Below, in pieces: positions 1 through 57,401 of a DNA stretch of 57,401 nucleotides. The notes beneath the pieces are model-generated. The model was given only the letters and a program-made list of their open reading frames with translations, did no database searches and was not told the origin of the DNA. The stretch is taken from assembly GCA_027858995.1 (NCBI GenBank), contig JAQIBP010000029.1, positions 1-57,401 of the forward strand. The letters run 5' to 3'. The DNA comes from Deltaproteobacteria bacterium. Lineage in GTDB: Bacteria > Desulfobacterota > Desulfobacteria > Desulfobacterales > Desulfobacteraceae. The translations under genes and the position numbers were made by a program. Numbering within the stretch: position 1 is the stretch's first letter; each line of letters opens with the position of its first letter.

Positions 1-1005
1 GACTATATCTTCGTCAATGGCAGGAGGGTAAAGACCATTCATGGCACGAAGTTCAATGTTTTTCCCTCTCAAAATCTGTTTTATCCTTGAAAACAGAGAC
101 AAAAACCACTCTTTGTTGAAACATAGATTCTCATCTTCAAAATCAATAAATCCAATGTTCTGTTTTTTTATTTGATCTTTAATCTCTTCTATTACATTTT
201 CACAGGAGCGCTGCCTGAAAGGCCCATAGGATGATAGGGAAGATACTGAACAATAGGAGCACTGCATAGGGCAGCCCCTGCTTGAAACAACCATTGTGGA
301 AGTTTTGTTTTTTCTCTGATAAAAATTATTATTGATCAGATTAAAGTTCGGCAGTGGAATTGTATTCAAATCATTTAACCATGAAGGTTTTGAAATAAAA
401 ATAGAATTCTTTTTTTTAAAGGCAATCCCTGGAATATGTTCAAAATCAATGTTTTGCTCAAGATCTGAACTGTTTTTCAATGCCTTGCACAGCAGATTCA
501 TATTGGTTTCACCTTCACCTCGCAGAACAAAATCAACAGCGCCGCATTCCAATACTTTTTCAGGAAATTGTGTGGGGTGATGGCCACCTATTACTATTTT
601 ACATTCAGGATAAAATTGTTTGATTATTTGAGCTGTTTTTACAGCTTCGTTACAATATGCTGTGAACAAAGAGGAGATACCTACTAAAAAAGGCTCTCTA
701 TCTCTTACTTGGGTGGCTATATATTCATAAGAGTATCCAAAATGTTTAAAATCATGGAAAAGAGAGAATTTAAGTTTATCTTTTTGGCCATAAAATTTTT
801 TAAGATAGGAAAACTCTTCAGGATAGGCAATTGTCTTTGATTTGTTTGTGGCAAGGGCATCAAGGATTTCAACACTGAATCCTTGTTCCTGGATAGATGC
901 AGCAATAGATGCTAGCCCATAGGGGATTGTCCTTTTTTTAGTTAAATAAAAATCTTCAATGGGTGGTTGAACCAGAATAACTTTGAAGGGATTAAAAGGT
1001 TCCAT
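1..1005 (-). CDS. B12-binding-domain radical SAM protein (partial, C-terminus outside window)
   Basis: Reading the minus strand from an ATG at 1005 gives 335 residues open to the window edge. The N-terminal 170 residues look like a cobalamin-binding Rossmann domain, with an early VILVQPP strand and an IGGHHPT segment near residue 140. Next comes a radical SAM core with the cluster motif GCPMQCSYC (C245, C249, C252), which binds the 4Fe-4S cluster used for SAM cleavage. Such proteins carry out methylations or rearrangements; the substrate cannot be told. Only one base separates its start from the stop of the upstream MFS gene, so the two are probably cotranscribed. The family is clear, the function is not. 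Confidence 0.85.
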   Translation of the reverse strand, partial: MEPFNPFKVILVQPPIEDFYLTKKRTIPYGLASIAASIQEQGFSVEILDALATNKSKTIAYPEEFSYLKKFYGQKDKLKFSLFHDFKHFGYSYEYIATQVRDREPFLVGISSLFTAYCNEAVKTAQIIKQFYPECKIVIGGHHPTQFPEKVLECGAVDFVLRGEGETNMNLLCKALKNSSDLEQNIDFEHIPGIAFKKKNSIFISKPSWLNDLNTIPLPNFNLINNNFYQRKNKTSTMVVSSRGCPMQCSYCSVSSLSSYGPFRQRSCENVIEEIKDQIKKQNIGFIDFEDENLCFNKEWFLSLFSRIKQILRGKNIELRAMNGLYPPAIDEDIV

Positions 1006-1006
1006 G

Positions 1007-2176
1007 TTATTCAACTTTTGGAAATTTTGCTATCAATACAAGAGTTGTAAGGGGCAAAAAAGCTGAATAAAAAAGAGTGTTTTCAAGGCCGTAAATATCG
1101 GCAAGTTTTCCAATAAAAGGAGAAATTGCTCCTCCAAGACCATAGGCAAATCCCATCATAAGACTGGAAACCATTGATCTTGATTTTGGAGCTAATCGTT
1201 GTGCCATTACAACACCAAGGGGAAGAGAAGCTAATACTGCAAAACCGGCAAAAAAAGATCCAAGATAGACAAAATTTCCAGGAAGATAAAGATATAACAG
1301 CAGGGCAGGGGTCATGAGAGCGTGGGAGATAAAAAAGATTTTTTTAAAGTCTGTTCTGTCAGCAAGATATCCTGCGAGAAGACCACTGAAAGTACCAGCC
1401 AGAATAAAAAAGGAAACAATAAAACCGACAGATATAAGGGGGTGTCCCTGATCAGTCAGATAAATTGGCATAAAGGTCATAAAGGTTTGCCCTGTAACTG
1501 CCCGTAAAACCATTGTAAGCCAGATTAAAAAAATAGGTTTATATACTTTACCAAGTGTCTCTTTTATGGAACCTATAAATCCGGAAGTGGCCAGTTTCTC
1601 ACTGACAGGAACCGGTAGATATTTTATGCAGAAAATAAAGGCAATAGCACCAATTATCATTGTATAAGGCATTTTTCCAAGACCGAATTCTGACACATAC
1701 CATGTAATGAACACAGGTCCGATAGCAAAGGCAAGGGTGCCCCCTGTATTAAAAATAGAGAGGCACAGTCCTGTTCGATTGCCGGCATATAGAGATACCA
1801 TTCCAGTGGTTGAAGGGTGAAACATGGAAGATCCAAAGGAGCCGACAGATAAAATAATTATCAAAATCCAGAAATTTGGTGCAATTCCTGAAAAAGGAAC
1901 GCAGAAAAAGAGAAGAAACACTCCAAGAAGAATAAAACTTCTTGTCTCATGCCGATCAGCAAAATAGCCTGTAACAGGCTGAACAATAAAAGAGATAAAT
2001 CTAACCAGGCCGGTTATTAATCCCACCTGGGCAAGAGTTAAATCCAGTTTGTCAACAAAAGCCGGCAACAGTGGTGTAAAAAACGAGGAGTAAAAATCTC
2101 CTGTAAAATGAACCAGGGTTAATACAAAAATTATATTGTAGTTTACTCGGGTTGTATCAGATTTGACCTGGGCCAT
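1007..2176 (-). CDS. MFS transporter, fosmidomycin-resistance (Fsr)-like
   Basis: The 389-residue protein is hydrophobic throughout, consistent with 12 membrane segments. It carries a major facilitator loop between TM2 and TM3 (GYFADRHETRS, residues about 69-79) and the GSFGSSMFHPSTTGMV stretch near residue 112 that resembles Fsr-type exporters. It presumably exports a small molecule with proton antiport; the substrate is unknown. It lies 9 bases after rpe on the same strand and directly before the radical SAM gene, so it may belong to the tail of the housekeeping operon. Assignment to MFS is firm; the Fsr subfamily is from memory of sequence flavour. Confidence 0.85.
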   Translation of the reverse strand: MAQVKSDTTRVNYNIIFVLTLVHFTGDFYSSFFTPLLPAFVDKLDLTLAQVGLITGLVRFISFIVQPVTGYFADRHETRSFILLGVFLLFFCVPFSGIAPNFWILIIILSVGSFGSSMFHPSTTGMVSLYAGNRTGLCLSIFNTGGTLAFAIGPVFITWYVSEFGLGKMPYTMIIGAIAFIFCIKYLPVPVSEKLATSGFIGSIKETLGKVYKPIFLIWLTMVLRAVTGQTFMTFMPIYLTDQGHPLISVGFIVSFFILAGTFSGLLAGYLADRTDFKKIFFISHALMTPALLLYLYLPGNFVYLGSFFAGFAVLASLPLGVVMAQRLAPKSRSMVSSLMMGFAYGLGGAISPFIGKLADIYGLENTLFYSAFLPLTTLVLIAKFPKVE

Positions 2177-2185
2177 ATTCTCTCA

Positions 2186-2836
2186 TTACATGTTCTGGCG
2201 CAAATTTTTAATCGTTTCTTTATAATTATCAGTGTTGAAAATTGCAGAGCCTGCAACAAATGATGTAGCACCTGCATCTGATACCGATTTTATGGTTTCT
2301 GGATTTATACCGCCATCCACCTGGATAATGGCATTGGAGTTCTTTTCCTTTAACAGCCTGGAAAGCTCTATGATTTTATCAATACTTGATTTAATAAATT
2401 TTTGTCCACCAAACCCGGGATTGACACTCATGATTAAGATAAAATCAAGCTCATCAATAACCCATTCAATGGATGAAACTGGTGTTGCAGGGTTCAATGC
2501 AACTCCTGCTTTAATATTAAAACTTCTAATAAACTGAAGGCTCCTGTGAAGGTGGGTACAGGCTTCTTGATGAACTGAGATGTAGTTTGCCCCTGCCTTT
2601 ACAAATTCAGGGATGATGGGATCAGGTGTTTCTATCATCAGATGAACATCAAGGATAAGGTTTGATGCCTTGGAGCAGGCGTCAACTATAATGGGTCCAT
2701 AGGTTATGTTTGGAACAAATTGTCCATCCATGACATCAATGTGTACCCAGTCTGCTCCAGCTTTTTCAATATCAATCAGTTCCTGGCCAAGTTTTGTAAA
2801 ATCAGCTGATAAAATTGAAGGGGCTATTATTCCCAT
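2186..2836 (-). CDS. rpe: Ribulose-phosphate 3-epimerase
   Basis: This cytoplasmic TIM-barrel enzyme interconverts ribulose 5-phosphate and xylulose 5-phosphate in the pentose phosphate pathway. At 216 residues it has the family's usual length. Visible motifs are APSILSADF (S8), VHIDVMDG with metal and catalytic residues H32 and D34, DVHLMI (H65), the phosphate-loop-like VNPGFGGQKF, and QVDGGI with the second catalytic Asp. It follows rsmB by 16 bases on the same strand, an arrangement common in housekeeping clusters. The ATG at 2836 is preceded by an AGGAG ribosome site. Confidence 0.95.
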   Translation of the reverse strand: MGIIAPSILSADFTKLGQELIDIEKAGADWVHIDVMDGQFVPNITYGPIIVDACSKASNLILDVHLMIETPDPIIPEFVKAGANYISVHQEACTHLHRSLQFIRSFNIKAGVALNPATPVSSIEWVIDELDFILIMSVNPGFGGQKFIKSSIDKIIELSRLLKEKNSNAIIQVDGGINPETIKSVSDAGATSFVAGSAIFNTDNYKETIKNLRQNM

Positions 2837-2852
2837 TGTAAATCTCCTGTAA

Positions 2853-4205
2853 TTATTTTTTCCTCATTAATCTTGCCGCAAAAAAACCATCCATACTGTT
2901 TATATGGGGGTATGTTCTTAAAAATCCCTCTTGAGTAATAAATTGTTCATATCTATCAGATTTAAAATTTTTATCAATTGAAAAATCTGCTCTTTTTTTT
3001 AAAAATGTATCAATAACATTTTCATTCTCCTCTTTTTCACAGGAACATACTGCATAGACAAGGATTCCTCCTGGTTTTACAAGATTTGCTGCAGCATTAA
3101 GCATCTTTTTTTGTTTTGCTCCCAGCCTTATAATATCATTTTTTGATCGTTTCCATTTTGTATCAGGGTTACGGCGTAATACTCCAAACCCTGTGCATGG
3201 TGCATCAATAAGCACACGATCAAAGTAGAAATCAAAATCCTTTATAGTGGTTTTTAAGATATTTATGGTTTTGGTTATTACAATATCAATACCAAGTTTT
3301 TGCATATCTCTCTTAAGGGATTCAAGTTTTTTTTCTTCAGTATCAACCGCAACAATCACTCCTTTGTTTTTCATGACCTGGGCAATATGACCGGTTTTCC
3401 CTCCAAAGCCTGCACAGGCATCAAGAATTTTTTCCCCTGGCCTGGGCCCAAAAAAATGTGTGATAATCTGGGCTGCCTCATCCTGGACTTGAAACAGGCC
3501 TTGTTTAAACTCCTCAAGTTCATGGATAGGTACATCCGGACTGCTGAAACTTAACCCTTCTTGAGTATAATCGGTTTTTTGAATACGCTTTGCTTTTAAA
3601 GAGAGTTTTTGGAGTAGATTCTGCCTCTTAGTTTTTAACGTATTGGTTCTAATCGTTATATAAGGGATTGTATTAATCTGGTTTCCAAGCTTTTGTGTGC
3701 TTTCAAATCCAAAGACCTCAATCCATTTTTTGGACAGCCACAGGGGCAGAGAGTATTTTATTGATATAAATTGGGATGGGTTCTTATTTGAATCTGGCAG
3801 AGAAATCTTTGTATAGTTTGTGGAAGCTTTTCTCAATACAGCATTAATAAATCCAGCTTTTCTCCTGCCTTCCAGCTTTTTTGCAATATCAACCGATGTA
3901 TTAATAGCTGCAAAAACAGGGATTCTGTCCATGTATACAATTTGGAAAAGAGCAATTCTCAGTATATATAAAAGATTTATACTGATTTTTTTTAGATCAA
4001 TATTGGAAAACTCATCAATAATCCAGTCAATTGCTTCTCTTTTGCGGAGAACACCAAACACTAATGCATTACAAAGTTTTTTATCTTTTGGATCAAGCTG
4101 AGATATCTCTTTAGAATAAGTTTCCAAAGCAGTGTCAAGGGTGTTGGAGGCTTTGTGCCAGAAAAGCAGAACATTTAATGCTATATGTCTGGGATCTTGA
4201 ATCAT
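2853..4205 (-). CDS. rsmB: 16S rRNA m5C967 methyltransferase RsmB
   Basis: This protein methylates cytosine 967 of 16S rRNA using SAM. The N-terminal 140 residues form a NusB-like RNA-binding domain, followed by a Rossmann methyltransferase domain with the SAM loop LDACAGFGGKT. Motif IV is IDAPCTGFGVLRR, with its conserved Cys, and motif VI is YAVCSCEKEE, whose Cys near residue 387 is the expected nucleophile; the usual Thr before it is Val here. The length of 450 is normal. The gene starts exactly one base before the fmt stop codon, so the two are tightly coupled. Confidence 0.93.
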   Translation of the reverse strand: MIQDPRHIALNVLLFWHKASNTLDTALETYSKEISQLDPKDKKLCNALVFGVLRKREAIDWIIDEFSNIDLKKISINLLYILRIALFQIVYMDRIPVFAAINTSVDIAKKLEGRRKAGFINAVLRKASTNYTKISLPDSNKNPSQFISIKYSLPLWLSKKWIEVFGFESTQKLGNQINTIPYITIRTNTLKTKRQNLLQKLSLKAKRIQKTDYTQEGLSFSSPDVPIHELEEFKQGLFQVQDEAAQIITHFFGPRPGEKILDACAGFGGKTGHIAQVMKNKGVIVAVDTEEKKLESLKRDMQKLGIDIVITKTINILKTTIKDFDFYFDRVLIDAPCTGFGVLRRNPDTKWKRSKNDIIRLGAKQKKMLNAAANLVKPGGILVYAVCSCEKEENENVIDTFLKKRADFSIDKNFKSDRYEQFITQEGFLRTYPHINSMDGFFAARLMRKK

Positions 4206-5156
4206 TCAGCAGTTAAATTTTGCAGGAGTATCAATTTTATGGCCGCATAAAAACTGAAAAGCCTTTAATCGTTTCCCGGAAGTTCCCATTAGTTCAAGAA
4301 TGCTGACACAGCCTTCACCTGCTGCCACATGGATGCCTTGTTTGTCACACTCAAAAATAACACCGGGATCATGCTCAGATACTTTGTCAAAAGGAACTGC
4401 ATTGTAAATTTTTACTCTTTTGCCGTCAAGCTTGGAAAAGGCTCCTGGCCAGGGTGTCGTGGCATTAATGTGGGCACAGATCTGTTTGCTGGAGAGGTTC
4501 CAGTCGATTTCCCCATCGCTTTTTTTAAGCATTTTGACATAGCTTGCCCTGGAGTGATCCTGGGGCATGGATTTAACCTGGTTTTTAAGAATTTGCTGTA
4601 TGGTTTTAACAATCAGTTCTGCTCCAAGAAGAGTTAAAGTATCATGTAAATCCTGGGCAGTATCATTTTGGGATATGGATGTGGTGGCTGAAAGTAAAAT
4701 ATCACCTGTATCAAGACCTTTTGCCATAACCATTGTGGTAATACCGGATTCTTTATCCATATTGTAAATTGCTGCGTGAATGGGAGAAGAGCCCCTGTAC
4801 TTTGGCAGAAGTGAAGCATGAATGTTAATGGGATATATTCTGGGGATATTTAGAATTTTCTCGGAGAGAATCTGCCCAAAAGCTGCTACTACAAAAAAAT
4901 CAGGTCGGAGAGATAAAAGTTTTTCAATTGATTCTTTACTATTAATATTTTCAGGCTGAAAAACTTCAAGTCCAATTTTCTGCGCTGCTGTTTTAACAGG
5001 TGAGGGCATAAACTTTCTTCCTCTGCCTTTTGGCCTGTCAGGCTGTGTCACAACAAGGCTTATCTGAAATTGTTTTTCTGCAGCAAGGCTTAACAATGCA
5101 CCAACACTGAAATCAGGTGTTCCCATATATATAATTTTGGTTTTCACGTGTTTCAC
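4206..5156 (-). CDS. fmt: Methionyl-tRNA formyltransferase
   Basis: This enzyme transfers a formyl group from 10-formyl-THF to initiator Met-tRNA. The 316 residues are full length. The N-terminus has the [15 protein letters not shown] strand-loop and [12 protein letters not shown]. The catalytic core contains [20 protein letters not shown] (His and Asn of the formyltransferase site; GSSPIHAAI replaces the more usual GAAPIQ type) and [11 protein letters not shown]-terminal OB-like domain follows. The start overlaps the end of def by 4 bases, the classic def-fmt pairing that links addition and removal of the formyl group. Confidence 0.95.
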
Positions 5157-5686
5157 TGTGTTTTAAGTTTTTGGTTTACTTTTTTTTTGTACATGGCTCT
5201 TTTTAAAGTGCTGATTCTATCAATAAATAAAATACCGTCAAGATGATCAATTTCATGCTGCATTATAATGGCAGGAATACCTTCCAGGTTGAATTCAAGT
5301 TTTTCCCCTTCAATATTAACTCCCTTGATACTGATTTTTTCATATCTTTTAACATCAGCATTATAATCTGAAACACTTAAACAGCCTTCTTCTTTAGAGA
5401 CAATTGAGCCTGAAGCATCTATAATTTCTGGGTTTATCAAAGCTTTGAATTCTTTTTTCAAATCCTTGTTTTTTTCATCATTTTTATCTGCTGCATTGAC
5501 ATCATAGACAAAAATTCTTTTGTTAACGCCTACCTGTGGAGCTGCAAGACCAACACCCGGTGCCGCAAACATGGTCTCACCCATGTCTTGAATCAGTTGT
5601 TTGATCTCATCATTAATATTGTCAACCTTGACAGATGGTTGTAATAGAGATTTTTCAGGATAGGTTAGAATTTTAAGAACTGCCAT
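5153..5686 (-). CDS. def: Peptide deformylase
   Basis: This metalloenzyme removes the N-formyl group from new polypeptides. All three family motifs are intact: [10 protein letters not shown] (residues 44-53), EGCLSV with metal ligand C102, and QHEIDHLDG with H144, E145 and H148. The length of 177 is normal, with a slightly expanded charged segment around residues 66-80. The start overlaps the 3' end of ribF by 14 bases and the stop overlaps the fmt start, so translation is probably coupled along the operon. Confidence 0.96.
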
Positions 5687-6617
5687 TTTCCTCTAATATC
5701 TCCTTTGCAATTTCAATGTCTTGTCTGATCTGTTCAGAGAGCTGCTCAATGGAATCAAATTTTTTTTCATCTCTTAATCTTTTAACCATATTGACACGGA
5801 TTCTGGTATTATAAATATCATGGTTGAAATTCAGGATATGCACTTCTATGGTGAACATATGGTCACCAAAAGTTGGAGAAAAACCTATATTTGCAACTCC
5901 TTTGAAATTGCCTAAGCTTGTTTCAACCAGAACAGCATAAACTCCAATTTTCGGACATAACTCATCATGAAGTTTGATATTGGCAGTTGGAAATCCAAGT
6001 TTGCTTCCACCGCGTTCACGCCCCTTGATGACTTTGCCCCTGATTTGATAGTGGCGGCCGAGATACTTCATGGCCTGGTCAACCCTGCCGTCACTGACAA
6101 TATTACGGATTCTTGTACTGCTGATTCTTCTGTTCCCGGAGTCTGTATCTGTTGTCCAGGCAGAAATAATGGTTTCAAACCCCAATATTTTTCCCTGCTC
6201 TTTTAAAAGTTCAATATTACCGGTCCGATTCTTTCCAAATGAATAATCCGCACCAATAATGATGGCTTTAATACCGATTTTTTTTACAAGTATCTCTTTA
6301 ATAAAATTAATGGCAGCGGTAGAGGCAAATACCTTGTCAAATTTAATGCATAATAGAATATCAACGCCGCATTTTTCAATGAGCTCGATTTTTTGATCTC
6401 TTTTGGTAATCGGAGCAGGGGAGGGCATACCCAAAGTTTCCAGGGGATGCGGATCAAATATCATAACAACCGAAGTACCGTTTATCTGCCTTGCCTTATC
6501 AATCACCTGTTGACAAAGACTTTGATGCCCTTTATGAACCCCGTCAAAATTGCCAGTTGTAAAAACTGCATTTTTAAAAGGTGCATCAATTTGATCTATA
6601 TTTTCAATTAATTCCAT
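5673..6617 (-). CDS. ribF: Bifunctional riboflavin kinase / FAD synthetase
   Basis: The enzyme converts riboflavin to FMN and then FAD. I chose the ATG at 6617 (314 residues) because an AAAAGG ribosome site lies 5 bases upstream; a longer frame from 6653 lacks one. The N-terminal nucleotidyltransferase has [13 protein letters not shown] and [12 protein letters not shown], and the C-terminal kinase domain has [20 protein letters not shown]. It is the first gene of the ribF-def-fmt-rsmB-rpe run. The head-to-head space to the tRNA-Leu pair holds the tRNA promoter on the other strand; no FMN riboswitch was seen. Confidence 0.93.
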
Positions 6618-6646
6618 AGATACCTTTTTAATTTGGAACAATAATC

Positions 6647-6675
6647 TTGACAAAATATTTAACCAAATATATATA
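6647..6675 (+). promoter_or_regulatory. Sigma70-type promoter for the tRNA-Leu pair
   Basis: TTGACA at 6647-6652 and TATATA at 6670-6675 are separated by exactly 17 bases. A start near 6682 would lie about 55 bases before the first tRNA-Leu. The match to consensus is strong, and the position upstream of two stable RNA genes fits. Confidence 0.7.
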
Positions 6676-6737
6676 TCCTAATTGCTGTTTTAAAGCAATC
6701 TTTAATTGCTGATCACTGCTATAAAGATGGGCTTTGT

Positions 6738-6824
6738 GCCGAAGTGGCGGAATTGGTAGACGCGCTTGTTTCAGGGACAAGTGAGCGAACGCTTGTGGGA
6801 GTTCGAATCTCCCCTTCGGCACCA
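6738..6824 (+). tRNA. tRNA-Leu (anticodon CAG)
   Basis: A full cloverleaf with a long variable arm can be drawn. The acceptor GCCGAAG pairs with CUUCGGC, the anticodon stem is CUUGU/ACAAG around loop UUCAGGG, and the T loop is GUUCGAAUC. The 3' CCA is encoded. The long variable arm and the CAG anticodon identify leucine. It is the first of a pair of tRNA-Leu genes under one promoter. Confidence 0.95.
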
Positions 6825-6843
6825 GATATAACATAGTAAATTT

Positions 6844-6928
6844 GCCGAAGTGGTGGAATTGGTAGACACGCTAGACTTAGGATCTAGTGCCGCGAGGTGT
6901 GGAGGTTCGAGCCCTCTCTTCGGTACCA
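6844..6928 (+). tRNA. tRNA-Leu (anticodon TAG)
   Basis: It is a second class II tRNA 19 bases after the first, with acceptor GCCGAAG, anticodon stem CUAGA/UCUAG around CUUAGGA (anticodon UAG), a long variable arm, T loop GUUCGAGCC and encoded CCA. It is probably processed from the same transcript. Confidence 0.95.
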
Positions 6929-7297
6929 TGTATTTTAAAGGCTTTGCAGAGATTTTATTATTTACTTTGTAAGGTTTTTTTTCTTTGGGGTGATAATAGG
7001 GTGATAAAAGTGCGTTTGTTGCAAGGGGGTTTTGTTTTGCAATAATGAGATTATGGAACAAGTAGAGTAAGCAATAAAAAAATCTTAACAAAAGAACAAA
7101 ATCCGTATTTTCTGTAGTGTTTGTGCCCAAGTCATAAAAGCCTCCTTTTTGGCTATCATAATAACCGGACAATTTATTTGCTCCCAACAATTTTATTTTA
7201 GTAAATTGATTTGCTTTAAAATACATGATACAGTTAGTTCTCAAATTGCGTTAGAGCGAATAAAAATATCTATCAATAAGTAAAGGCGGCAATTAAA
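6929..7297 (+). other. Intergenic stretch after the tRNA-Leu pair; no gene recognised
   Basis: This 369-base AT-rich stretch holds no credible coding frame. A 157-codon frame on the minus strand runs across both tRNAs, but it is the known kind of artefact that tRNA-Leu antisense translation produces. No integrase, attachment-site duplicate or clear terminator was seen. Confidence 0.5.
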
Positions 7298-7543
7298 ATG
7301 AATGATAAAAGGACAATCGTTGAAAAACAAGTAGTAGCGAGAATTATGATTGAAGGTAATATAATTATCAATGGATCAGTAAACATTGATGGATTTGATA
7401 GATTTTCAGATTATGTTGAACATAATGAAAAAAATATTAAAATATATAACGGTACTATAGATGGTAATAAATTTGAATTTATTATAATACCTAAAAAAAA
7501 AATATGTTATTATGAGCCACTGGAAGAACCACCCCGATTTTAA
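7298..7543 (+). CDS. Small hypothetical beta-rich protein (DUF6812-like?)
   Basis: This 81-residue protein has an ATG start and a weak AAAGG upstream at 7282-7286. It alternates hydrophobic and polar residues like a small beta barrel (VVARIMIEGNIIING, then FEFIIIPKKKICYYEP). The central IDGFDRFSDYVEHNEK resembles the RlSDfLN-type segment of small cyclic-di-GMP-era hypothetical families such as DUF6812, from memory only. It has no signal peptide or Cys cluster and stands alone between the tRNAs and an isochorismatase-like gene. The coding status is likely but not certain; the function is unknown. Confidence 0.55.
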   Translation: MNDKRTIVEKQVVARIMIEGNIIINGSVNIDGFDRFSDYVEHNEKNIKIYNGTIDGNKFEFIIIPKKKICYYEPLEEPPRF

Positions 7544-7753
7544 AATAATTAACTATCGTAATAATAATTAATAACCTTTTTCAAAACTTTTATCCTGACA
7601 TATCAATAAGTGACCCAATGGTTTAATCATAGTTCTTAATGACTTTGGCATTTGCCTTAAACCCTTGTTCAATTGCGATCTGGTTGATAATAATAGAATA
7701 CCAGTTAATACCCAGCAATATAAATAGTTTCATATGCAAATAAGGAGGAATTT

Positions 7754-8296
7754 ATGTTTGAAATTGATAAGAGTGTTATGCTTTTGATTGATGTCCAGGG
7801 CCAGCTTGCTCAGTTAATGTATGAAAAAAATAAACTGTTCAATTCACTTGGTATAATGATCCAGGGGATGAAAACTCTTGGTGTTCCCATTATCTGGATG
7901 GAGCAGATACCAAAAAATTTAGGTCCCACCACTGAAGTGGTTTCAAAATATATGACCAGTGAAGAACCCATTGAGAAATTTTCTTTCTCCTGCTGCAATG
8001 AACCTGAATTTATGGATCAATTCAAAAAAACAGGAAGAACCCAGGTGCTTTTAACCGGAATTGAAACCCATATCTGTGTTTTTCAAACCGGATATGACTT
8101 GATCAAAAAACAGGGATGTGATGTGCAGGTTGTTTGTGATTGTGTCTCTTCAAGAACCAAAGAGAATAAAGATATCGGTATCCAGCGAATTGTTCAATCC
8201 GGTGGTCAGGTCAGCTGTGTTGAAATGATCTTTTTTGAATTATTGAAAGCTGCCAAAGGTGATGAGTTCAAGCAGATTATTAAATTAATAAAGTAG
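7754..8296 (+). CDS. Isochorismatase-family cysteine hydrolase
   Basis: The 180-residue protein has the family's catalytic triad: D13 in LLIDVQGQL, K75 in EEPIEKFSF and C108 in TGIETHICVFQTGYDL. The cis-peptide neighbourhood before the Cys (GIETHIC) is also typical. Members hydrolyse amides or enol ethers such as nicotinamide or isochorismate; the substrate is not determined here. The ATG at 7754 follows an AAGGAGG ribosome site at 7742. The radical SAM gene starts 14 bases downstream, so they may be cotranscribed. Confidence 0.9.
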   Translation: MFEIDKSVMLLIDVQGQLAQLMYEKNKLFNSLGIMIQGMKTLGVPIIWMEQIPKNLGPTTEVVSKYMTSEEPIEKFSFSCCNEPEFMDQFKKTGRTQVLLTGIETHICVFQTGYDLIKKQGCDVQVVCDCVSSRTKENKDIGIQRIVQSGGQVSCVEMIFFELLKAAKGDEFKQIIKLIK

Positions 8297-8310
8297 GTTA
8301 GTTATATAAT

Positions 8311-9465
8311 ATGAAAAAGCAGGATAAATACCAGGGGTTTGAGCAGGGACCCATACGACCTCCCAGTGAGGCAAGCAGTCTTTTAATTCGATTGACACGA
8401 AATTGTCCATGGAATAGATGTACATTCTGCAGAGTGTATAAAAAAAGTCAGTTTTCCTTAAGATCAATGGAAAATATTATTAAAGATATTGATTTTTTGT
8501 ATAATTATATTGAATTAATCAAACAGAAGGTTAAATTAGACGGATATATTAATAACACTGTTATGAATAATCTTTTCAATGGATTAAAAGATAAAGATAG
8601 AATTGCCTTTAATGCTGCTGTAAACTGGTATGCATCTGGTATGAGATCCATTTTTTTACAGGATGCCAACTCACTGATCATGAAACCTGATGATCTTGTC
8701 TTTATTCTTGAGTATTTAAAAAAATGCTTTCCATATATTGATAGAGTTACAACTTATGCCAGAAGCCATACAATTGTGCGAATCAAGCAGAATGATCTCC
8801 AGCGCATGGCAGATGCAGGGTTGAACCGTGTTCATGTTGGTATGGAGTCAGGATCTGATATTGTATTAAAAAAAACCAATAAGGGAGCGACAAAGGCAAG
8901 TCATATCAAGGCAGGTTTAAAGATAAAAAAAGCAGGCATGCAATTATCAGAATATGTTATGCCAGGCCTTGGAGGTATTGAATATTCAATAGAGCATGCC
9001 ATGGAGACAGCTTCTGCCCTTAACAGTATTAATCCTGATTTCATTAGAATCAGGACACTTGCTGTAACCAGGGGAACTATACTTGCCGAAGAAGCCGAAA
9101 CAGGAAATTTTCAAAAATCCACTGATACCATGATGGCAAAAGAGTTAAGGCTGTTTCTTGAAACCCTTGATGGAATTGATTCTTATATCAAAAGTGATCA
9201 CATGCTGAATCTGTTTGAGACCATTGATGGAAAAATGCCTGAAGATAAGGAGAAAATGATAAATATCATTGACAGTTTTTTTGAGCTTGATCCTTATAAA
9301 AGAGTTTTATATCAGGTCGGGAGGAGAATGGGATTTTTCCGCGGGCCAGATGATATGGAAAACAGCCCCCATCTTGAAAGAGTAAAGCAGGCATGTGACC
9401 ATTACGGGATCACCAATGAAAATGTTGATTCTGTAATTGATGATTTAATGAAGCGTTTTGTCTGA
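8311..9465 (+). CDS. Radical SAM protein of unknown substrate
   Basis: This is a 384-residue protein with a radical SAM core. The cluster motif NCPWNRCTFC places C32, C37 and C40 in a CX4CX2C spacing, one residue longer than the canonical CX3CX2C. Other supporting motifs are the HVGMESGSD strand and a GLGG turn. The C-terminal 100 residues are helical and unrecognised. It overlaps the start of hemW by 8 bases, so coupled translation is expected. The family is a conserved COG1032-like group in anaerobes with no known reaction, as far as I recall. Confidence 0.85.
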   Translation: MKKQDKYQGFEQGPIRPPSEASSLLIRLTRNCPWNRCTFCRVYKKSQFSLRSMENIIKDIDFLYNYIELIKQKVKLDGYINNTVMNNLFNGLKDKDRIAFNAAVNWYASGMRSIFLQDANSLIMKPDDLVFILEYLKKCFPYIDRVTTYARSHTIVRIKQNDLQRMADAGLNRVHVGMESGSDIVLKKTNKGATKASHIKAGLKIKKAGMQLSEYVMPGLGGIEYSIEHAMETASALNSINPDFIRIRTLAVTRGTILAEEAETGNFQKSTDTMMAKELRLFLETLDGIDSYIKSDHMLNLFETIDGKMPEDKEKMINIIDSFFELDPYKRVLYQVGRRMGFFRGPDDMENSPHLERVKQACDHYGITNENVDSVIDDLMKRFV

Positions 9466-10621
9466 TTTATTGTCTCGATCTTCACCTGATTACAGGGCAG
9501 TTTATATTCATATCCCTTTTTGTATTAAAAAATGCATCTATTGTGATTTCTATTCAAAAACAGATCTTTCTTTAATTCCAGACTATATAAAAGCCCTTAA
9601 AACAGAAATTAAACAAAGATCAGGGCAACATGCCCCAATTCATACAATATATTTTGGCGGTGGTACTCCTTCGCTTCTCTCCATAGAAGAAGTTGTTTCG
9701 CTGCTCAATACCATTAAAGACAATTTTTCAATTCTGCCGGATACTGAAATAAATTTTGAGATTAATCCTGGAACCGTTAATTTTGAATATCTTGAAAAAT
9801 TGAAAACCATTGGAATTAACAGACTCAGTATTGGTGTTCAGTCATTCAATGATGATAAACTTCAATTTTTAAAGAGAATCCACACAGCTGATCAGGCTGT
9901 CAAGGCAGTTGATGATGCGAAACAGGCAGGATTTTCCAATATAAGTCTGGATATGATTTACGGCCTTCCCTTTGAAACACAATCAATGTGGCTGGAAGAT
10001 CTTGGGAAAGCCGTAAACATGAAACCTGTTCATCTCTCCTGCTACATGCTCACAATTGAGCCTTTAACCCCACTTGAGAAGCATGTCAAAAAAGGCATGG
10101 TAAAACCTCTTGGACAAAAATCCATGTCACTGCTGTTTAAAAAAACTGCCCTGGTTTTAAGTGAACTGCAATTTGAACATTATGAGATCTCAAGTTTTGC
10201 AAAGAGCAGGGCATACAGATCAAAACACAATTCTCAATACTGGGATATGACACCATACCTCGGCTTTGGAGCATCTGCTCACTCCTTTGATGGTAAAAAA
10301 AGATCCTGGAATCATAAAAGCATTATAAAATATCTAAAAGATATAGATTTTGACAGGCTGCCTGTTGAAGATTTTGAAATTCTAACTCTGGAACAAAAAA
10401 AACTTGAAACAATCATGCTTGGCCTGCGAACCAGTGAAGGAATTAATCTTTTAAAATTCAAGAATCAATTCCAGTTATCTTTTCAAGATGAGTTTGAAAA
10501 TATTACAGACACTCTACTTGATCAATCCATGGGTAGTTTGAGCAGCAATAAATTTACACTCAGCCTTGAAGGTAGGGTTTGTCTAAATGATATAGTAGAA
10601 ACATTTGCCCGACAAATTTAG
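9458..10621 (+). CDS. hemW: HemW-like radical SAM protein (coproporphyrinogen oxidase homologue, haem chaperone)
   Basis: The 387 residues contain YIHIPFCIKKCIYCDFYS, in which C22, C26 and C29 form the CX3CX2C motif followed by the Asp-Phe typical of HemW. TIYFGGGTPSLL and GVQSFNDDKL are further family motifs. HemW proteins bind haem and are thought to deliver it to respiratory proteins; they lack true HemN activity. The start is a TTG inside the end of the preceding gene. It is convergent with selB, with only 4 bases between stops. Confidence 0.9.
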   Translation: MSDLLSRSSPDYRAVYIHIPFCIKKCIYCDFYSKTDLSLIPDYIKALKTEIKQRSGQHAPIHTIYFGGGTPSLLSIEEVVSLLNTIKDNFSILPDTEINFEINPGTVNFEYLEKLKTIGINRLSIGVQSFNDDKLQFLKRIHTADQAVKAVDDAKQAGFSNISLDMIYGLPFETQSMWLEDLGKAVNMKPVHLSCYMLTIEPLTPLEKHVKKGMVKPLGQKSMSLLFKKTALVLSELQFEHYEISSFAKSRAYRSKHNSQYWDMTPYLGFGASAHSFDGKKRSWNHKSIIKYLKDIDFDRLPVEDFEILTLEQKKLETIMLGLRTSEGINLLKFKNQFQLSFQDEFENITDTLLDQSMGSLSSNKFTLSLEGRVCLNDIVETFARQI

Positions 10622-10625
10622 GAAT

Positions 10626-12542
10626 TTATCTTTTCCTTCTTAACTGTCTAATGTCTCCCACACGTATGGTGACCTTGATTGAGTCATAATATTCAATCAA
10701 AGGAATGACAAATTTTCTGGAAACCTTTGTCATATTCTTAAATTCAGGAGTGGTAATTGATTCATTGGTTTGCAGAAATTTAACAAGTTTTTGTTCCAGA
10801 CGGCTTATTTCACTGGCATCAAAATAGAGATCATCTTTTGTTTTTATAATGGATTTTTCATCAATAAGCATATGCAGAACATCTGTGGAAGTTTTTTTAT
10901 CAATATCAAGATCATTGCAGATGGTTCTGAAAAAAGGAGGTGTCAAACCGCTGCTTTGATAAATTTTCTTTATTTTCTCTTTGATTTCATGCTGATCAAC
11001 TTGAAGTGCCACTACATGATCTGATAATTTTATAATATTTTTATCAACTATAATAAGATTTTCCTTGGATAATCTTGTAAACAGAATATTAAAAAATTTT
11101 GTATCATTTATATACTGGAATTTTGATTTAAGTTCCTGGGTTGGCATACCTTCCTTTAAAGGATTTTTTGCATGAAATATCTGAAGTCTGTCAATAATAT
11201 TTTTCTTAAAATCATCAAAAAAAGATCCTGAAACAAAAATTTGTTTTTCTTTGTCTGTCTGGACTATTTCCTGCATTGCCAGTAGTTTTTGTAAACTTGA
11301 TTTAAGCTTTTTATCCTGGATATTGGTCATTACACGCAAATCAGAAAAAGAGATTCCTTGATATCCTTTTAAAGACAAAAAGAGTGTAATGGTCTGTTCG
11401 CTGTCGTTATAAAGAAGCTTTTCAAGGCCCTGGATAATATTTTTATCAAACAATTTGTGCTTTTGAGATGCAGGATTCAATATGGCGCCTCCGCCAATGG
11501 TTTTTACCGGGGAATAACTCCTAATTACATATCGATCATCCTTGATACAGCATACAGGTGATTCAAGCCGAAACTGGACAGGGGCATCATCCCCCGGAGT
11601 CAGTTCTTTTCTGTCAAGCAGAATCATATATCCGAGTATCTCGCTTGTGCCTGAATGAAACCTTATTCTTGTCCTGGGTTTTACAGGTTTTGCATTACTT
11701 TTTAAATAAAGGAAATGAGCATCCACCATGTAGCTTTCAATAAGAGCATGTGGCTGGGAGAGAATATCTCCTCTGATGATTGATTTTTTGTCAAGTCCCT
11801 GAAAATTAATGGCAGTTCTTGTACCGGCAACAGCAGTTTTAACACTGGAACTGTGCACTTGAATTCCCCTGACTTTAGATACAATTTGTCTGGGGTAAAC
11901 CATTATATCGTCTCCAACATTGATGCTGCCGGAAGTGAGAGTTCCTGTAATCACAGTTCCAAACCCTTTCATGGAAAACACACGGTCAACAGGAAGTCTG
12001 AAAATAGAAGAAAATTGTCTGTTGGGAATAGTTGCACAGATGGTTTCAAGGGTTGTGATAAATTCATCAATACCATCATTGGTTACAGCAGAGAGAGGAA
12101 TAACAGGTTTATCTTCGAGAAAAGTTCCCTCTACAAAATCGTTTATATCTTCCATGGCAAGTTCCAGAAGATCTTCATCCACCATATCTGTTTTGGTCAA
12201 AGCCACAATCCCGTGTTCAACTCCCATGAGGTTGCATATTTCCATATGCTCCCTGGTCTGGGGCATAACCCCCTCATCAGCAGCTATCACCATTGTAACA
12301 ATATCAATGCCGCTGGATCCTGCCACCATATTTTTTACAAATTTTTCATGACCGGGCATATCAACAATACCGATATGCTGACCATTGGGGAGATCAAGTG
12401 ATGCAAAGCCAAGTTCAATAGTAATGCCGCGCTCTTTCTCCTCTTTAAGACGGTCGGTTTCAACTCCGGTTAAAGCCTTGACAAGGCTTGTTTTACCATG
12501 GTCAATGTGTCCTGCAGTCCCAAGAATTATATTTTGTTCCAA
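10626..12542 (-). CDS. selB: Selenocysteine-specific translation elongation factor SelB
   Basis: SelB delivers Sec-tRNA to the ribosome at UGA codons with a SECIS element. The GTPase domain shows [18 protein letters not shown] (G1), the RGITIELGF switch, [12 protein letters not shown] (G3) and LTKTD (G4). EF-Tu-like beta-barrel domains and a C-terminal half with winged-helix repeats give 638 residues, the usual length. The start is TTG, supported by an AGAGG ribosome site about 7 bases upstream. Its presence implies selenoproteins in this genome; I saw no selenoprotein gene in the window. Confidence 0.95.
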
Positions 12543-12563
12543 TTGTAAACCTCTTTGGTTTTA

Positions 12564-12734
12564 TTATTGTCTCTTTTTTCTGAAAAAGGCCATTCCATAG
12601 GCCAGGGCAACCAGAACGAGTCCTGTGATAACTCCATGAAAATCAGTCCACTCCGGTCTGAACATCCGGATAAGGATGATACCGAATACCAGACCGATAA
12701 TAAGCCTGACTGTAAATATTAATAAAGCATTCAT
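12564..12734 (-). CDS. Small two-helix membrane protein upstream of selB
   Basis: The 56-residue frame starts with ATG after a good AAGGA ribosome site (6-base spacing). It has two hydrophobic segments, [19 protein letters not shown] (about residues 4-22) and [17 protein letters not shown] (about 35-51), separated by a short polar loop [12 protein letters not shown] and followed by a basic tail. It sits 21 bases upstream of selB on the same strand, so the two are probably cotranscribed. No function is known to me. Confidence 0.65.
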
Positions 12735-12838
12735 AAAAAATCCTTAGCTAATAATCTATGCAAATAATCTAATTACCCTGGATCATAGTCAAACAGTGTT
12801 TGAAAATCAATATTAAAGAGATGTCATTGAAAAAACTA

Positions 12839-12867
12839 TTGAAAAACAGATTCTGTTCTGATAAATA
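12839..12867 (+). promoter_or_regulatory. Promoter for tRNA-His
   Basis: TTGAAA at 12839-12844 and TAAATA at 12862-12867 are spaced by 17 bases. Transcription would begin near 12874, just before the tRNA-His gene. Both boxes differ slightly from consensus. Confidence 0.55.
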
Positions 12868-12881
12868 TAACTTTTTATTGT

Positions 12882-12958
12882 GGTGGGTGTAGCTCAGTTG
12901 GTAGAGCGCTAGGTTGTGGTCCTGGAAGTCGAGGGTTCAAGCCCCTTCACTCACCCCA
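12882..12958 (+). tRNA. tRNA-His (anticodon GTG)
   Basis: The cloverleaf has acceptor GUGGGUG pairing with CACUCAC, plus the extra G(-1) at 12882 opposite C73 that marks tRNA-His. The anticodon stem CUAGG/CCUGG encloses UUGUGGU (anticodon GUG). The 3' CCA is encoded. Confidence 0.95.
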
Positions 12959-13032
12959 TTTTCAAAATTAATAATTAATAATAACCTGGTTTCTGACCTT
13001 CAGGTTAAAGATCAGAAACTAAAAAATTAAAG

Positions 13033-13068
13033 AAGCCCGAAACTCAAGGTGATTGAGAATCGGGCTTT
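13033..13068 (+). terminator. Hairpin, possible terminator downstream of tRNA-His
   Basis: AAGCCCGA (13033-13040) pairs with TCGGGCTT near 13060-13067, with a partly paired CTCA/TGAG inside the loop. There is only a short T run after it. It may terminate tRNA-His transcription or sit in the leader of the downstream cyclophilin gene. Confidence 0.5.
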
Positions 13069-13123
13069 GTATTATAGACAAAGTAGAAAATTGTTTGTAG
13101 AAATAACCAAAGGAGTCAACTAT

Positions 13124-13765
13124 ATGAAATCATGTAAAAAAATATTAACAATAATAAGTTTTATGCTTCTTTTGTCAGGGATATCTTTTGCACAGGATCT
13201 TACAAAAGGTTTATACGCTCAATTTGATACTACAAAAGGTAAAATTACAGCCAGGTTCTATTACAAACTGGTACCCCTTACTGTTATTAACTTTGCAGGC
13301 CTGGCGCAAGGTACCATTGCTTCTAACCAGACCCCAAAGAAAGAATATTATAATGGACTTGTTTTCCATAGAGTTATTAAGGATTTTATGATCCAGGGTG
13401 GTGATCCCATGGGAACCGGCAGGGGAGGGCCGGGATATGAATTTCCAGATGAATTTATTGATCAATTAAAACATGATTCTCCTGGAATCCTCTCCATGGC
13501 CAATGCAGGCCCTGATACTAATGGCAGTCAGTTTTTCATAACCCATAAAGCAACTCCCTGGCTTAATAATAAACATTCTGTTTTTGGCAAGGTTGTAAAA
13601 GGGATGGACGTGGTAAATAAAATTGAAAAAGGTGACAAGATTATCACTTTGAAAATTATTAGGGTTGGAGAGGATGCAAAAGCTTTTAAAACTGACCAGA
13701 CAAGTTTTGATTCAGCATTATACAAAATAAAGTGGAAAAAAGGGTGGGGGGGAAAAAAGCAATAA
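13124..13765 (+). CDS. Secreted cyclophilin-type peptidyl-prolyl cis-trans isomerase
   Basis: I chose the ATG at 13124 (213 residues) because AAAGGAG lies 8 bases upstream and the protein then begins with a signal peptide (MKSCKK, hydrophobic core, FAQ cleavage about residue 24). The mature part has the cyclophilin core: FHRVIKDFMIQGGDP, GGPGYEFPDE, SMANAGPDTNGSQFFI and LNNKHSVFGKVVKGM. It assists proline isomerisation during folding of exported proteins. The basic GWGGKKQ C-terminus is unremarkable. No partner gene is adjacent. Confidence 0.93.
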   Translation: MKSCKKILTIISFMLLLSGISFAQDLTKGLYAQFDTTKGKITARFYYKLVPLTVINFAGLAQGTIASNQTPKKEYYNGLVFHRVIKDFMIQGGDPMGTGRGGPGYEFPDEFIDQLKHDSPGILSMANAGPDTNGSQFFITHKATPWLNNKHSVFGKVVKGMDVVNKIEKGDKIITLKIIRVGEDAKAFKTDQTSFDSALYKIKWKKGWGGKKQ

Positions 13766-13807
13766 CTTATATGCTCTCTTTCAAATTTCACATCTTAAAT
13801 TTCACCA

Positions 13808-14503
13808 CTACAACAACGGCATAAGGCGCATATCTTTCATGATTTGCGCCTGTCTTGTTTTAATATATTCACTGGGATGCTTTACTGACCATAAATGCGG
13901 GCTTGGCAAAATTGCTGTCATCAATGCAGCCTGGGATGGAGTCAGGTTTTTTGCACTCTTTGAGTAGTATTTTTGACAGGCAGCTTCAGCCCCGGTGACA
14001 TTTGTTCCCCAGTCAACACTGTTTAAATATAATTCAAAGATTCTCTGCTTGCTCCAGAACATTTCAATCAGCACAGTATAATAGATTTCTGCAATTTTTC
14101 TGAATACACTCCTGCTGGATAATAAAAACAGACTTCGTGCGGTCTGCATACTGATGGTGCTGGCACCCCTCAGTTTTTTCTCCTTGAATAAAGTTTTTAC
14201 AGCATTCTTAATTTCATTAAAATCAAAGCCATTATGGGATAAAAATCGTTGATCTTCAGCAGCAAGAACAGCTTTTCTTAAATGCGGCGATATATCTTCA
14301 AGTTTTTTAAAATTATATTCAGGACACTTTTCAGGCTGTTTATTAAAAACACATTCAGCCCACTCCCATGCAATATTGGGAGTAAATGGCGGATTTATAT
14401 ATTTTATGATCAAAACCTGGATTATAGTAAAACAAAAAAGAAAGATTATTATTTTAAGACATGTTTTTCTCAGCCAGGATAGAAATTTCTTCTTTTTTTT
14501 CAT
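13808..14503 (-). CDS. mtgA: Monofunctional peptidoglycan glycosyltransferase
   Basis: The 231-residue protein has one N-terminal membrane anchor (about residues 15-33) and a GT51 domain. Motif 1 is AVLAAEDQRFLSHNGFD with the catalytic Glu, then RGASTISMQTARSLFL and KQRIFELYLNSVDWG, which contains the second catalytic Glu. It polymerises lipid II into glycan strands without a transpeptidase domain, matching MtgA length. It is transcribed after the alpha/beta hydrolase gene, 23 bases downstream of it. Confidence 0.93.
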   Translation of the reverse strand: MKKKKKFLSWLRKTCLKIIIFLFCFTIIQVLIIKYINPPFTPNIAWEWAECVFNKQPEKCPEYNFKKLEDISPHLRKAVLAAEDQRFLSHNGFDFNEIKNAVKTLFKEKKLRGASTISMQTARSLFLLSSRSVFRKIAEIYYTVLIEMFWSKQRIFELYLNSVDWGTNVTGAEAACQKYYSKSAKNLTPSQAALMTAILPSPHLWSVKHPSEYIKTRQAQIMKDMRLMPLL

Positions 14504-14526
14504 GATCTATTTTCTGAACAGAAAAT

Positions 14527-15315
14527 CTAAGTTATGCAGAATTTTTTTACATGCTCAAGATACGAACCCATGTCATGAAAAAAAATATCATTGTGGTTAG
14601 CCTCTTTAATCTCCAGCAAAAACTTACTGCTGGATTTACATGCTTCATACAGAGCTAATCCATCTGAAAATGGGATAATATGATCAAACTGGGCATGGAT
14701 AATAAGACAGGGTTTTGAAAAGTTTTTAATTTTATCCAGATTTTCAAATCCCTGACCCTCTTTATATCCAATGGCAAGAGGATCAATACCCAGGATACGA
14801 AGCAGGGGTGATACAAAAGCAAAACCGCTTTCGATAATAAGGCAGTGTATATCATGTTGAGAATTTACACCTAATTCAATTGCAGAGGCGCTGCCAAGGG
14901 AACGCCCCATAATACAGACATGTCCATTCATATCCCTCTTTTTCATATATGAGATCAGATAATCCAATATTCTGTGGCAATCTTTCATCATTGTACTGAC
15001 ACTGGGTTGCCCCGAGGATCTGCCGTATCCCCTAAAATCCACTACAAAAAAATTAACTCCTGTATCAGTGAAGTATTTCCCCAGATCATCATAGTCTGAA
15101 ACAATCTCTCCATTGCCATGAAAAAAAAGAATCACAGGGGCATTTTGACTTTGAAAATAAAAAGACCCGCCAATTTCAACCCCCTGATCTACTTGTATCA
15201 TTAAATCATCCCGGGTTTTTTCCGGTATCCTGCCGAAAGCTTCCTTTCGTGGGTGAAACAGTCGTTGCAGAACCTGGGGTTGATCCAGCACATGGTAATT
15301 TTCAGAATTTTCCAT
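14527..15315 (-). CDS. Alpha/beta-hydrolase fold serine hydrolase
   Basis: The 262 residues show the oxyanion motif FFHGNGE, the nucleophile elbow GRSLGSASA, an acid site in HAQFDHIIPF and a late His in EANHNDIFFHD. The order Ser-Asp-His fits the COG1073 type hydrolases. No signal peptide is present, so it is cytoplasmic; the substrate is unknown. AAGGA precedes the ATG at 15315. It shares a strand with mtgA and is likely in one transcript with it. Confidence 0.88.
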   Translation of the reverse strand: MENSENYHVLDQPQVLQRLFHPRKEAFGRIPEKTRDDLMIQVDQGVEIGGSFYFQSQNAPVILFFHGNGEIVSDYDDLGKYFTDTGVNFFVVDFRGYGRSSGQPSVSTMMKDCHRILDYLISYMKKRDMNGHVCIMGRSLGSASAIELGVNSQHDIHCLIIESGFAFVSPLLRILGIDPLAIGYKEGQGFENLDKIKNFSKPCLIIHAQFDHIIPFSDGLALYEACKSSSKFLLEIKEANHNDIFFHDMGSYLEHVKKFCIT

Positions 15316-15542
15316 GAATTTGTCCTTAATATTTTATATTTTCAAGTTTTTATTATCAAAAATACTATTTTAAAAGGTTATCATACAATCAGGAAAAATA
15401 GCCATAAAAAATTTTAAAGCAAATTGTAATACAACAGCATGTTTTTAATAATTGATCACCTTGTTTGAAGTATTGTCTTATTTTCAGGACTGTGATAAAT
15501 AATTTAAAATATTGAAAACTTCAGAAGATCAATATAACCTGT

Positions 15543-15619
15543 GCGCCCGTAGCTCAGCTGGATAGAGCGCTGGACTTCGAATCCATAGGCCGGGGGTTCG
15601 AATCCCTCCGGGCGTGCCA
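15543..15619 (+). tRNA. tRNA-Arg (anticodon TCG)
   Basis: The acceptor GCGCCCG pairs with CGGGCGU (one G-U pair), the D loop is AGCUCAGCUGGAUAGAGC, the anticodon stem CUGGA/UCCAU encloses CUUCGAA (anticodon UCG), and the T arm is GGGUUCGAAUCC. CCA is encoded. Confidence 0.95.
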
Positions 15620-15673
15620 CTTCTTGAGGTTTCCTCTTTTTCAGGTGTGTAAATAGTGTGACATAAAAGGCGT

Positions 15674-16370
15674 TTATGCAGGCTTTGTTTGTGGCCTTTT
15701 TGATTTACCTAAAATTGACAACTCTCCAATTTCAAGATTGATTGCATTGTGTTTGCATACTTTACTGCAGGACATACAAGTTATGCATTCCATGTCATTT
15801 GGTGATTCATTAAACCGAACACCCATGGGGCAAACATCATGGCAGGCCTCACAATTTGTACACCTGCTATAATCCAGATTGAGCCTGACCAGCTTGATTT
15901 TGCTGAACAAAGCATAAAAGGCACCAAGCGGACACGCGGTTCTACAAAAAGGCCTGCTGGATATCACTGCCCAGGCAATAAATAAAATAAGAATGCAAAG
16001 TTTGAGTAGAAAAATCCAGCCTAAATTAGCCTGGAGTATCGGTTGAAGAAAAATCATTGGAAGCCCTGCTTCTAATGTTCCGGCCGGACAGAAATATTCA
16101 CAAAACCAGGGATCACCCGTACCAAATTCATCAATGGCAAAAAGCGGCAAAAGAATAACCATAAAAACCAAAAGTCCGTATTTCAGGTAGCTGTTGAAGA
16201 GATCCTATGGGGCAATACGTTGTTGCAGCCGGGCAGGAGTAACAATTAAGACCAGGTGAACAAACGACTTTTAACGGTCCCTGATATATTGATTTTGTTA
16301 CAGGGAAATTCCAATACCCGTTAGTCATAAAGAAAAACAGGGCCTGAATCCATTTTCGCAAGACATCCAT
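15674..16370 (-). pseudogene. Membrane-bound 4Fe-4S polyferredoxin (NapH-like), broken by a frameshift
   Basis: Two frames together encode one protein. The first (ATG at 16370) has CSPGLNCYSCPAATTYCPIGS and then runs into a shifted tail ending at 16131. The second frame continues with NSYLKYGLLVFMVILLP, CEYFCPAGTLE, CRTACPLGAF, and two ferredoxin motifs CTNCEACHDVCPMG and CITCMSCSKVCKHN near the C-terminus. The switch lies around 16188-16200 in a CTCTTCAACAG stretch, so a small indel (or a sequencing error) is responsible. Intact homologues are membrane electron carriers with several TM segments. It is the last gene of the thiol-redox cluster, directly after the small CXXC protein. Confidence 0.75.
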
Positions 16371-16373
16371 AGA

Positions 16374-16535
16374 TCAACCGATACCAATACACGACAAACA
16401 TATCTGTGTTGCCTGGTTAAGAACGCGTGTCGGCTCATCCAACGTAATGCCGATCATTCCAAGAATAAGAAAAAATAAGATCACTAAAAATGGCGCTATC
16501 CTGATTTTAGATTTTGCAGATTTATTCTTTTTCAT
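16374..16535 (-). CDS. Small CXXC membrane protein, CD1871A-like
   Basis: This 53-residue protein has a basic N-terminus, one membrane helix (about residues 13-31) and a C-terminus ending AT-QICLSCIGIG, where the CLSC pair is the only Cys motif. The ending closely resembles the CD1871A family of CXXC-containing small proteins, as I remember it. It lies 6 bases after the TlpA-like gene and 3 bases before the polyferredoxin. The position suggests that it hands electrons or a disulfide between the polyferredoxin and a thioredoxin-like protein; that role is an inference. Confidence 0.75.
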   Translation of the reverse strand: MKKNKSAKSKIRIAPFLVILFFLILGMIGITLDEPTRVLNQATQICLSCIGIG

Positions 16536-16541
16536 ATTCTT

Positions 16542-17048
16542 TTATTGATTAATATATTTCATTATCATTTGTAATGCCTCGGGAGTATCCCATTGTGCAG
16601 GGCCGATAATTTTCTCCCGGATGATACCCTGTTTATCCAGAATAAAGGTTTCAGGTAAACCTGTTATGTCATATTTGGAACCAATCAAATTTTGAGAATC
16701 ATCAAGAATCGGAATAGTGATTCCCTTTTGTTTCGCCACAAAGTCTGCCAGAACAGGCTTGTCATTGTTTAATACAGCAAGCATTTTAAACTTATCATTT
16801 GGCAGACTTGCAAATAGTGTCTGCATGGATGGCAGCTCTTTCAGACAAGGGGAACACCAGGTTGCCCAAAAATTGATAAATACCACCTGTCCTTTAAGTT
16901 CGGAAAGCGTCCAGGATTTACCTAACCGGTCTACCAGGGAAAAATCCGGGGCCGAATCACCCACTTTCAAAACAGTTGGAGCCTGTCCGCAAGAAAAAAC
17001 AAACAGAGACAAACACCCGACCATGCTTAGAAGTAAGAGTTTCTTCAT
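16542..17048 (-). CDS. TlpA-like thioredoxin-fold lipoprotein
   Basis: The 168 residues begin with a lipoprotein-type signal (core LLLLSMVGCLSLFVF, lipid Cys probably C20). The redoxin domain follows, with the active site NFWATWCSPC (C65 and C68) and the cis-Pro region GLPETFILD. Such proteins reduce or shuffle disulfides outside the cytoplasm. It lies between dsbA (110 bases upstream) and the CXXC/polyferredoxin pair, on the same strand. Its electron donor could be the polyferredoxin branch rather than a CcdA/DsbD protein, none of which is seen here. Confidence 0.88.
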   Translation of the reverse strand: MKKLLLLSMVGCLSLFVFSCGQAPTVLKVGDSAPDFSLVDRLGKSWTLSELKGQVVFINFWATWCSPCLKELPSMQTLFASLPNDKFKMLAVLNNDKPVLADFVAKQKGITIPILDDSQNLIGSKYDITGLPETFILDKQGIIREKIIGPAQWDTPEALQMIMKYINQ

Positions 17049-17157
17049 TTTATTTGATTCCCTTTACTTTTTTATACATAAGGCCCACGGCAAATTGCAT
17101 GCGGTATGTTCATTACAATGAGCCCTATATTATTTGCTCCAATATGTCGTATTCGTT

Positions 17158-17805
17158 TTAATAATTCGCATCTATTTCTGATTGAATCAATTTATATAGA
17201 TTTTTCCAACCAAAGGGTTCAAGTGGTTTTCCATTAACAAAAAAACCTGGTGTTTTCCTAACATTAAGCGTTTTAGCATCTGCAAGATCCTGCTCAATTA
17301 GTGTTACTATTGCCGGATCATTCATGTCTCTTTTAATCCTGTCCAAATCAAGCCCTGCCTTTGGAAGAAATTGCCATATTTTATCCGGCTGTGCAACATG
17401 ATGACTCGTCCAATAGGCTTGAGTTTTAAACATCACATCCAGGGTTTCCCAGTACTTATTTTGTTTTTTCGCTGCTTCAAGAATTTTAACAAAATAATCA
17501 GCACCTTCATGAAAAGGAGCATATCTAATAACAAGCTTAATTTTGCCGGGACTGGCTGCCATCACTTGTTTTACAAGTGATGAGAATGAAGCGCAGGTTT
17601 CACAAGCAGGATCCATAAATTCAACTATAAAAACCTTTGCATCATCATCACCCAAAGTCGGGGAGTGATCGCTAACAAAAGTCGAGGCATTATTTTGGGC
17701 CATAAACCCAAGCCTTCTGGCCTGTTCTTTTTTATAGTAAAGACTGGTTGCTACAAAGATACCTACTAAAACAAGGCATGTACCTGCAAAAATTTTGTAT
17801 TTCAT
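17158..17805 (-). CDS. DsbA-family periplasmic thiol-disulfide oxidoreductase
   Basis: This 215-residue protein has an N-terminal membrane anchor or signal (about residues 5-22). A DsbA/thioredoxin_4 domain follows, with active site DPACETCASF (C68, C71) and the cis-Pro motif RKTPGFFVNG near the C-terminus. The helical insertion between them is of normal size. It would oxidise Cys pairs in exported proteins and pass electrons to DsbB. Its stop and start abut dsbB, whose stop is at 17806, so the two are certainly coupled. Confidence 0.88.
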   Translation of the reverse strand: MKYKIFAGTCLVLVGIFVATSLYYKKEQARRLGFMAQNNASTFVSDHSPTLGDDDAKVFIVEFMDPACETCASFSSLVKQVMAASPGKIKLVIRYAPFHEGADYFVKILEAAKKQNKYWETLDVMFKTQAYWTSHHVAQPDKIWQFLPKAGLDLDRIKRDMNDPAIVTLIEQDLADAKTLNVRKTPGFFVNGKPLEPFGWKNLYKLIQSEIDANY

Positions 17806-18240
17806 TTATTTAATCCTCCTCTTTAAAAGAAGCAAAAGTGTTATAATTGTGGTAAACGAGAGTAAAGAAAGCATTGGTATCGTTAAAAATCCAAAAAGAT
17901 CTATATATTTTTCTGTGCAGGAAACACCCTTACTGCATGGTTGCATCTCTTGGGGTATTATCCCTGAATACAATAAGTTATGATAAAATGCCGTCAACCA
18001 GCCTGCAATAGCCAAAAGAAAAGCAAATTTTACCACACGTTTATCAAACGGGAATAGCCCTGTGGCTAAGATAATAACCAAAGGAAATAAACAGATTCTT
18101 TGATACCAGCACAACACACAGGGGGCAAATTCCATTACATGGCTGAAGAACAAGCTTCCCAGAGTTGAAATAGTAACAATAATCCAGGTTATAAAAAGGA
18201 GTGTCCAATTCTGTTCAGACACTTTATGATTTTGAGCCAT
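17806..18240 (-). CDS. dsbB: DsbB-family disulfide bond formation protein
   Basis: This is a 144-residue inner-membrane protein with four predicted helices. The first periplasmic pair is in APCVLCWYQR (C41, C44) and the second pair is C102 and C108 in QPCSKGVSC, the two redox pairs of DsbB. It reoxidises DsbA using quinone. It directly precedes dsbA. In an anaerobe the quinone would probably be menaquinone; that is inference. Confidence 0.92.
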   Translation of the reverse strand: MAQNHKVSEQNWTLLFITWIIVTISTLGSLFFSHVMEFAPCVLCWYQRICLFPLVIILATGLFPFDKRVVKFAFLLAIAGWLTAFYHNLLYSGIIPQEMQPCSKGVSCTEKYIDLFGFLTIPMLSLLSFTTIITLLLLLKRRIK

Positions 18241-18350
18241 AATAAATCTTTCAAAATAATATTTGGTAATAAATGAACAGACCCACCTCTTTCCTTTGTG
18301 TAAAATAGATGGGAATGTCCTGCTACTATTCTATCGGAGAAAAATGTGGT

Positions 18351-18782
18351 TTAAATTAAAAAGGATTGGATGATTGTATAGATTGGAATTGTTTTTAGCG
18401 CTTTGTAATGTTTAAAAATTGGATTTAATACTCTAAATTTAGGTGCAGAATCTGAAAGAGTGACAATAAAAGGGGCAAATTGGTTCTGATAATTGGGGTT
18501 TTGAGTTTTACCGATCTGGTTCTGATTAGGCTTACATTTCTGATCTTCACAACAATAGTCTTTTTCACCGGTTGCAGACGAAAATACAATAGCGCCTTGA
18601 GGATAAGTCTCACAGCAGGCAACAGATGTTACTGTCTCAAAATCAAAGGATTTTATCTGAAAACAAGGGATGCAAACCCGATCATGGCAATCTGCATTGG
18701 CATAGACTGAACCAAAGATAATTATCACTGAAGAAAGGAGTGCCAAAAGTGTATTTTTAAATTTTTCTTTCATTTTTTTCAT
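18351..18782 (-). CDS. Exported cysteine-rich protein at the head of the dsb cluster
   Basis: This 143-residue protein has a clear signal peptide (core about residues 10-25, cleavage after ANA at 30). The mature part has eight cysteines: C32, C37, C40, C56, C57, C77, C78 and C83, including two CC pairs. A Gln/Asn-rich linker (about 84-101) leads to a hydrophobic C-terminus ending IPIYTIIQSFLI. No family is recognised. It lies 110 bases upstream of dsbB on the same strand. The Cys content makes it a plausible substrate of the adjacent DsbA, or a metal-binding protein. Confidence 0.7.
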   Translation of the reverse strand: MKKMKEKFKNTLLALLSSVIIIFGSVYANADCHDRVCIPCFQIKSFDFETVTSVACCETYPQGAIVFSSATGEKDYCCEDQKCKPNQNQIGKTQNPNYQNQFAPFIVTLSDSAPKFRVLNPIFKHYKALKTIPIYTIIQSFLI

Positions 18783-19023
18783 AATTTTTTTTCAGGCTTA
18801 GCTATCACATAATACCCAGTTTTGTCAAGAAATTCTTATGTTTTGTTACATAAATTACACTTTCGTAATCCAATATCAAAATACAGATACCAGCACTCCA
18901 AGAGACTGCACCCTCAGAAATGACTACCCTAACTTAAAAATTAAGAAAGGCCATCGCCAAAAAAATAAATTAAGGTATTTGCCACCTGACGAATTTAGAT
19001 CTGCGGTTGTGGGACATAACCAC

Positions 19024-19293
19024 CTATGATTCGGTAAGCTTATGCGAGTCTTCACTGGTTAAATCCAGATCATAGATCTTTTTCAAATCCTTTATCCGCT
19101 CAAGGTTTTCCTCACTGAAGGGAGACTTGCCTTCAAAGGCATAGAGTACAATGCCTTCCAGCAAATCCCCAAGGGTTATATCATGATATTCTGCCAATCC
19201 CTTGAGTACCTTCAACAGTCTTTTTTCAAGCCTCACTCCGGTTTGAACGCGTTGAACTTTTTTGGTACCGGGTGTTACACTTTTCCTCGTCAT
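19024..19293 (-). CDS. Conserved small protein, possible ribbon-helix-helix-like
   Basis: I chose the ATG at 19293 because GGAGGAAGG lies just upstream. The 89 residues are basic at the N-terminus (TRKSVTPGTKKVQRVQTGVR) and then helical, with LLKVLKGLAEYHDITLGDLLEGIV, resembling small DNA-binding or antitoxin-like folds. A charged helical C-terminus follows. No toxin gene is next to it. The function is unknown and the RHH suggestion is weak. Confidence 0.65.
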   Translation of the reverse strand: MTRKSVTPGTKKVQRVQTGVRLEKRLLKVLKGLAEYHDITLGDLLEGIVLYAFEGKSPFSEENLERIKDLKKIYDLDLTSEDSHKLTES

Positions 19294-19382
19294 TTCCTTC
19301 CTCCTTAACAACAAAAGGTAAAATATTTGATACAATGGAGTATAGACCGGTCCATTGAAATGTTCAGTGATCTGAAATAAAA

Positions 19383-19532
19383 TTATTTGACCTGCATCGC
19401 TATTTTCACTGCAGCAGCAGCCAACCGCCCCTTTGAGATACCTTGGGATGCCGTAAAGAGAATGTCAGGGCCCGGTGTACAAATTAAAGGGAAAACTGTC
19501 AGGAAAAATAATATAAGTGATTTTACTTCCAT
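19383..19532 (-). pseudogene. LysE/RhtB exporter remnant, N-terminal stump 2
   Basis: The 49-codon frame begins with ATG at 19532, overlapping the stop of the next stump. It encodes SLILFFLTVFPLICTPGPDI then LFTASQGISKGRLAAA, the N-terminal 40 residues typical of LysE-type amino acid exporters (first helix, PGP motif, G-rich turn), and then ends. The remaining 150 residues of the family are missing. It is too short to work as an exporter. Confidence 0.65.
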
Positions 19533-19684
19533 TAAATCCTCTCCCAAAAATAGTGGATAATTAATAGTGCTGCTTTTTTACCATGTCTAAAACCGTAAGC
19601 CATAACCATTAGATTTGCCGGCCCAGGAATTGCTATGAGTATTACCGATGCGAAAACAAAAGCGAGCCAGAGGTCAATGTTCAT
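19532..19684 (-). pseudogene. LysE/RhtB exporter remnant, N-terminal stump 1
   Basis: The 50-codon frame from ATG at 19684 encodes WLAFVFASVILIAIPGPANL, then a GFRHGKKAALL segment, again the first helix and PGP/HG turn of LysE exporters, followed by an unrelated tail. It differs in sequence from stump 2, so this is not a simple tandem copy. Its stop TAA overlaps the ATG of stump 2. Both look like decayed ends of two exporter genes. Confidence 0.65.
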
Positions 19685-19700
19685 GGGTGTCTCCTATTAT

Positions 19701-20489
19701 TCATTTTTTTACAGGCAAGTGGGACGCCGGACATTGGGACTGGCATTTAAAGCAATAGTAATAATTACCAGTCATAAACGTCTGCCATAGTTGACGTAAG
19801 CCACTACCTTTTACAATTTCCACCAGTTCTTCACTCGGTTTATCAACCAAACCTTTTACTATGTTTTGGAAATATCGAAAACCAAATTGAAAAATATGAT
19901 CCCCGCATAGTTTTTTGTTTATTTTACCTTGCCCTGACAAGGCATTCACCGGGCAGGCCTCAATGCAGCGCATGCAGTGATCACAGACATCTTCTTTCAA
20001 AGGTGAATCCGGGGATAAAACCGCTGTCGTAACCACACCTGAAAGTCGCACCGCTTGTCCATATTCTTTTGTCACCAGAGTACCTGTTTCTCCATATGTT
20101 CCCAATCCGGCACGAACGCCTGCTCTACGCCAGCAAATCTCACCTCTCATCCCTTTGCCGGGGTCATTCATATCGAGGGGGATAAAGGCAGGAACACCTG
20201 CAGAGAAAAAGCCTTGAGATTCTAAAAATCGAGCCGCTGCATGGGATGCCTTGGCACTTTCATTATAGGTGTGTATCGTATCAAATTGCGCAAGTTCATT
20301 GGCACCGGATCGCAACGAGGCAAGGCTGTGTTTTGCTGCGATGACCAGAACACTTCTTGCTCCGGGAAGCATTCTTTCAATTCGTTCACTATGCTCGGGT
20401 AGATTTTTTACTTCCAGGACACCAACCATATCTGCACCATTTTCTAAAGCAGTCAATTTTGCCTGTTCAGTGATTTTCATTTCTGTCAT
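19701..20489 (-). CDS. QueG-like 4Fe-4S oxidoreductase-type protein
   Basis: I use the ATG at 20489 (262 residues), which follows TTAGGAGAC. The C-terminal half has a ferredoxin motif CDHCMRCIEACPVNAL and a second Cys group CFKCQSQCPAS. The upstream part matches the epoxyqueuosine reductase-type scaffold (WRRAGVRAGLGTYGETG). It lacks the cobalamin-binding length and key features of true QueG (usually 350-380 residues), so a different redox role is likely. The LysE stumps lie just downstream on the same strand. Confidence 0.8.
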   Translation of the reverse strand: MTEMKITEQAKLTALENGADMVGVLEVKNLPEHSERIERMLPGARSVLVIAAKHSLASLRSGANELAQFDTIHTYNESAKASHAAARFLESQGFFSAGVPAFIPLDMNDPGKGMRGEICWRRAGVRAGLGTYGETGTLVTKEYGQAVRLSGVVTTAVLSPDSPLKEDVCDHCMRCIEACPVNALSGQGKINKKLCGDHIFQFGFRYFQNIVKGLVDKPSEELVEIVKGSGLRQLWQTFMTGNYYYCFKCQSQCPASHLPVKK

Positions 20490-20705
20490 AAGAAAGTCTC
20501 CTAAGTTAATAATTTTAACCTGTGCTGTTCTGATTTCAAAATAATGTTTTTGTATCGCACCACAAAAAAAAACAAATCGTAAATCCCCGAAATAGCCATA
20601 TTCCAAATCTGGTGAACGAACCAGGTCAGAAAATGAAATTAGATGATCTGGAATTATTTCTCAGTTCAGAAAAATATATAGAGACCAATCATTTCATAAA
20701 ACGAT

Positions 20706-21494
20706 TCATTGATGATTAAATTTCAACCGATAATCGTTATCTGAATAGTGTAAAATCACTGAATCTTTTTCAATGCCGACCAGGCGGTAACCTTGAACAG
20801 AATCTCCCTCTGTGAGTACTCTATTGTCAATAACTGCAATCCTGTTGGCAGGCTCCTCTGCCCAGGAGATAGCCTGAATTTTCAAGATATGATTTTTCAG
20901 GGGCAGGATCTTCTGTTTTGTGGTGGCTTTATTTGTTAATATTTTTTCATCCTTGATCAGGTTCTCTTTTTCTGAATGGTTTACGGCTGGATCTGTATCG
21001 GAAGGCATTGTGATTTGCCTTTTTTCTTTGTTATACAATTTTTTAGCAGCTTGAATTCGATTAACAGGCTCAGGTTTTAAAACAGTTTCATTTTCAGGCC
21101 TGGACCGATCAAAAGATTTTGTAGCCGGTTTGGGAATTGTTTTATTTGAAATATCAGGTAGCTCAGAAGGCTGTATTACAGATTCAGTCAATATTTGTTT
21201 TTGATCTTTTACAATATCAGGCAGTGTTCCTAATACCTGAGACTGTTTATCAGTATAGGACATTTGGTGATAATTATTCTTGTTATTTAAAAAAAAATCA
21301 TAGGAGAATAGTATCAACACAATAACAAGTGCAAAAAGGAACACAACCCTGCCCAAACTTAAGAAAGTGTCTGGTTTCTGATGCTGCATCCGTGAATTTA
21401 AAGTGGTTCGAACATTAAAGGACGTGTGGTTCTTATCTTTTTGATCAGGACTCTCTTTTTCTGCTTGTTTTAAGGCATTCAAAATAGTACTCAT
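20706..21494 (-). CDS. gspB: GspB/ExeB-like type II secretion assembly protein
   Basis: The 262-residue frame from ATG at 21494 starts MSTILNALKQAEKE, the N-terminal signature of GspB (family form MSYILDALRKAE). One TM helix follows (about residues 55-75), then a long Pro/Lys/Thr-rich periplasmic linker and a C-terminal domain (about 195-262) with ILKIQAISWAEEPANRIAVI, matching the PF16537-type GspB C-terminus. GspB works with GspA to insert the secretin through peptidoglycan. It is 13 bases after gspA. Confidence 0.88.
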   Translation of the reverse strand: MSTILNALKQAEKESPDQKDKNHTSFNVRTTLNSRMQHQKPDTFLSLGRVVFLFALVIVLILFSYDFFLNNKNNYHQMSYTDKQSQVLGTLPDIVKDQKQILTESVIQPSELPDISNKTIPKPATKSFDRSRPENETVLKPEPVNRIQAAKKLYNKEKRQITMPSDTDPAVNHSEKENLIKDEKILTNKATTKQKILPLKNHILKIQAISWAEEPANRIAVIDNRVLTEGDSVQGYRLVGIEKDSVILHYSDNDYRLKFNHQ

Positions 21495-21507
21495 TTTATC
21501 CAACCTT

Positions 21508-23265
21508 TCACTGATCAAGTTCTCTGGTGTTGTTTAACCTTGGTACATCATAATCTTTCTTTTCATTAAGCAATACAATTTTTGTCAGCGTTCCCACAAG
21601 ACCATCTTCAACAAGCCCGTATTTTTTTTGAATCTGTTTTATTGCTTGCTTTACCGGGGTATCATAAACTGGGGACATATCAACAAGGGGAATGCCTATT
21701 TCAGTCAAAAGAAGTTTAAGAGCCATAATCGAATATTTGGATGAATTTTTTGCTATGATTCTATTATTCCCGAAATTATCCTTCCAGATGATGTACTTAT
21801 CCCCTCTTAGATAAGGTGATAGTTCTTCAGGAACAATTTTATATTTTTTTTCCCCCTGTCCCGAGGAAATAATATATTCATTGTCTAATGTAATTCCATC
21901 AAGCCAGAAAAAGCCTTTTACAGGGTCACCCGGCAATTTAAATCCAAAAATGACAGGAAAATTGAGTTTTTCTATAAGATCCTGACTCTTTTCCAGATAA
22001 AGTATTTGCAAATTATTTTGTACAGCCGCAACTTTAAAAAAATCAACATTGGATTGGATTTGTTGTGTTAAAGGATTCAAATGAATCATTGATTCACTGT
22101 TCCATAATGAAGCAACATAAAGAAAGGCGTTTGCCCGCGTTGCAGTATCTTTAATAACAGACAAAACTGTTTTGGCTTTACCCTTCTCAATAAGTGGTGA
22201 ATCGGCTAAAACAGGTTCTGGAGGCAGTGATTCTTTTACAACCAACAAAGGTTCCTTTTTTTTATTCGAATCCAAAGGTGAGACAGTTATTATTTGCTCA
22301 TTTAGTATTTTGACCTTACTTTCATCCATTTTTATTTTATCTCGCCATTTCCACGGGATATCCAGGAATACAACAGAAAAAATACTCAGGATAAAAATGA
22401 TAGAGAATAGAGCCATTGCTGTTTTTTTCCAAATAGAGCCAGAATGGGATTGATTATGAATATTTATATCCAATTCATCAATAGCAACCTTTACACTGGA
22501 GGGAGTCACTCTGTTTTGGTTCTGGCTATAAGCTACCAGAAGAGCACGGTCGCATATAATATTAATCAATCTTGGAATACCACGGGTAAGCTGGAAAATC
22601 TTTTTTTGGGCTGATCGGGTAAATAAGGTCTGTGGCTTTCGGGAAGTTATATTGATACGGTGTGTAATATAATCAAAGGTCTCCTTTTGGGTCATAGGAT
22701 ATATATGGTAGCTTAAATTGATTCTTTGCCGTAACTGACGCATTTCATGGGAATCAAGAATTTCCCTGAGCTCAGGCTGCCCCACTAAAATAATCTGCAA
22801 CAGCTTGCTACTGGTGGTTTCAAGGTTTGAAAGCAATCTGAGTTGTTCCAGTGTCTCTTTTCCAAGATTCTGTGCTTCATCAATGAGCAGGATCACAGAT
22901 TTTCCCTGAGATTTTTTTTCCAATAAAAAATCGTTCAAATCTTGAGTCAACTCTACAGGGCCATTAGCTATGCTGATAATCCCAAGCTCTTTGTGAATGG
23001 CTTTTAAAAGCTGTGTAGAATCCAGTTTTGAATTAAAAATGAATGCTGCTTCAATATCTTTGTCAAGATTCTCAAGAAATACCCGACACAAAGTTGTTTT
23101 ACCCGTCCCGACTTCACCAGTTATCTCTACAAATCCATCACCTTGGGAAGTAGCATAAGTCAGATGAGCCAGTACCTCTTCGTGGCATTTTCCTAAAAAT
23201 AAAAATTCAGGATTTGGAACCAGTTTGAATGGTTTTTTCCTCAAATCGAAAAAAGTATTGTACAT
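21508..23265 (-). CDS. gspA: GspA/ExeA-like AAA ATPase with peptidoglycan-binding domain
   Basis: The 585-residue protein has a cytoplasmic AAA domain with Walker A GEVGTGKTTLC (residues about 50-60), Walker B VILLIDEAQNLG (about 124-135) and an arginine-rich sensor region. One TM helix lies near residue 285-305. A periplasmic part of about 270 residues follows, ending in a PG_binding_1 domain (IKQIQKKYGLVEDGLVGTLT). It powers assembly of the type II secretion secretin. No other gsp genes are in the window. Confidence 0.92.
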   Translation of the reverse strand: MYNTFFDLRKKPFKLVPNPEFLFLGKCHEEVLAHLTYATSQGDGFVEITGEVGTGKTTLCRVFLENLDKDIEAAFIFNSKLDSTQLLKAIHKELGIISIANGPVELTQDLNDFLLEKKSQGKSVILLIDEAQNLGKETLEQLRLLSNLETTSSKLLQIILVGQPELREILDSHEMRQLRQRINLSYHIYPMTQKETFDYITHRINITSRKPQTLFTRSAQKKIFQLTRGIPRLINIICDRALLVAYSQNQNRVTPSSVKVAIDELDINIHNQSHSGSIWKKTAMALFSIIFILSIFSVVFLDIPWKWRDKIKMDESKVKILNEQIITVSPLDSNKKKEPLLVVKESLPPEPVLADSPLIEKGKAKTVLSVIKDTATRANAFLYVASLWNSESMIHLNPLTQQIQSNVDFFKVAAVQNNLQILYLEKSQDLIEKLNFPVIFGFKLPGDPVKGFFWLDGITLDNEYIISSGQGEKKYKIVPEELSPYLRGDKYIIWKDNFGNNRIIAKNSSKYSIMALKLLLTEIGIPLVDMSPVYDTPVKQAIKQIQKKYGLVEDGLVGTLTKIVLLNEKKDYDVPRLNNTRELDQ

Positions 23266-23643
23266 CTAATTGCTCCATCATATTAAAAATAGAGGTGTCT
23301 CTAAATATTGATATCCCATATAACCTCAGGGCAGTCAAGAAAATTGTATCCACTCCGATCCAAGAGTACAACTGTATCCCATTGCAGCACTACCCACTGT
23401 ATGAAGATAAATCTTTGTTGCTGTCCTGTTTTCATAAAATTCCCTTTCATTGTACTGTTTTTACCTGGGAGAAGAATATCATGCATTGATTTCATGTTAT
23501 GGAATAAAAACCGACTATATGAGTAAAAGATTAAAATTACTCACGGGTGACAACTATTAAATCAAAAGGGGCTGGGCGGTTAGCTCCTCTTTTGGAGTGT
23601 CAACAACGCACAACCTAATAATATCATAGGATATTTTAAACAG
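23266..23643 (+). other. Intergenic stretch upstream of gspA; no gene recognised
   Basis: This 378-base stretch lies between divergently oriented features. Short frames on both strands lack ribosome sites and family resemblance. An imperfect inverted repeat, AAAAGGGGCT near 23567 and AGCTCCTCTTTT near 23584, could be a hairpin. The gspA promoter presumably lies here. Confidence 0.45.
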
Positions 23644-23850
23644 ATGGCATCATCAGGAATGCAGGTTTTTCTTTCCATGTGCGAAGAGTGCGGTGAATGT
23701 GAAAAAGTTTGTCCTCAAGGATTACCAATCATAGATTTATTAAAAGATGTAAGTAATGAATTTGAAGGAATTAAATTCAGCATAATACTAAAAATTGCAA
23801 AAACAATATTTGCATTTAAATACTGGAATACTATGAGAAAAAGTGGGTAA
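23644..23850 (+). pseudogene. Aldo/keto reductase C-terminal ferredoxin tail (remnant)
   Basis: This 68-codon frame encodes MCEECGECEKVCPQGLPIID followed by LLKDVSNEFEG, which matches the C-terminal Cys-rich tail (CX2CX2CX3CP) of the 4Fe-4S-containing aldo/keto reductases. The 300-residue reductase domain is absent. The upstream 80 bases have no frame that continues it. I read it as the end of a decayed gene rather than as a free ferredoxin. Confidence 0.6.
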
Positions 23851-23931
23851 TATTGATAATAAAAAAAAATATACAGTATAATAGAGTGAAATTTGATATT
23901 GTTATAGAAAAGGTATAGGAAAAATTATTTT

Positions 23932-24156
23932 ATGAATCAAGAATTTGAAATATCAAGCGAATATATTGAACTTAATAAGCTTCTTAAAGCAAGTGGTCTG
24001 TGTGATTCAGGAGGTTCCGCCAAAATGGTTATTAAAGACGGATTGGTAACAGTAGATGGCGAGATCGAGACACGGGTGCGCCGAAAGATTAAGAATGAAG
24101 GGATTATTCAATATAATAATCAAACTCTTCAGGTGATTTGCAGAACAAAAATTTAA
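23932..24156 (+). CDS. S4-domain RNA-binding protein (YbcJ/RlbA-like)
   Basis: The 74-residue protein is a lone S4 domain: EYIELNKLLKASGLCDSGG, then SAKMVIKDGLVTVDGEIETR and a basic RRKIKNEG loop. These match the small YbcJ-type proteins, which bind structured RNA. Length and motif spacing are normal. It lies 12 bases upstream of the nitrilase gene on the same strand, probably cotranscribed. Confidence 0.88.
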   Translation: MNQEFEISSEYIELNKLLKASGLCDSGGSAKMVIKDGLVTVDGEIETRVRRKIKNEGIIQYNNQTLQVICRTKI

Positions 24157-24168
24157 CAGGGAGATATA

Positions 24169-24942
24169 ATGAAGGCAACGGTTTGTGAGTTACCCAATAA
24201 CTGGACTGATTCTGATAAATATTGGAACCTGCTAATTAAACACCTTGAACAAGAACAATCAGATCTGTTGGTGTTACCCGAAATGCCTTTTTTTAAATGG
24301 GTTACACGATATAGCGATGTTAGCCAGGATCTTTGGGAGCAAGCAGTAAAAGCCCATGATGCATGGATTAACAGACTTAATGAATTACCTGTAGAATTAA
24401 TTATTGCTTCAAGGCCAGCAATAGAAAACAATCAATATCTAAATAAAGGATTTGTTTTTACCCATGACAAGGGAATAATATTTGTTCATGACAAGTATTA
24501 TCTGCCTGATGAACCAGGATATTATGAATCTTCCTGGTATGAAAAGGGAAATGGTGTTTTTGATATTATCAATATTAGCGGTCTTAAAATTGGGTTTCTT
24601 ATCTGCACAGAAATCTGGTTTACGGAGAGGGCAAGGCAATATTTAAAACAGGGTGTGGATATTATAATCTGTCCCAGGGCAACACCTGAATCAAAAATTG
24701 ATATCTGGGTGACAGGAGGAAAAGCTGCTGCTATTGTCTCAGGAGCATTTTGCCTGTCCTCAAATTATAATGGTCCAAATACTCAAGAAGAAAATTTTGG
24801 TGGAACCGGCTGGATTATTAATCCTGAGCGAGGAGATGTCCTTGGGACAACCTCATTGAACCAGGAATTTTTAACTATTGATATTGATATCAATGATGCA
24901 AAAAATGCCAAAACAACATATCCTCGTTATGTAAAAGAATAG
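24169..24942 (+). CDS. Carbon-nitrogen hydrolase (nitrilase superfamily)
   Basis: The 257 residues hold the Glu-Lys-Cys triad: E38 in LVLPEMPFF, K109 in FVHDKYYLPDEPGYYE and C146 in IGFLICTEIWF. This is the full length for the superfamily. Members hydrolyse amides or carbamoyl groups (omega-amidase, N-carbamoyl hydrolases); the substrate is not identified. AGGGAGA precedes the ATG. No signal peptide is present. Confidence 0.9.
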   Translation: MKATVCELPNNWTDSDKYWNLLIKHLEQEQSDLLVLPEMPFFKWVTRYSDVSQDLWEQAVKAHDAWINRLNELPVELIIASRPAIENNQYLNKGFVFTHDKGIIFVHDKYYLPDEPGYYESSWYEKGNGVFDIINISGLKIGFLICTEIWFTERARQYLKQGVDIIICPRATPESKIDIWVTGGKAAAIVSGAFCLSSNYNGPNTQEENFGGTGWIINPERGDVLGTTSLNQEFLTIDIDINDAKNAKTTYPRYVKE

Positions 24943-24958
24943 ATTCAACTAAAATTTA

Positions 24959-25357
24959 TCATTTCAATTTATTATAAGCTTTCATCCCGCCAAGTACATT
25001 TTTTGCTTTGAATCCATTTTGAAGCAATATTTTGGTACCATTAACGGATCTATTACCGGAACGGCAAATGACAGCAATATTATTGTTTTTATATCCATCA
25101 AGTTCATTAATCCTTGTTTCCAACACTTGAACAGGAATGTTAATTACACCTTTAATCTGTCCATGTTTTCCAATTAATTCCGGAGGAGTTCTCACGTCAA
25201 GAATTACCAAATCAGAATCAGATTTCATTGCTGTAATTAATTCTTCTGCAGTGAGGTTAAAATTATCTTTTTCCTGTGCCTTATTACATGCAAAAAGTGA
25301 AATTAAAACGAAAAATAGAATTGGTAGAAAATATTTTTGTTTGGTGCAAGTTGTCAA
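24959..25357 (-). CDS. Rhodanese-domain lipoprotein
   Basis: The start is TTG at 25357, supported by CAGGAG 7 bases upstream. The 132 residues begin with a lipoprotein signal (FFVLISLFAC, lipid Cys about residue 24), then one rhodanese domain with LVILDVRTPPE and the active-site loop VICRSGNRS containing the catalytic Cys. It would handle sulfane sulfur or thiols outside the cytoplasm. It is convergent with the nitrilase gene. Confidence 0.88.
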   Translation of the reverse strand: MTTCTKQKYFLPILFFVLISLFACNKAQEKDNFNLTAEELITAMKSDSDLVILDVRTPPELIGKHGQIKGVINIPVQVLETRINELDGYKNNNIAVICRSGNRSVNGTKILLQNGFKAKNVLGGMKAYNKLK

Positions 25358-25603
25358 AGGTTGCTCCTGTATTTTAATTGTAATATAGATGTCTTCTTGC
25401 TTTTTGTATTGTAATTATGGGATTGTTGTTGTCAAGGATTAGAATAAGCCGATGCTACTGTACTTTCCCAGAATCAATCAGGCTGTTTGCCATCGAACTC
25501 TTGATCCACATATCTCTTGATTATCTTGACTCTTTGTTGATGGTATGAAAAGTGTACAGGCAAATAAAAATTAAATTTATGAACTATAAATTGACAACAT
25601 TTG

Positions 25604-25717
25604 ATGACCTTAAAATCGGGCATAAGCTGGATTGAAAATCAGGATGATAAAAATGTGATTGAGTGTGAGACTGTGGAAGGTTTGCTGCAAAGTTTAAAAC
25701 AAGATGAAAAACATTGA
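25604..25717 (+). pseudogene. Short frame, possible tail of a lost gene (NADAR-like?)
   Basis: The stretch 25358-25703 has no intact gene. A 37-codon frame within it ends in ECETVEGLLQSLKQDEKH, and its stop overlaps the next gene start by 14 bases. The TVEGLLQSLK segment recalls the helix in NADAR-type proteins, from memory only. There is no ribosome site for its ATG. It may be a gene remnant or chance. Confidence 0.2.
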
Positions 25718-26816
25718 AATCAGGTGGGCAGCTCAACTTATTATGGAGCACAGGGATATTTCCTGGAGATACAGAGTAAATCTTTCAACTCCGATAATCA
25801 ACATATCTTCAGGCAAAAAAACAGTTGGCCTGTGGAGTGATCAACACAAAACTCTTTCGATTTCTAGTCATCTTATAAAAAATGAAATATGGGATATTGT
25901 ATTAGAGGTGCTGAAACATGAAATGGCACATCAATATGTTTCTGAATATTATAATAATGCAGACAGACATGGAAAATATTTTAAGAAAGCTTGTAAAAAA
26001 TTAGGTGTACATCCGGTTTTTGTTGCAGGCAGTAAAGATTATAATAAAAATTTGGAGGCATTCAAAGGAGAACTTCCTGCTGGTGCTCAAAAAATGTTAA
26101 AAAAAGTTGAAAAACTTATGGCTCTCGGGCAATCAAGCAGTGAAGCAGAAGCAAAATCAGCTTTAAGAAAAGCAAATTATTTACTTAATAAATATAATCT
26201 TCAGCAAATCAATATTGAAAACAATAATCCAGATATTAAATATCTTACAATCTGTCATAAAAAAAAGCGCATTGAAAGTATCCAAAGAGCTGTTTTATCT
26301 ATTCTGAGAAATTATTATTATGTGAATTGCTTAACATCTCATACATACCATGCTCAAGATGATACAGTTTATAAAAGTGTTGTCCTGGTCGGGCGTAAAG
26401 AGGCTTTAAAAGTTGCAGAATATATCTATCATTTCCTTCTTGATACAGGCCAAACTCTTTGGCAGAATTTCAAAAAGAAAAAAAGAGCTCAAAGAGGAGA
26501 AAAAATTTCCTTTGACATGGGTTTTATTGCAGGGGTTGAGCATAATCATAAAACAGTGTTTGAAGATTCAGGGCTGCAAATTAATAAAAATTCTATTTTA
26601 CCTGTAAAAACAATTAAGGCATTAATGGAGAAAAATCAGAGAGAGAACCAAACTGAAATATCCAGACTTTTTCCAAAATTAAAAACAATTAGATACGGCA
26701 GGCATCAGGCTTCATCAGGCGCTTTTAAAGAAGGTTTTAGAAATGGGAAAAAAACTCATATCAATAAGAGTATGACTCATCAAGGGAGAGGAGCTATCGG
26801 ACTTTTGATAAAATGA
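25704..26816 (+). CDS. SprT-like zinc peptidase domain fused to DUF2786
   Basis: The 370-residue protein starts with a SprT-like domain bearing the zinc motif KHEMAHQ (H72, E73, H76) and a third likely ligand H89 in ADRHGKYF. From about residue 100 comes a DUF2786 helical unit (MLKKVEKLMALGQSSSEAEA) followed by a DUF7168-like region with VVLVGRKEALKVAEYIY. SprT-like domains cut DNA-bound proteins in SPRTN; the DUF2786 role is unknown. It stands alone and ends at a terminator shared with the converging gene. Confidence 0.85.
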   Translation: MKNIEIRWAAQLIMEHRDISWRYRVNLSTPIINISSGKKTVGLWSDQHKTLSISSHLIKNEIWDIVLEVLKHEMAHQYVSEYYNNADRHGKYFKKACKKLGVHPVFVAGSKDYNKNLEAFKGELPAGAQKMLKKVEKLMALGQSSSEAEAKSALRKANYLLNKYNLQQINIENNNPDIKYLTICHKKKRIESIQRAVLSILRNYYYVNCLTSHTYHAQDDTVYKSVVLVGRKEALKVAEYIYHFLLDTGQTLWQNFKKKKRAQRGEKISFDMGFIAGVEHNHKTVFEDSGLQINKNSILPVKTIKALMEKNQRENQTEISRLFPKLKTIRYGRHQASSGAFKEGFRNGKKTHINKSMTHQGRGAIGLLIK

Positions 26817-26834
26817 GAAAAAGTGTGCATATAA

Positions 26835-26858
26835 AAACCCCTTAGGTAAAAGGGGTTT
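26835..26858. terminator. Hairpin terminator between convergent genes
   Basis: AAACCCCTT (26835-26843) and AAGGGGTTT (26850-26858) form a perfect 9-bp stem with a 6-base loop. It has A-rich flanks and T runs on either strand, so it may stop both the SprT-like gene and the gene ending at 26878. Confidence 0.75.
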
Positions 26859-26877
26859 CAGGTGATTTTTATTACTA

Positions 26878-27300
26878 TTAAGGGTTACAAATTCCGCAAG
26901 GGTTGTATCCTTCCTTGATTGCATCATCCCTGGCATTGAAAACAGCAGTACAATTTTTACTCTCTGCAAAGTTACAATCAGACTTATGAAAAACATGAGT
27001 TTCAGTATTCCCTAATAGTTTGCCATCTGCATCTTTGGTTTTATCTATTATATTTTTTTCAGGAGCGGTATAGGCAGATTCAGGTTCCTGTAATTTTTCA
27101 GGTGAAGGTGCATTTGTGCAGCATGTATCACCCATATCTGGTTTATCACTTTCATAATTAAGATAAATTGTCAGTCCACCGCCAATTATCAGCATTAAAG
27201 GTATAATTCCTGCCAGAAGAGTTAAAAAAGGCGGGAAGAAAACTGCAAGACCATATATTCCAAATAAAACTGCTATTGCTCCACCGATTAATGTTTTCAT
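26878..27300 (-). CDS. Membrane protein with C-terminal Ada-like metal-binding domain
   Basis: The 140 residues begin with two membrane helices (about 4-22 and 26-47), then a linker containing CC at 60-61 and a C-terminal domain (95-140) with HVFHKSDCNFAES and GYNPCGICNP. The Cys set C109, C117, C135, C138 resembles the zinc site of the N-terminal Ada domain. Ada-type small domains also occur in membrane-anchored form beside nucleases. The outward or inward orientation is unclear. AGGAG precedes the ATG. Confidence 0.75.
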   Translation of the reverse strand: MKTLIGGAIAVLFGIYGLAVFFPPFLTLLAGIIPLMLIIGGGLTIYLNYESDKPDMGDTCCTNAPSPEKLQEPESAYTAPEKNIIDKTKDADGKLLGNTETHVFHKSDCNFAESKNCTAVFNARDDAIKEGYNPCGICNP

Positions 27301-27564
27301 TCAGTACGCTCCTTTTATTAAAATATTCCAATAAAACGTAACAATATAGTTTTTAAGTGCGCTCAAAAAAATAATTGGCATTTTTGGCGCTATTACTGCT
27401 TTAATATCGTAGGTATCAATTTCTTACATATATTCTCTTTTGATGCAAGGAAAAAGAGAGATGAATTCAAAATTCGCCGATGGTACAATTCATTGACTTC
27501 AAGAAAAGTGCCTGTTAGATTGAATTATTTATTTTATCATCTCAAAAAAGGGGGATTATATATT

Positions 27565-27652
27565 ATGGAAAAAAAAGTTCTTGTTCCAGTTGCCCAGGGC
27601 ATAGAGGAGATTGTTGATTAATTATGCCGGCAGAGCTTCAATTATTGTTGAT
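27565..27652 (+). pseudogene. DJ-1/PfpI family remnant
   Basis: This is the only recognisable feature in the otherwise empty stretch 27301-27680. The frame MEKKVLVPVAQGIEEIVD stops after 18 codons. It matches the first strand and loop of DJ-1/PfpI proteins (KKVLVPIADGxEEIE). The following bases read YAGRASIIVDA in another frame, matching the next segment (RRAGAxVxVA). So an internal deletion and frameshift have destroyed the gene, and the rest of the 180-residue family is gone. Confidence 0.6.
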
Positions 27653-27680
27653 GCATAATTTTATATGGATAATATAATCT

Positions 27681-28136
27681 ATGATACAAAAAATTATTTC
27701 CGGAGCTCAAACTGGCGCTGACCGGGCAGGTATTGATGCAGCCATTGAATCAGGTGTTGATTATGGTGGTTGGCTGCCACGTGGCAGAAAGGCTGAAGAT
27801 GGTATAGTTCCAAAAAAATATACAAAATTACAGGAAATCATCGGGGGAAATTATCCAGAAAGAACAAAACAAAATGTTATAGATTCTGATGGAACTGTGA
27901 TTTTCGGTTATGGCAAATTAACAACCGGCTCTGCATTGACCCGGAAACTTGCAAGGCAACACAACAAGCCATACCTGCATATTGATTTAGATATTATCAA
28001 AAAACCGGTACCTGTTATTAAAGATTGGATAGTTGAATGGGATATTAAAGTTTTGAATATTGCCGGGCGAAAAGCAAGTAAAGCACCTGGAATTTACGAT
28101 AAGGTCAAGGATATAATCAGGCAGGTTTTGAGATGA
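27681..28136 (+). CDS. Putative molybdenum-cofactor carrier (pMoCo family)
   Basis: The 151 residues begin KIISGAQTGADRAGIDAA and include GGWLPRGRKAEDG and GTVIFGYGKLTTGSAL, the phosphate- and cofactor-binding loops of the MoCo carrier / YpsA-like Rossmann family (PF12694). It may bind and protect molybdenum cofactor, but this role is inferred from algal homologues. The stop overlaps the next start by 4 bases (ATGA). No ribosome site is strong. Confidence 0.85.
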   Translation: MIQKIISGAQTGADRAGIDAAIESGVDYGGWLPRGRKAEDGIVPKKYTKLQEIIGGNYPERTKQNVIDSDGTVIFGYGKLTTGSALTRKLARQHNKPYLHIDLDIIKKPVPVIKDWIVEWDIKVLNIAGRKASKAPGIYDKVKDIIRQVLR

Positions 28137-28672
28137 CAATCTATTCATATAAAATCCATACTCCGCAAATCCACGAGTCAGTTTTCATAGCTCCAACAGC
28201 TCAAATTATTGGAAATGTAATTATTGGGGAAAAATCATCTATCTGGTTTCAATCTGTTTTGCGTGGAGATTTTGATCAGATTACTATAGGAGAAAAAACA
28301 AATATTCAGGATCTTTGTATGTGCCACGCTGATAAAAATATCCCTTTGAAAATCGGAAATAGCGTTATTATAGGCCATAGAGGTATTATACATGGATGCA
28401 CAATCGAAGATAAATGCCTGATTGGTATGGGAGCAATTGTTATGAACAAGGCTGTAATTGGCACAGGATCTGTGGTAGCTGCCGGCGCTGTTGTCCTGGG
28501 AAAAACGATTATTCCACCATATTCACTGGTTACAGGTTCACCAGGAAAGATTAAGAAAACTTATAAAAACAGGGAAGAGATTGAACAAAAAATAAGAACC
28601 ATGTCTGAGGATTATCTAAATAATGCTGAGAATTTCAGTTCAAATAAAATGTTTTATGAGGTAAAGATTTAG
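28133..28672 (+). CDS. Gamma-class carbonic anhydrase-like acyltransferase-fold protein
   Basis: The 179 residues fold as a left-handed beta-helix with hexapeptide repeats (VIIGEKSSIW, ITIGEKTNIQ, AVIGTGSVVA). Metal ligands are H65 in CMCHAD and H82 and H87 in GHRGIIHG, as in the YrdA/PaaY group. A C-terminal helix caps it. Some members hydrate CO2, others do not. It is translationally coupled to the MoCo carrier gene. Confidence 0.9.
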   Translation: MTIYSYKIHTPQIHESVFIAPTAQIIGNVIIGEKSSIWFQSVLRGDFDQITIGEKTNIQDLCMCHADKNIPLKIGNSVIIGHRGIIHGCTIEDKCLIGMGAIVMNKAVIGTGSVVAAGAVVLGKTIIPPYSLVTGSPGKIKKTYKNREEIEQKIRTMSEDYLNNAENFSSNKMFYEVKI

Positions 28673-28685
28673 ATTTGAGGATAAA

Positions 28686-28829
28686 ATGAGAAATTTTTTT
28701 TGTTTGCTGGGATTGGCAGGAATTGTCCTGCTTATTGCCGGTTATTATTTTATCGATAATAGTAATTTATGTTATCTTCTTGGAATTGCATTTATGCTTG
28801 CTGGATATATCGGGATAAATAAAACATAA
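28686..28829 (+). CDS. Small two-helix membrane protein
   Basis: This 47-residue frame has ATG at 28686 after GAGGATAAA. It is two hydrophobic helices, FFCLLGLAGIVLLIAGYYF and LCYLLGIAFMLAGYIGI, joined by a short DNSN turn. The good ribosome site and its place 13 bases after the preceding gene support coding. No function is recognised. Confidence 0.6.
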   Translation: MRNFFCLLGLAGIVLLIAGYYFIDNSNLCYLLGIAFMLAGYIGINKT

Positions 28830-28865
28830 TAATTATTTTAGAAATAAAAAAGTATGGGGGTACTC

Positions 28866-29210
28866 ATGAGCAATAAAAAACATCTTTATGTATTATGGAC
28901 TAATGATAATCCTATCACAGCTGAAAAAATGGTTTTCATGTACACCATTAATTCACTTATACAAGGATGGTGGGAAAAAGTAACCCTTATAATCTGGGGT
29001 GCTACTACCAAATTGGTAAGTGAAAATGCAGAAATTCAAAGCAAAGTCAAAGAAGCATTGGAAGCGGGAGTTCATGTTTCTGCCTGTAAAGCCTGTGCAG
29101 ATCAACTGGGAGTATCTGATAATTTAAAAAATCTTGGAATTGAAGTAATCTATTGGGGTGTTCCACTTACAGATCTTTTAAAAAAAGATGAAAAACTATT
29201 AACGATTTAA
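28866..29210 (+). CDS. DsrE-family protein
   Basis: The chosen start, ATGAGC at 28866, follows GGGGGT; 114 residues result. HLYVLWTNDNPITAEKMVF and VTLIIWGATTKLV are the beta-alpha units of the DsrE fold, and a Cys pair in SACKACADQLG (about residues 78-81) is where DsrE/TusD-type proteins carry the sulfur-relay Cys. It could relay sulfur in this sulfur-metabolising organism; the partner genes of dsrEFH are not adjacent. Confidence 0.82.
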   Translation: MSNKKHLYVLWTNDNPITAEKMVFMYTINSLIQGWWEKVTLIIWGATTKLVSENAEIQSKVKEALEAGVHVSACKACADQLGVSDNLKNLGIEVIYWGVPLTDLLKKDEKLLTI

Positions 29211-29224
29211 GATGGATTTAAAAT

Positions 29225-29527
29225 TTGAGCAATAGAACTCTCTTGAATAAAACCTGGTCTGTCTATCTGTTAGAATGCTCTGATAATTCTTTGTATTGTG
29301 GTGTTACTAATAATCTTGAACATCGTTTGATAAAACACAATAAAGGAATAGCTTCAAAATATACAAGAGCAAGGCTTCCGGTTGAATTGACTGCAATTAT
29401 CAATAATCTTACCAAAAGCGAAGCATATAAAATTGAGTATCGGGTTAAAAAATTACCTGCATCAAAGAAAATAACTGCATTGAAAGATGGTAATTTTTCA
29501 GTGAACACCCTCCTGAATGATGAATAA
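29225..29527 (+). CDS. GIY-YIG nuclease-domain protein (UPF0213-like)
   Basis: This 100-residue protein begins at TTG (29225); an in-frame stop lies just upstream, and no ATG precedes the conserved SVYLLECSDNSLYCGVTNN. The domain continues with HNKGIASKYTRARLPVEL and a conserved Glu in KIEYRVKKL. It is a single-domain GIY-YIG protein like YhbQ. The role is probably in DNA handling but is not defined. Confidence 0.87.
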   Translation: MSNRTLLNKTWSVYLLECSDNSLYCGVTNNLEHRLIKHNKGIASKYTRARLPVELTAIINNLTKSEAYKIEYRVKKLPASKKITALKDGNFSVNTLLNDE

Positions 29528-29617
29528 TCCACTCCCAGAAATGTGTTCACTTTTTCTCTACCGGATCACTATTGTCGCGGTGGATAATATTGAGACAAGG
29601 CAGAAAATTACAATACC

Positions 29618-29971
29618 ATGAACATGGGAGATGAAACCGCCAGGGCACTTGTTCAACAAACAGACCTTTTACTGCTGGATGAACCCACAAGCAGTCTTGA
29701 CTTGAAAAACCAGACTGATATTCTTGGGTTGATCCGGCATATTGTAAAAGGGCATCATATTGCCGCAATTATGACCATGCATGATCTGAATACAGCCTTG
29801 CGATATGCAGATCAGTATTTATTTTTAAAGGATAAAACAATTTATGGGGCTGGAAAGATAAATGAAATTTCTTCAAAAATGATAGAAGAGGTTTATGGGG
29901 TCGAAGTTGAAATCGTTTACCACAAGGGATTTCCCGTAGTCGTCCCCATTGAGAATGAAAAAGCAGCCTGA
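29618..29971 (+). pseudogene. ABC transporter ATPase, C-terminal half (FecE/BtuD-like remnant)
   Basis: The 117 codons begin right at the end of the ABC signature region (TARALVQQTDLLLLDEPTSS), with Walker B, the D-loop SSLDL and the H-loop MTMHDLNTALRYAD. The C-terminal domain resembles iron-siderophore or cobalamin importers. Walker A, the Q-loop and most of the signature are absent, and bases upstream do not encode them. The protein cannot be an active ATPase. It sits 24 bases upstream of an FmdE gene, a common neighbour of metal ABC transporters. Confidence 0.8.
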
Positions 29972-29995
29972 TTTTTTATAAAAGGAGATTGGAAA

Positions 29996-30532
29996 ATGAC
30001 ATGCTCAATAGAAAAAGAAGTGATTGAAAAAACCATAGAGTTCCATCGGCATAACTGCCCGGGACTGACCATTGGGATTCGGGCAGCAGAACTTGCAATG
30101 AAAAAATTGAATATTCATAATGCAAAAGCTCCGGTATGTGTGGCTGAAACAGATATGTGCGGCGTGGATGCCATCCAGTTTCTGACGGGATGTTCCTTTG
30201 GTAAAGGCAACCTGATCCATAAAGATTACGGCAAATCAGTCTTTACATTTTATGACAGGGATGCACATAAAGGTTTTCGGGCGGTATTTAAAGATAATTT
30301 TGCAAGGGATGAAGAAGACAGAGATATGCGAATCAAACAGCTTTTGCAGGCGGATTTAAAAGATCTTTTTGTAACTGAAGATGTGGACGAACCGCCTGTA
30401 AGACCTGCCCGGATACTCAAAAGCATTCAATGCGACGCGTGCCGTGAAATGACCATGGAGTCCCGCATTAGGTTGTTTGACGGAAAAAATTTCTGTATTC
30501 CGTGTTTTGAGAACGTGGAACAAAAAATTTAG
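29996..30532 (+). CDS. FmdE-family protein with C-terminal zinc finger
   Basis: The 178 residues show the FmdE motif FHRHNCPGLTIGIRAAELAM, followed by DMCGVDAIQFLTGCSFGKGN and DYGKSVFTFYDR. A C-terminal zinc ribbon has CDACREM and FCIPCFENV. FmdE proteins accompany molybdenum or tungsten enzymes and metal ABC transporters; their activity is not settled. AGGAG precedes the ATG. The truncated ABC ATPase just upstream suggests a partly deleted metal uptake operon. Confidence 0.88.
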   Translation: MTCSIEKEVIEKTIEFHRHNCPGLTIGIRAAELAMKKLNIHNAKAPVCVAETDMCGVDAIQFLTGCSFGKGNLIHKDYGKSVFTFYDRDAHKGFRAVFKDNFARDEEDRDMRIKQLLQADLKDLFVTEDVDEPPVRPARILKSIQCDACREMTMESRIRLFDGKNFCIPCFENVEQKI

Positions 30533-30686
30533 CCTTCCCAATAAAATTAAATACTACCCTGCCATGGCAGGGCTTCATTTTCAGCCTGACATTGACTATC
30601 TCAAGATATGGGATTTCCATGGCTTTGCCCAAAAAAAAAGATTTAAGCAAATTTTGCCTAAACCCTTGATTTTAAAGCTTTTGTAG

Positions 30687-30762
30687 TGGTGCCCAGGAAC
30701 AGAATCGAACTGCTGACACGGGGATTTTCAGTCCCCTGCTCTACCGACTGAGCTACCTGGGC
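30687..30762 (-). tRNA. tRNA-Phe (anticodon GAA)
   Basis: On the minus strand the acceptor GCCCAGG pairs with CCUGGGC, the anticodon stem GGGGA/UCCCC encloses CUGAAAA (anticodon GAA), and the T arm has GUUCGAUUC. The 3' ACCA is encoded at 30687-30690. Confidence 0.95.
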
Positions 30763-30778
30763 CCAAACAACAAGAGGC

Positions 30779-30807
30779 TATATATGTTTTTTCAATATCT
30801 ATGTCAA
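30779..30807 (-). promoter_or_regulatory. Promoter for tRNA-Phe
   Basis: On the minus strand TTGACA (30802-30807) and TATATA (30779-30784) are 17 bases apart, ending 16 bases upstream of the tRNA. This is the same architecture as the tRNA-Leu promoter. Confidence 0.75.
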
Positions 30808-30844
30808 GAAAAATATTAAAAATGTGTTTGAGACATATATATTC

Positions 30845-31576
30845 TCATATATCACCAAAGAGGTGTTGAATAAGAGTACAGGATGCAATAGAAGCTGTCT
30901 CAGCTCTTAAAATTCTGGGCCCAAGACTATAGGGCAAAAAGCCTTTTTCTCTTGCCTTTAATATCTCTTTTTTTGAAAACCCGCCTTCAGGTCCTATTAA
31001 TATAATTATCTTGTTTGGGGAGACACTGTTTTGCAAAGTTTTAATTTTATGGTTTGATTTTTCCCAGAATGCAATTTTTAAATCATGGTTCTCAGATTGT
31101 TTCATAAGGGTCTCAAAATTCAAGGGCTTTGATATTTCAGGAAGACAGCTTCTATTACACTGTTTTAAAGACTCTTTTGCAATATTTTCCCATCTTTTTT
31201 TACGTTTCTGCAATTTTATTATATTTGGACTTGGAATAGATCGTTCACAAAAAAAAGGCATCCATTTCTGTACACCAAGTTGTGTGATGTGTTTTATTAC
31301 AAAATCCATTTTTTTATCCTTAAGCATGCCTGAACACAACGTGATATCAATGAATGATTCAGTAACAGAATCAGATTTTTCAATAATTTGAATTTCTATA
31401 ATCTCTGGTGTAGCATTAAGAATTATTGAGTTGTAGTCATTGCCTTTCCCATCTGTTATTGCAATATTGTCACCTCTTTTTTTTCTGAGAACTTTAAAGA
31501 TATGTTTTGCATCCTGCCCGGTGATGCAGACCTTTGATGGTAAAATTTTAATTTCTGGAATAATAAATTTTTGCAT
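30845..31576 (-). CDS. rsmE: 16S rRNA m3U1498 methyltransferase RsmE
   Basis: The 243 residues show the SPOUT-family C-terminal knot with IILIGPEGGFSKKEI and LGPRILRAETA, the SAM-binding loops of RsmE. The N-terminal PUA-like domain has HIFKVLRKKRGD. It methylates U1498 of 16S rRNA. The length is normal. It is divergent from the acidic-protein gene. Confidence 0.94.
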   Translation of the reverse strand: MQKFIIPEIKILPSKVCITGQDAKHIFKVLRKKRGDNIAITDGKGNDYNSIILNATPEIIEIQIIEKSDSVTESFIDITLCSGMLKDKKMDFVIKHITQLGVQKWMPFFCERSIPSPNIIKLQKRKKRWENIAKESLKQCNRSCLPEISKPLNFETLMKQSENHDLKIAFWEKSNHKIKTLQNSVSPNKIIILIGPEGGFSKKEILKAREKGFLPYSLGPRILRAETASIASCTLIQHLFGDI

Positions 31577-31654
31577 GATGTATTTTTAAAACAGAGGAGA
31601 TTAATTGTAAATGCCTTTTTTTTTATCTCTTTAAGAGTGTGGTTCGTAAAGTAG

Positions 31655-31683
31655 TTGACACTTTGATGTTGCTTTGATATTTT
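31655..31683 (+). promoter_or_regulatory. Promoter for the acidic helical-tail protein
   Basis: TTGACA at 31655-31660 and TATTTT at 31678-31683 are 17 bases apart. They lie about 60 bases upstream of the ATG at 31745, and no other gene could use them. Confidence 0.5.
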
Positions 31684-31744
31684 TTGTGCGCAGACAATAT
31701 GGAAAGGACACTGTTTTAATACACAATAAAGAGAGGTCAAGGAT

Positions 31745-32299
31745 ATGACAGATTTAAATGATGATATTATCGAACTGACAGATATTGCAAATAAAAATTC
31801 TGATCTGCCAACTGGTGAATATGTAATTGAATTGACTGATATTGTTAAAGATGAAATAACCAACCTTGATCTTGAGATAGAAAAGGAAGATGAATTTGAG
31901 CTTGAAATAAGTGCTTCTAAAGATGCTGAACAGATTGATGATGAGTTTACAGATGATATTTTTGAAGATGATGATGTTGAAGATAACTCATATGATGATG
32001 GGCTAACAGATGACGAATTTCCAGATGTTGAGCTCTCAGATGTTGATCAGGCATATGATGATTGGGAAGATGATACAGAAGATATTACAGTGGATAAACC
32101 TGAGACTGAACCAGATTTAGACAAGGTTGTACCAGATAGTTTTATAATTGACCAGGAGCAGATAGAGACTGTTTTGGAACGGATAATTGAAAAAAAGTTT
32201 GCTGGCAAAATAGAAAGCATTCTGTTTGAAGTTATGGAAAATGTGATTGAAAAACAGATTGTTGAAATTAAAGAAAGTTTGCAAAAAGACCTTGAATAG
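31745..32299 (+). CDS. Acidic protein with ELTDI repeats and helical C-terminus (PopZ-like architecture)
   Basis: The 184-residue protein has two copies of an IELTDI motif (about residues 8-13 and 28-33), a very acidic low-complexity segment (about 45-125, long runs of Asp and Glu) and a C-terminal amphipathic region (about 136-184) with ETVLERIIEKKFAGKIESIL. This layout of short N-terminal motif, acidic disordered middle and helical C-terminus is that of PopZ-type polar scaffolds, though I cannot show homology. It has its own promoter and is followed by a terminator before valS. Confidence 0.75.
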   Translation: MTDLNDDIIELTDIANKNSDLPTGEYVIELTDIVKDEITNLDLEIEKEDEFELEISASKDAEQIDDEFTDDIFEDDDVEDNSYDDGLTDDEFPDVELSDVDQAYDDWEDDTEDITVDKPETEPDLDKVVPDSFIIDQEQIETVLERIIEKKFAGKIESILFEVMENVIEKQIVEIKESLQKDLE

Positions 32300-32361
32300 A
32301 TTGGTAATAAATAATTTCAAGGCCGTTTAAATACAATATTTTTAATATGATAAAGTTTACA

Positions 32362-32388
32362 GGGGTTCTTATAAAAGATCCCCTTTTT
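32362..32388 (+). terminator. Hairpin plus T-run terminator upstream of valS
   Basis: GGGG and CCCC flank TCTT/AAGA in a stem from 32362 to 32383, with one T-T mismatch and a short loop, followed by TTTTT. It separates the acidic-protein gene from valS and might also act as an attenuator of valS. No T-box motif was seen. Confidence 0.7.
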
Positions 32389-32414
32389 AATTACTAAAGC
32401 AGGAGTTGATATAT

Positions 32415-35072
32415 ATGGGTTCGGATTCTCTGAACAAAGGGTATGAGCCGGCAGGCATAGAGGAAAAATGGTATAAATTCTGGCTTGATAACGGGTTTTT
32501 CAAAGCTGATGATAAAAAAGATAACAAAACCTTTTCCATAGTTATTCCACCTCCAAATGTTACTGGAGTGCTTCACATGGGACATGCCTTGAATAATGTT
32601 ATTCAGGATATCATGTGCAGATACCAAAGGCTTTGCGGAGTCAATGTTTTATGGATGCCGGGAACAGATCATGCCGGGATTGCAACCCAGAATGTTGTTG
32701 AAAGAGATCTTGCTAAAAAAGGTTTGACAAGGGATCAGCTTGGCAGAGAAGAGTTTATAAAACAGGTCTGGAAATGGCGTGAAAAATCCGGTGGAGCTAT
32801 TATTAATCAGCTTAAAAGACTTGGCGCATCCTGTGACTGGGAGCGTGAGCGTTTTACCATGGATGAGGGCCTTTCCGATGCTGTAAGAAAAGTATTTGTT
32901 AGACTTTATAAAGAGGGACTGATTTATCAGGGCCAGTATATTATCAACTGGTGTCCAAGGTGTAAAACAGCTCTTGCTGATCTTGAAGTTGAATATGAAG
33001 AGAAAGATGCATACCTCTATTATATAAAGTATCCCTTTGTGAATAAGAAAAAAGGGCTTATAGTTGCCACCACAAGGCCTGAAACCATGTTTGGAGATAC
33101 AGCAGTTGCTGTAAACCCGGATGATGAACGGTTCAAGGATCTTAAGGAAAAAGAGGTACTTCTGCCTTTGACAGACAGGAGCATTCCAATTATTCAAGAT
33201 GATTATGTGGATATCAGTTTTGGAACCGGTGCGCTTAAAGTTACCCCTGCTCATGATCCTAATGATTTTCATCTTGGAGAAAAACATGGATTGGAAAAAT
33301 TAAAAGTCATTGATGATGACGGTATCATGCTTGAAAGTGCAGGGCAATTCAGAGGCCTGGACCGATTTGAATGCAGGGAGAAAGCTGTTAAAGCTTTAAC
33401 TGACCAGGGCCTGCTCGTTAAAAAAAAACCACTGAAACATAGTGTTGGTAATTGTTATAGATGCAGGACAGTGGTGGAGCCTTCTATTTCAAAACAGTGG
33501 TTTGTCAAAGTTGCTCCCCTTGCAAAAAAAGCTTCTGATGCAGTAAAAAATGGACAAACCAGGATTATTCCTGATAACTGGTCAAAGACCTATTTTGAAT
33601 GGATGGATAATATCCGGGACTGGTGTATTTCACGCCAAATCTGGTGGGGCCATAGAATCCCAGTATGGAAATGTTCTGATTGCAGCGAAATCATTGTTGA
33701 AGAGACAGATCCGGATGTCTGCCCATCCTGTGGATCTAAACATATTATTCAGGAAACCGATGTCCTCGACACCTGGTTTTCAAGTGCGCTCTGGCCTTTT
33801 TCAACCATGGGATGGCCGGAAAACACAGATCTTTTAAAGACTTTTTATCCCACCAATGTCCTAGTTACAGGATTTGATATTCTCTTTTTCTGGGTAGCCA
33901 GGATGATGATGATGGGAGTTCATTTCATGGATGAAGTTCCTTTTAATGATGTTTATATCCATGCCCTTGTAAGAGATGAGCACGGGAAAAAAATGAGCAA
34001 ATCAAAGGGCAATGTTATTGATCCTTTAAAAGTTATTGATGAATATGGAGCAGATGCTTTCAGATTCACACTTTCAGCTTTTGCTGCCCAGGGGCGTGAT
34101 GTTAAAATGTCAGAATCAAGAGTGGAAGGATACAGGCATTTTGTCAACAAGCTTTGGAATGCATCAAGATTTGCACTCATGCATGTTACATCAAAAGATA
34201 TTAATATTGATTATGAAAAATTATCCCTTGCTGAAAAATGGATACTTTCAAGATGTGCTCATACATCTTTACTTGTCAAACAGGGCATTGAAAATTATAA
34301 ATTTAATGAAGCTGCATCTGCAGTTTATAAATTTGTATGGCATGAATTCTGTGACTGGTTTATTGAAACTGCCAAGCCTGCACTTTATGACAAAGAGGGT
34401 GTGCAAAGAAGAAATTGTGCAAGAAGTGTGCTTTCAAAAGTCTTAAATGACACTGTTATCATGCTTCATCCTTTTATGCCTTTTGTTACAGAGGAAATAT
34501 ACAGCATTCTGCCCGGAACAAACGGATCTGTTATGAAGGCATCATATCCATACAACAAAAAAGAGTATGGAATTTACAGAAATGAGGTTGTTGAAAAAGA
34601 TGTTCAATTTGTTTTTGATATAATTTCGGGTATCAGAAATATCAGAAGTGAAATGAAAATTCAACCTTCCATGAAGCTCAAGGTGCTTGCCCATACTGAG
34701 GATAAAAGAGAAAAAATTATTATCGCTGAAAATAAATCTTTTATTGTAAATCTGGCAACACTGGAGAGTTTTTATTTTTGTGAAACTGACACTATCCCGT
34801 CATCCAGTGCATCATCTGTGACAGGAGATACAACCTGCTTTGTTATGCTTGAAGGTGTGGTCAATTTTGATAAAGAGATAGCAAGGCTTGAAAAAGAGGT
34901 TGCAAAAAATACGAAAGAACTTCTTGGAGTGCAAAAAAGATTAAATAATGAAAGCTTTCTTGACAAGGCTCCAGACAATATAATCCAAAAAGTAAAAGCT
35001 CAGCATTCAGATCTTGAAGAGGAGAACAACAAGCTTAAAGAAAACCTGGAAAGAATTGTGAAAATGAAGTAA
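32415..35072 (+). CDS. valS: Valyl-tRNA synthetase
   Basis: The ATG at 32415 (885 residues) follows AGGAG; a longer TTG-started frame at 32406 has no spacing for it. It is a class I synthetase with HIGH-type motif PNVTGVLHMGHALN, KMSKS motif GKKMSKSKGNVIDP, an editing domain with TTRPETMFGDTAVAV and a C-terminal coiled coil (ARLEKEVAKNTKEL). A Cys4 zinc site is visible in WKCSDCSEI and VCPSCGSKH. It charges tRNA-Val. The length is normal. Confidence 0.97.
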   Translation: MGSDSLNKGYEPAGIEEKWYKFWLDNGFFKADDKKDNKTFSIVIPPPNVTGVLHMGHALNNVIQDIMCRYQRLCGVNVLWMPGTDHAGIATQNVVERDLAKKGLTRDQLGREEFIKQVWKWREKSGGAIINQLKRLGASCDWERERFTMDEGLSDAVRKVFVRLYKEGLIYQGQYIINWCPRCKTALADLEVEYEEKDAYLYYIKYPFVNKKKGLIVATTRPETMFGDTAVAVNPDDERFKDLKEKEVLLPLTDRSIPIIQDDYVDISFGTGALKVTPAHDPNDFHLGEKHGLEKLKVIDDDGIMLESAGQFRGLDRFECREKAVKALTDQGLLVKKKPLKHSVGNCYRCRTVVEPSISKQWFVKVAPLAKKASDAVKNGQTRIIPDNWSKTYFEWMDNIRDWCISRQIWWGHRIPVWKCSDCSEIIVEETDPDVCPSCGSKHIIQETDVLDTWFSSALWPFSTMGWPENTDLLKTFYPTNVLVTGFDILFFWVARMMMMGVHFMDEVPFNDVYIHALVRDEHGKKMSKSKGNVIDPLKVIDEYGADAFRFTLSAFAAQGRDVKMSESRVEGYRHFVNKLWNASRFALMHVTSKDINIDYEKLSLAEKWILSRCAHTSLLVKQGIENYKFNEAASAVYKFVWHEFCDWFIETAKPALYDKEGVQRRNCARSVLSKVLNDTVIMLHPFMPFVTEEIYSILPGTNGSVMKASYPYNKKEYGIYRNEVVEKDVQFVFDIISGIRNIRSEMKIQPSMKLKVLAHTEDKREKIIIAENKSFIVNLATLESFYFCETDTIPSSSASSVTGDTTCFVMLEGVVNFDKEIARLEKEVAKNTKELLGVQKRLNNESFLDKAPDNIIQKVKAQHSDLEEENNKLKENLERIVKMK

Positions 35073-35084
35073 AATCTTTGAATT

Positions 35085-35912
35085 ATGAACACAATTGACA
35101 ATATAATTAAACTTGCTCTTTTTGAAGATTCAGGACTTGGTGATATTACAACGGAAAGTATTCTGTCACAAAACTTAAAAGGCAAAGGCGTGATTGTTGC
35201 AAAAGAGTCGTTTATCCTGTCAGGAATTGAAGTTGCAAAAAAAGTATTTCAACTCCTTGACCCGCTTTGTAAGCCTTTTTCTTCATTCTGCGATGGTGAT
35301 TATATAAAAGATGGCAAAACTGTTTTTAAGATTGAATCAGATCTTTTATCACTTTTAAAAGGTGAGCGGGTTGCCTTGAATTTTTTACAGCGTCTTTCTG
35401 GAATTGCAACATTGACAAGAAGCTTTGTTGATGAACTTAAGTTTGAAAATGTTCGTTTGACTGATACAAGAAAAACCACGCCTGGGTTGCGAAGCCTTGA
35501 AAAAGAAGCAGTCAGGGCAGGGGGCGCTTATAATCATCGCATGTCTTTATATGATGGCATTTTGATTAAAGATAATCACATTGCTGTTGCAGGTTCTATT
35601 AAAAAGGCAGTTAGAGCTGTTAAACTCAGAACATCCCATCTTATGAAAATTGAAGTAGAGGTGACAACACAAGATGAGGTCATGGAAGCAGTTGAAGCAG
35701 GTGCAGAAGTTATCATGCTTGATAATATGAACTATGACCAGATGGCTGCAGCAGTAAAATATATTGATAAAAAAGCAATTGTAGAGGCATCTGGCAATGT
35801 TTCCCTTAAAACACTCAATAAAATTGCAGCCACTGGAGTAGATGTGATTTCCTGTGGTGCTCTTACTCACCAGGCAAGAGCTGTGGACTTAAGCATGCGC
35901 ATTAAAAATTAA
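35085..35912 (+). CDS. nadC: Nicotinate-nucleotide pyrophosphorylase (carboxylating)
   Basis: This enzyme makes nicotinate mononucleotide from quinolinate and PRPP in de novo NAD synthesis. The 275 residues include LNFLQRLSGIATLT, DTRKTTPGLRSLEKEAVRAG, NHRMSLYDGILIKDNHI and EASGNVSL, all substrate- or PRPP-binding motifs. It lies 12 bases after valS on the same strand, so the two are probably cotranscribed. nadA and nadB are not in this window. Confidence 0.95.
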   Translation: MNTIDNIIKLALFEDSGLGDITTESILSQNLKGKGVIVAKESFILSGIEVAKKVFQLLDPLCKPFSSFCDGDYIKDGKTVFKIESDLLSLLKGERVALNFLQRLSGIATLTRSFVDELKFENVRLTDTRKTTPGLRSLEKEAVRAGGAYNHRMSLYDGILIKDNHIAVAGSIKKAVRAVKLRTSHLMKIEVEVTTQDEVMEAVEAGAEVIMLDNMNYDQMAAAVKYIDKKAIVEASGNVSLKTLNKIAATGVDVISCGALTHQARAVDLSMRIKN

Positions 35913-35926
35913 GAATTCAAAACTAA

Positions 35927-36823
35927 TCAAAGGTGACTTAATTTGTCTCTGCCGGTATCCTTGGATTTATAAAGAGCTTTGTCAGCCCGTTTGATAAATG
36001 TTTTGTAATCCTCTCCATCTACAATCTCTGTTGCACCCACACTTATTTTGATTGATTTTTTTTCTCCGGGTTCAGGCTCAAAAATCAAATCACTGATATT
36101 TTCTTTTATTCTTGTTCCCACAACACATGCTTCCTCAATTCCGGTTTCCGGTAAAATAATGGCAAATTCTTCTCCTCCATATCTGTAAGCAGTATCCATG
36201 GATCTCATACACGATTTTATTGTTTTACCAATCTCCATGAGCACTCTGTCACCTTCAACATGTCCCCAATTGTCATTATACTTCTTAAAAAAATCTATAT
36301 CCAGAATTAACAGGGACAAGTCACGGGAATAACGCTTGTTACGCATGATTTCAGTTTTGATTTCAGAAAAAAAGTGTCGTGAATTATAAAGTTTTGTTAA
36401 AGCATCGGTAATGGCCAGTTTTTCAAGTTTTTTTAATAGATTGACGCGTTCTTGTTTAATTTCAGATTCCCGTAATACTCTGGATATCCTCAGCTCTAAC
36501 TCCTCAAATTTAAATGGTTTAAAAACAAAATCACTGGCACCGGCCTTGACTGCTTCTTCATAGGAGTATTCAGCACTATACCCGGTCATAACCATAACAT
36601 CTGCATGATATTTTGATTTGATTTTTTTTGTCAGTTCAAGCCCGTCCATACCCTGCATTGTTATATCTGTAATAACAATATCAGCGCTGAATATTTTAAG
36701 TATATCCAGGGCTTGCTGTGCATTGGCAGCAGTTTTAACCTTATAATTTCTAATTATTAAGAATTCTTCTACAGAGTTTTTAATTGCCTCGTCATCATCG
36801 ACAACTAAAATGGAATATATCAT
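35927..36823 (-). CDS. Response regulator with GGDEF diguanylate cyclase domain
   Basis: The ATG at 36823 (298 residues) follows GGAGAG. The REC domain has acidic pocket VVDDDEA and phosphoacceptor D53 in VITDITMQG; K102 sits in FVFKPF. After a short linker, the GGDEF domain has the active site YRYGGEEFAI (216-220, catalytically competent GGEEF) and an I-site RSMD at 207-210 for product inhibition. It would make cyclic di-GMP on phosphorylation. No sensor kinase is adjacent, and it is convergent to nadC. Confidence 0.93.
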   Translation of the reverse strand: MIYSILVVDDDEAIKNSVEEFLIIRNYKVKTAANAQQALDILKIFSADIVITDITMQGMDGLELTKKIKSKYHADVMVMTGYSAEYSYEEAVKAGASDFVFKPFKFEELELRISRVLRESEIKQERVNLLKKLEKLAITDALTKLYNSRHFFSEIKTEIMRNKRYSRDLSLLILDIDFFKKYNDNWGHVEGDRVLMEIGKTIKSCMRSMDTAYRYGGEEFAIILPETGIEEACVVGTRIKENISDLIFEPEPGEKKSIKISVGATEIVDGEDYKTFIKRADKALYKSKDTGRDKLSHL

Positions 36824-36987
36824 AGATTGTTCTCTCCATTTGCAGCTTTTGTTCAAAAGACCTTAGCTTGACTATTTTCAACTCAATTGATAAATATATT
36901 ATCATAAAATTTTATGCTATAAGTACCGTGTTTGTCAATATATTTATATGAAAGAACAGCTGACACTCTTTTATTCTTTCATTTTTT

Positions 36988-37051
36988 GGTTTCTGCCCTT
37001 TAGGGTATATGTGACCTTTAGGTTGTTTAAGTGCCCTAAAGGACAGAAGCC
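36988..37051. repeat. Inverted repeat upstream of lepA
   Basis: An 18-base arm, GGTTTCTGCCCTTTAGGG (36988-37005), is answered by CCCTAAAGGACAGAAGCC (37034-37051), complementary with two mismatches. The 28-base loop itself contains another CCTTTAGG. This belongs to the same repeat family as the two direct copies at 37070 and 46029. Confidence 0.7.
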
Positions 37052-37069
37052 GGCAAACCCGTAACCAAT

Positions 37070-37112
37070 AATCAGATCTGCCAGTCTCTGCCTTAGGGTA
37101 TGCGGCAGTTAG
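37070..37112 (+). repeat. Dispersed repeat, copy 1 (upstream of lepA)
   Basis: This stretch shares AATCAGATC, GCC, TCTGCC, TT-AGGGTA and a GTTAG end with 46029-46073, with a few substitutions and two indels. It lies directly before the lepA ribosome site. Confidence 0.65.
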
Positions 37113-37124
37113 TTTGGAGTTCAA

Positions 37125-38927
37125 TTGAAAATAGTAAGAAAAAATATTAGAAATTTCAGTATTATTGCGCATATTGATCATGGGAAGTCAACACTCTCTG
37201 ACAGATTGATACAGCTTTCCGGCATTATTTCTGACAGGGATATGAAAGATCAGATATTAGATTCAATGGATATAGAGAGGGAAAGGGGTATTACTATAAA
37301 ATCCCAGACTGTCTCCTTGCCCTATACTTCACAGGATGGAACCCAATATCTTTTAAACCTGATTGATACCCCGGGCCATGTGGATTTTTCATATGAAGTA
37401 TCGCGGGCTCTTGCTTCCTGCGAAGGTGCTTTGATAATAGTTGATGCAAGTCAGGGGGTTGAGGCTCAAACTTTGGCCAATCTATATCTTGCCATGGAAC
37501 ATGACCTTGAGATTATACCTGTAGTGAATAAAATTGATCTGCCCTCGGCAGAAATCGACTGGGTCAAAGAACAGATAGAAGAAGATCTTGGACTTGACCC
37601 GGAGAATGCTTTGCTTGTATCTGCAAAAAAAGGGACTGGCGTGGATAAAATTATGCAGGCTGTTGTTGAAGGAATTCCTGCCCCGGCTGCCACAGATGAT
37701 TCTATTTTTAAAGCTCTTATCTTTGATTCTCATTATGATGCATTCAGGGGTACTATTGTACATTTCAGAATTTTTGAAGGCAGCATAAAAAAGGGTGATA
37801 AAATTGTGTTCATGTCCAATAATGCCCAATATAAGATAGAAGAGGTAGGACTGTTTCAAATAAAGCGCCAACCTCAAAATGAACTTGTGGCAGGCCAGGT
37901 AGGATACTTTATCGCCGGGATTAAAAACATAAGTGATGTGAAAACAGGGGATACCGTCACAAAACCTGATAAAAGATGTACAGATGCCATGACAGGATTC
38001 AGAGAGCCCACACCTGTTGTTTTTTCTTCCATGTATCCGGTGGCTTCTGATGATTATGAAGAGTTAACATTAGCACTTGAAAAACTCAAACTCAATGATG
38101 CATCCCTTATATATGAAAAAGACAGTTCTGCCGCTCTGGGTTTTGGATACAGGTGCGGTTTTTTAGGACTGTTACACCTTGAAGTTGTCCAGGAGCGTCT
38201 TGAACGAGAATATAATGTATCACTTATCTTGACTTCTCCTTCGGTTATGTATGAAATTACTTATATGGATGGAACAGTCAAGATTATTGATAATCCCGTT
38301 CAGTATCCAGATCCTGCTGAAATTTCAAAAGTCCGGGAACCATTTATCAAGGCTTCAATTATTGTGCCGGACAAGTATATGGGCAATGTTATGACGGTTT
38401 GCCATGAATTTCGAGGGGTTAGTCAAAATTACCAATATCTAACCCGGAACCGCATGGAGATGAAATTTGAACTTCCTCTGGCAGAAGTAGTATATGAGTT
38501 TTATGACAGGCTTAAAAGTGTAACCCAGGGTTATGGATCATTTGATTACGAGGTTGCAGGGTACCAGGAGACAGACCTTGTAAAGCTTGATTTTCTCATT
38601 AACGGTGAAAGAGTAGATGCCTTATCCCAGCTGATTCACAGGGACAAATCCGAAGCAAGAGCCAGGACAGCATGTAAAAAACTTAGAGAAGAAATTCCAA
38701 GGCAGCAGTTTAAAATACCCATCCAGGGAGCCATTGGAGGCAAGATTATCTCCAGGGAAACCATTTCCGCTTTTCGAAAAGATGTAACTGCAAAATGTTA
38801 TGGTGGTGATATCTCAAGAAAACGAAAGCTTCTCGAAAAACAGAAAAAAGGAAAAAAGAGAATGAAGATGGTTGGGTCTGTTGAGATTCCCCAATCTGCT
38901 TTTTTGTCTGTATTAAAAACAGATTAA
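37125..38927 (+). CDS. lepA: Elongation factor 4
   Basis: The 600-residue translational GTPase starts with TTG at 37125, with TTGGAG 6 bases upstream. GTP motifs are SIIAHIDHGKSTLSDRL, the RGITIKSQTV switch, LIDTPGHVDFSYEV and VVNKID. The C-terminal LepA-specific domain has RVDALSQLIHRDKSEARA and GGDISRKRKLLEKQKKGKK. EF4 back-translocates stalled ribosomes. The length is normal. A dispersed repeat lies immediately upstream and could affect expression. Confidence 0.96.
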   Translation: MKIVRKNIRNFSIIAHIDHGKSTLSDRLIQLSGIISDRDMKDQILDSMDIERERGITIKSQTVSLPYTSQDGTQYLLNLIDTPGHVDFSYEVSRALASCEGALIIVDASQGVEAQTLANLYLAMEHDLEIIPVVNKIDLPSAEIDWVKEQIEEDLGLDPENALLVSAKKGTGVDKIMQAVVEGIPAPAATDDSIFKALIFDSHYDAFRGTIVHFRIFEGSIKKGDKIVFMSNNAQYKIEEVGLFQIKRQPQNELVAGQVGYFIAGIKNISDVKTGDTVTKPDKRCTDAMTGFREPTPVVFSSMYPVASDDYEELTLALEKLKLNDASLIYEKDSSAALGFGYRCGFLGLLHLEVVQERLEREYNVSLILTSPSVMYEITYMDGTVKIIDNPVQYPDPAEISKVREPFIKASIIVPDKYMGNVMTVCHEFRGVSQNYQYLTRNRMEMKFELPLAEVVYEFYDRLKSVTQGYGSFDYEVAGYQETDLVKLDFLINGERVDALSQLIHRDKSEARARTACKKLREEIPRQQFKIPIQGAIGGKIISRETISAFRKDVTAKCYGGDISRKRKLLEKQKKGKKRMKMVGSVEIPQSAFLSVLKTD

Positions 38928-38952
38928 AACAATAATAATGAAGGTGAACCAA

Positions 38953-39717
38953 ATGGACTATGAATGCATAATTTATGAAAAACAAGATCAAATTGGTCTT
39001 ATAAAACTTAATCGACCTAAAGTGCTCAATGCCATGAACCGGCAGCTCTGGATTGAGATGCAGGATATCCTTGAAGACGCAAAGATAGACAATAATATTA
39101 AAGCTTTGATTATTACAGGAGAAGGCAGGGCTTTTTCAACCGGAGCAGATCTTAAAGATTCCAAAGGTAGAAATATTGAAGATTACAGAATATATCTTGA
39201 GTCTTTACAGGAAGCATCAAGAAAGATTATAAAATTTGAAAAGCCTACCATTGCCGCCATTAACGGATATGCTCTTGGTTCCGGCTATGAGCTTGCCCTT
39301 GCCTGTGATATCAGAATCGCAGCAAAAGAGGCACTTATCGGTTCACCTGAAGCAAGAGTAACCTCCTCTGTAACAGGAGGAGCTTTCAGACTAGTTCAGG
39401 ATTTAGTGGGACCTGGCAAGGCAAAAGAGCTCTTGTTTACAGCAGAAAATATTACAGGTGAAGAAGCTGAAAGGATCGGACTTGTTAATAAAGCAGTACC
39501 TCTTGATGATCTTATGGATGAAGCCATTGCAATGGCAACAAAGATTGTTGCCAATTCTGCTTTTTCCTTAAAAGAGATTAAAAAGGGATTTCGCATGGCC
39601 CAGGGGGAATGCAGTCTTGAAGCATTAATGGATTATGAAATTGAAGCTTGTCTTGCATGTGTTTCAACTAAAGAGAGAGAAGCCTCTCTTGATACTTTTG
39701 AGCAGAGAAAAAAATAA
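38953..39717 (+). CDS. Enoyl-CoA hydratase/isomerase family protein
   Basis: The ATG at 38953 (254 residues) follows GAAGGTG; a start 15 bases earlier is possible. The crotonase fold shows IKLNRPKVLNAMN, the oxyanion turn ITGEGRAFSTGADLKD, and AAINGYALGSGYELALACD with the second oxyanion Gly. The catalytic position that follows reads SPEARVTSSVTGGA, with a Glu as in hydratases. The substrate cannot be assigned. It is 26 bases after lepA and precedes an acyl-CoA synthetase, so a role in acyl-CoA catabolism is likely. Confidence 0.9.
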   Translation: MDYECIIYEKQDQIGLIKLNRPKVLNAMNRQLWIEMQDILEDAKIDNNIKALIITGEGRAFSTGADLKDSKGRNIEDYRIYLESLQEASRKIIKFEKPTIAAINGYALGSGYELALACDIRIAAKEALIGSPEARVTSSVTGGAFRLVQDLVGPGKAKELLFTAENITGEEAERIGLVNKAVPLDDLMDEAIAMATKIVANSAFSLKEIKKGFRMAQGECSLEALMDYEIEACLACVSTKEREASLDTFEQRKK

Positions 39718-39818
39718 CTGCCACAGGCAGAATTGGTTTTTGCTCCTATCTGTCCACAGCAAAGAATAAAGGTGGATGATAAATTTGCAAAGACTTTCAT
39801 AATATAAGGAATATTAAA

Positions 39819-41969
39819 ATGTTAGATAAAGTGCTTAATGCAAAATCCGTTGCAATTATCGGTGCTTCAAAAAGTAAAACAAAACGAGGGTACCAGGCAA
39901 TTAAAACCTTAAAGTCTGATGGCTATGAAGGTGCAATTTACCCGGTAAACCCCAAAGAAGATATAATCCTCGGGCTTAAGTGTTACCAGGATATAACACA
40001 GATTCAAGGAGATGTTGATATTGCTCTTATTACAACTCCTGCCAGAACAATTCCTGCAATTTTAAGAAAATGTGGTGAGAAAAAGGTTAGCGGTGCTGTA
40101 ATTATTGCAGGTGGATTCAGGGAACTTGGCAAAGAGGGAAAAGAACTTGAGGCTGAGGTTATCAAAGCTGCTCATGAGACCGGGGTAAGATTAATAGGTC
40201 CTAATACTTCTGGTATGATAAATCTTAAATCCAATATGAATCTTGTGGGTATACAGAACGCTCCTAAGGGACACATAGCTCTTTTATGCCAGAGCGGGAA
40301 TATGGCACTGACTCTTATTACCGAAGCTACCATTCGTAAACATGAAGGGTTTACCTATTATGTTGGTGTTGGTAATGAATCAGACATTAAATTTCATGAA
40401 TATCTTGAATTTTTCAGAAATGATCCTGAAACCAAATCCATTCTTATGTATGTGGAAGGTATGAGTGAGGGAAGAAAATTTTTGCAGGAAGCACATAATA
40501 CAAGCAGGAACAAACCCATTATTCTTTTAAAGAGCGGGCGGTCTGCAACAGGAAAAAAATCAGCAGGCTCCCATACTGGATCTCTTGCAGGAATGAGTGA
40601 AGTTGCAAAAAGTGCTTATGAGCGTGCAGGAGTTGTTGTGATTGATAATTCTGATGAGCTTTTTCCAGTTGCTGAGACTCTTTCAAGCCAGCCTGTCATT
40701 AAAAGCAACTCCATTGCAATTCTTGCTGATGGGGGTGGTCATGCAACAATAGCAGCTGATCTTTTAACTGACCATGGTGTTAATATTCCTGAGCTTTCTG
40801 AAAAAACCAAGGAGAAATTAAGAGAAATTTTACCTGATGCAGCCTCGGTGACAAATCCTGTTGATGTCGCAGGGGGAACAGACTCTGATCCTAATGTATT
40901 TGCAGATTGTGCAAAAATTATTATTCAGGATCCCAATGTTGGAGGTCTTCTTGTTGTAGGTCTTTTTGGGGGTTATGGTATCAGATTTGAAGAGAGCCTT
41001 GCTGTGGGAGAAGAAGCTGCTGCCCACAGATTCGGAGCAATGATAAAAAAGAGAAAAAAACCTATTATTGTTCACTCTCTTTACTCTTCCTATGAATCCC
41101 ACGCATTGGATCTTCTGCGGCATTATAATATTCCAGTTCATGATTCTCTTGATATTTCATGTAAATGTGTAGCTTCTTTATGCAAATATGGCAACTATCT
41201 GAAATCCTATCATGGAAAGACCAATTTTGTTTTTGACTGGCGTGCCAAAGCAAAAGCAGAGGGTCAGGAAATCATTGAAAATGCCAGAAAAGAGGGGCGC
41301 AACGTCCTGCTTGAGCATGAAGCAAAACAGTTGATTAAACTACATGGTGCACCAACATCTACAGGGCAGGTAGCAGAAAGTGAAGATGAAGCCTGGAAGA
41401 TTGCAAAAACAATCAAGGCTAATAATGGGGGAAAAGCTGGTGTTGTACTAAAAATTGTCTCTCCTGATATTCTGCATAAAAGTGATGCTCAAGGAGTTAA
41501 ACTTAATTTAAGCTCAGAAAAAGAAGTTAAAAATGGTTTTAAGCAGATTATAAAGAGTGCAAAAATTTATAATGCTGATGCAGATATTCGCGGGGTTCTT
41601 GTGGCTCCCATGGCCAAGAAAGGTCTTGAAATTATTATTGGAACAAAAATTGATGAACAGTTTGGTCCTGTTATAATGTATGGACTTGGCGGCATAATGG
41701 TTGAAATAATAAAGGATGTAACTTTCTGGGTTTTGCCGGTCTCTCCTACATCCTGCAAAAAAATGATAAGCGAAACCAATTCTTCTATTCTTCTGGATGG
41801 TGTAAGAGGGCAGAAAGGTTATGATAAAAAGAGTTTAAGAAAGCTTTTATCCATGTGCTCCGAGCTTATAGAATCTTATCCTGAAATTGAAGAAATGGAC
41901 CTTAATCCCGTTCTTCTCTATGAAAAAGGACTGGATGTTGTAGATGCAAGAATAATACTTAAAAAATAA
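39819..41969 (+). CDS. NDP-forming acyl-CoA synthetase (acetate-CoA ligase type)
   Basis: The 716-residue protein is an alpha-beta fusion: an N-terminal CoA-binding Rossmann domain (SVAIIGASKSKTKRGYQA), a succinyl-CoA ligase-like domain with phospho-His segment SAGSHTGSLAG, and a C-terminal ATP-grasp domain with VLKIVSPDILHKSDAQGVKL and YGLGGIMVEI. It interconverts acyl-CoA plus ADP and Pi with acid plus ATP, conserving energy. AAGGAA precedes the ATG. With the adjacent enoyl-CoA hydratase it suggests acyl-CoA breakdown; the acid is not known. Confidence 0.92.
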   Translation: MLDKVLNAKSVAIIGASKSKTKRGYQAIKTLKSDGYEGAIYPVNPKEDIILGLKCYQDITQIQGDVDIALITTPARTIPAILRKCGEKKVSGAVIIAGGFRELGKEGKELEAEVIKAAHETGVRLIGPNTSGMINLKSNMNLVGIQNAPKGHIALLCQSGNMALTLITEATIRKHEGFTYYVGVGNESDIKFHEYLEFFRNDPETKSILMYVEGMSEGRKFLQEAHNTSRNKPIILLKSGRSATGKKSAGSHTGSLAGMSEVAKSAYERAGVVVIDNSDELFPVAETLSSQPVIKSNSIAILADGGGHATIAADLLTDHGVNIPELSEKTKEKLREILPDAASVTNPVDVAGGTDSDPNVFADCAKIIIQDPNVGGLLVVGLFGGYGIRFEESLAVGEEAAAHRFGAMIKKRKKPIIVHSLYSSYESHALDLLRHYNIPVHDSLDISCKCVASLCKYGNYLKSYHGKTNFVFDWRAKAKAEGQEIIENARKEGRNVLLEHEAKQLIKLHGAPTSTGQVAESEDEAWKIAKTIKANNGGKAGVVLKIVSPDILHKSDAQGVKLNLSSEKEVKNGFKQIIKSAKIYNADADIRGVLVAPMAKKGLEIIIGTKIDEQFGPVIMYGLGGIMVEIIKDVTFWVLPVSPTSCKKMISETNSSILLDGVRGQKGYDKKSLRKLLSMCSELIESYPEIEEMDLNPVLLYEKGLDVVDARIILKK

Positions 41970-42076
41970 ATATAATTTATAATTTGATGATCATTCAAAA
42001 TTTTGGCTTTACAAAATAGCTTGTTGATTATATGGTTTTTTGTGGAGCAACAATAATATAAAAAAAGGATAAGGTT

Positions 42077-42556
42077 ATGAGTAGATTTTTACCAGTATCA
42101 ATTTTTTTTATTACTTTAGTTTCTTTTCTTGCGGCTGCCAATCTGGTTCATACCCAGGAACGTTTTATTGATAATGGTGATGGTACAGTGACAGACACAA
42201 TGTTAAATGTTATGTGGGCTGCAACTGACAACCAGGGAGACATTAACTGGAGACAGGCTCAACAATGGGTTAAATACACCTTCCCATATACCATTGAACA
42301 TAATTATGACAATTGGCGCATGCCAACTATTGATGAACTCAAAACTCTTTATGATGCTGATAAAGGATATGAATCTCTATGTGGTTTGAAGGTAAAAATA
42401 GTTTCGGCAATTGAACTCACCTGTGCATGGGTCTGGACATCGGAAATGAAATTTATTTCAGCCGGATTTTTTAATTTTCACCGGGGATACTCGTCTACCG
42501 ACAGAATTGGAAAATATAAAGCTTACAGAGTTTTGGCGGTGCGTGATCTGGAATAA
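42077..42556 (+). CDS. Exported DUF1566 (Lcl C-terminal-like) protein
   Basis: This 159-residue protein has a signal peptide (hydrophobic core about residues 5-20, cleavage near AAA-NLVHT). It then has RFIDNGDGTVTDTMLNVMWA, WRMPTIDELKTLYD and a C-terminal YRVLAVRD, the Trp-rich DUF1566 pattern found in Legionella collagen-like and fibrobacter-slime proteins. The function is unknown; the fold may bind carbohydrate or protein. AAAGGATAAGG precedes the ATG. Confidence 0.85.
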   Translation: MSRFLPVSIFFITLVSFLAAANLVHTQERFIDNGDGTVTDTMLNVMWAATDNQGDINWRQAQQWVKYTFPYTIEHNYDNWRMPTIDELKTLYDADKGYESLCGLKVKIVSAIELTCAWVWTSEMKFISAGFFNFHRGYSSTDRIGKYKAYRVLAVRDLE

Positions 42557-42800
42557 AACAAATATTATCTAAAAAGAATTATAGATTTTAGGATAATATA
42601 TATCAAGCTTTGGATAGATTGAGTGTCAAAATACACAATTTTATCAGGAAGTTGCTTGTTTTTGACTTTACAAATTTGATTGTGGAATATGAGTTTTATT
42701 AATTCATCTAAATATTCAAAAATACGAAAGGAGGTAGAAAAAAACATTTTATTCAATAATTTCATTATAATTTTTAACATTTAAATCAAGGAGTTTTATT

Positions 42801-43784
42801 ATGAAAAAAGGATTAATTCTTGCTACAGCTTTTTTGTTTACCATGGTACTTTTTATGGGCTCTTCTGTTACCGAAACCCAGGCAAAAACAACTTTTGTAA
42901 CAATTGGAACTGGTGGTATTACAGGTGTTTACTATCCAACAGGTGGCGCAATTGCCAAAATTGTTAACAAAAAAAGAAAAGAGTATGGTATTCGCTGCAC
43001 AGTTGAATCAACAGGTGGTTCTGTCTTTAATATCAATGCTATTATGGCAGGAGACCTTGAATTTGGTGTTGCCCAGTCTGATCGTCAGTATCAGGCAACA
43101 AAAGGACTTGCTGACTGGAAAGATAGAGGCCCTCAAAAAGATCTTCGTGCAGTATTTTCCATCCATGCTGAAACAGTTGACCTTATTGCAGCTGTAGATG
43201 CCAATATTAACAGCCTTGCCGATCTTAAGGGCAAGAGGGTGAGTATTGGGAATTTTGGTGCAGGATTTCGCCAGAATGCTATTGATGCTCTTAAAGCAAA
43301 TGGACTTGACTATGAAAAAGATTTTCATGCTGAAAGTTTAAAAGCTGCTGAGCAACCGGGACTTATCCAGGATGGAAGAATTGATGCTGCTTTCTATACT
43401 GTTGGACATCCTTCAGGATACTACAAAGAAGCAACTGCGGGAACACGAAAGGTGAAATTTGTCCCAATTGGAAACACTGACAGTCTAATTGCTAAATATC
43501 CCTATTATGCAAAAGCTGCAACATTGATGAAAAATTATCCGGGTGCTGCCAATACAGAAGATTCAATCCCAACATTTGGTGTAAAAGCAACCTTTGTTAC
43601 ATCAGCAAAAGTACCTGATAAAGTCGTCTATGCAATTGTAAAAGAGGTGTTTGATAATTTTGAAGATTTCGCAAAACTACATCCTGCCTATGCCGGTCTT
43701 ACAAAAGAGGCTATGCTGACAGGTCTTTCTGCTCCTATTCATCCAGGTGCAATGAAATATTATAAAGAAGTAGGTTTAAAATAG
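42801..43784 (+). CDS. TAXI-family TRAP transporter solute-binding protein
   Basis: The 327 residues start with a signal peptide (hydrophobic core to about residue 20, cleavage before KTTFVTIGTGG). FVTIGTGGITGVYYPTGGAI is the TAXI signature, followed by CTVESTGGSVFNINAI and GVAQSDRQYQA. It binds a periplasmic solute (glutamate, organic acids or unknown) for the downstream permease. AAGGAG precedes the ATG. A 14-bp hairpin follows the gene and separates it from the permease, which fits higher expression of the binding protein. Confidence 0.95.
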   Translation: MKKGLILATAFLFTMVLFMGSSVTETQAKTTFVTIGTGGITGVYYPTGGAIAKIVNKKRKEYGIRCTVESTGGSVFNINAIMAGDLEFGVAQSDRQYQATKGLADWKDRGPQKDLRAVFSIHAETVDLIAAVDANINSLADLKGKRVSIGNFGAGFRQNAIDALKANGLDYEKDFHAESLKAAEQPGLIQDGRIDAAFYTVGHPSGYYKEATAGTRKVKFVPIGNTDSLIAKYPYYAKAATLMKNYPGAANTEDSIPTFGVKATFVTSAKVPDKVVYAIVKEVFDNFEDFAKLHPAYAGLTKEAMLTGLSAPIHPGAMKYYKEVGLK

Positions 43785-43819
43785 TTTTAATTGTTTAATT
43801 GTGCTTTCATATTAATCTG

Positions 43820-43852
43820 GCATGGGAAAAGATGCACTATCTTTTCCCATGC
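43820..43852 (+). terminator. Perfect hairpin between the TRAP binding protein and permease genes
   Basis: A perfect 14-bp stem, GCATGGGAAAAGAT (43820-43833) with ATCTTTTCCCATGC (43839-43852), encloses a 5-base loop. It lies 36 bases after the binding-protein stop and 21 before the permease ATG. It lacks a long T run, so it probably acts as a partial terminator or an RNA 3' end stabiliser. Confidence 0.75.
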
Positions 43853-43872
43853 TGTTTAAAATCAGGTGAATT

Positions 43873-45966
43873 ATGAGCAATACAGAAATTGAGGAAATTG
43901 ACGATGGTCTGGAACGTGCCAGAAAAATGGCAAAAGAGGAAGAGGGAATTGGGCGGCGGCCTGAAGGATTTTCAAAATGGGTGATTCCAACCATTGCTGT
44001 AATATGGAGCCTGTTTCAATTGTCCATAGCAAGCTGGCTTATTCTTGATTCTACCTATATAAGAGCAATTCATCTTGGTTTTGCCTTATTAATTGTCTAT
44101 TTAAACTATCCCTTTTTCAAAAAACCAAAATTTGGCCTGAAATTTTTATCAGCTACAAATAGAATTCCAATTTTTGATTATATTATTGGTATTACAGCAT
44201 GTCTTGCAGCTTTATATATCATGCTTGATTATGTTGGAATGAGCACACGTCACGGGGCTCCTATCCAGCGGGACATAATAATCGGCATTGCTTTAACAAT
44301 TCTTCTTCTTGAAGCTGCAAGAAGAGTGATAGGGCCGGCTCTTCCAGTTATTGCAATATGTTTTTGCACTTATGCTTTCTTAGGTCCTTATATGCCGGAT
44401 CTCATTGCTTTTAAAGGAGTATCCCTTAATCGTTTTGTAGGGCAGATGACCATGTCCACAGAAGGTATTTATGGTATTCCCCTTGATGTCTCTGCAACAA
44501 TAGTTTTCCTGTTTGTACTTTTTGGTGCAATGCTGGACAGGGCAGGGGCAGGAAAATATTTTATCCGGCTTGCCTTGAGTCTCCTTGGTGGTTTTAAAGG
44601 CGGTCCTGCAAAGGCTGCCATCTTTGGAAGCGGTCTTACCGGCATGGTGTCAGGTTCAAGTATTGCAAATATTGTTACCACAGGAACCTTTACCATTCCC
44701 ATGATGAAAAAGGTAGGATATCCTGCAACTAAAGCTGCTGCTGTTGAGGTTGCAGCAAGCACTGATGGACAGCTTGCACCTCCTATTATGGGAGCTGCTG
44801 CCTTTATTATAGCCGAATATGTTAACGTTCCCTATGTGGAGGTTATTAAAGCTGCGGCAGTTCCAGCTTTTGCTTCCTATGCAGCACTCTTTTATATTAC
44901 ACACATTGAAGCATCAAAACTTGGTTTAAGAGGTCTTGCAAAAAGTGAGCTACCTCTTTTTTTTAAGACTCTTATTGGTGGAATTCATTTTATGATTCCA
45001 ATTGCACTTCTATTATATGAATTGGTAATTGTGAGACATTCACCAGAGCTTGCTGCATTCCATGCCATATGGCTTATGGGGCTTATAATGCTGTTCCAGG
45101 AACCTGTAAAGGCATATATTGCAAAACAGCCGATTGGTCCTGCAATAAAGCAGGCAGTTGTTAATATTTTTGGTGCCTTTGCCTCGGGAGCACGCAACAT
45201 GGTTTCTGTGGCACTTGCAACGGCAGCAGCAGGGATAATTGTTGGTGTTGTAGCTCTTGGACTTGGAGGGCTTATTACTGAAATTATTGATGTTGTTTCA
45301 GGGGGTAATATATATTTGATGCTTGTCATTACTGCTATTGCAAGTCTGATTATCGGCATGGGACTTCCAACCACAGCAACTTATATAGTCATGGCATCTT
45401 TAACTGCACCCGCAATTGTTACCATAGCAGGTGCCCAGGATTGGTTTGTACCATTAATGTCAGCACACCTCTTCTGTTTTTATTTTGGAATTCTTGCAGA
45501 TGATACACCTCCTGTCGGTCTTGCCGCCTATGCTGCTGCTGCCATTGCAAAATCGCCGCCCATTGCCACGGGGCTCCAGGGATTCATGTACGATATTAGA
45601 ACGGCAATCCTGCCATTCATGTTCATATTTAACTCTGATTTGATTTTGCATAATATTAATTCATGGCCCCAGGCAATTTTGATATTTTTAATGGCATGCA
45701 TTGGTAATTTTGCTTTTGCTTCGGCAACTCAAGGGTGGTTTGTGGCTGGAAATAAAATATGGGAAGTTCCTCTGTTTTTAAGTGTTACACTTTGTGCCAT
45801 GAGGCCTGATTTAATAGCTTCACTTGTGGGACTGCCACATGACCAGAGATATTATATTTACCCTGTCGCACTTCTTATTTTTGGCCTTCTCTATTTAATG
45901 CAGAGACCAAGAATGCCTAAAAAAGGAATTGCCAAAACTGCTGAAGAGGCTTTTGGCAAAACTTAA
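43873..45966 (+). CDS. TRAP transporter fused permease (4TM/12TM)
   Basis: This is a 697-residue, strongly hydrophobic protein. The N-terminal third matches the small DctQ-like 4-TM part, and the remainder is a DctM-like 12-TM part with SGSSIANIVTTGTFTIPMMK and GMGLPTTATYIVMASLTAPA. Fused permeases of this length accompany TAXI binding proteins. It imports the bound solute with a cation gradient. AGGTGA precedes the ATG. It ends before another strong hairpin. Confidence 0.95.
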   Translation: MSNTEIEEIDDGLERARKMAKEEEGIGRRPEGFSKWVIPTIAVIWSLFQLSIASWLILDSTYIRAIHLGFALLIVYLNYPFFKKPKFGLKFLSATNRIPIFDYIIGITACLAALYIMLDYVGMSTRHGAPIQRDIIIGIALTILLLEAARRVIGPALPVIAICFCTYAFLGPYMPDLIAFKGVSLNRFVGQMTMSTEGIYGIPLDVSATIVFLFVLFGAMLDRAGAGKYFIRLALSLLGGFKGGPAKAAIFGSGLTGMVSGSSIANIVTTGTFTIPMMKKVGYPATKAAAVEVAASTDGQLAPPIMGAAAFIIAEYVNVPYVEVIKAAAVPAFASYAALFYITHIEASKLGLRGLAKSELPLFFKTLIGGIHFMIPIALLLYELVIVRHSPELAAFHAIWLMGLIMLFQEPVKAYIAKQPIGPAIKQAVVNIFGAFASGARNMVSVALATAAAGIIVGVVALGLGGLITEIIDVVSGGNIYLMLVITAIASLIIGMGLPTTATYIVMASLTAPAIVTIAGAQDWFVPLMSAHLFCFYFGILADDTPPVGLAAYAAAAIAKSPPIATGLQGFMYDIRTAILPFMFIFNSDLILHNINSWPQAILIFLMACIGNFAFASATQGWFVAGNKIWEVPLFLSVTLCAMRPDLIASLVGLPHDQRYYIYPVALLIFGLLYLMQRPRMPKKGIAKTAEEAFGKT

Positions 45967-45972
45967 TATTTA

Positions 45973-46009
45973 ATGAAAGAATCCAAGCTAACCGCCTGGA
46001 TTCTTTCAT
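45973..46009 (+). terminator. Hairpin after the TRAP permease
   Basis: A perfect 13-bp stem, ATGAAAGAATCCA (45973-45985) with TGGATTCTTTCAT (45997-46009), encloses an 11-base loop. It starts 7 bases after the stop codon and has only short T runs downstream. Confidence 0.7.
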
Positions 46010-46028
46010 GTTGTGTTGCGTGGCAAAA

Positions 46029-46073
46029 AATCAGATCCGCCGATTTCTGCCCTTTAGGGTAGATGACGGTTAG
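46029..46073 (+). repeat. Dispersed repeat, copy 2 (upstream of the universal stress protein)
   Basis: This matches 37070-37112: AATCAGATCCGCC, TTTCTGCCCTTTAGGGTA and a GTTAG end. It also shares TTTCTGCCCTTTAGGGTA with the left arm of the inverted repeat at 36988. It lies between the TRAP operon and the stress-protein gene. Confidence 0.7.
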
Positions 46074-46089
46074 AAAAAAGGAAAATAAA

Positions 46090-46581
46090 TTGGATAATAT
46101 TAAAAAAATTCTGGTTCCCCTTGAGTTCACTGAATTTTCACAAGGTGTTTTTAATTGCGCTGTTCAGATGGCTATGAGCAATGATGCGAAAATTATTGTT
46201 CTAAGCATAATCAATTCAAGAGATATTCAATCAGTGGAAAGTATTGTTTCCATGGGTTATGATGTTGATGCTGAACACTATGTTAAAAAGATAAAAAATG
46301 ACAGAAAGAGGCAGCTTAATAAAATGGCAGATGAAGCCGAAATTGACAAAGATAAGGTTAAAATCATTTTTAAAACTGGAAAACCTGTTGATGAAATTTT
46401 AAAGGCCATCGAAAAAGAAGTGCCTGATCTTGTTGTTATGGGTACAAGGGGACGTGGCAGTCTGGAAAATAGTATTATGGGTTCTGTGGCTGGTAAAGTT
46501 TTTAAAAAATCTCCTGTAAATGTTTTATCCCATAGGAATAAGACGGTTCAAAAAAGTTTGATAACAAAGCTTAATCTTTAA
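46090..46581 (+). CDS. Universal stress protein, UspA family
   Basis: I prefer the TTG at 46090 (163 residues), preceded by AAAGGAAAATAAA. The ATG at 46063 lies inside the dispersed repeat and adds a non-conserved lysine-rich end. The family start IKKILVPLEFTEFS follows at once. The ATP-binding loop is VVMGTRGRGSLENSIMG with a conserved Gly-Ser pattern, then SVAGKVFKKSPVNVL. It probably helps survival under stress. A remnant of a second such gene lies at 47741. Confidence 0.88.
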   Translation: MDNIKKILVPLEFTEFSQGVFNCAVQMAMSNDAKIIVLSIINSRDIQSVESIVSMGYDVDAEHYVKKIKNDRKRQLNKMADEAEIDKDKVKIIFKTGKPVDEILKAIEKEVPDLVVMGTRGRGSLENSIMGSVAGKVFKKSPVNVLSHRNKTVQKSLITKLNL

Positions 46582-46674
46582 ATTTTTACATAGCATTAGT
46601 AAGTGTTTTTTATCAGAAAAAATATAAACAAGACCCCACATGCCTGAAATATTATCATTTGACTGGAAAAAAGG

Positions 46675-46908
46675 GTGCTGGTCACCCTGGCAAATAATCA
46701 TGTGTTTGATTATGGACTTGATGCATTTAAAGACACCCTTGATGTTTTAACGCAAAACCATATTCAATGGACTGGTGCCGGAATGTCAATTAAAGAGGCT
46801 GCAACCCCTCTTGAATTGGAAGTCAATAATATTAAAATTACCATTGTAAATTTCAGCGAAGGAGAAGATCTAACAACAGCAGGAGAAAACCCCGGTGTCA
46901 TTGAATGA
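46675..46908 (+). pseudogene. CapA family (poly-gamma-glutamate synthesis-type) remnant
   Basis: The open frame encodes LVTLANNHVFDYGLDAFKDT, then a GAGMSIKEAATPL segment and ITIVNFSEGED, which match the central part of CapA-type metallophosphatase-fold proteins (SLANNHxxDYGxxG). The N-terminal and C-terminal parts are missing, and there is no ribosome site for the GTG. A 6-base gap separates its stop from the next gene. It is the stump of a deleted gene. Confidence 0.65.
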
Positions 46909-46914
46909 GTAAAA

Positions 46915-47709
46915 ATGGATAAAATAAAAACAATTGCAGGAACAGACCCCTTGGGAGGATTTACCTATAATCTTGATTTTTCCCTTCCTTTTATAGCTGT
47001 AGCCATCCATGCTGGACATCATGTTTCAGAGGAGCTGCTTTGTCATATGGCACTTGATTCTAATCAGCGAAAATTTGAGGAAGATACAGGCACTGACCTG
47101 ATGATAAAGGACCTTGGTAATGCAGTATGGGCTCTTGAATCACGGGCTGTCTATGATCTGAACCGTTCCCGGGATCTGACACTGCCGCTTACCCCTGAAA
47201 GATTTTGGGGCACCCGGGTTTATAATACATCACCAACGCCTCAAATGAACAAAAAAAGTTTAAGAAATTATGACGCTTTTTACAGTTTTATGGAAACCAG
47301 TATTAATTCTATACTGGATCGCTTTGGTTTATGTATTGTATACGATATCCACTCCTATAATATTTCACGTCAACAGGCCAAAGGGATTGAATCTCCCCCT
47401 GTTTTCAATCTTGGATCAGCTCTTTTGAATAAATCAAAATGGGGAAAAATCATTGAATTATGGTTGGAACAGCTGGGTGCCATATCTTTACCCGGGATAA
47501 AGACAATAGTGGCTGAAAATCATGTGTTTTCTGGTAAGGCAGAGTTCTGCAGGCGGATTTCCAGTATGAATCAGCGGATTCTTGTTCTTCCCACTGAAAT
47601 ATCCAAGGTGTATATGGATGAAATAAAAGGTGTTGTTTATCCAGATATCATTTTGTCTCTTAAAAAGGGATTGCAAAATGCCATTTTATCCCATATCAAA
47701 CAGTTCTAA
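46915..47709 (+). CDS. N-formylglutamate amidohydrolase-family protein
   Basis: The 264-residue protein has motifs of the FGase family: AVAIHAGHHVSEE, a catalytic or metal region WALESRAVYDLNRS, IVYDIHSYN and VAENHVFSG. The family hydrolyses N-formylglutamate or related N-acyl amides in histidine breakdown or other roles. No hut genes are near. It sits between a CapA remnant and a UspA remnant, so the neighbourhood has been rearranged. There is no strong ribosome site. Confidence 0.8.
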   Translation: MDKIKTIAGTDPLGGFTYNLDFSLPFIAVAIHAGHHVSEELLCHMALDSNQRKFEEDTGTDLMIKDLGNAVWALESRAVYDLNRSRDLTLPLTPERFWGTRVYNTSPTPQMNKKSLRNYDAFYSFMETSINSILDRFGLCIVYDIHSYNISRQQAKGIESPPVFNLGSALLNKSKWGKIIELWLEQLGAISLPGIKTIVAENHVFSGKAEFCRRISSMNQRILVLPTEISKVYMDEIKGVVYPDIILSLKKGLQNAILSHIKQF

Positions 47710-47740
47710 GTGCTTAAAATAAATTTTTTAAACTTGAAAC

Positions 47741-47780
47741 GGCATCATGGAAAATGTGGCTGGAAAAGTTTTTAAAGATC
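47741..47780 (+). pseudogene. Remnant of a universal stress protein
   Basis: The bases read GIMENVAGKVFKD in frame, matching SIMGSVAGKVFKK near the C-terminus of the stress protein at 46090-46581. Nucleotide identity over about 28 bases is high. The rest of the gene is absent. It points to a former second copy, or to a partial duplication. Confidence 0.55.
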
Positions 47781-47807
47781 TAAAATTGATTTTTTTTGTG
47801 AGGTGTA

Positions 47808-49811
47808 ATGAAAAAACAGTTTAAAGCTTCATGTCCCATGGACTGCACTGATCTTTGCAGATTTCTTGTAACTGTGGATAGTCAAAAAGTTGTTAAACTT
47901 GAAGGTGATCCCGGTCATCCTGTAACAAAAGGTTTTATATGCAAAAAGGGCAGGGCGCTTCTTTCAAGGATGTACCATCCTGAAAGATTAATTCATCCCC
48001 TGATAAAAAAACTGACAAAAAAAGGGAATAAATTTATAAAAATTTCCTATGATGAAGTATTTGAGATAATAGAAAAACAACTTTTGTCCATTAAAAAAGA
48101 GTATGGCACAAAAGCCATATTAAATTATACAAGTGATGGATATGGCGGTATCAAGAACAGAATTCAAAATATCTTTTTCAATTGTTTTGGAGGTGTTACA
48201 CAACCTGAAGGAAGTCTTTGCTGGGGTGCCGGAATTGCTGCTCAGCAATATGATTTTGGCAGCCCAAAGGGACATTTCCCAGATGATGTTTTAAATGCGC
48301 AAACCATTTTTATATGGGGAAGAAATCCAAAATACACCAGTATACATTTATATAAACTGCTGAAACAGGCTCAAAAAAAAGGAAGTGACGTTATTGTTAT
48401 TGATCCGATAGAAACTGCCACTGCCAGGGCATTTGATAAATATGTCAGGATCAATCCCTCAACAGATGCAGCCCTGGCTCTTGCCATGGCAAATATAATT
48501 ATTGAAAATAATCTTCATGATATTGGGTTTATTGAAAAAAATGTTATCGGATTTAAAAGGTTTAAAGCATATGCATCTTCTTTTACTCTAAAAAAAAGTG
48601 AACAGATTACCGGCATTGATAAAAAAAGTATTAAAACCATGGCATTGCAGTATGCAAAGGCAAAAAGAGCATCAATTTATATCGGGTTCGGCATGCAGCG
48701 CTATCATAACGGGGGGAACACAATAAGATGTATTGATGCCCTTGGAGCAATAACAGGAAAAATAGGAAAAAAAGGGTGTGGTGTTAATTATGCTGCAAAA
48801 TCCATCAGTCCATATCTTAATGACTTATACAAAAAAAGCCGGATTCATGCTTTAAACAAGAGGTGTTTTACTGTGGGAAATCTTGGAAAATTTCTTAAAA
48901 CTGTACAAGACCCACCAGTTAAAGCCATCTTTGTTGCAGGAGCAAACCCTTTAACCCAGGGCCCTGATATAAAACATACAAGAAAAAATTTTGCAGCAGT
49001 AAAATTTAAAGTTGTTTTTGATCATTTTATGACAGATACGGCACAACAGGCAGATATAGTACTTCCTGCAGCATCTGTATTTGAACAGGATGATCTCTTT
49101 TCAACTTCCATGTATTCTCCTGTGTTAAATTATTCTCAAAAGTCAGTTGATCCTCCTGAAGATGTTATACCTGAGTTTGAGTTTTATCTGAAACTTGCCC
49201 AAAAGCTTGGAATGAAGAATCTTGGATTTAAAACTTCTAAAGAGTATCTTGAAAAAAGTATAGAGCCGCTGTTACAAAAGCTTGGCAAAGAATCTGTTTT
49301 ACTGGATGATCATATAACTGAAGAGTATTTAAGAATCAAACAAAATGATATACCCTGGAAGGATAGAGTGTTTGATACCCCTTCCGGCAAGATTGAACTT
49401 TACAGTGAAAAAGCATTACAGGACGGGCTTTCCCCACTGCCTGCCTTTATTGCACCATCCAGGGCAGATGAAATGTATCCTCTACGGCTTTTAACCTGCC
49501 ACACAATTGATTCCATGCATTCCCAGGGGTTTGCCTTTAATAATAACAAACCCGTGGTTTATTTGAACCGGAAAACAGCTCAAAAGTTTAATCTACAAGA
49601 TAAATCTCTGGTCTATGTCAAAGGAATTAATTCAAAAATAGAGGCGTACTTATACATAGATGAAGCCATTTGCGACAACACCGCTTTTATTTACCAGGGT
49701 TTCTGGCATAAAAGCGGTGCTGTAAATTTTCTGACCCAATCAATTACTTCAGATATGGGCAAACAGGCAGCCTATTATGACAGCTTTGTTACCTTAGAAA
49801 AAACAGATTGA
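47808..49811 (+). CDS. Molybdopterin-dependent oxidoreductase
   Basis: This 667-residue protein belongs to the DMSO reductase superfamily. The N-terminal 4Fe-4S motif is CPMDCTDLC...C (C9, C13, C17, C45, CX3CX3CX27C). The bis-MGD binding regions include IFIWGRNPKYTSIHLYKLL, VIDPIETATARAF and GANPLTQGPD, and the C-terminal barrel has RLLTCHTIDSMHSQGF. No Tat signal is visible, so it is cytoplasmic. No electron-transfer or membrane subunit flanks it, and the substrate is unknown. GAGGTG precedes the ATG. Confidence 0.9.
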   Translation: MKKQFKASCPMDCTDLCRFLVTVDSQKVVKLEGDPGHPVTKGFICKKGRALLSRMYHPERLIHPLIKKLTKKGNKFIKISYDEVFEIIEKQLLSIKKEYGTKAILNYTSDGYGGIKNRIQNIFFNCFGGVTQPEGSLCWGAGIAAQQYDFGSPKGHFPDDVLNAQTIFIWGRNPKYTSIHLYKLLKQAQKKGSDVIVIDPIETATARAFDKYVRINPSTDAALALAMANIIIENNLHDIGFIEKNVIGFKRFKAYASSFTLKKSEQITGIDKKSIKTMALQYAKAKRASIYIGFGMQRYHNGGNTIRCIDALGAITGKIGKKGCGVNYAAKSISPYLNDLYKKSRIHALNKRCFTVGNLGKFLKTVQDPPVKAIFVAGANPLTQGPDIKHTRKNFAAVKFKVVFDHFMTDTAQQADIVLPAASVFEQDDLFSTSMYSPVLNYSQKSVDPPEDVIPEFEFYLKLAQKLGMKNLGFKTSKEYLEKSIEPLLQKLGKESVLLDDHITEEYLRIKQNDIPWKDRVFDTPSGKIELYSEKALQDGLSPLPAFIAPSRADEMYPLRLLTCHTIDSMHSQGFAFNNNKPVVYLNRKTAQKFNLQDKSLVYVKGINSKIEAYLYIDEAICDNTAFIYQGFWHKSGAVNFLTQSITSDMGKQAAYYDSFVTLEKTD

Positions 49812-49812
49812 T

Positions 49813-50262
49813 CTATTCAACCCTGTGCCAGGTCTGGGTTCTGAAGAAAAAGGCAATATAGCCTCTTACCATGAGTTTGCCCTCTTCAATCCATAATTTA
49901 CAATCATAGACTTTTCCATTTTTAGGATCCAGGATGGTTCCACCTTCATACTTTTCACCATCTTGAACCATATCCTCTATAATGATCATTCCTTTTGTGA
50001 GCTGATCTTTTCTCGGATCATCATCTGCACATTTATCACATACTGGATCAGGATCTTCTCCTGGTTTTCTGAATAGCTCTTTTATCTGGCCAAAATATTT
50101 CCCCTCTTTTTCATAAATTTCTACAATGGATTTTGGCTCTTTTGTTTCATCATCAATGGTTTTCCATTTTCCAACAATGGAAGTATCCTGTGCAAAGCAA
50201 AAAGAGATAAAGCATAGAGAAAAAAGAAGAGGTACGATTAAAAGCTTAAGTATTAGTTTCAT
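49813..50262 (-). CDS. Exported DUF2147 protein
   Basis: The 149-residue protein has a signal peptide (core about residues 4-24, cleavage FAQ). The mature domain has SIVGKWKTIDDETKEPKSIV and GTILDPKNGKVYDCKLWIEE, the lipocalin-like DUF2147 pattern, with a final TWHRVE. A CDKC pair is present in the middle. The function is unknown. It is convergent with the molybdopterin gene, with a single base between stops. Confidence 0.9.
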   Translation of the reverse strand: MKLILKLLIVPLLFSLCFISFCFAQDTSIVGKWKTIDDETKEPKSIVEIYEKEGKYFGQIKELFRKPGEDPDPVCDKCADDDPRKDQLTKGMIIIEDMVQDGEKYEGGTILDPKNGKVYDCKLWIEEGKLMVRGYIAFFFRTQTWHRVE

Positions 50263-50454
50263 GATTTGTCTCCAATTTAATTTTAATGTTGTATATGCAA
50301 ATTAACGGTTTTCGGTCAAGCCCTAATTAAACAAGTTAAAATGAAATTCATATTATTCTTTTAAAAATCATTTATGTTTTACTTTTATATAGACGATGTT
50401 CACTGTTTGTCAAACCAAAATCATTGTAAACTGGATATTTAGCATAAGGAGTTT

Positions 50455-50607
50455 ATGTTTACCCGTACTGGATGTTTATCTCCCGATGGTTTTTTTATTA
50501 TCCCGGCAGGAACCAAGATAAGACTCAGACCTGAGCGTTATGATACATTCAGGTCTGGTGACGAGTTGAAACAGTTGCTCTCGACGTCATGCCTCCGTAG
50601 ATGTTAA
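50455..50607 (+). CDS. Small hypothetical protein opening the accessory islet
   Basis: This 50-residue frame begins ATG at 50455 right after TAAGGAG (5-base spacing), the best ribosome site nearby. It reads MFTRTGCLSPDGFFIIPAGT and ends TSCLRRC. No family is recognised. The strong start suggests translation, but the short abrupt end may mean that the gene is truncated. It lies upstream of repeat copy A. Confidence 0.4.
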   Translation: MFTRTGCLSPDGFFIIPAGTKIRLRPERYDTFRSGDELKQLLSTSCLRRC

Positions 50608-50730
50608 AACCCGGTGAAAGTTTCACCTTCACTCCTGTCTCTGTTGAATTTGCCCTGAAAGCAGCTTGTTGTAATAATGTATGAAAAAACATTTTGGCAA
50701 ATTCTAAAAAAAATTTAATGGTGGATATAT

Positions 50731-50914
50731 CTCCAATAAAAAACATTCTGGCAGATTTTTCCTGAATCAATTATATTTTCACCAAAGTTGATTTATTGAA
50801 AATCCTTTACAGATATTAGAAAGATTGATACTGAATTCATCATCCAGGTCTTATTTGTCTGGTCGGATATCATTCAAAATTTACAAGATACATTGATCTG
50901 CACAATTATTTGTT
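50731..50914. repeat. About 185-bp diverged direct repeat, copy A
   Basis: Within the gene-poor stretch 50608-51121, bases 50731-50914 match 52045-52230 at roughly three-quarters identity by eye, with few indels. The longest identical runs are CTGAATCAATTATATTT (17 bases) and AAATTTACAAGATA (14). The copy ends about 10 bases before the ribosome site of the small frame at 50934 and 208 bases before the Abi-alpha-like gene. Flanking sequence on both sides is not similar. Confidence 0.75.
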
Positions 50915-50933
50915 ACGCAAGAAAGGAAACCAA

Positions 50934-51047
50934 TTGACAGACAAAAAGAAAAAATCGGAAGAAAACAAAAAGGCAAAAGATATTCGCCAAGAATATTCTG
51001 TTGTGGTTGGTTCTATTTATTACATCCGTTGTAAAAATAGTATTTAA
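50934..51047 (+). CDS. Possible small lysine-rich protein
   Basis: This 37-residue frame starts at TTG (50934) with AAAGGA about 5 bases upstream. It reads TDKKKKSEENKKAKDIRQEY then VVVGSIYYIRCKNSI. It directly follows repeat copy A, in the position the HNH gene occupies after copy B. It may be the truncated start of a lost gene. Confidence 0.3.
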   Translation: MTDKKKKSEENKKAKDIRQEYSVVVGSIYYIRCKNSI

Positions 51048-51121
51048 ATGCTTAGTTTAAATGAAAAATTGCATAATTAAAACTGTTTTGTCCGAAGTAA
51101 ATACATATTGAGGTAATTATT

Positions 51122-51793
51122 ATGAACGAAGAGATTAAAGCTATAGCTGAGCTTGCAAAAATGACAGATAAAGCATTGGATTGTGCCAGAGAAGTCGGTG
51201 GTTTTATATCAAAATTTATTGTTGGGCCACTGGAGCAAGGCATGGGGATCTTTGAAGACAAACTAAAGTACATGCGTTGGGAAAGACAGATCGCTCTGAT
51301 TGATAAGGTCAACAAAAAAATGTCCGAAAGAGGCCTTGATGAACCGACACAAGTAGTTCCGATGAAGATAACCATTCCGCTACTTCAAGCAGCATCCATG
51401 GAAGAGGAAGACAATCTACAGGAGTTATGGGCCAACCTCCTTGTTAACGCTGCCGATAAGGAATGTAATGTTGACATAGTACATAGCTTCATTTCAATTT
51501 TAAAAGAACTGACTTGGTTGGACGCTCAGATACTTGATACGATTTATTCATTCAATGAGAATGTCCAGATATGGACATGGAAACTTCCTGATGAAGTTGT
51601 TACCGAAGACCCAAAATCCAATTTTTGTACACCATTAGAGGAAGAAACTTTCTCACTTGAGGTGTTATGCAGATTAGGCTTACTTGAGCCAATCGGTTTG
51701 ATGGGTATCCGTACAGGACCTGGTGTTACTTCAGTTTTTAAAACTACATTAGGAGGAAGGTTTCATAGAGCCTGCATAAAATTTAAGAATTGA
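51122..51793 (+). CDS. Abi-alpha-like protein (DUF4393), putative abortive-infection factor
   Basis: The 223-residue protein has ATG at 51122 after TGAGGTAAT. The N-terminal 75 residues are amphipathic with GPLEQGMGIFEDKLKYMRWE. The diagnostic part is about residues 79-133: a Pro-rich lead (VVPMKITIPLLQAAS), then EEEDNLQELWANLLVNAAD and FISILKELTWLDAQIL, which matches the DUF4393/Abi_alpha core as I remember it. No transmembrane or nuclease motif is seen. It is the first of two repeat-associated genes, and a phage-defence role is an inference from family and neighbour. Confidence 0.7.
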   Translation: MNEEIKAIAELAKMTDKALDCAREVGGFISKFIVGPLEQGMGIFEDKLKYMRWERQIALIDKVNKKMSERGLDEPTQVVPMKITIPLLQAASMEEEDNLQELWANLLVNAADKECNVDIVHSFISILKELTWLDAQILDTIYSFNENVQIWTWKLPDEVVTEDPKSNFCTPLEEETFSLEVLCRLGLLEPIGLMGIRTGPGVTSVFKTTLGGRFHRACIKFKN

Positions 51794-52044
51794 GTCCAAT
51801 TTAGCTTGACACAAATTCGTGTACCCTTTCAAGGTACCAATATAAAAAACTTGAATGATTGATGCGATTTCTCAGTTAAGGTTAATCCTTATGGGAATAG
51901 TCATAAGATGCTCAAAGTATCAATGATATCAGTTTAATCCTTAATTATTTTTTTTGATCTTACAGATCAGGTTGAGGGAATTTTGACGTTTACTACTGCC
52001 TAAAATCCGCATCATATCTGGACGGATATTGCTTAATTTTTAGT

Positions 52045-52230
52045 CTCCAATAAAGGTTATTTCGGTAGATTCTTTCTGAATCAATTATATTTCCAGCAAA
52101 TTTGAATTGCTGAAATTTCTTTACAGGCATTTGAAATATTGATACAAATTCTTGAAGCAGAGTTTCAAATTTATCTGATCGATTATTACACAAATTTACA
52201 AGATAAAGAGATCCGTACAATTAATTGTTA
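52045..52230. repeat. About 185-bp diverged direct repeat, copy B
   Basis: This is the partner of 50731-50914. It lies in the 455-base gap between the Abi-alpha-like gene and the HNH-WYL gene and ends 5 bases before the latter's AGGAG ribosome site. On the minus strand it is open for 75 codons (51993-52220), while copy A has stops in the matching frame. The rest of the gap (51794-52044) shows no gene. Confidence 0.75.
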
Positions 52231-52248
52231 AGCTTCAGGAGTATTAAA

Positions 52249-53262
52249 ATGCCATCATGTAAAATTTGTAGAGGAATCGTTTTCGATGGTATTCATCTTT
52301 CCGATGGTGGGTTGCTCCACAAATCTTGTTTGGAATCTATTCAGGGTAAGGAACTGAAAATTAGAAACAAGATATATGAACAGCAAGGGAGATTGAGCAA
52401 ATTGAGGCGAGAATTTGAAAGACGTAAAAAATTAATATTTAAAATTGTATCTATATTTTCAAAACCTGACGTCGATATTGTCGATATTGAAAGGAAAATC
52501 TCAATCCTTGAGAAGAATATTGAGCAATTGTTCGAGAATTTGCACCCCTTGCAAACCAAAACCGCTACACTTTACGATTACTTTCTTACATATCCACCAG
52601 ATTGGGAAGCAAGAAGAAAACAAATAGTAGAAAGAGAGGGTAATAAATGTAGTGACTGTGGAAACTGGCGGCACCTTCATTTACACCATCTAAAGCCTTT
52701 ATCTAAGGGTGGCAGTAACAAAATATCAAACTTGGAGTTGCTATGTGAAAAATGTCACTCAAAAAAACATGGTGGTCGAAATTTCTCTGGCGATTTGAAC
52801 AGTTCAGAGACAGCTTTTTCCAAACGCGTAGCAAATATTCGCTATGCTATTGCAAATGGTAAGCTAATTAAGTTTGGTTATAAGAAATATAAAGATAAAA
52901 GCTATAAACAAAGAACTGTTAAGCCTGCTAAACTTGTTATTCTTGACCATATTAGAAACACTGGATCAACTCTTTGTGTTCATGGTTATTGTGAACTTCG
53001 AAAAGCAAGGCGCACATTTGCATTAAAGCGAATGAGAGGTTTAAAGGTTGAAAACCGAATACAAGGGTTCAAACCAAATTCAAAATCATCATCAGATACT
53101 AACAAATTTAAAAAGCCAACATCCACTAAAAAAATGGCTAAGCCTAAAAAAAAGCCAACACCCACTAAAAAATTGGTTAAGCTTAAAAAGAAGACACAAT
53201 TTGAAGATATGTGTGACCAATTAGAGCAGCATGATATAGAAAATTTGAAATTAATGGAGTAA
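52249..53262 (+). CDS. Zinc finger - coiled coil - HNH nuclease - WYL domain protein
   Basis: I chose the ATG at 52249 (337 residues), with AGGAG 9 bases upstream. Residues 4-27 have CX2C...HX2C (C4, C7, H24, C27), a half-LIM-like finger. Residues 37-105 are a charged coiled coil. The HNH domain spans about 125-175, with C134/C137, HLHHLKPL (H146, H147), N161 and C166/C169/H170. A WYL-like domain follows (about 195-270): LIKFGYKKYK, QRTVKPAKLVI, then CVHGYCELRKARRTFALKRM. The tail has K/P/T repeats (288-315), probably DNA binding. The combination suggests a ligand-sensing defence nuclease. Confidence 0.8.
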   Translation: MPSCKICRGIVFDGIHLSDGGLLHKSCLESIQGKELKIRNKIYEQQGRLSKLRREFERRKKLIFKIVSIFSKPDVDIVDIERKISILEKNIEQLFENLHPLQTKTATLYDYFLTYPPDWEARRKQIVEREGNKCSDCGNWRHLHLHHLKPLSKGGSNKISNLELLCEKCHSKKHGGRNFSGDLNSSETAFSKRVANIRYAIANGKLIKFGYKKYKDKSYKQRTVKPAKLVILDHIRNTGSTLCVHGYCELRKARRTFALKRMRGLKVENRIQGFKPNSKSSSDTNKFKKPTSTKKMAKPKKKPTPTKKLVKLKKKTQFEDMCDQLEQHDIENLKLME

Positions 53263-53544
53263 CAGATGCAGTTATGCTTTAAATACAATCGGCGGCACCT
53301 GAACTCTACAGTTAAAGTTCAACTTTATTCTCTGACAACGTTAATCAAAGGCATTCTTCCGCATTATTTTTTTTAATATAAAAATTTGATTTCACTGGAA
53401 GCCCTTCCGGGATATCGTAGGGGGTAGATACAGGTGGTTTGCAATATCCAACCAGCGTTAGAAAGGCAGCCATCCTGGAACAGATAAAAGCAGAAAGCTT
53501 TACGGTAAATATCCAAATTATCAAAAAAATTATATGAGTCTAAT

Positions 53545-55089
53545 TTAAAGATTCTCAAGTTTTACAACAGGGTTCTCCTTTAAATATTCCAATCTGTTTA
53601 AACCGTTAATATAGGCAAGGGCACTTGCTGTAATAATATCAGGATCTGCACCTTTTCCAAGGGCTATAATTCCATCTTCCTGAAGACGGACAGTTACTTC
53701 ACCCTGGGCATCTGTGCCCTCTGTTAAAGCTGATATGGTAAATCTTAAAAGTTTAGATTTGGTACAGGTTAATTTGGATATAATATTATATACCGCATCT
53801 ATAGGACCATTTCCCTCCAATGCACCTTGAACTGGCCTTCCATTGATATTAAGTTTTACACTTGCCGTAGGTAAAACAGTATTTCCGGATAATACATGGA
53901 TATATTCAAGGCTAAAAACTTCAGAACTTCTTAATACACCTTCGTTTATCAAAGCTTCAATATCTTCATCAAGTATATTTTTTTTTCTGTCTGCAAGATG
54001 TTTGAATTTTTTAAAGACTATATCCAACTCTTCTTTGGAGAGGTTATATCCCATTTCCAGAATATGTGAATTAAGTGCATGACTTCCTGAATGCTTTCCA
54101 AGAACAAGATTATTTTTGTTTAGACCAATGGTTTCAGGTTTCATTATTTCATAGGTCATGGGGTTTTTCAATATACCATCCTGGTGAATTCCTGCTTCAT
54201 GGGCAAAGGCATTGGCTCCCACCACAGCTCTGTTAGGCTGGATCAACATACCGGTTATCATGCTGACAAGACGGCTTGTGGGGTAAATTCTTGTAGTATC
54301 AATGGATGTCGTATAGGGGAAAAAATTGGGTCGTGTATGTAATGCCATGACAACTTCTTCAAGGGAAGTGTTGCCGGCTCTTTCTCCAATACCGTTTATG
54401 GTGACTTCAACCTGTCTTGCTCCAGCTTGTATGCCTGACAGAGTATTGGATGTGGCAAGTCCAAGATCATTATGGCAGTGAACACTTAATACAGCTTTGT
54501 CCATATTTGGTGTATTAGTTTTTACATATTTTACAAGTTCTTCAAATTCTTCAGGAATGGCATATCCAACAGTATCAGGAAGATTAATTGTAGTGGCGCC
54601 TGCATCAATTACAGCCTCAAATACCCGGCACAAAAAATCCTTGTCTGATCTTGAACCATCTTCTGCTGAAAATTCCACATTATCTGTAAAAGAGGCAGCA
54701 AATTTTACTGATTCAACAGCTCTTTCAAGAACTTTATCAGGTCCCATATCAAGTTTGTATTTCATGTGCAGTTCAGATGTGGCAATAAATGTATGAATTC
54801 TTGGATTAACAGCGTCTTTGATGGCTTCCCATCCAAGCTTGATATCATTTTCATCAGCTCGGCAAAGTGCCGCAACCTGGGAAGTTTTCAGGGTTTTGGC
54901 AATGGCTTGAACTGCTTTAAAATCACCTTCTGATGCTGCAGGAAACCCGGCTTCCATAACATTGACACCCAGTTTTTCAAGCTGGGTGGCAATGCGCAGT
55001 TTTTCAGCCTGATTCATGGAAGCTCCGGGAGATTGCTCCCCGTCCCTTAATGTTGTGTCAAAAATAATAATTTCGCTTTGTTGTTTCAT
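53545..55089 (-). CDS. leuA: 2-isopropylmalate synthase
   Basis: This enzyme condenses acetyl-CoA and 2-oxoisovalerate in the first step of leucine synthesis. The 514 residues start with FDTTLRDGEQSPGASM, include AVLSVHCHNDLGLATSN (metal-binding HXH) and have the C-terminal regulatory domain for leucine feedback (YNIISKLTCTKSKLLRF). The length is normal. It is the last gene of the ilvH-cimA-leuA run, 107 bases after cimA. Confidence 0.95.
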   Translation of the reverse strand: MKQQSEIIIFDTTLRDGEQSPGASMNQAEKLRIATQLEKLGVNVMEAGFPAASEGDFKAVQAIAKTLKTSQVAALCRADENDIKLGWEAIKDAVNPRIHTFIATSELHMKYKLDMGPDKVLERAVESVKFAASFTDNVEFSAEDGSRSDKDFLCRVFEAVIDAGATTINLPDTVGYAIPEEFEELVKYVKTNTPNMDKAVLSVHCHNDLGLATSNTLSGIQAGARQVEVTINGIGERAGNTSLEEVVMALHTRPNFFPYTTSIDTTRIYPTSRLVSMITGMLIQPNRAVVGANAFAHEAGIHQDGILKNPMTYEIMKPETIGLNKNNLVLGKHSGSHALNSHILEMGYNLSKEELDIVFKKFKHLADRKKNILDEDIEALINEGVLRSSEVFSLEYIHVLSGNTVLPTASVKLNINGRPVQGALEGNGPIDAVYNIISKLTCTKSKLLRFTISALTEGTDAQGEVTVRLQEDGIIALGKGADPDIITASALAYINGLNRLEYLKENPVVKLENL

Positions 55090-55196
55090 GATTATTTACC
55101 TTAATATTTAAAATTTCTTGTTAATAATTTAGATGTGTATTAGTTCTGAGTTCTGTGTATTGAGAGGTAAGGGTTAAAATAGTGTTCCCTCACATC

Positions 55197-56843
55197 TCAA
55201 GATTCACCACTCATCTCATTATCCAATGAAAGCTTATATTGGAAACTGTCAGCCAAAGCCTGCCAGCTTGCTTCAATAATATCTTCTGAAACACCAATGG
55301 TGGAAAAAATATTATTTTCATCCCTTGATTCAATAAGAACACGAACCTTTGATTGAGTCCCATCCATTCCATCAATGACACGAACCTTAAAGTCCACAAG
55401 GTGCATGTCTTTTATTTGCGGATATATGGTGGAAAGTGCCTTTCGCAGCGCATTATCCAGTGCACTGACAGGTCCGTCTCCTTCTGCTGATGTTATTTCA
55501 GTTTTATCATCCACCCTTATTTTTATCATGGCATGGGAATAACAGGGGCGTTCCTTGTCTTTTTCCACCACAACCCTGAAAGATTCAAGTTCAAAATGGG
55601 GAACAAACTGATCAGTGAGTTTTTCCATGATAAGTTTTAACGATCCTTCGGCAGCATCAAATTCATACCCATAATTTTCCAGCTCTTTGATACTGGATAC
55701 TATTTGATGTTTGCTAAGGCCTTTTTCACCAAGGCTTACCCCGAGTTCTTTTGCCTTATATTCAATATTGCTTTTGCCGGATTGTTCAGAAACAAGAACA
55801 CGTCGTTCATTTCCAATAAGTTCAGGAACGATATGTTCATAGGCGTTGGGATTTTTAATAACAGCACTTACATGGACACCACCCTTATGGGCAAAAGCAC
55901 TTTTACCAACAAATGGTCTTGAATTCACAGGAGGAACATTGGCTGTTTCAGAAACAAAACGTGAAAGATTTACAAGGTTTCCAAGGTTTTGATCAGTGAT
56001 GCAATCCTGATTCATCTTAAGGGCAAGAATGGGTATGACAGCAGTAAGGTCAGCATTACCGCATCGTTCACCATAACCATTGATAGTACCCTGAACCATG
56101 GTAGCTCCTGCATGTACAGCCATTACAGAATTTGCCACTGCCATGGCACCATCATTATGTGTATGAATTCCAAAAACAAGTTCAGAATTGTCTTTAACCT
56201 GAAGGTCACACGTAAAATGTTTGATTACCTCTTTTGTGATGGTTTCAATATCACAGGGCAGGGTGCCGCCATTGGTATCACACAGAACCAGGCATCTTGT
56301 TCCGCCTTTAAAGGCTGCTTCAAGAGTTTTTAAAGCATAATCAGGGTTGGCTTTATAACCGTCAAAAAAATGTTCTGCATCATAGATAACCTCAAGGTCA
56401 TGATTAAAAAGATATTCTATACTCTCTTCTATCATGGAAAGATTCTCTTTTTTGGATGTTTCCATTATTGATTCCACATGAAGATCCCAGGATTTTCCAA
56501 AAATTGTTATAACTGGAGCCTTGCTGTTAATTAATGCCTGAATATTTGTATCTTCCCTGCAGGTTTTTCCTGGTCGCCGGGTTGAACCAAAAGCTGTCAA
56601 TTTTGCCTTTTTAAATTCTATTTTTTTTGCAAGTTCAAAAAAATGACTGGCTCCTGGATTTGATCCTGGCCATCCTCCTTCAATGTAATGAATACCTGCA
56701 TCGTCAAGACGTTTTGCAATTTTCACCTTGTCTTCAGGAGAAAAGAATATGTTTTCTCCCTGCATGCCATCCCGCAGTGTAGTATCATACAAGAGAACTT
56801 TTTTTTGTGTTCCTGTTTTTTGGTACATGATTTTGTTTTCCAT
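55197..56843 (-). CDS. cimA: (R)-citramalate synthase
   Basis: This enzyme forms citramalate from pyruvate and acetyl-CoA, giving a threonine-independent route to isoleucine. The 548 residues contain LLYDTTLRDGMQGENI, VFGIHTHNDGAMAVAN (metal-binding HXH) and the long regulatory C-terminal domain, features of the CimA (TIGR00977-type) branch rather than LeuA. The start may be ATG at 56843 or an internal ATG at 56828; neither has a strong ribosome site. It lies 23 bases after ilvH. Confidence 0.92.
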   Translation of the reverse strand: MENKIMYQKTGTQKKVLLYDTTLRDGMQGENIFFSPEDKVKIAKRLDDAGIHYIEGGWPGSNPGASHFFELAKKIEFKKAKLTAFGSTRRPGKTCREDTNIQALINSKAPVITIFGKSWDLHVESIMETSKKENLSMIEESIEYLFNHDLEVIYDAEHFFDGYKANPDYALKTLEAAFKGGTRCLVLCDTNGGTLPCDIETITKEVIKHFTCDLQVKDNSELVFGIHTHNDGAMAVANSVMAVHAGATMVQGTINGYGERCGNADLTAVIPILALKMNQDCITDQNLGNLVNLSRFVSETANVPPVNSRPFVGKSAFAHKGGVHVSAVIKNPNAYEHIVPELIGNERRVLVSEQSGKSNIEYKAKELGVSLGEKGLSKHQIVSSIKELENYGYEFDAAEGSLKLIMEKLTDQFVPHFELESFRVVVEKDKERPCYSHAMIKIRVDDKTEITSAEGDGPVSALDNALRKALSTIYPQIKDMHLVDFKVRVIDGMDGTQSKVRVLIESRDENNIFSTIGVSEDIIEASWQALADSFQYKLSLDNEMSGES

Positions 56844-56866
56844 ATCTTGTTTAATTATTATTTCAT

Positions 56867-57358
56867 CTATTTTCTATTTTCCCGTGTCAGTGCTATTGTT
56901 CCTGTGGATGCAATCTCAATTATTCCCATGGGTTTTAATAAAGAGATAATAGCATTATGTTTATCAGGGTTCCCTGACATCTCTATGGTATAATGTAAAT
57001 GTCCGACATCAACGATTTTGCACCTGAAAATATCAACAATTCGTAATATTTCAGCTCTTTTTTCAAGCTGTGCATTTACTTTGATCAAAGTTAATTCTCT
57101 TTGAACATATTTTTTGTCTGTCAGATCATTGACTGTAATCACATTGATAAGTTTGTTGAGCTGTTTTTTTATCTGATCAATAATGTGGGGTTCACATCTT
57201 GTCACCATTGTAATTCTTGATATTTCAGGTTCTGTTGTGTTTGCCACACTCAAAGAGTCAATATTAAATGCCCGGCTTGAAAAAAGTCCTGCTATTCTTG
57301 AAAGAACCCCTGGTTCATCATCTACAAGAATAGAAAGCAAATATTTCTCTGTTTTCAT
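56867..57358 (-). CDS. ilvH: Acetolactate synthase small (regulatory) subunit
   Basis: The 163-residue protein has an N-terminal ACT domain, LSILVDDEPGVLSRIAGLFS, then RAFNIDSLSVANT and a C-terminal IlvH-specific domain with GHLHYTIEMSGNPDK. It binds valine and tunes the catalytic subunit, which must lie upstream, beyond the window edge. AAGGATATAAAA precedes the ATG. It heads the visible ilvH-cimA-leuA operon. Confidence 0.95.
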   Translation of the reverse strand: MKTEKYLLSILVDDEPGVLSRIAGLFSSRAFNIDSLSVANTTEPEISRITMVTRCEPHIIDQIKKQLNKLINVITVNDLTDKKYVQRELTLIKVNAQLEKRAEILRIVDIFRCKIVDVGHLHYTIEMSGNPDKHNAIISLLKPMGIIEIASTGTIALTRENRK

Positions 57359-57401
57359 AATTTTATATCCTTATTTTATAACCTTTTCCTAAATATTTGA
57401 C

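Follow-up and report, generated by a model that had tools for sequence, protein, structure and literature searches.

The 3.3-kb insertion between the DUF2147 gene and leuA in the window (the whole analysed stretch of 57,401 nucleotides, contig JAQIBP010000029.1) held an Abi-alpha gene and a gene for a protein with HNH and WYL domains, each 3' of its own copy of one repeat of about 190 bp. These were two neighbouring units of a genus-wide repeat family, of which further copies and fragments occurred elsewhere in the same genome. The best explanation, held with a little more than even confidence, is that the repeats are scattered attI-like pads, each with cassette-like cargo inserted at G|TT by an N-extended integron integrase. 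The Abi-alpha and HNH-WYL genes would therefore be two separate candidates, and in the window the two-gene hypothesis is replaced by two single genes.

The insertion and its two genes

Comparison with relatives indicated that the DUF2147-leuA stretch is an insertion, in agreement with the sequence-only reading, which had called it accessory. DUF2147 was present in 13 of the 20 relatives for which stretches downstream of leuA were fetched, and its gap to leuA was 105-172 bp in 11 of these 13; other sequence occupied the gap in G018 (999 bp) and G020 (2556 bp). In the other seven relatives the fetched sequence either contained no DUF2147 (five) or did not extend far enough for a decision (two). 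No Rfam family was found within the insertion at E <= 1.

The repeat that had been noticed 5' of both genes was found again by comparison of the two copies (79% over 102 nt and 83% over 42 nt; all features of the insertion given here are on the + strand). Copy 1 (50730..50914) ran from TCTCCAA (50730-50736) to ATTATTTG|TT (GTT 50912-50914), and copy 2 (52044..52229) from TCTCCAA (52044-52050) to ATTAATTG|TT (GTT 52227-52229). Another dispersed repeat, directly upstream of the first unit (50564..50729), had matches on two other contigs of this genome, C15 (84%, with 50610-50738 of the query) and C30 (81%, with 50564-50681), and may represent the 3' terminus of a unit since lost.

The cargo of the first unit (51122..51793; 223 aa) matched Abi_alpha (PF14337) over the gathering cut-off (5e-24, 85.8 bits, cut-off 29), as the Abi-alpha (DUF4393)-like call had predicted, and the PADLOC candidate PDC-S47 (1.3e-11). 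The founder of the family, in Enterococcus faecalis, is reported in the consulted part of PMC6356687 to abort phage infection. It is a prophage gene of a Gram-positive organism (PMC6356687, same part); the cargo here belongs to the same Pfam family, but its setting is a Desulfobacula genome, where it follows an attI-like repeat. Under the best explanation Abi-alpha would be a stand-alone candidate abortive-infection gene. The presumed 3' end of its unit (51875..52043, with repeat matches in C161 and C113) extended from a GTT placed by eye (51875-51877) to the next TCTCCAA. It contained a dispersed repeat (51885-51954) distinct from the type-I 3' repeat, and its last part resembled the sequence preceding another repeat copy (28 nt).

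The cargo of the second unit (52249..53262; 337 aa) matched HNH (PF01844; 9.8e-11, 42.1 bits, cut-off 21.4) and WYL (PF13280; 5.7e-10), both over cut-off, and the earlier domain call was upheld. Among solved structures the protein matched IscB (4.6e-07) and, weakly, McrA (0.0016). Cysteine pairs at the N-terminus, a middle helix and a Lys-rich tail were seen by eye. Its start is likely ATG 52249 and not TTG 52225, with AGGAG, the likely Shine-Dalgarno sequence, at 52237-52241, seven bases 3' of the GTT. Under the best explanation the protein would be a candidate nuclease separate from Abi-alpha. The type-I 3' half (53317..53385; match from query position 185), starting with GTTCAACTTTATTC (GTT 53317-53319), was found behind this gene and not behind Abi-alpha.

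The two genes adjoin and both families are defence-linked, as a two-component defence system with WYL sensing and HNH cutting would have it, but such a system is highly improbable. Besides the window's own genome, the pair occurred in none of the 57 relatives searched and in no plasmid record (the record search covered plasmids). Abi relatives were found in 2 of the 57 (G001, 26% identity; G034, 39%), and G001, which matched both queries, did so on different contigs and with the HNH domain only. Homologues of the HNH-WYL protein extending past the HNH domain occurred in G003 (65% over residues 57-276) and G021 (71% over the WYL domain, cut at the contig end), and neither genome had an Abi match. 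The sequences of G003 and G021 were nearly identical around the homologue, and its downstream neighbour, the only one readable with the upstream side beyond the contig, was a different gene. In plasmid records the HNH-WYL protein had 10 matches, all in haloarchaea and covering 18-30% of the protein, and Abi had 4, in other organisms. A separate repeat copy with a separate GTT preceded each gene, and the shared repeat, taken as a mark of one locus, precedes many unrelated genes. The proposed defence islet stood as accessory and defence-flavoured; it did not stand as one two-gene locus.

The split repeat and the genes behind it

The repeat occurred in 22 of 26 genus genomes, and a typical unit consisted of a 5' half of about 187-190 bp (TCTCCAA...TTG|TT), one or two unrelated cargo genes and a 3' half from GTT. 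Alignment of 33 copies showed an abrupt 5' edge: column identity was 0.82-1.0 for the eleven columns that begin with TCTCC, compared with 0.45-0.73 for the four immediately preceding it and 0.27-0.61 for 36 columns. With the whole joined 5' and 3' consensus as query (GTT at positions 185-187; at least 150 matches), the 150 matches listed divided into 132 on the 5' side, 51 of them reaching position 180-195 and none going beyond, and 18 on the 3' side, all starting at 185-189; no uninterrupted (empty) pad was among them. Nor was a clean empty site for one unit obtained: the array of G025:C73 had no matching right flank in the five relatives compared.

In 45 copies, two of them without a downstream ORF, the next downstream ORF was on the strand of the repeat in 40 of 43 (more than 1 kb away in 2 of the 40); the nearest ORF upstream shared the strand in 28 of 44. 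The genes behind the repeat were varied and unrelated and some matched defence models; scanning for the repeat is a practical route to new cargo. Strong folding was rejected for both halves (shuffle z of the 5' repeat was -0.58 for the RNA and +0.22 for the opposite DNA strand; 21 copies of the 3' repeat ranged from -2.2 to +1.8).

The attI-like site, the integrase and competing mechanisms

Integron integrases over the TIGR02249 cut-off were found in 14 of 26 genus genomes and 0 of 14 control genomes, with two in the window's genome (C1:22415 and C46:7471). Canonical integrases of about 340 aa were discarded as owners of the site (repeat profiles over 14 integrase loci, best E = 0.015), and following this weak match led to an integrase of about 447 aa, extended at its N-terminus by about 130 residues. 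It matched TIGR02249 in one stretch (344-366 bits, cut-off 265) in the window's genome (G000), G005, G025 and G007. In these four genomes the site ATATGCGGACAACCG...TACTTG|TT, in which one base varies, lay just upstream of the integrase and divergent from it. The best-kept repeat tails, a subset of copies, matched this putative attI.

A profile of the four integrase-adjacent sites was run over fetched loci totalling 1.69 Mb and gave 11 further distinct matches at E <= 1; each of the 11 lay where a 5' repeat ends on its 3' side. A pattern search of the 26 whole genomes gave 42 attI-like sites in 16 genomes (1 with the reversed-pattern control): 5 beside an integrase (one by a 70-aa partial match only), 17 repeat tails and 20 elsewhere. 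The two tails in the window are a diverged form of the site and count as attI-like solely through their position when the repeat copies are aligned; both the profile and the pattern with 3 mismatches missed them. In the window's genome the GTT beside the integrase on C46 and the GTT of a dispersed repeat copy on C154 were followed by the same 92-bp sequence (93%). The drafts of G011, G014, G016, G018, G021 and G023, each with 7-10 repeat matches, had no integrase over cut-off.

Under the best explanation the integrase of contig C46 would have inserted gene cassettes at G|TT of the dispersed sites, in the way that integrases use attI. One integrase would serve many pads of one or few genes each, the cargo would move as circular cassettes, and the tails in the window would once have been functional. 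The repeat would supply the cargo with a promoter and leader and so drive its expression.

Alternatively, the repeat could be a mobile promoter or operator, with one regulator controlling both the repeat tail and the divergent promoter of the integrase, and cargo brought in by ordinary rearrangement. The motif shared with the upstream region of the integrase, where motifs resembling ATATCATTCA are present in either orientation, the start of most cargo near the repeat and on its strand, and the 20 attI-like sites outside the repeat fit this reading. It is nevertheless unlikely: among the matches listed conservation ended at one fixed GTT, the second repeat resumed at that GTT past the cargo, and a promoter repeat needs no conserved 3' partner.

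Quite unlikely, too, are cargo transposons with 5' and 3' ends, moved in trans by a TCTCCAA-sharing element with two tyrosine recombinases and without insertion by an integron integrase. That element encodes both recombinases between 13-bp inverted ends, and in G025:C73 type-I units flanked it head to tail with TCTCCAA at both junctions, the repeat of the second unit being recognised from position 70 on only. Against this, the shared GTT and the match of tail and integrase site are left unexplained, and the window's genome had only partial matches to the element, one at a contig edge. A tyrosine recombinase adjacent to two of the repeat copies (C165; G008:C29) was set aside: 7 of the 26 genus genomes had it, often fragmented, and it was absent from G005, G018, G021 and G025, all rich in repeat copies.

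Transposition can also be compatible with scattered pads, one enzyme moving the pad and another filling it. In its known form an integron has a single platform and a single array. It is tentatively proposed, as a possibility somewhat short of even, that Desulfobacula has a distributed integron, in which one integrase serves dozens of mobile pads, each with its own attI copy, leader and cargo, spread and stacked head to tail at the TCTCCAA core by the twin-recombinase element. If true, two site-specific recombination systems would be layered, and many captured genes, defence genes included, would be expressed without one long silent array. A capture site copied around the chromosome would show a route by which captured genes reach many expressed positions.

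attC-like hairpins and known integron systems

An imperfect inverted repeat (TAACAGATGCAGTTATG / CACCTGAACTCTACAGTTA; 53260..53316) overlapped the stop codon of the HNH-WYL gene and was weakly attC-like (shuffle p = 0.046). Before 3' halves, a looser inverted-repeat test gave p < 0.05 at 5 of 27 junctions and 4 of 80 controls, which is weakly suggestive (three true attC sites, as positive controls, had p = 0.007). With a stricter attC scorer, 6 of 28 junctions passed threshold 10 and so did 23% of decoys, so there was no excess; both scorers were home-made and differ from the model of IntegronFinder. The 3' repeat itself was ruled out as attC when set against the attC copies of G007, which are 120 bp long and fold strongly. 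Behind the HNH-WYL homologue of G003 came an attC-like hairpin (p = 0.007), then another gene.

As in a chromosomal integron (intI, attI and cassette array), the integrase exceeded the TIGR02249 cut-off, its site was divergent and, for part of the repeat family, genes began at G|TT of such a site. Here, however, the site recurred at many chromosomal places, often in the repeat and with one or few genes, the integrase was N-extended, and no multi-copy attC array was seen in the sequence retrieved on either side of it from G000, G005 and G025. Literature searches found nothing joining Desulfobacula and integron, nor multiple attI and integron; the listed titles and abstract openings on dispersed or ectopic attI held no description of such pads.

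CALIN are attC clusters without an integrase, defined by at least two attC sites in the part of PMC12444791 consulted. They likewise hold cassette-like genes distant from an integrase (PMC12444791, same part), but the constant part here was an attI-like repeat with attC weak or lost. Against the definition of at least two attC and no adjacent integrase, the window had one weak candidate, behind the HNH-WYL gene. Scattered pads, if true, would account for isolated accessory or defence genes overlooked by array-based searches, which look for at least two attC. The attG sites, at which cassettes insert in the genome (Loot et al. 2024, cited in PMC11023631), are in an excerpt of PMC12444791 consensus sequences distinct from both attC and attI. 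They share the insertion of cassettes around the genome (PMC12444791, excerpt), but the target here was a repeat whose best-kept tails matched the putative attI of the resident integrase. Delta-attI cassettes, attI fragments behind an ORF within class 1 and 2 integrons in the excerpt of PMC12901181, also place attI pieces outside their usual position (PMC12901181, excerpt), whereas the attI-like sites here preceded genes and were chromosome-wide.

In G021, an attC-like hairpin and another gene were seen by eye behind the HNH-WYL homologue.

Gene content and insertion site in the window

The DUF2147-leuA interval of the window contained two genes, an Abi-alpha gene (51122-51793; PF14337, 5e-24) and a gene for a 337-aa protein with HNH and WYL domain matches (52249-53262), as the sequence-only reading had described them, and its suggested check of the Abi-alpha protein against PF14337 gave a match at that E-value. 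The nearest PADLOC model to the Abi-alpha protein was candidate PDC-S47 (1.3e-11), and several defence models matched the HNH+WYL protein in their WYL and HNH portions.

The further proposal, that both genes form one defence locus and would recur side by side, was not borne out: no Abi-alpha plus HNH-WYL pair was found in 57 relatives besides the window's genome. Abi-alpha relatives occurred in 2/57 (G001, 26% identity; G034, 39%). In the same 57 relatives, G003 had an HNH-WYL homologue that extended past the HNH domain (65% over residues 57-276); another, truncated by a contig end, matched in WYL in G021 (71%). Neither genome had Abi-alpha, and their nearly identical sequences downstream of the homologue carried a different gene, DUF2971-like by eye. 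The remaining HNH-WYL matches were mostly to the HNH domain, with one to the WYL domain (G040); G001 was matched by both queries, on separate contigs and in the HNH domain only. In the window's genome, a 166-aa protein with a hydrophobic start (locus L079:376-873, contig C172), a WYL-only paralogue of the HNH+WYL protein (51% over the domain), sat behind another copy of the same 5' repeat that precedes each window gene.

DUF2147 was present in 13 of the 20 loci fetched downstream of leuA in relatives, at 105-172 bp from leuA in 11/13 and with other inserts in 2/13; the repeat was absent (E <= 0.01) from all 20. In G018 and G020 (L143, L153) the gap held other single inserted genes without the repeat, by eye for methyltransferase-like and chemotaxis-receptor-like proteins. 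A possible 37-aa ORF with a TTG start was seen by eye between the first GTT and Abi-alpha (50934-51047), and would, if real, turn the Abi-alpha cargo into a two-gene unit.

Dispersed repeat, split at GTT and cargo

The 5' (type-I) repeat was present in 22/26 genomes of the genus and, weakly, in 4/32 outside it. The analysis covered 45 copies; they came from 40 fetched loci, mostly selected from repeat matches, and from the window. The 5' edge fell abruptly at TCTCCAA, which was conserved exactly in 23 of the 33 long copies. Counting ORFs >= 75 aa and excluding those overlapping the repeat, the next downstream ORF had the same orientation as the repeat in 40 of the 43 copies having one (2/45 had none), 2 of these 40 lying > 1 kb away; the nearest upstream ORF shared the repeat's orientation in 28/44. 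Several half copies broke near position 70, and at L084 (C46) the two halves of the 5' repeat stood in swapped order around a gene judged flavodoxin-like by eye, the second half preceding it and the first following.

A 3' repeat, resuming at the same GTT behind the cargo, was matched 21 times across the loci studied. A joined 5'+3' consensus, its join placed from the alignments of both repeats, had at least 150 matches in the 26 genomes. Among the 150 listed, 132 were 5'-side, 51 of which reached position 180-195 and none beyond; all 18 3'-side matches started at 185-189, where the shared GTT occupies 185-187; and no uninterrupted copy crossed the join. Although the join was preset, an uninterrupted copy would have appeared as a match spanning it. 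Behind Abi-alpha there was no match to the type-I 3' repeat, and another dispersed repeat lay there instead.

Pfam matches (1e-4) were obtained for 13 of 19 cargo proteins scanned and for none of the other 6, the families being GFA, GNAT, RES, PEMT, Sel1, trypsin-like, BNR, HsdM, Abi_2, DUF2806, WYL and two AAA families. PADLOC (1e-5) matched 5 of 10 cargo proteins and not the other 5, a count that gives no measure of enrichment because the ten were hand-picked as likely defence genes; matches were PDC-S06 (4.9e-287, in this genome), AbiD (1.5e-65), a type I methyltransferase, an NsnB/GajA-like ATPase and PDC-S64 (weak). The DUF2806 protein was cargo in G016 (L118:2988-3842). Abi-alpha resembles PF10987 (DUF2806) according to PMC6356687; the cargo may therefore include two related proteins.

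Integron integrase and attI-like sites

An integron integrase over the TIGR02249 cut-off was found in 14/26 genomes of the genus, two in this genome, and in 0/14 control genomes. One kind (~447 aa) had an N-terminal extension of ~130 residues and matched TIGR02249 in a single stretch; many other recombinases in that search matched in two pieces. The site ATATGCGGACAACCG...TACTTG|TT lay directly upstream of the gene for this N-extended integrase, pointing away from it, in this genome, G005 (variant ATATACGG), G007 and G025, followed by different DNA in each. In G007 (L253:719-4698), three 95-bp direct repeats were ~1.9 kb apart, with the N-extended integrase gene between them and the attI-like site.

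The tail of the better-kept repeats was the same sequence as this site. A 98-nt profile of the four integrase-adjacent sites had 11 further distinct matches (E <= 1) in 1.69 Mb, 11/11 at repeat tails; these loci had mostly been fetched on account of the repeat, and therefore whole genomes were searched with a pattern, which found 42 attI-like sites in 16/26 genomes (reversed pattern, 1). Sites were classed by script (19 type-I, 19 other, 4 primary) and regrouped by hand: the integrase site itself, G000:C46 of this genome, was put in the integrase class, and G003:C46, whose repeat match had E = 0.46, among those elsewhere. Thus 17/42 were at the end of a 5' repeat (E < 0.01), 5/42 beside an N-extended integrase, one of these by only a 70-aa partial match, and 20/42 outside the 5' repeat (L373, L381 and L371 among them), some with preceding sequence like the integrase's. 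In this genome, the integrase site on C46 and a scattered copy on C154 had the same hairpin-rich 92-bp sequence (93%) directly after GTT (L246:6862-6953, L080:1647-1738), which at C46 runs on to form part of a longer stretch with a large inverted repeat made up of CCCGGTGCTGAC and GTCAGCACCGGG.

The window tails, GATACATTGATCTGCACAATTATTTGTT and GATAAAGAGATCCGTACAATTAATTGTT, were of the diverged type, which is common; neither the profile in fetched loci nor the whole-genome pattern detected them. Their place in the repeat alignment suggests an attI-like role, and they may once have worked as such sites.

Proposed cassette insertion and possible spread of the repeats

Integron integrases cut attI between G and TT. 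Many unrelated genes begin exactly at G|TT, behind a tail equalling the integrase's site in the best copies, and the best explanation for this is that cassettes were inserted at attI copies scattered over the genome. Of the steps, the repeat, its edges, the split at GTT, the direction of the cargo and the match of kept tails to the integrase site were observed; the integron integrase would be the inserting enzyme, the cassette would be circular, and the cargo would be expressed from the repeat. The system likely works like an integron and is a candidate member of that kind.

A cassette is expected to end in attC. A strict attC scorer applied before the 3' repeat gave no excess (6/28 at threshold 10, decoys 23%), and a looser test gave 5/27 at p < 0.05 (window included, 0.046) against 4/80 controls, with the G003 hairpin and three genuine attC sites from G007 at 0.007. 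Either the attC sites decayed or the cargo arrived another way. Also counting against cassette insertion, no empty pads (repeats without cargo at the GTT) were seen among the 150 matches listed, the draft genomes G011, G014, G016, G018, G021 and G023 had many repeats and no integrase over the TIGR02249 cut-off, and 20 attI-like sites lay outside the repeat. In G007, an array close to a canonical integrase (L252:10061-15598) carried three 120-bp attC sites that fold strongly and are almost identical.

Cassettes distant from an integrase are already known as CALINs and at attG sites (PMC12444791, PMC11023631); searches, mainly of freely available literature, listed no paper describing multiple attI copies within a single genome.

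A ~2.3-kb element (L206:1994-4316, G005:C5) had two tandem tyrosine recombinase genes and 13-bp inverted ends (first bases CTCCAACTTGACGTAACA, last bases TGTTACGTCAAGT). Its ends, if joined, would read TGTTACGTCAAG-TCTCCAA-CTTGACGTAACA, a layout of the kind usual for a tyrosine-recombinase core. Because the TCTCCAA core is common to element and pads, it may be guessed that the element moves pads. It occurred also in G014:C33 and G025:C73, and most copies seen began with TCTCCAACTTGACG. At G025:C73 the element, itself interrupted by another insertion, lay between two type-I units in the same direction as both, with TCTCCAA at both junctions.
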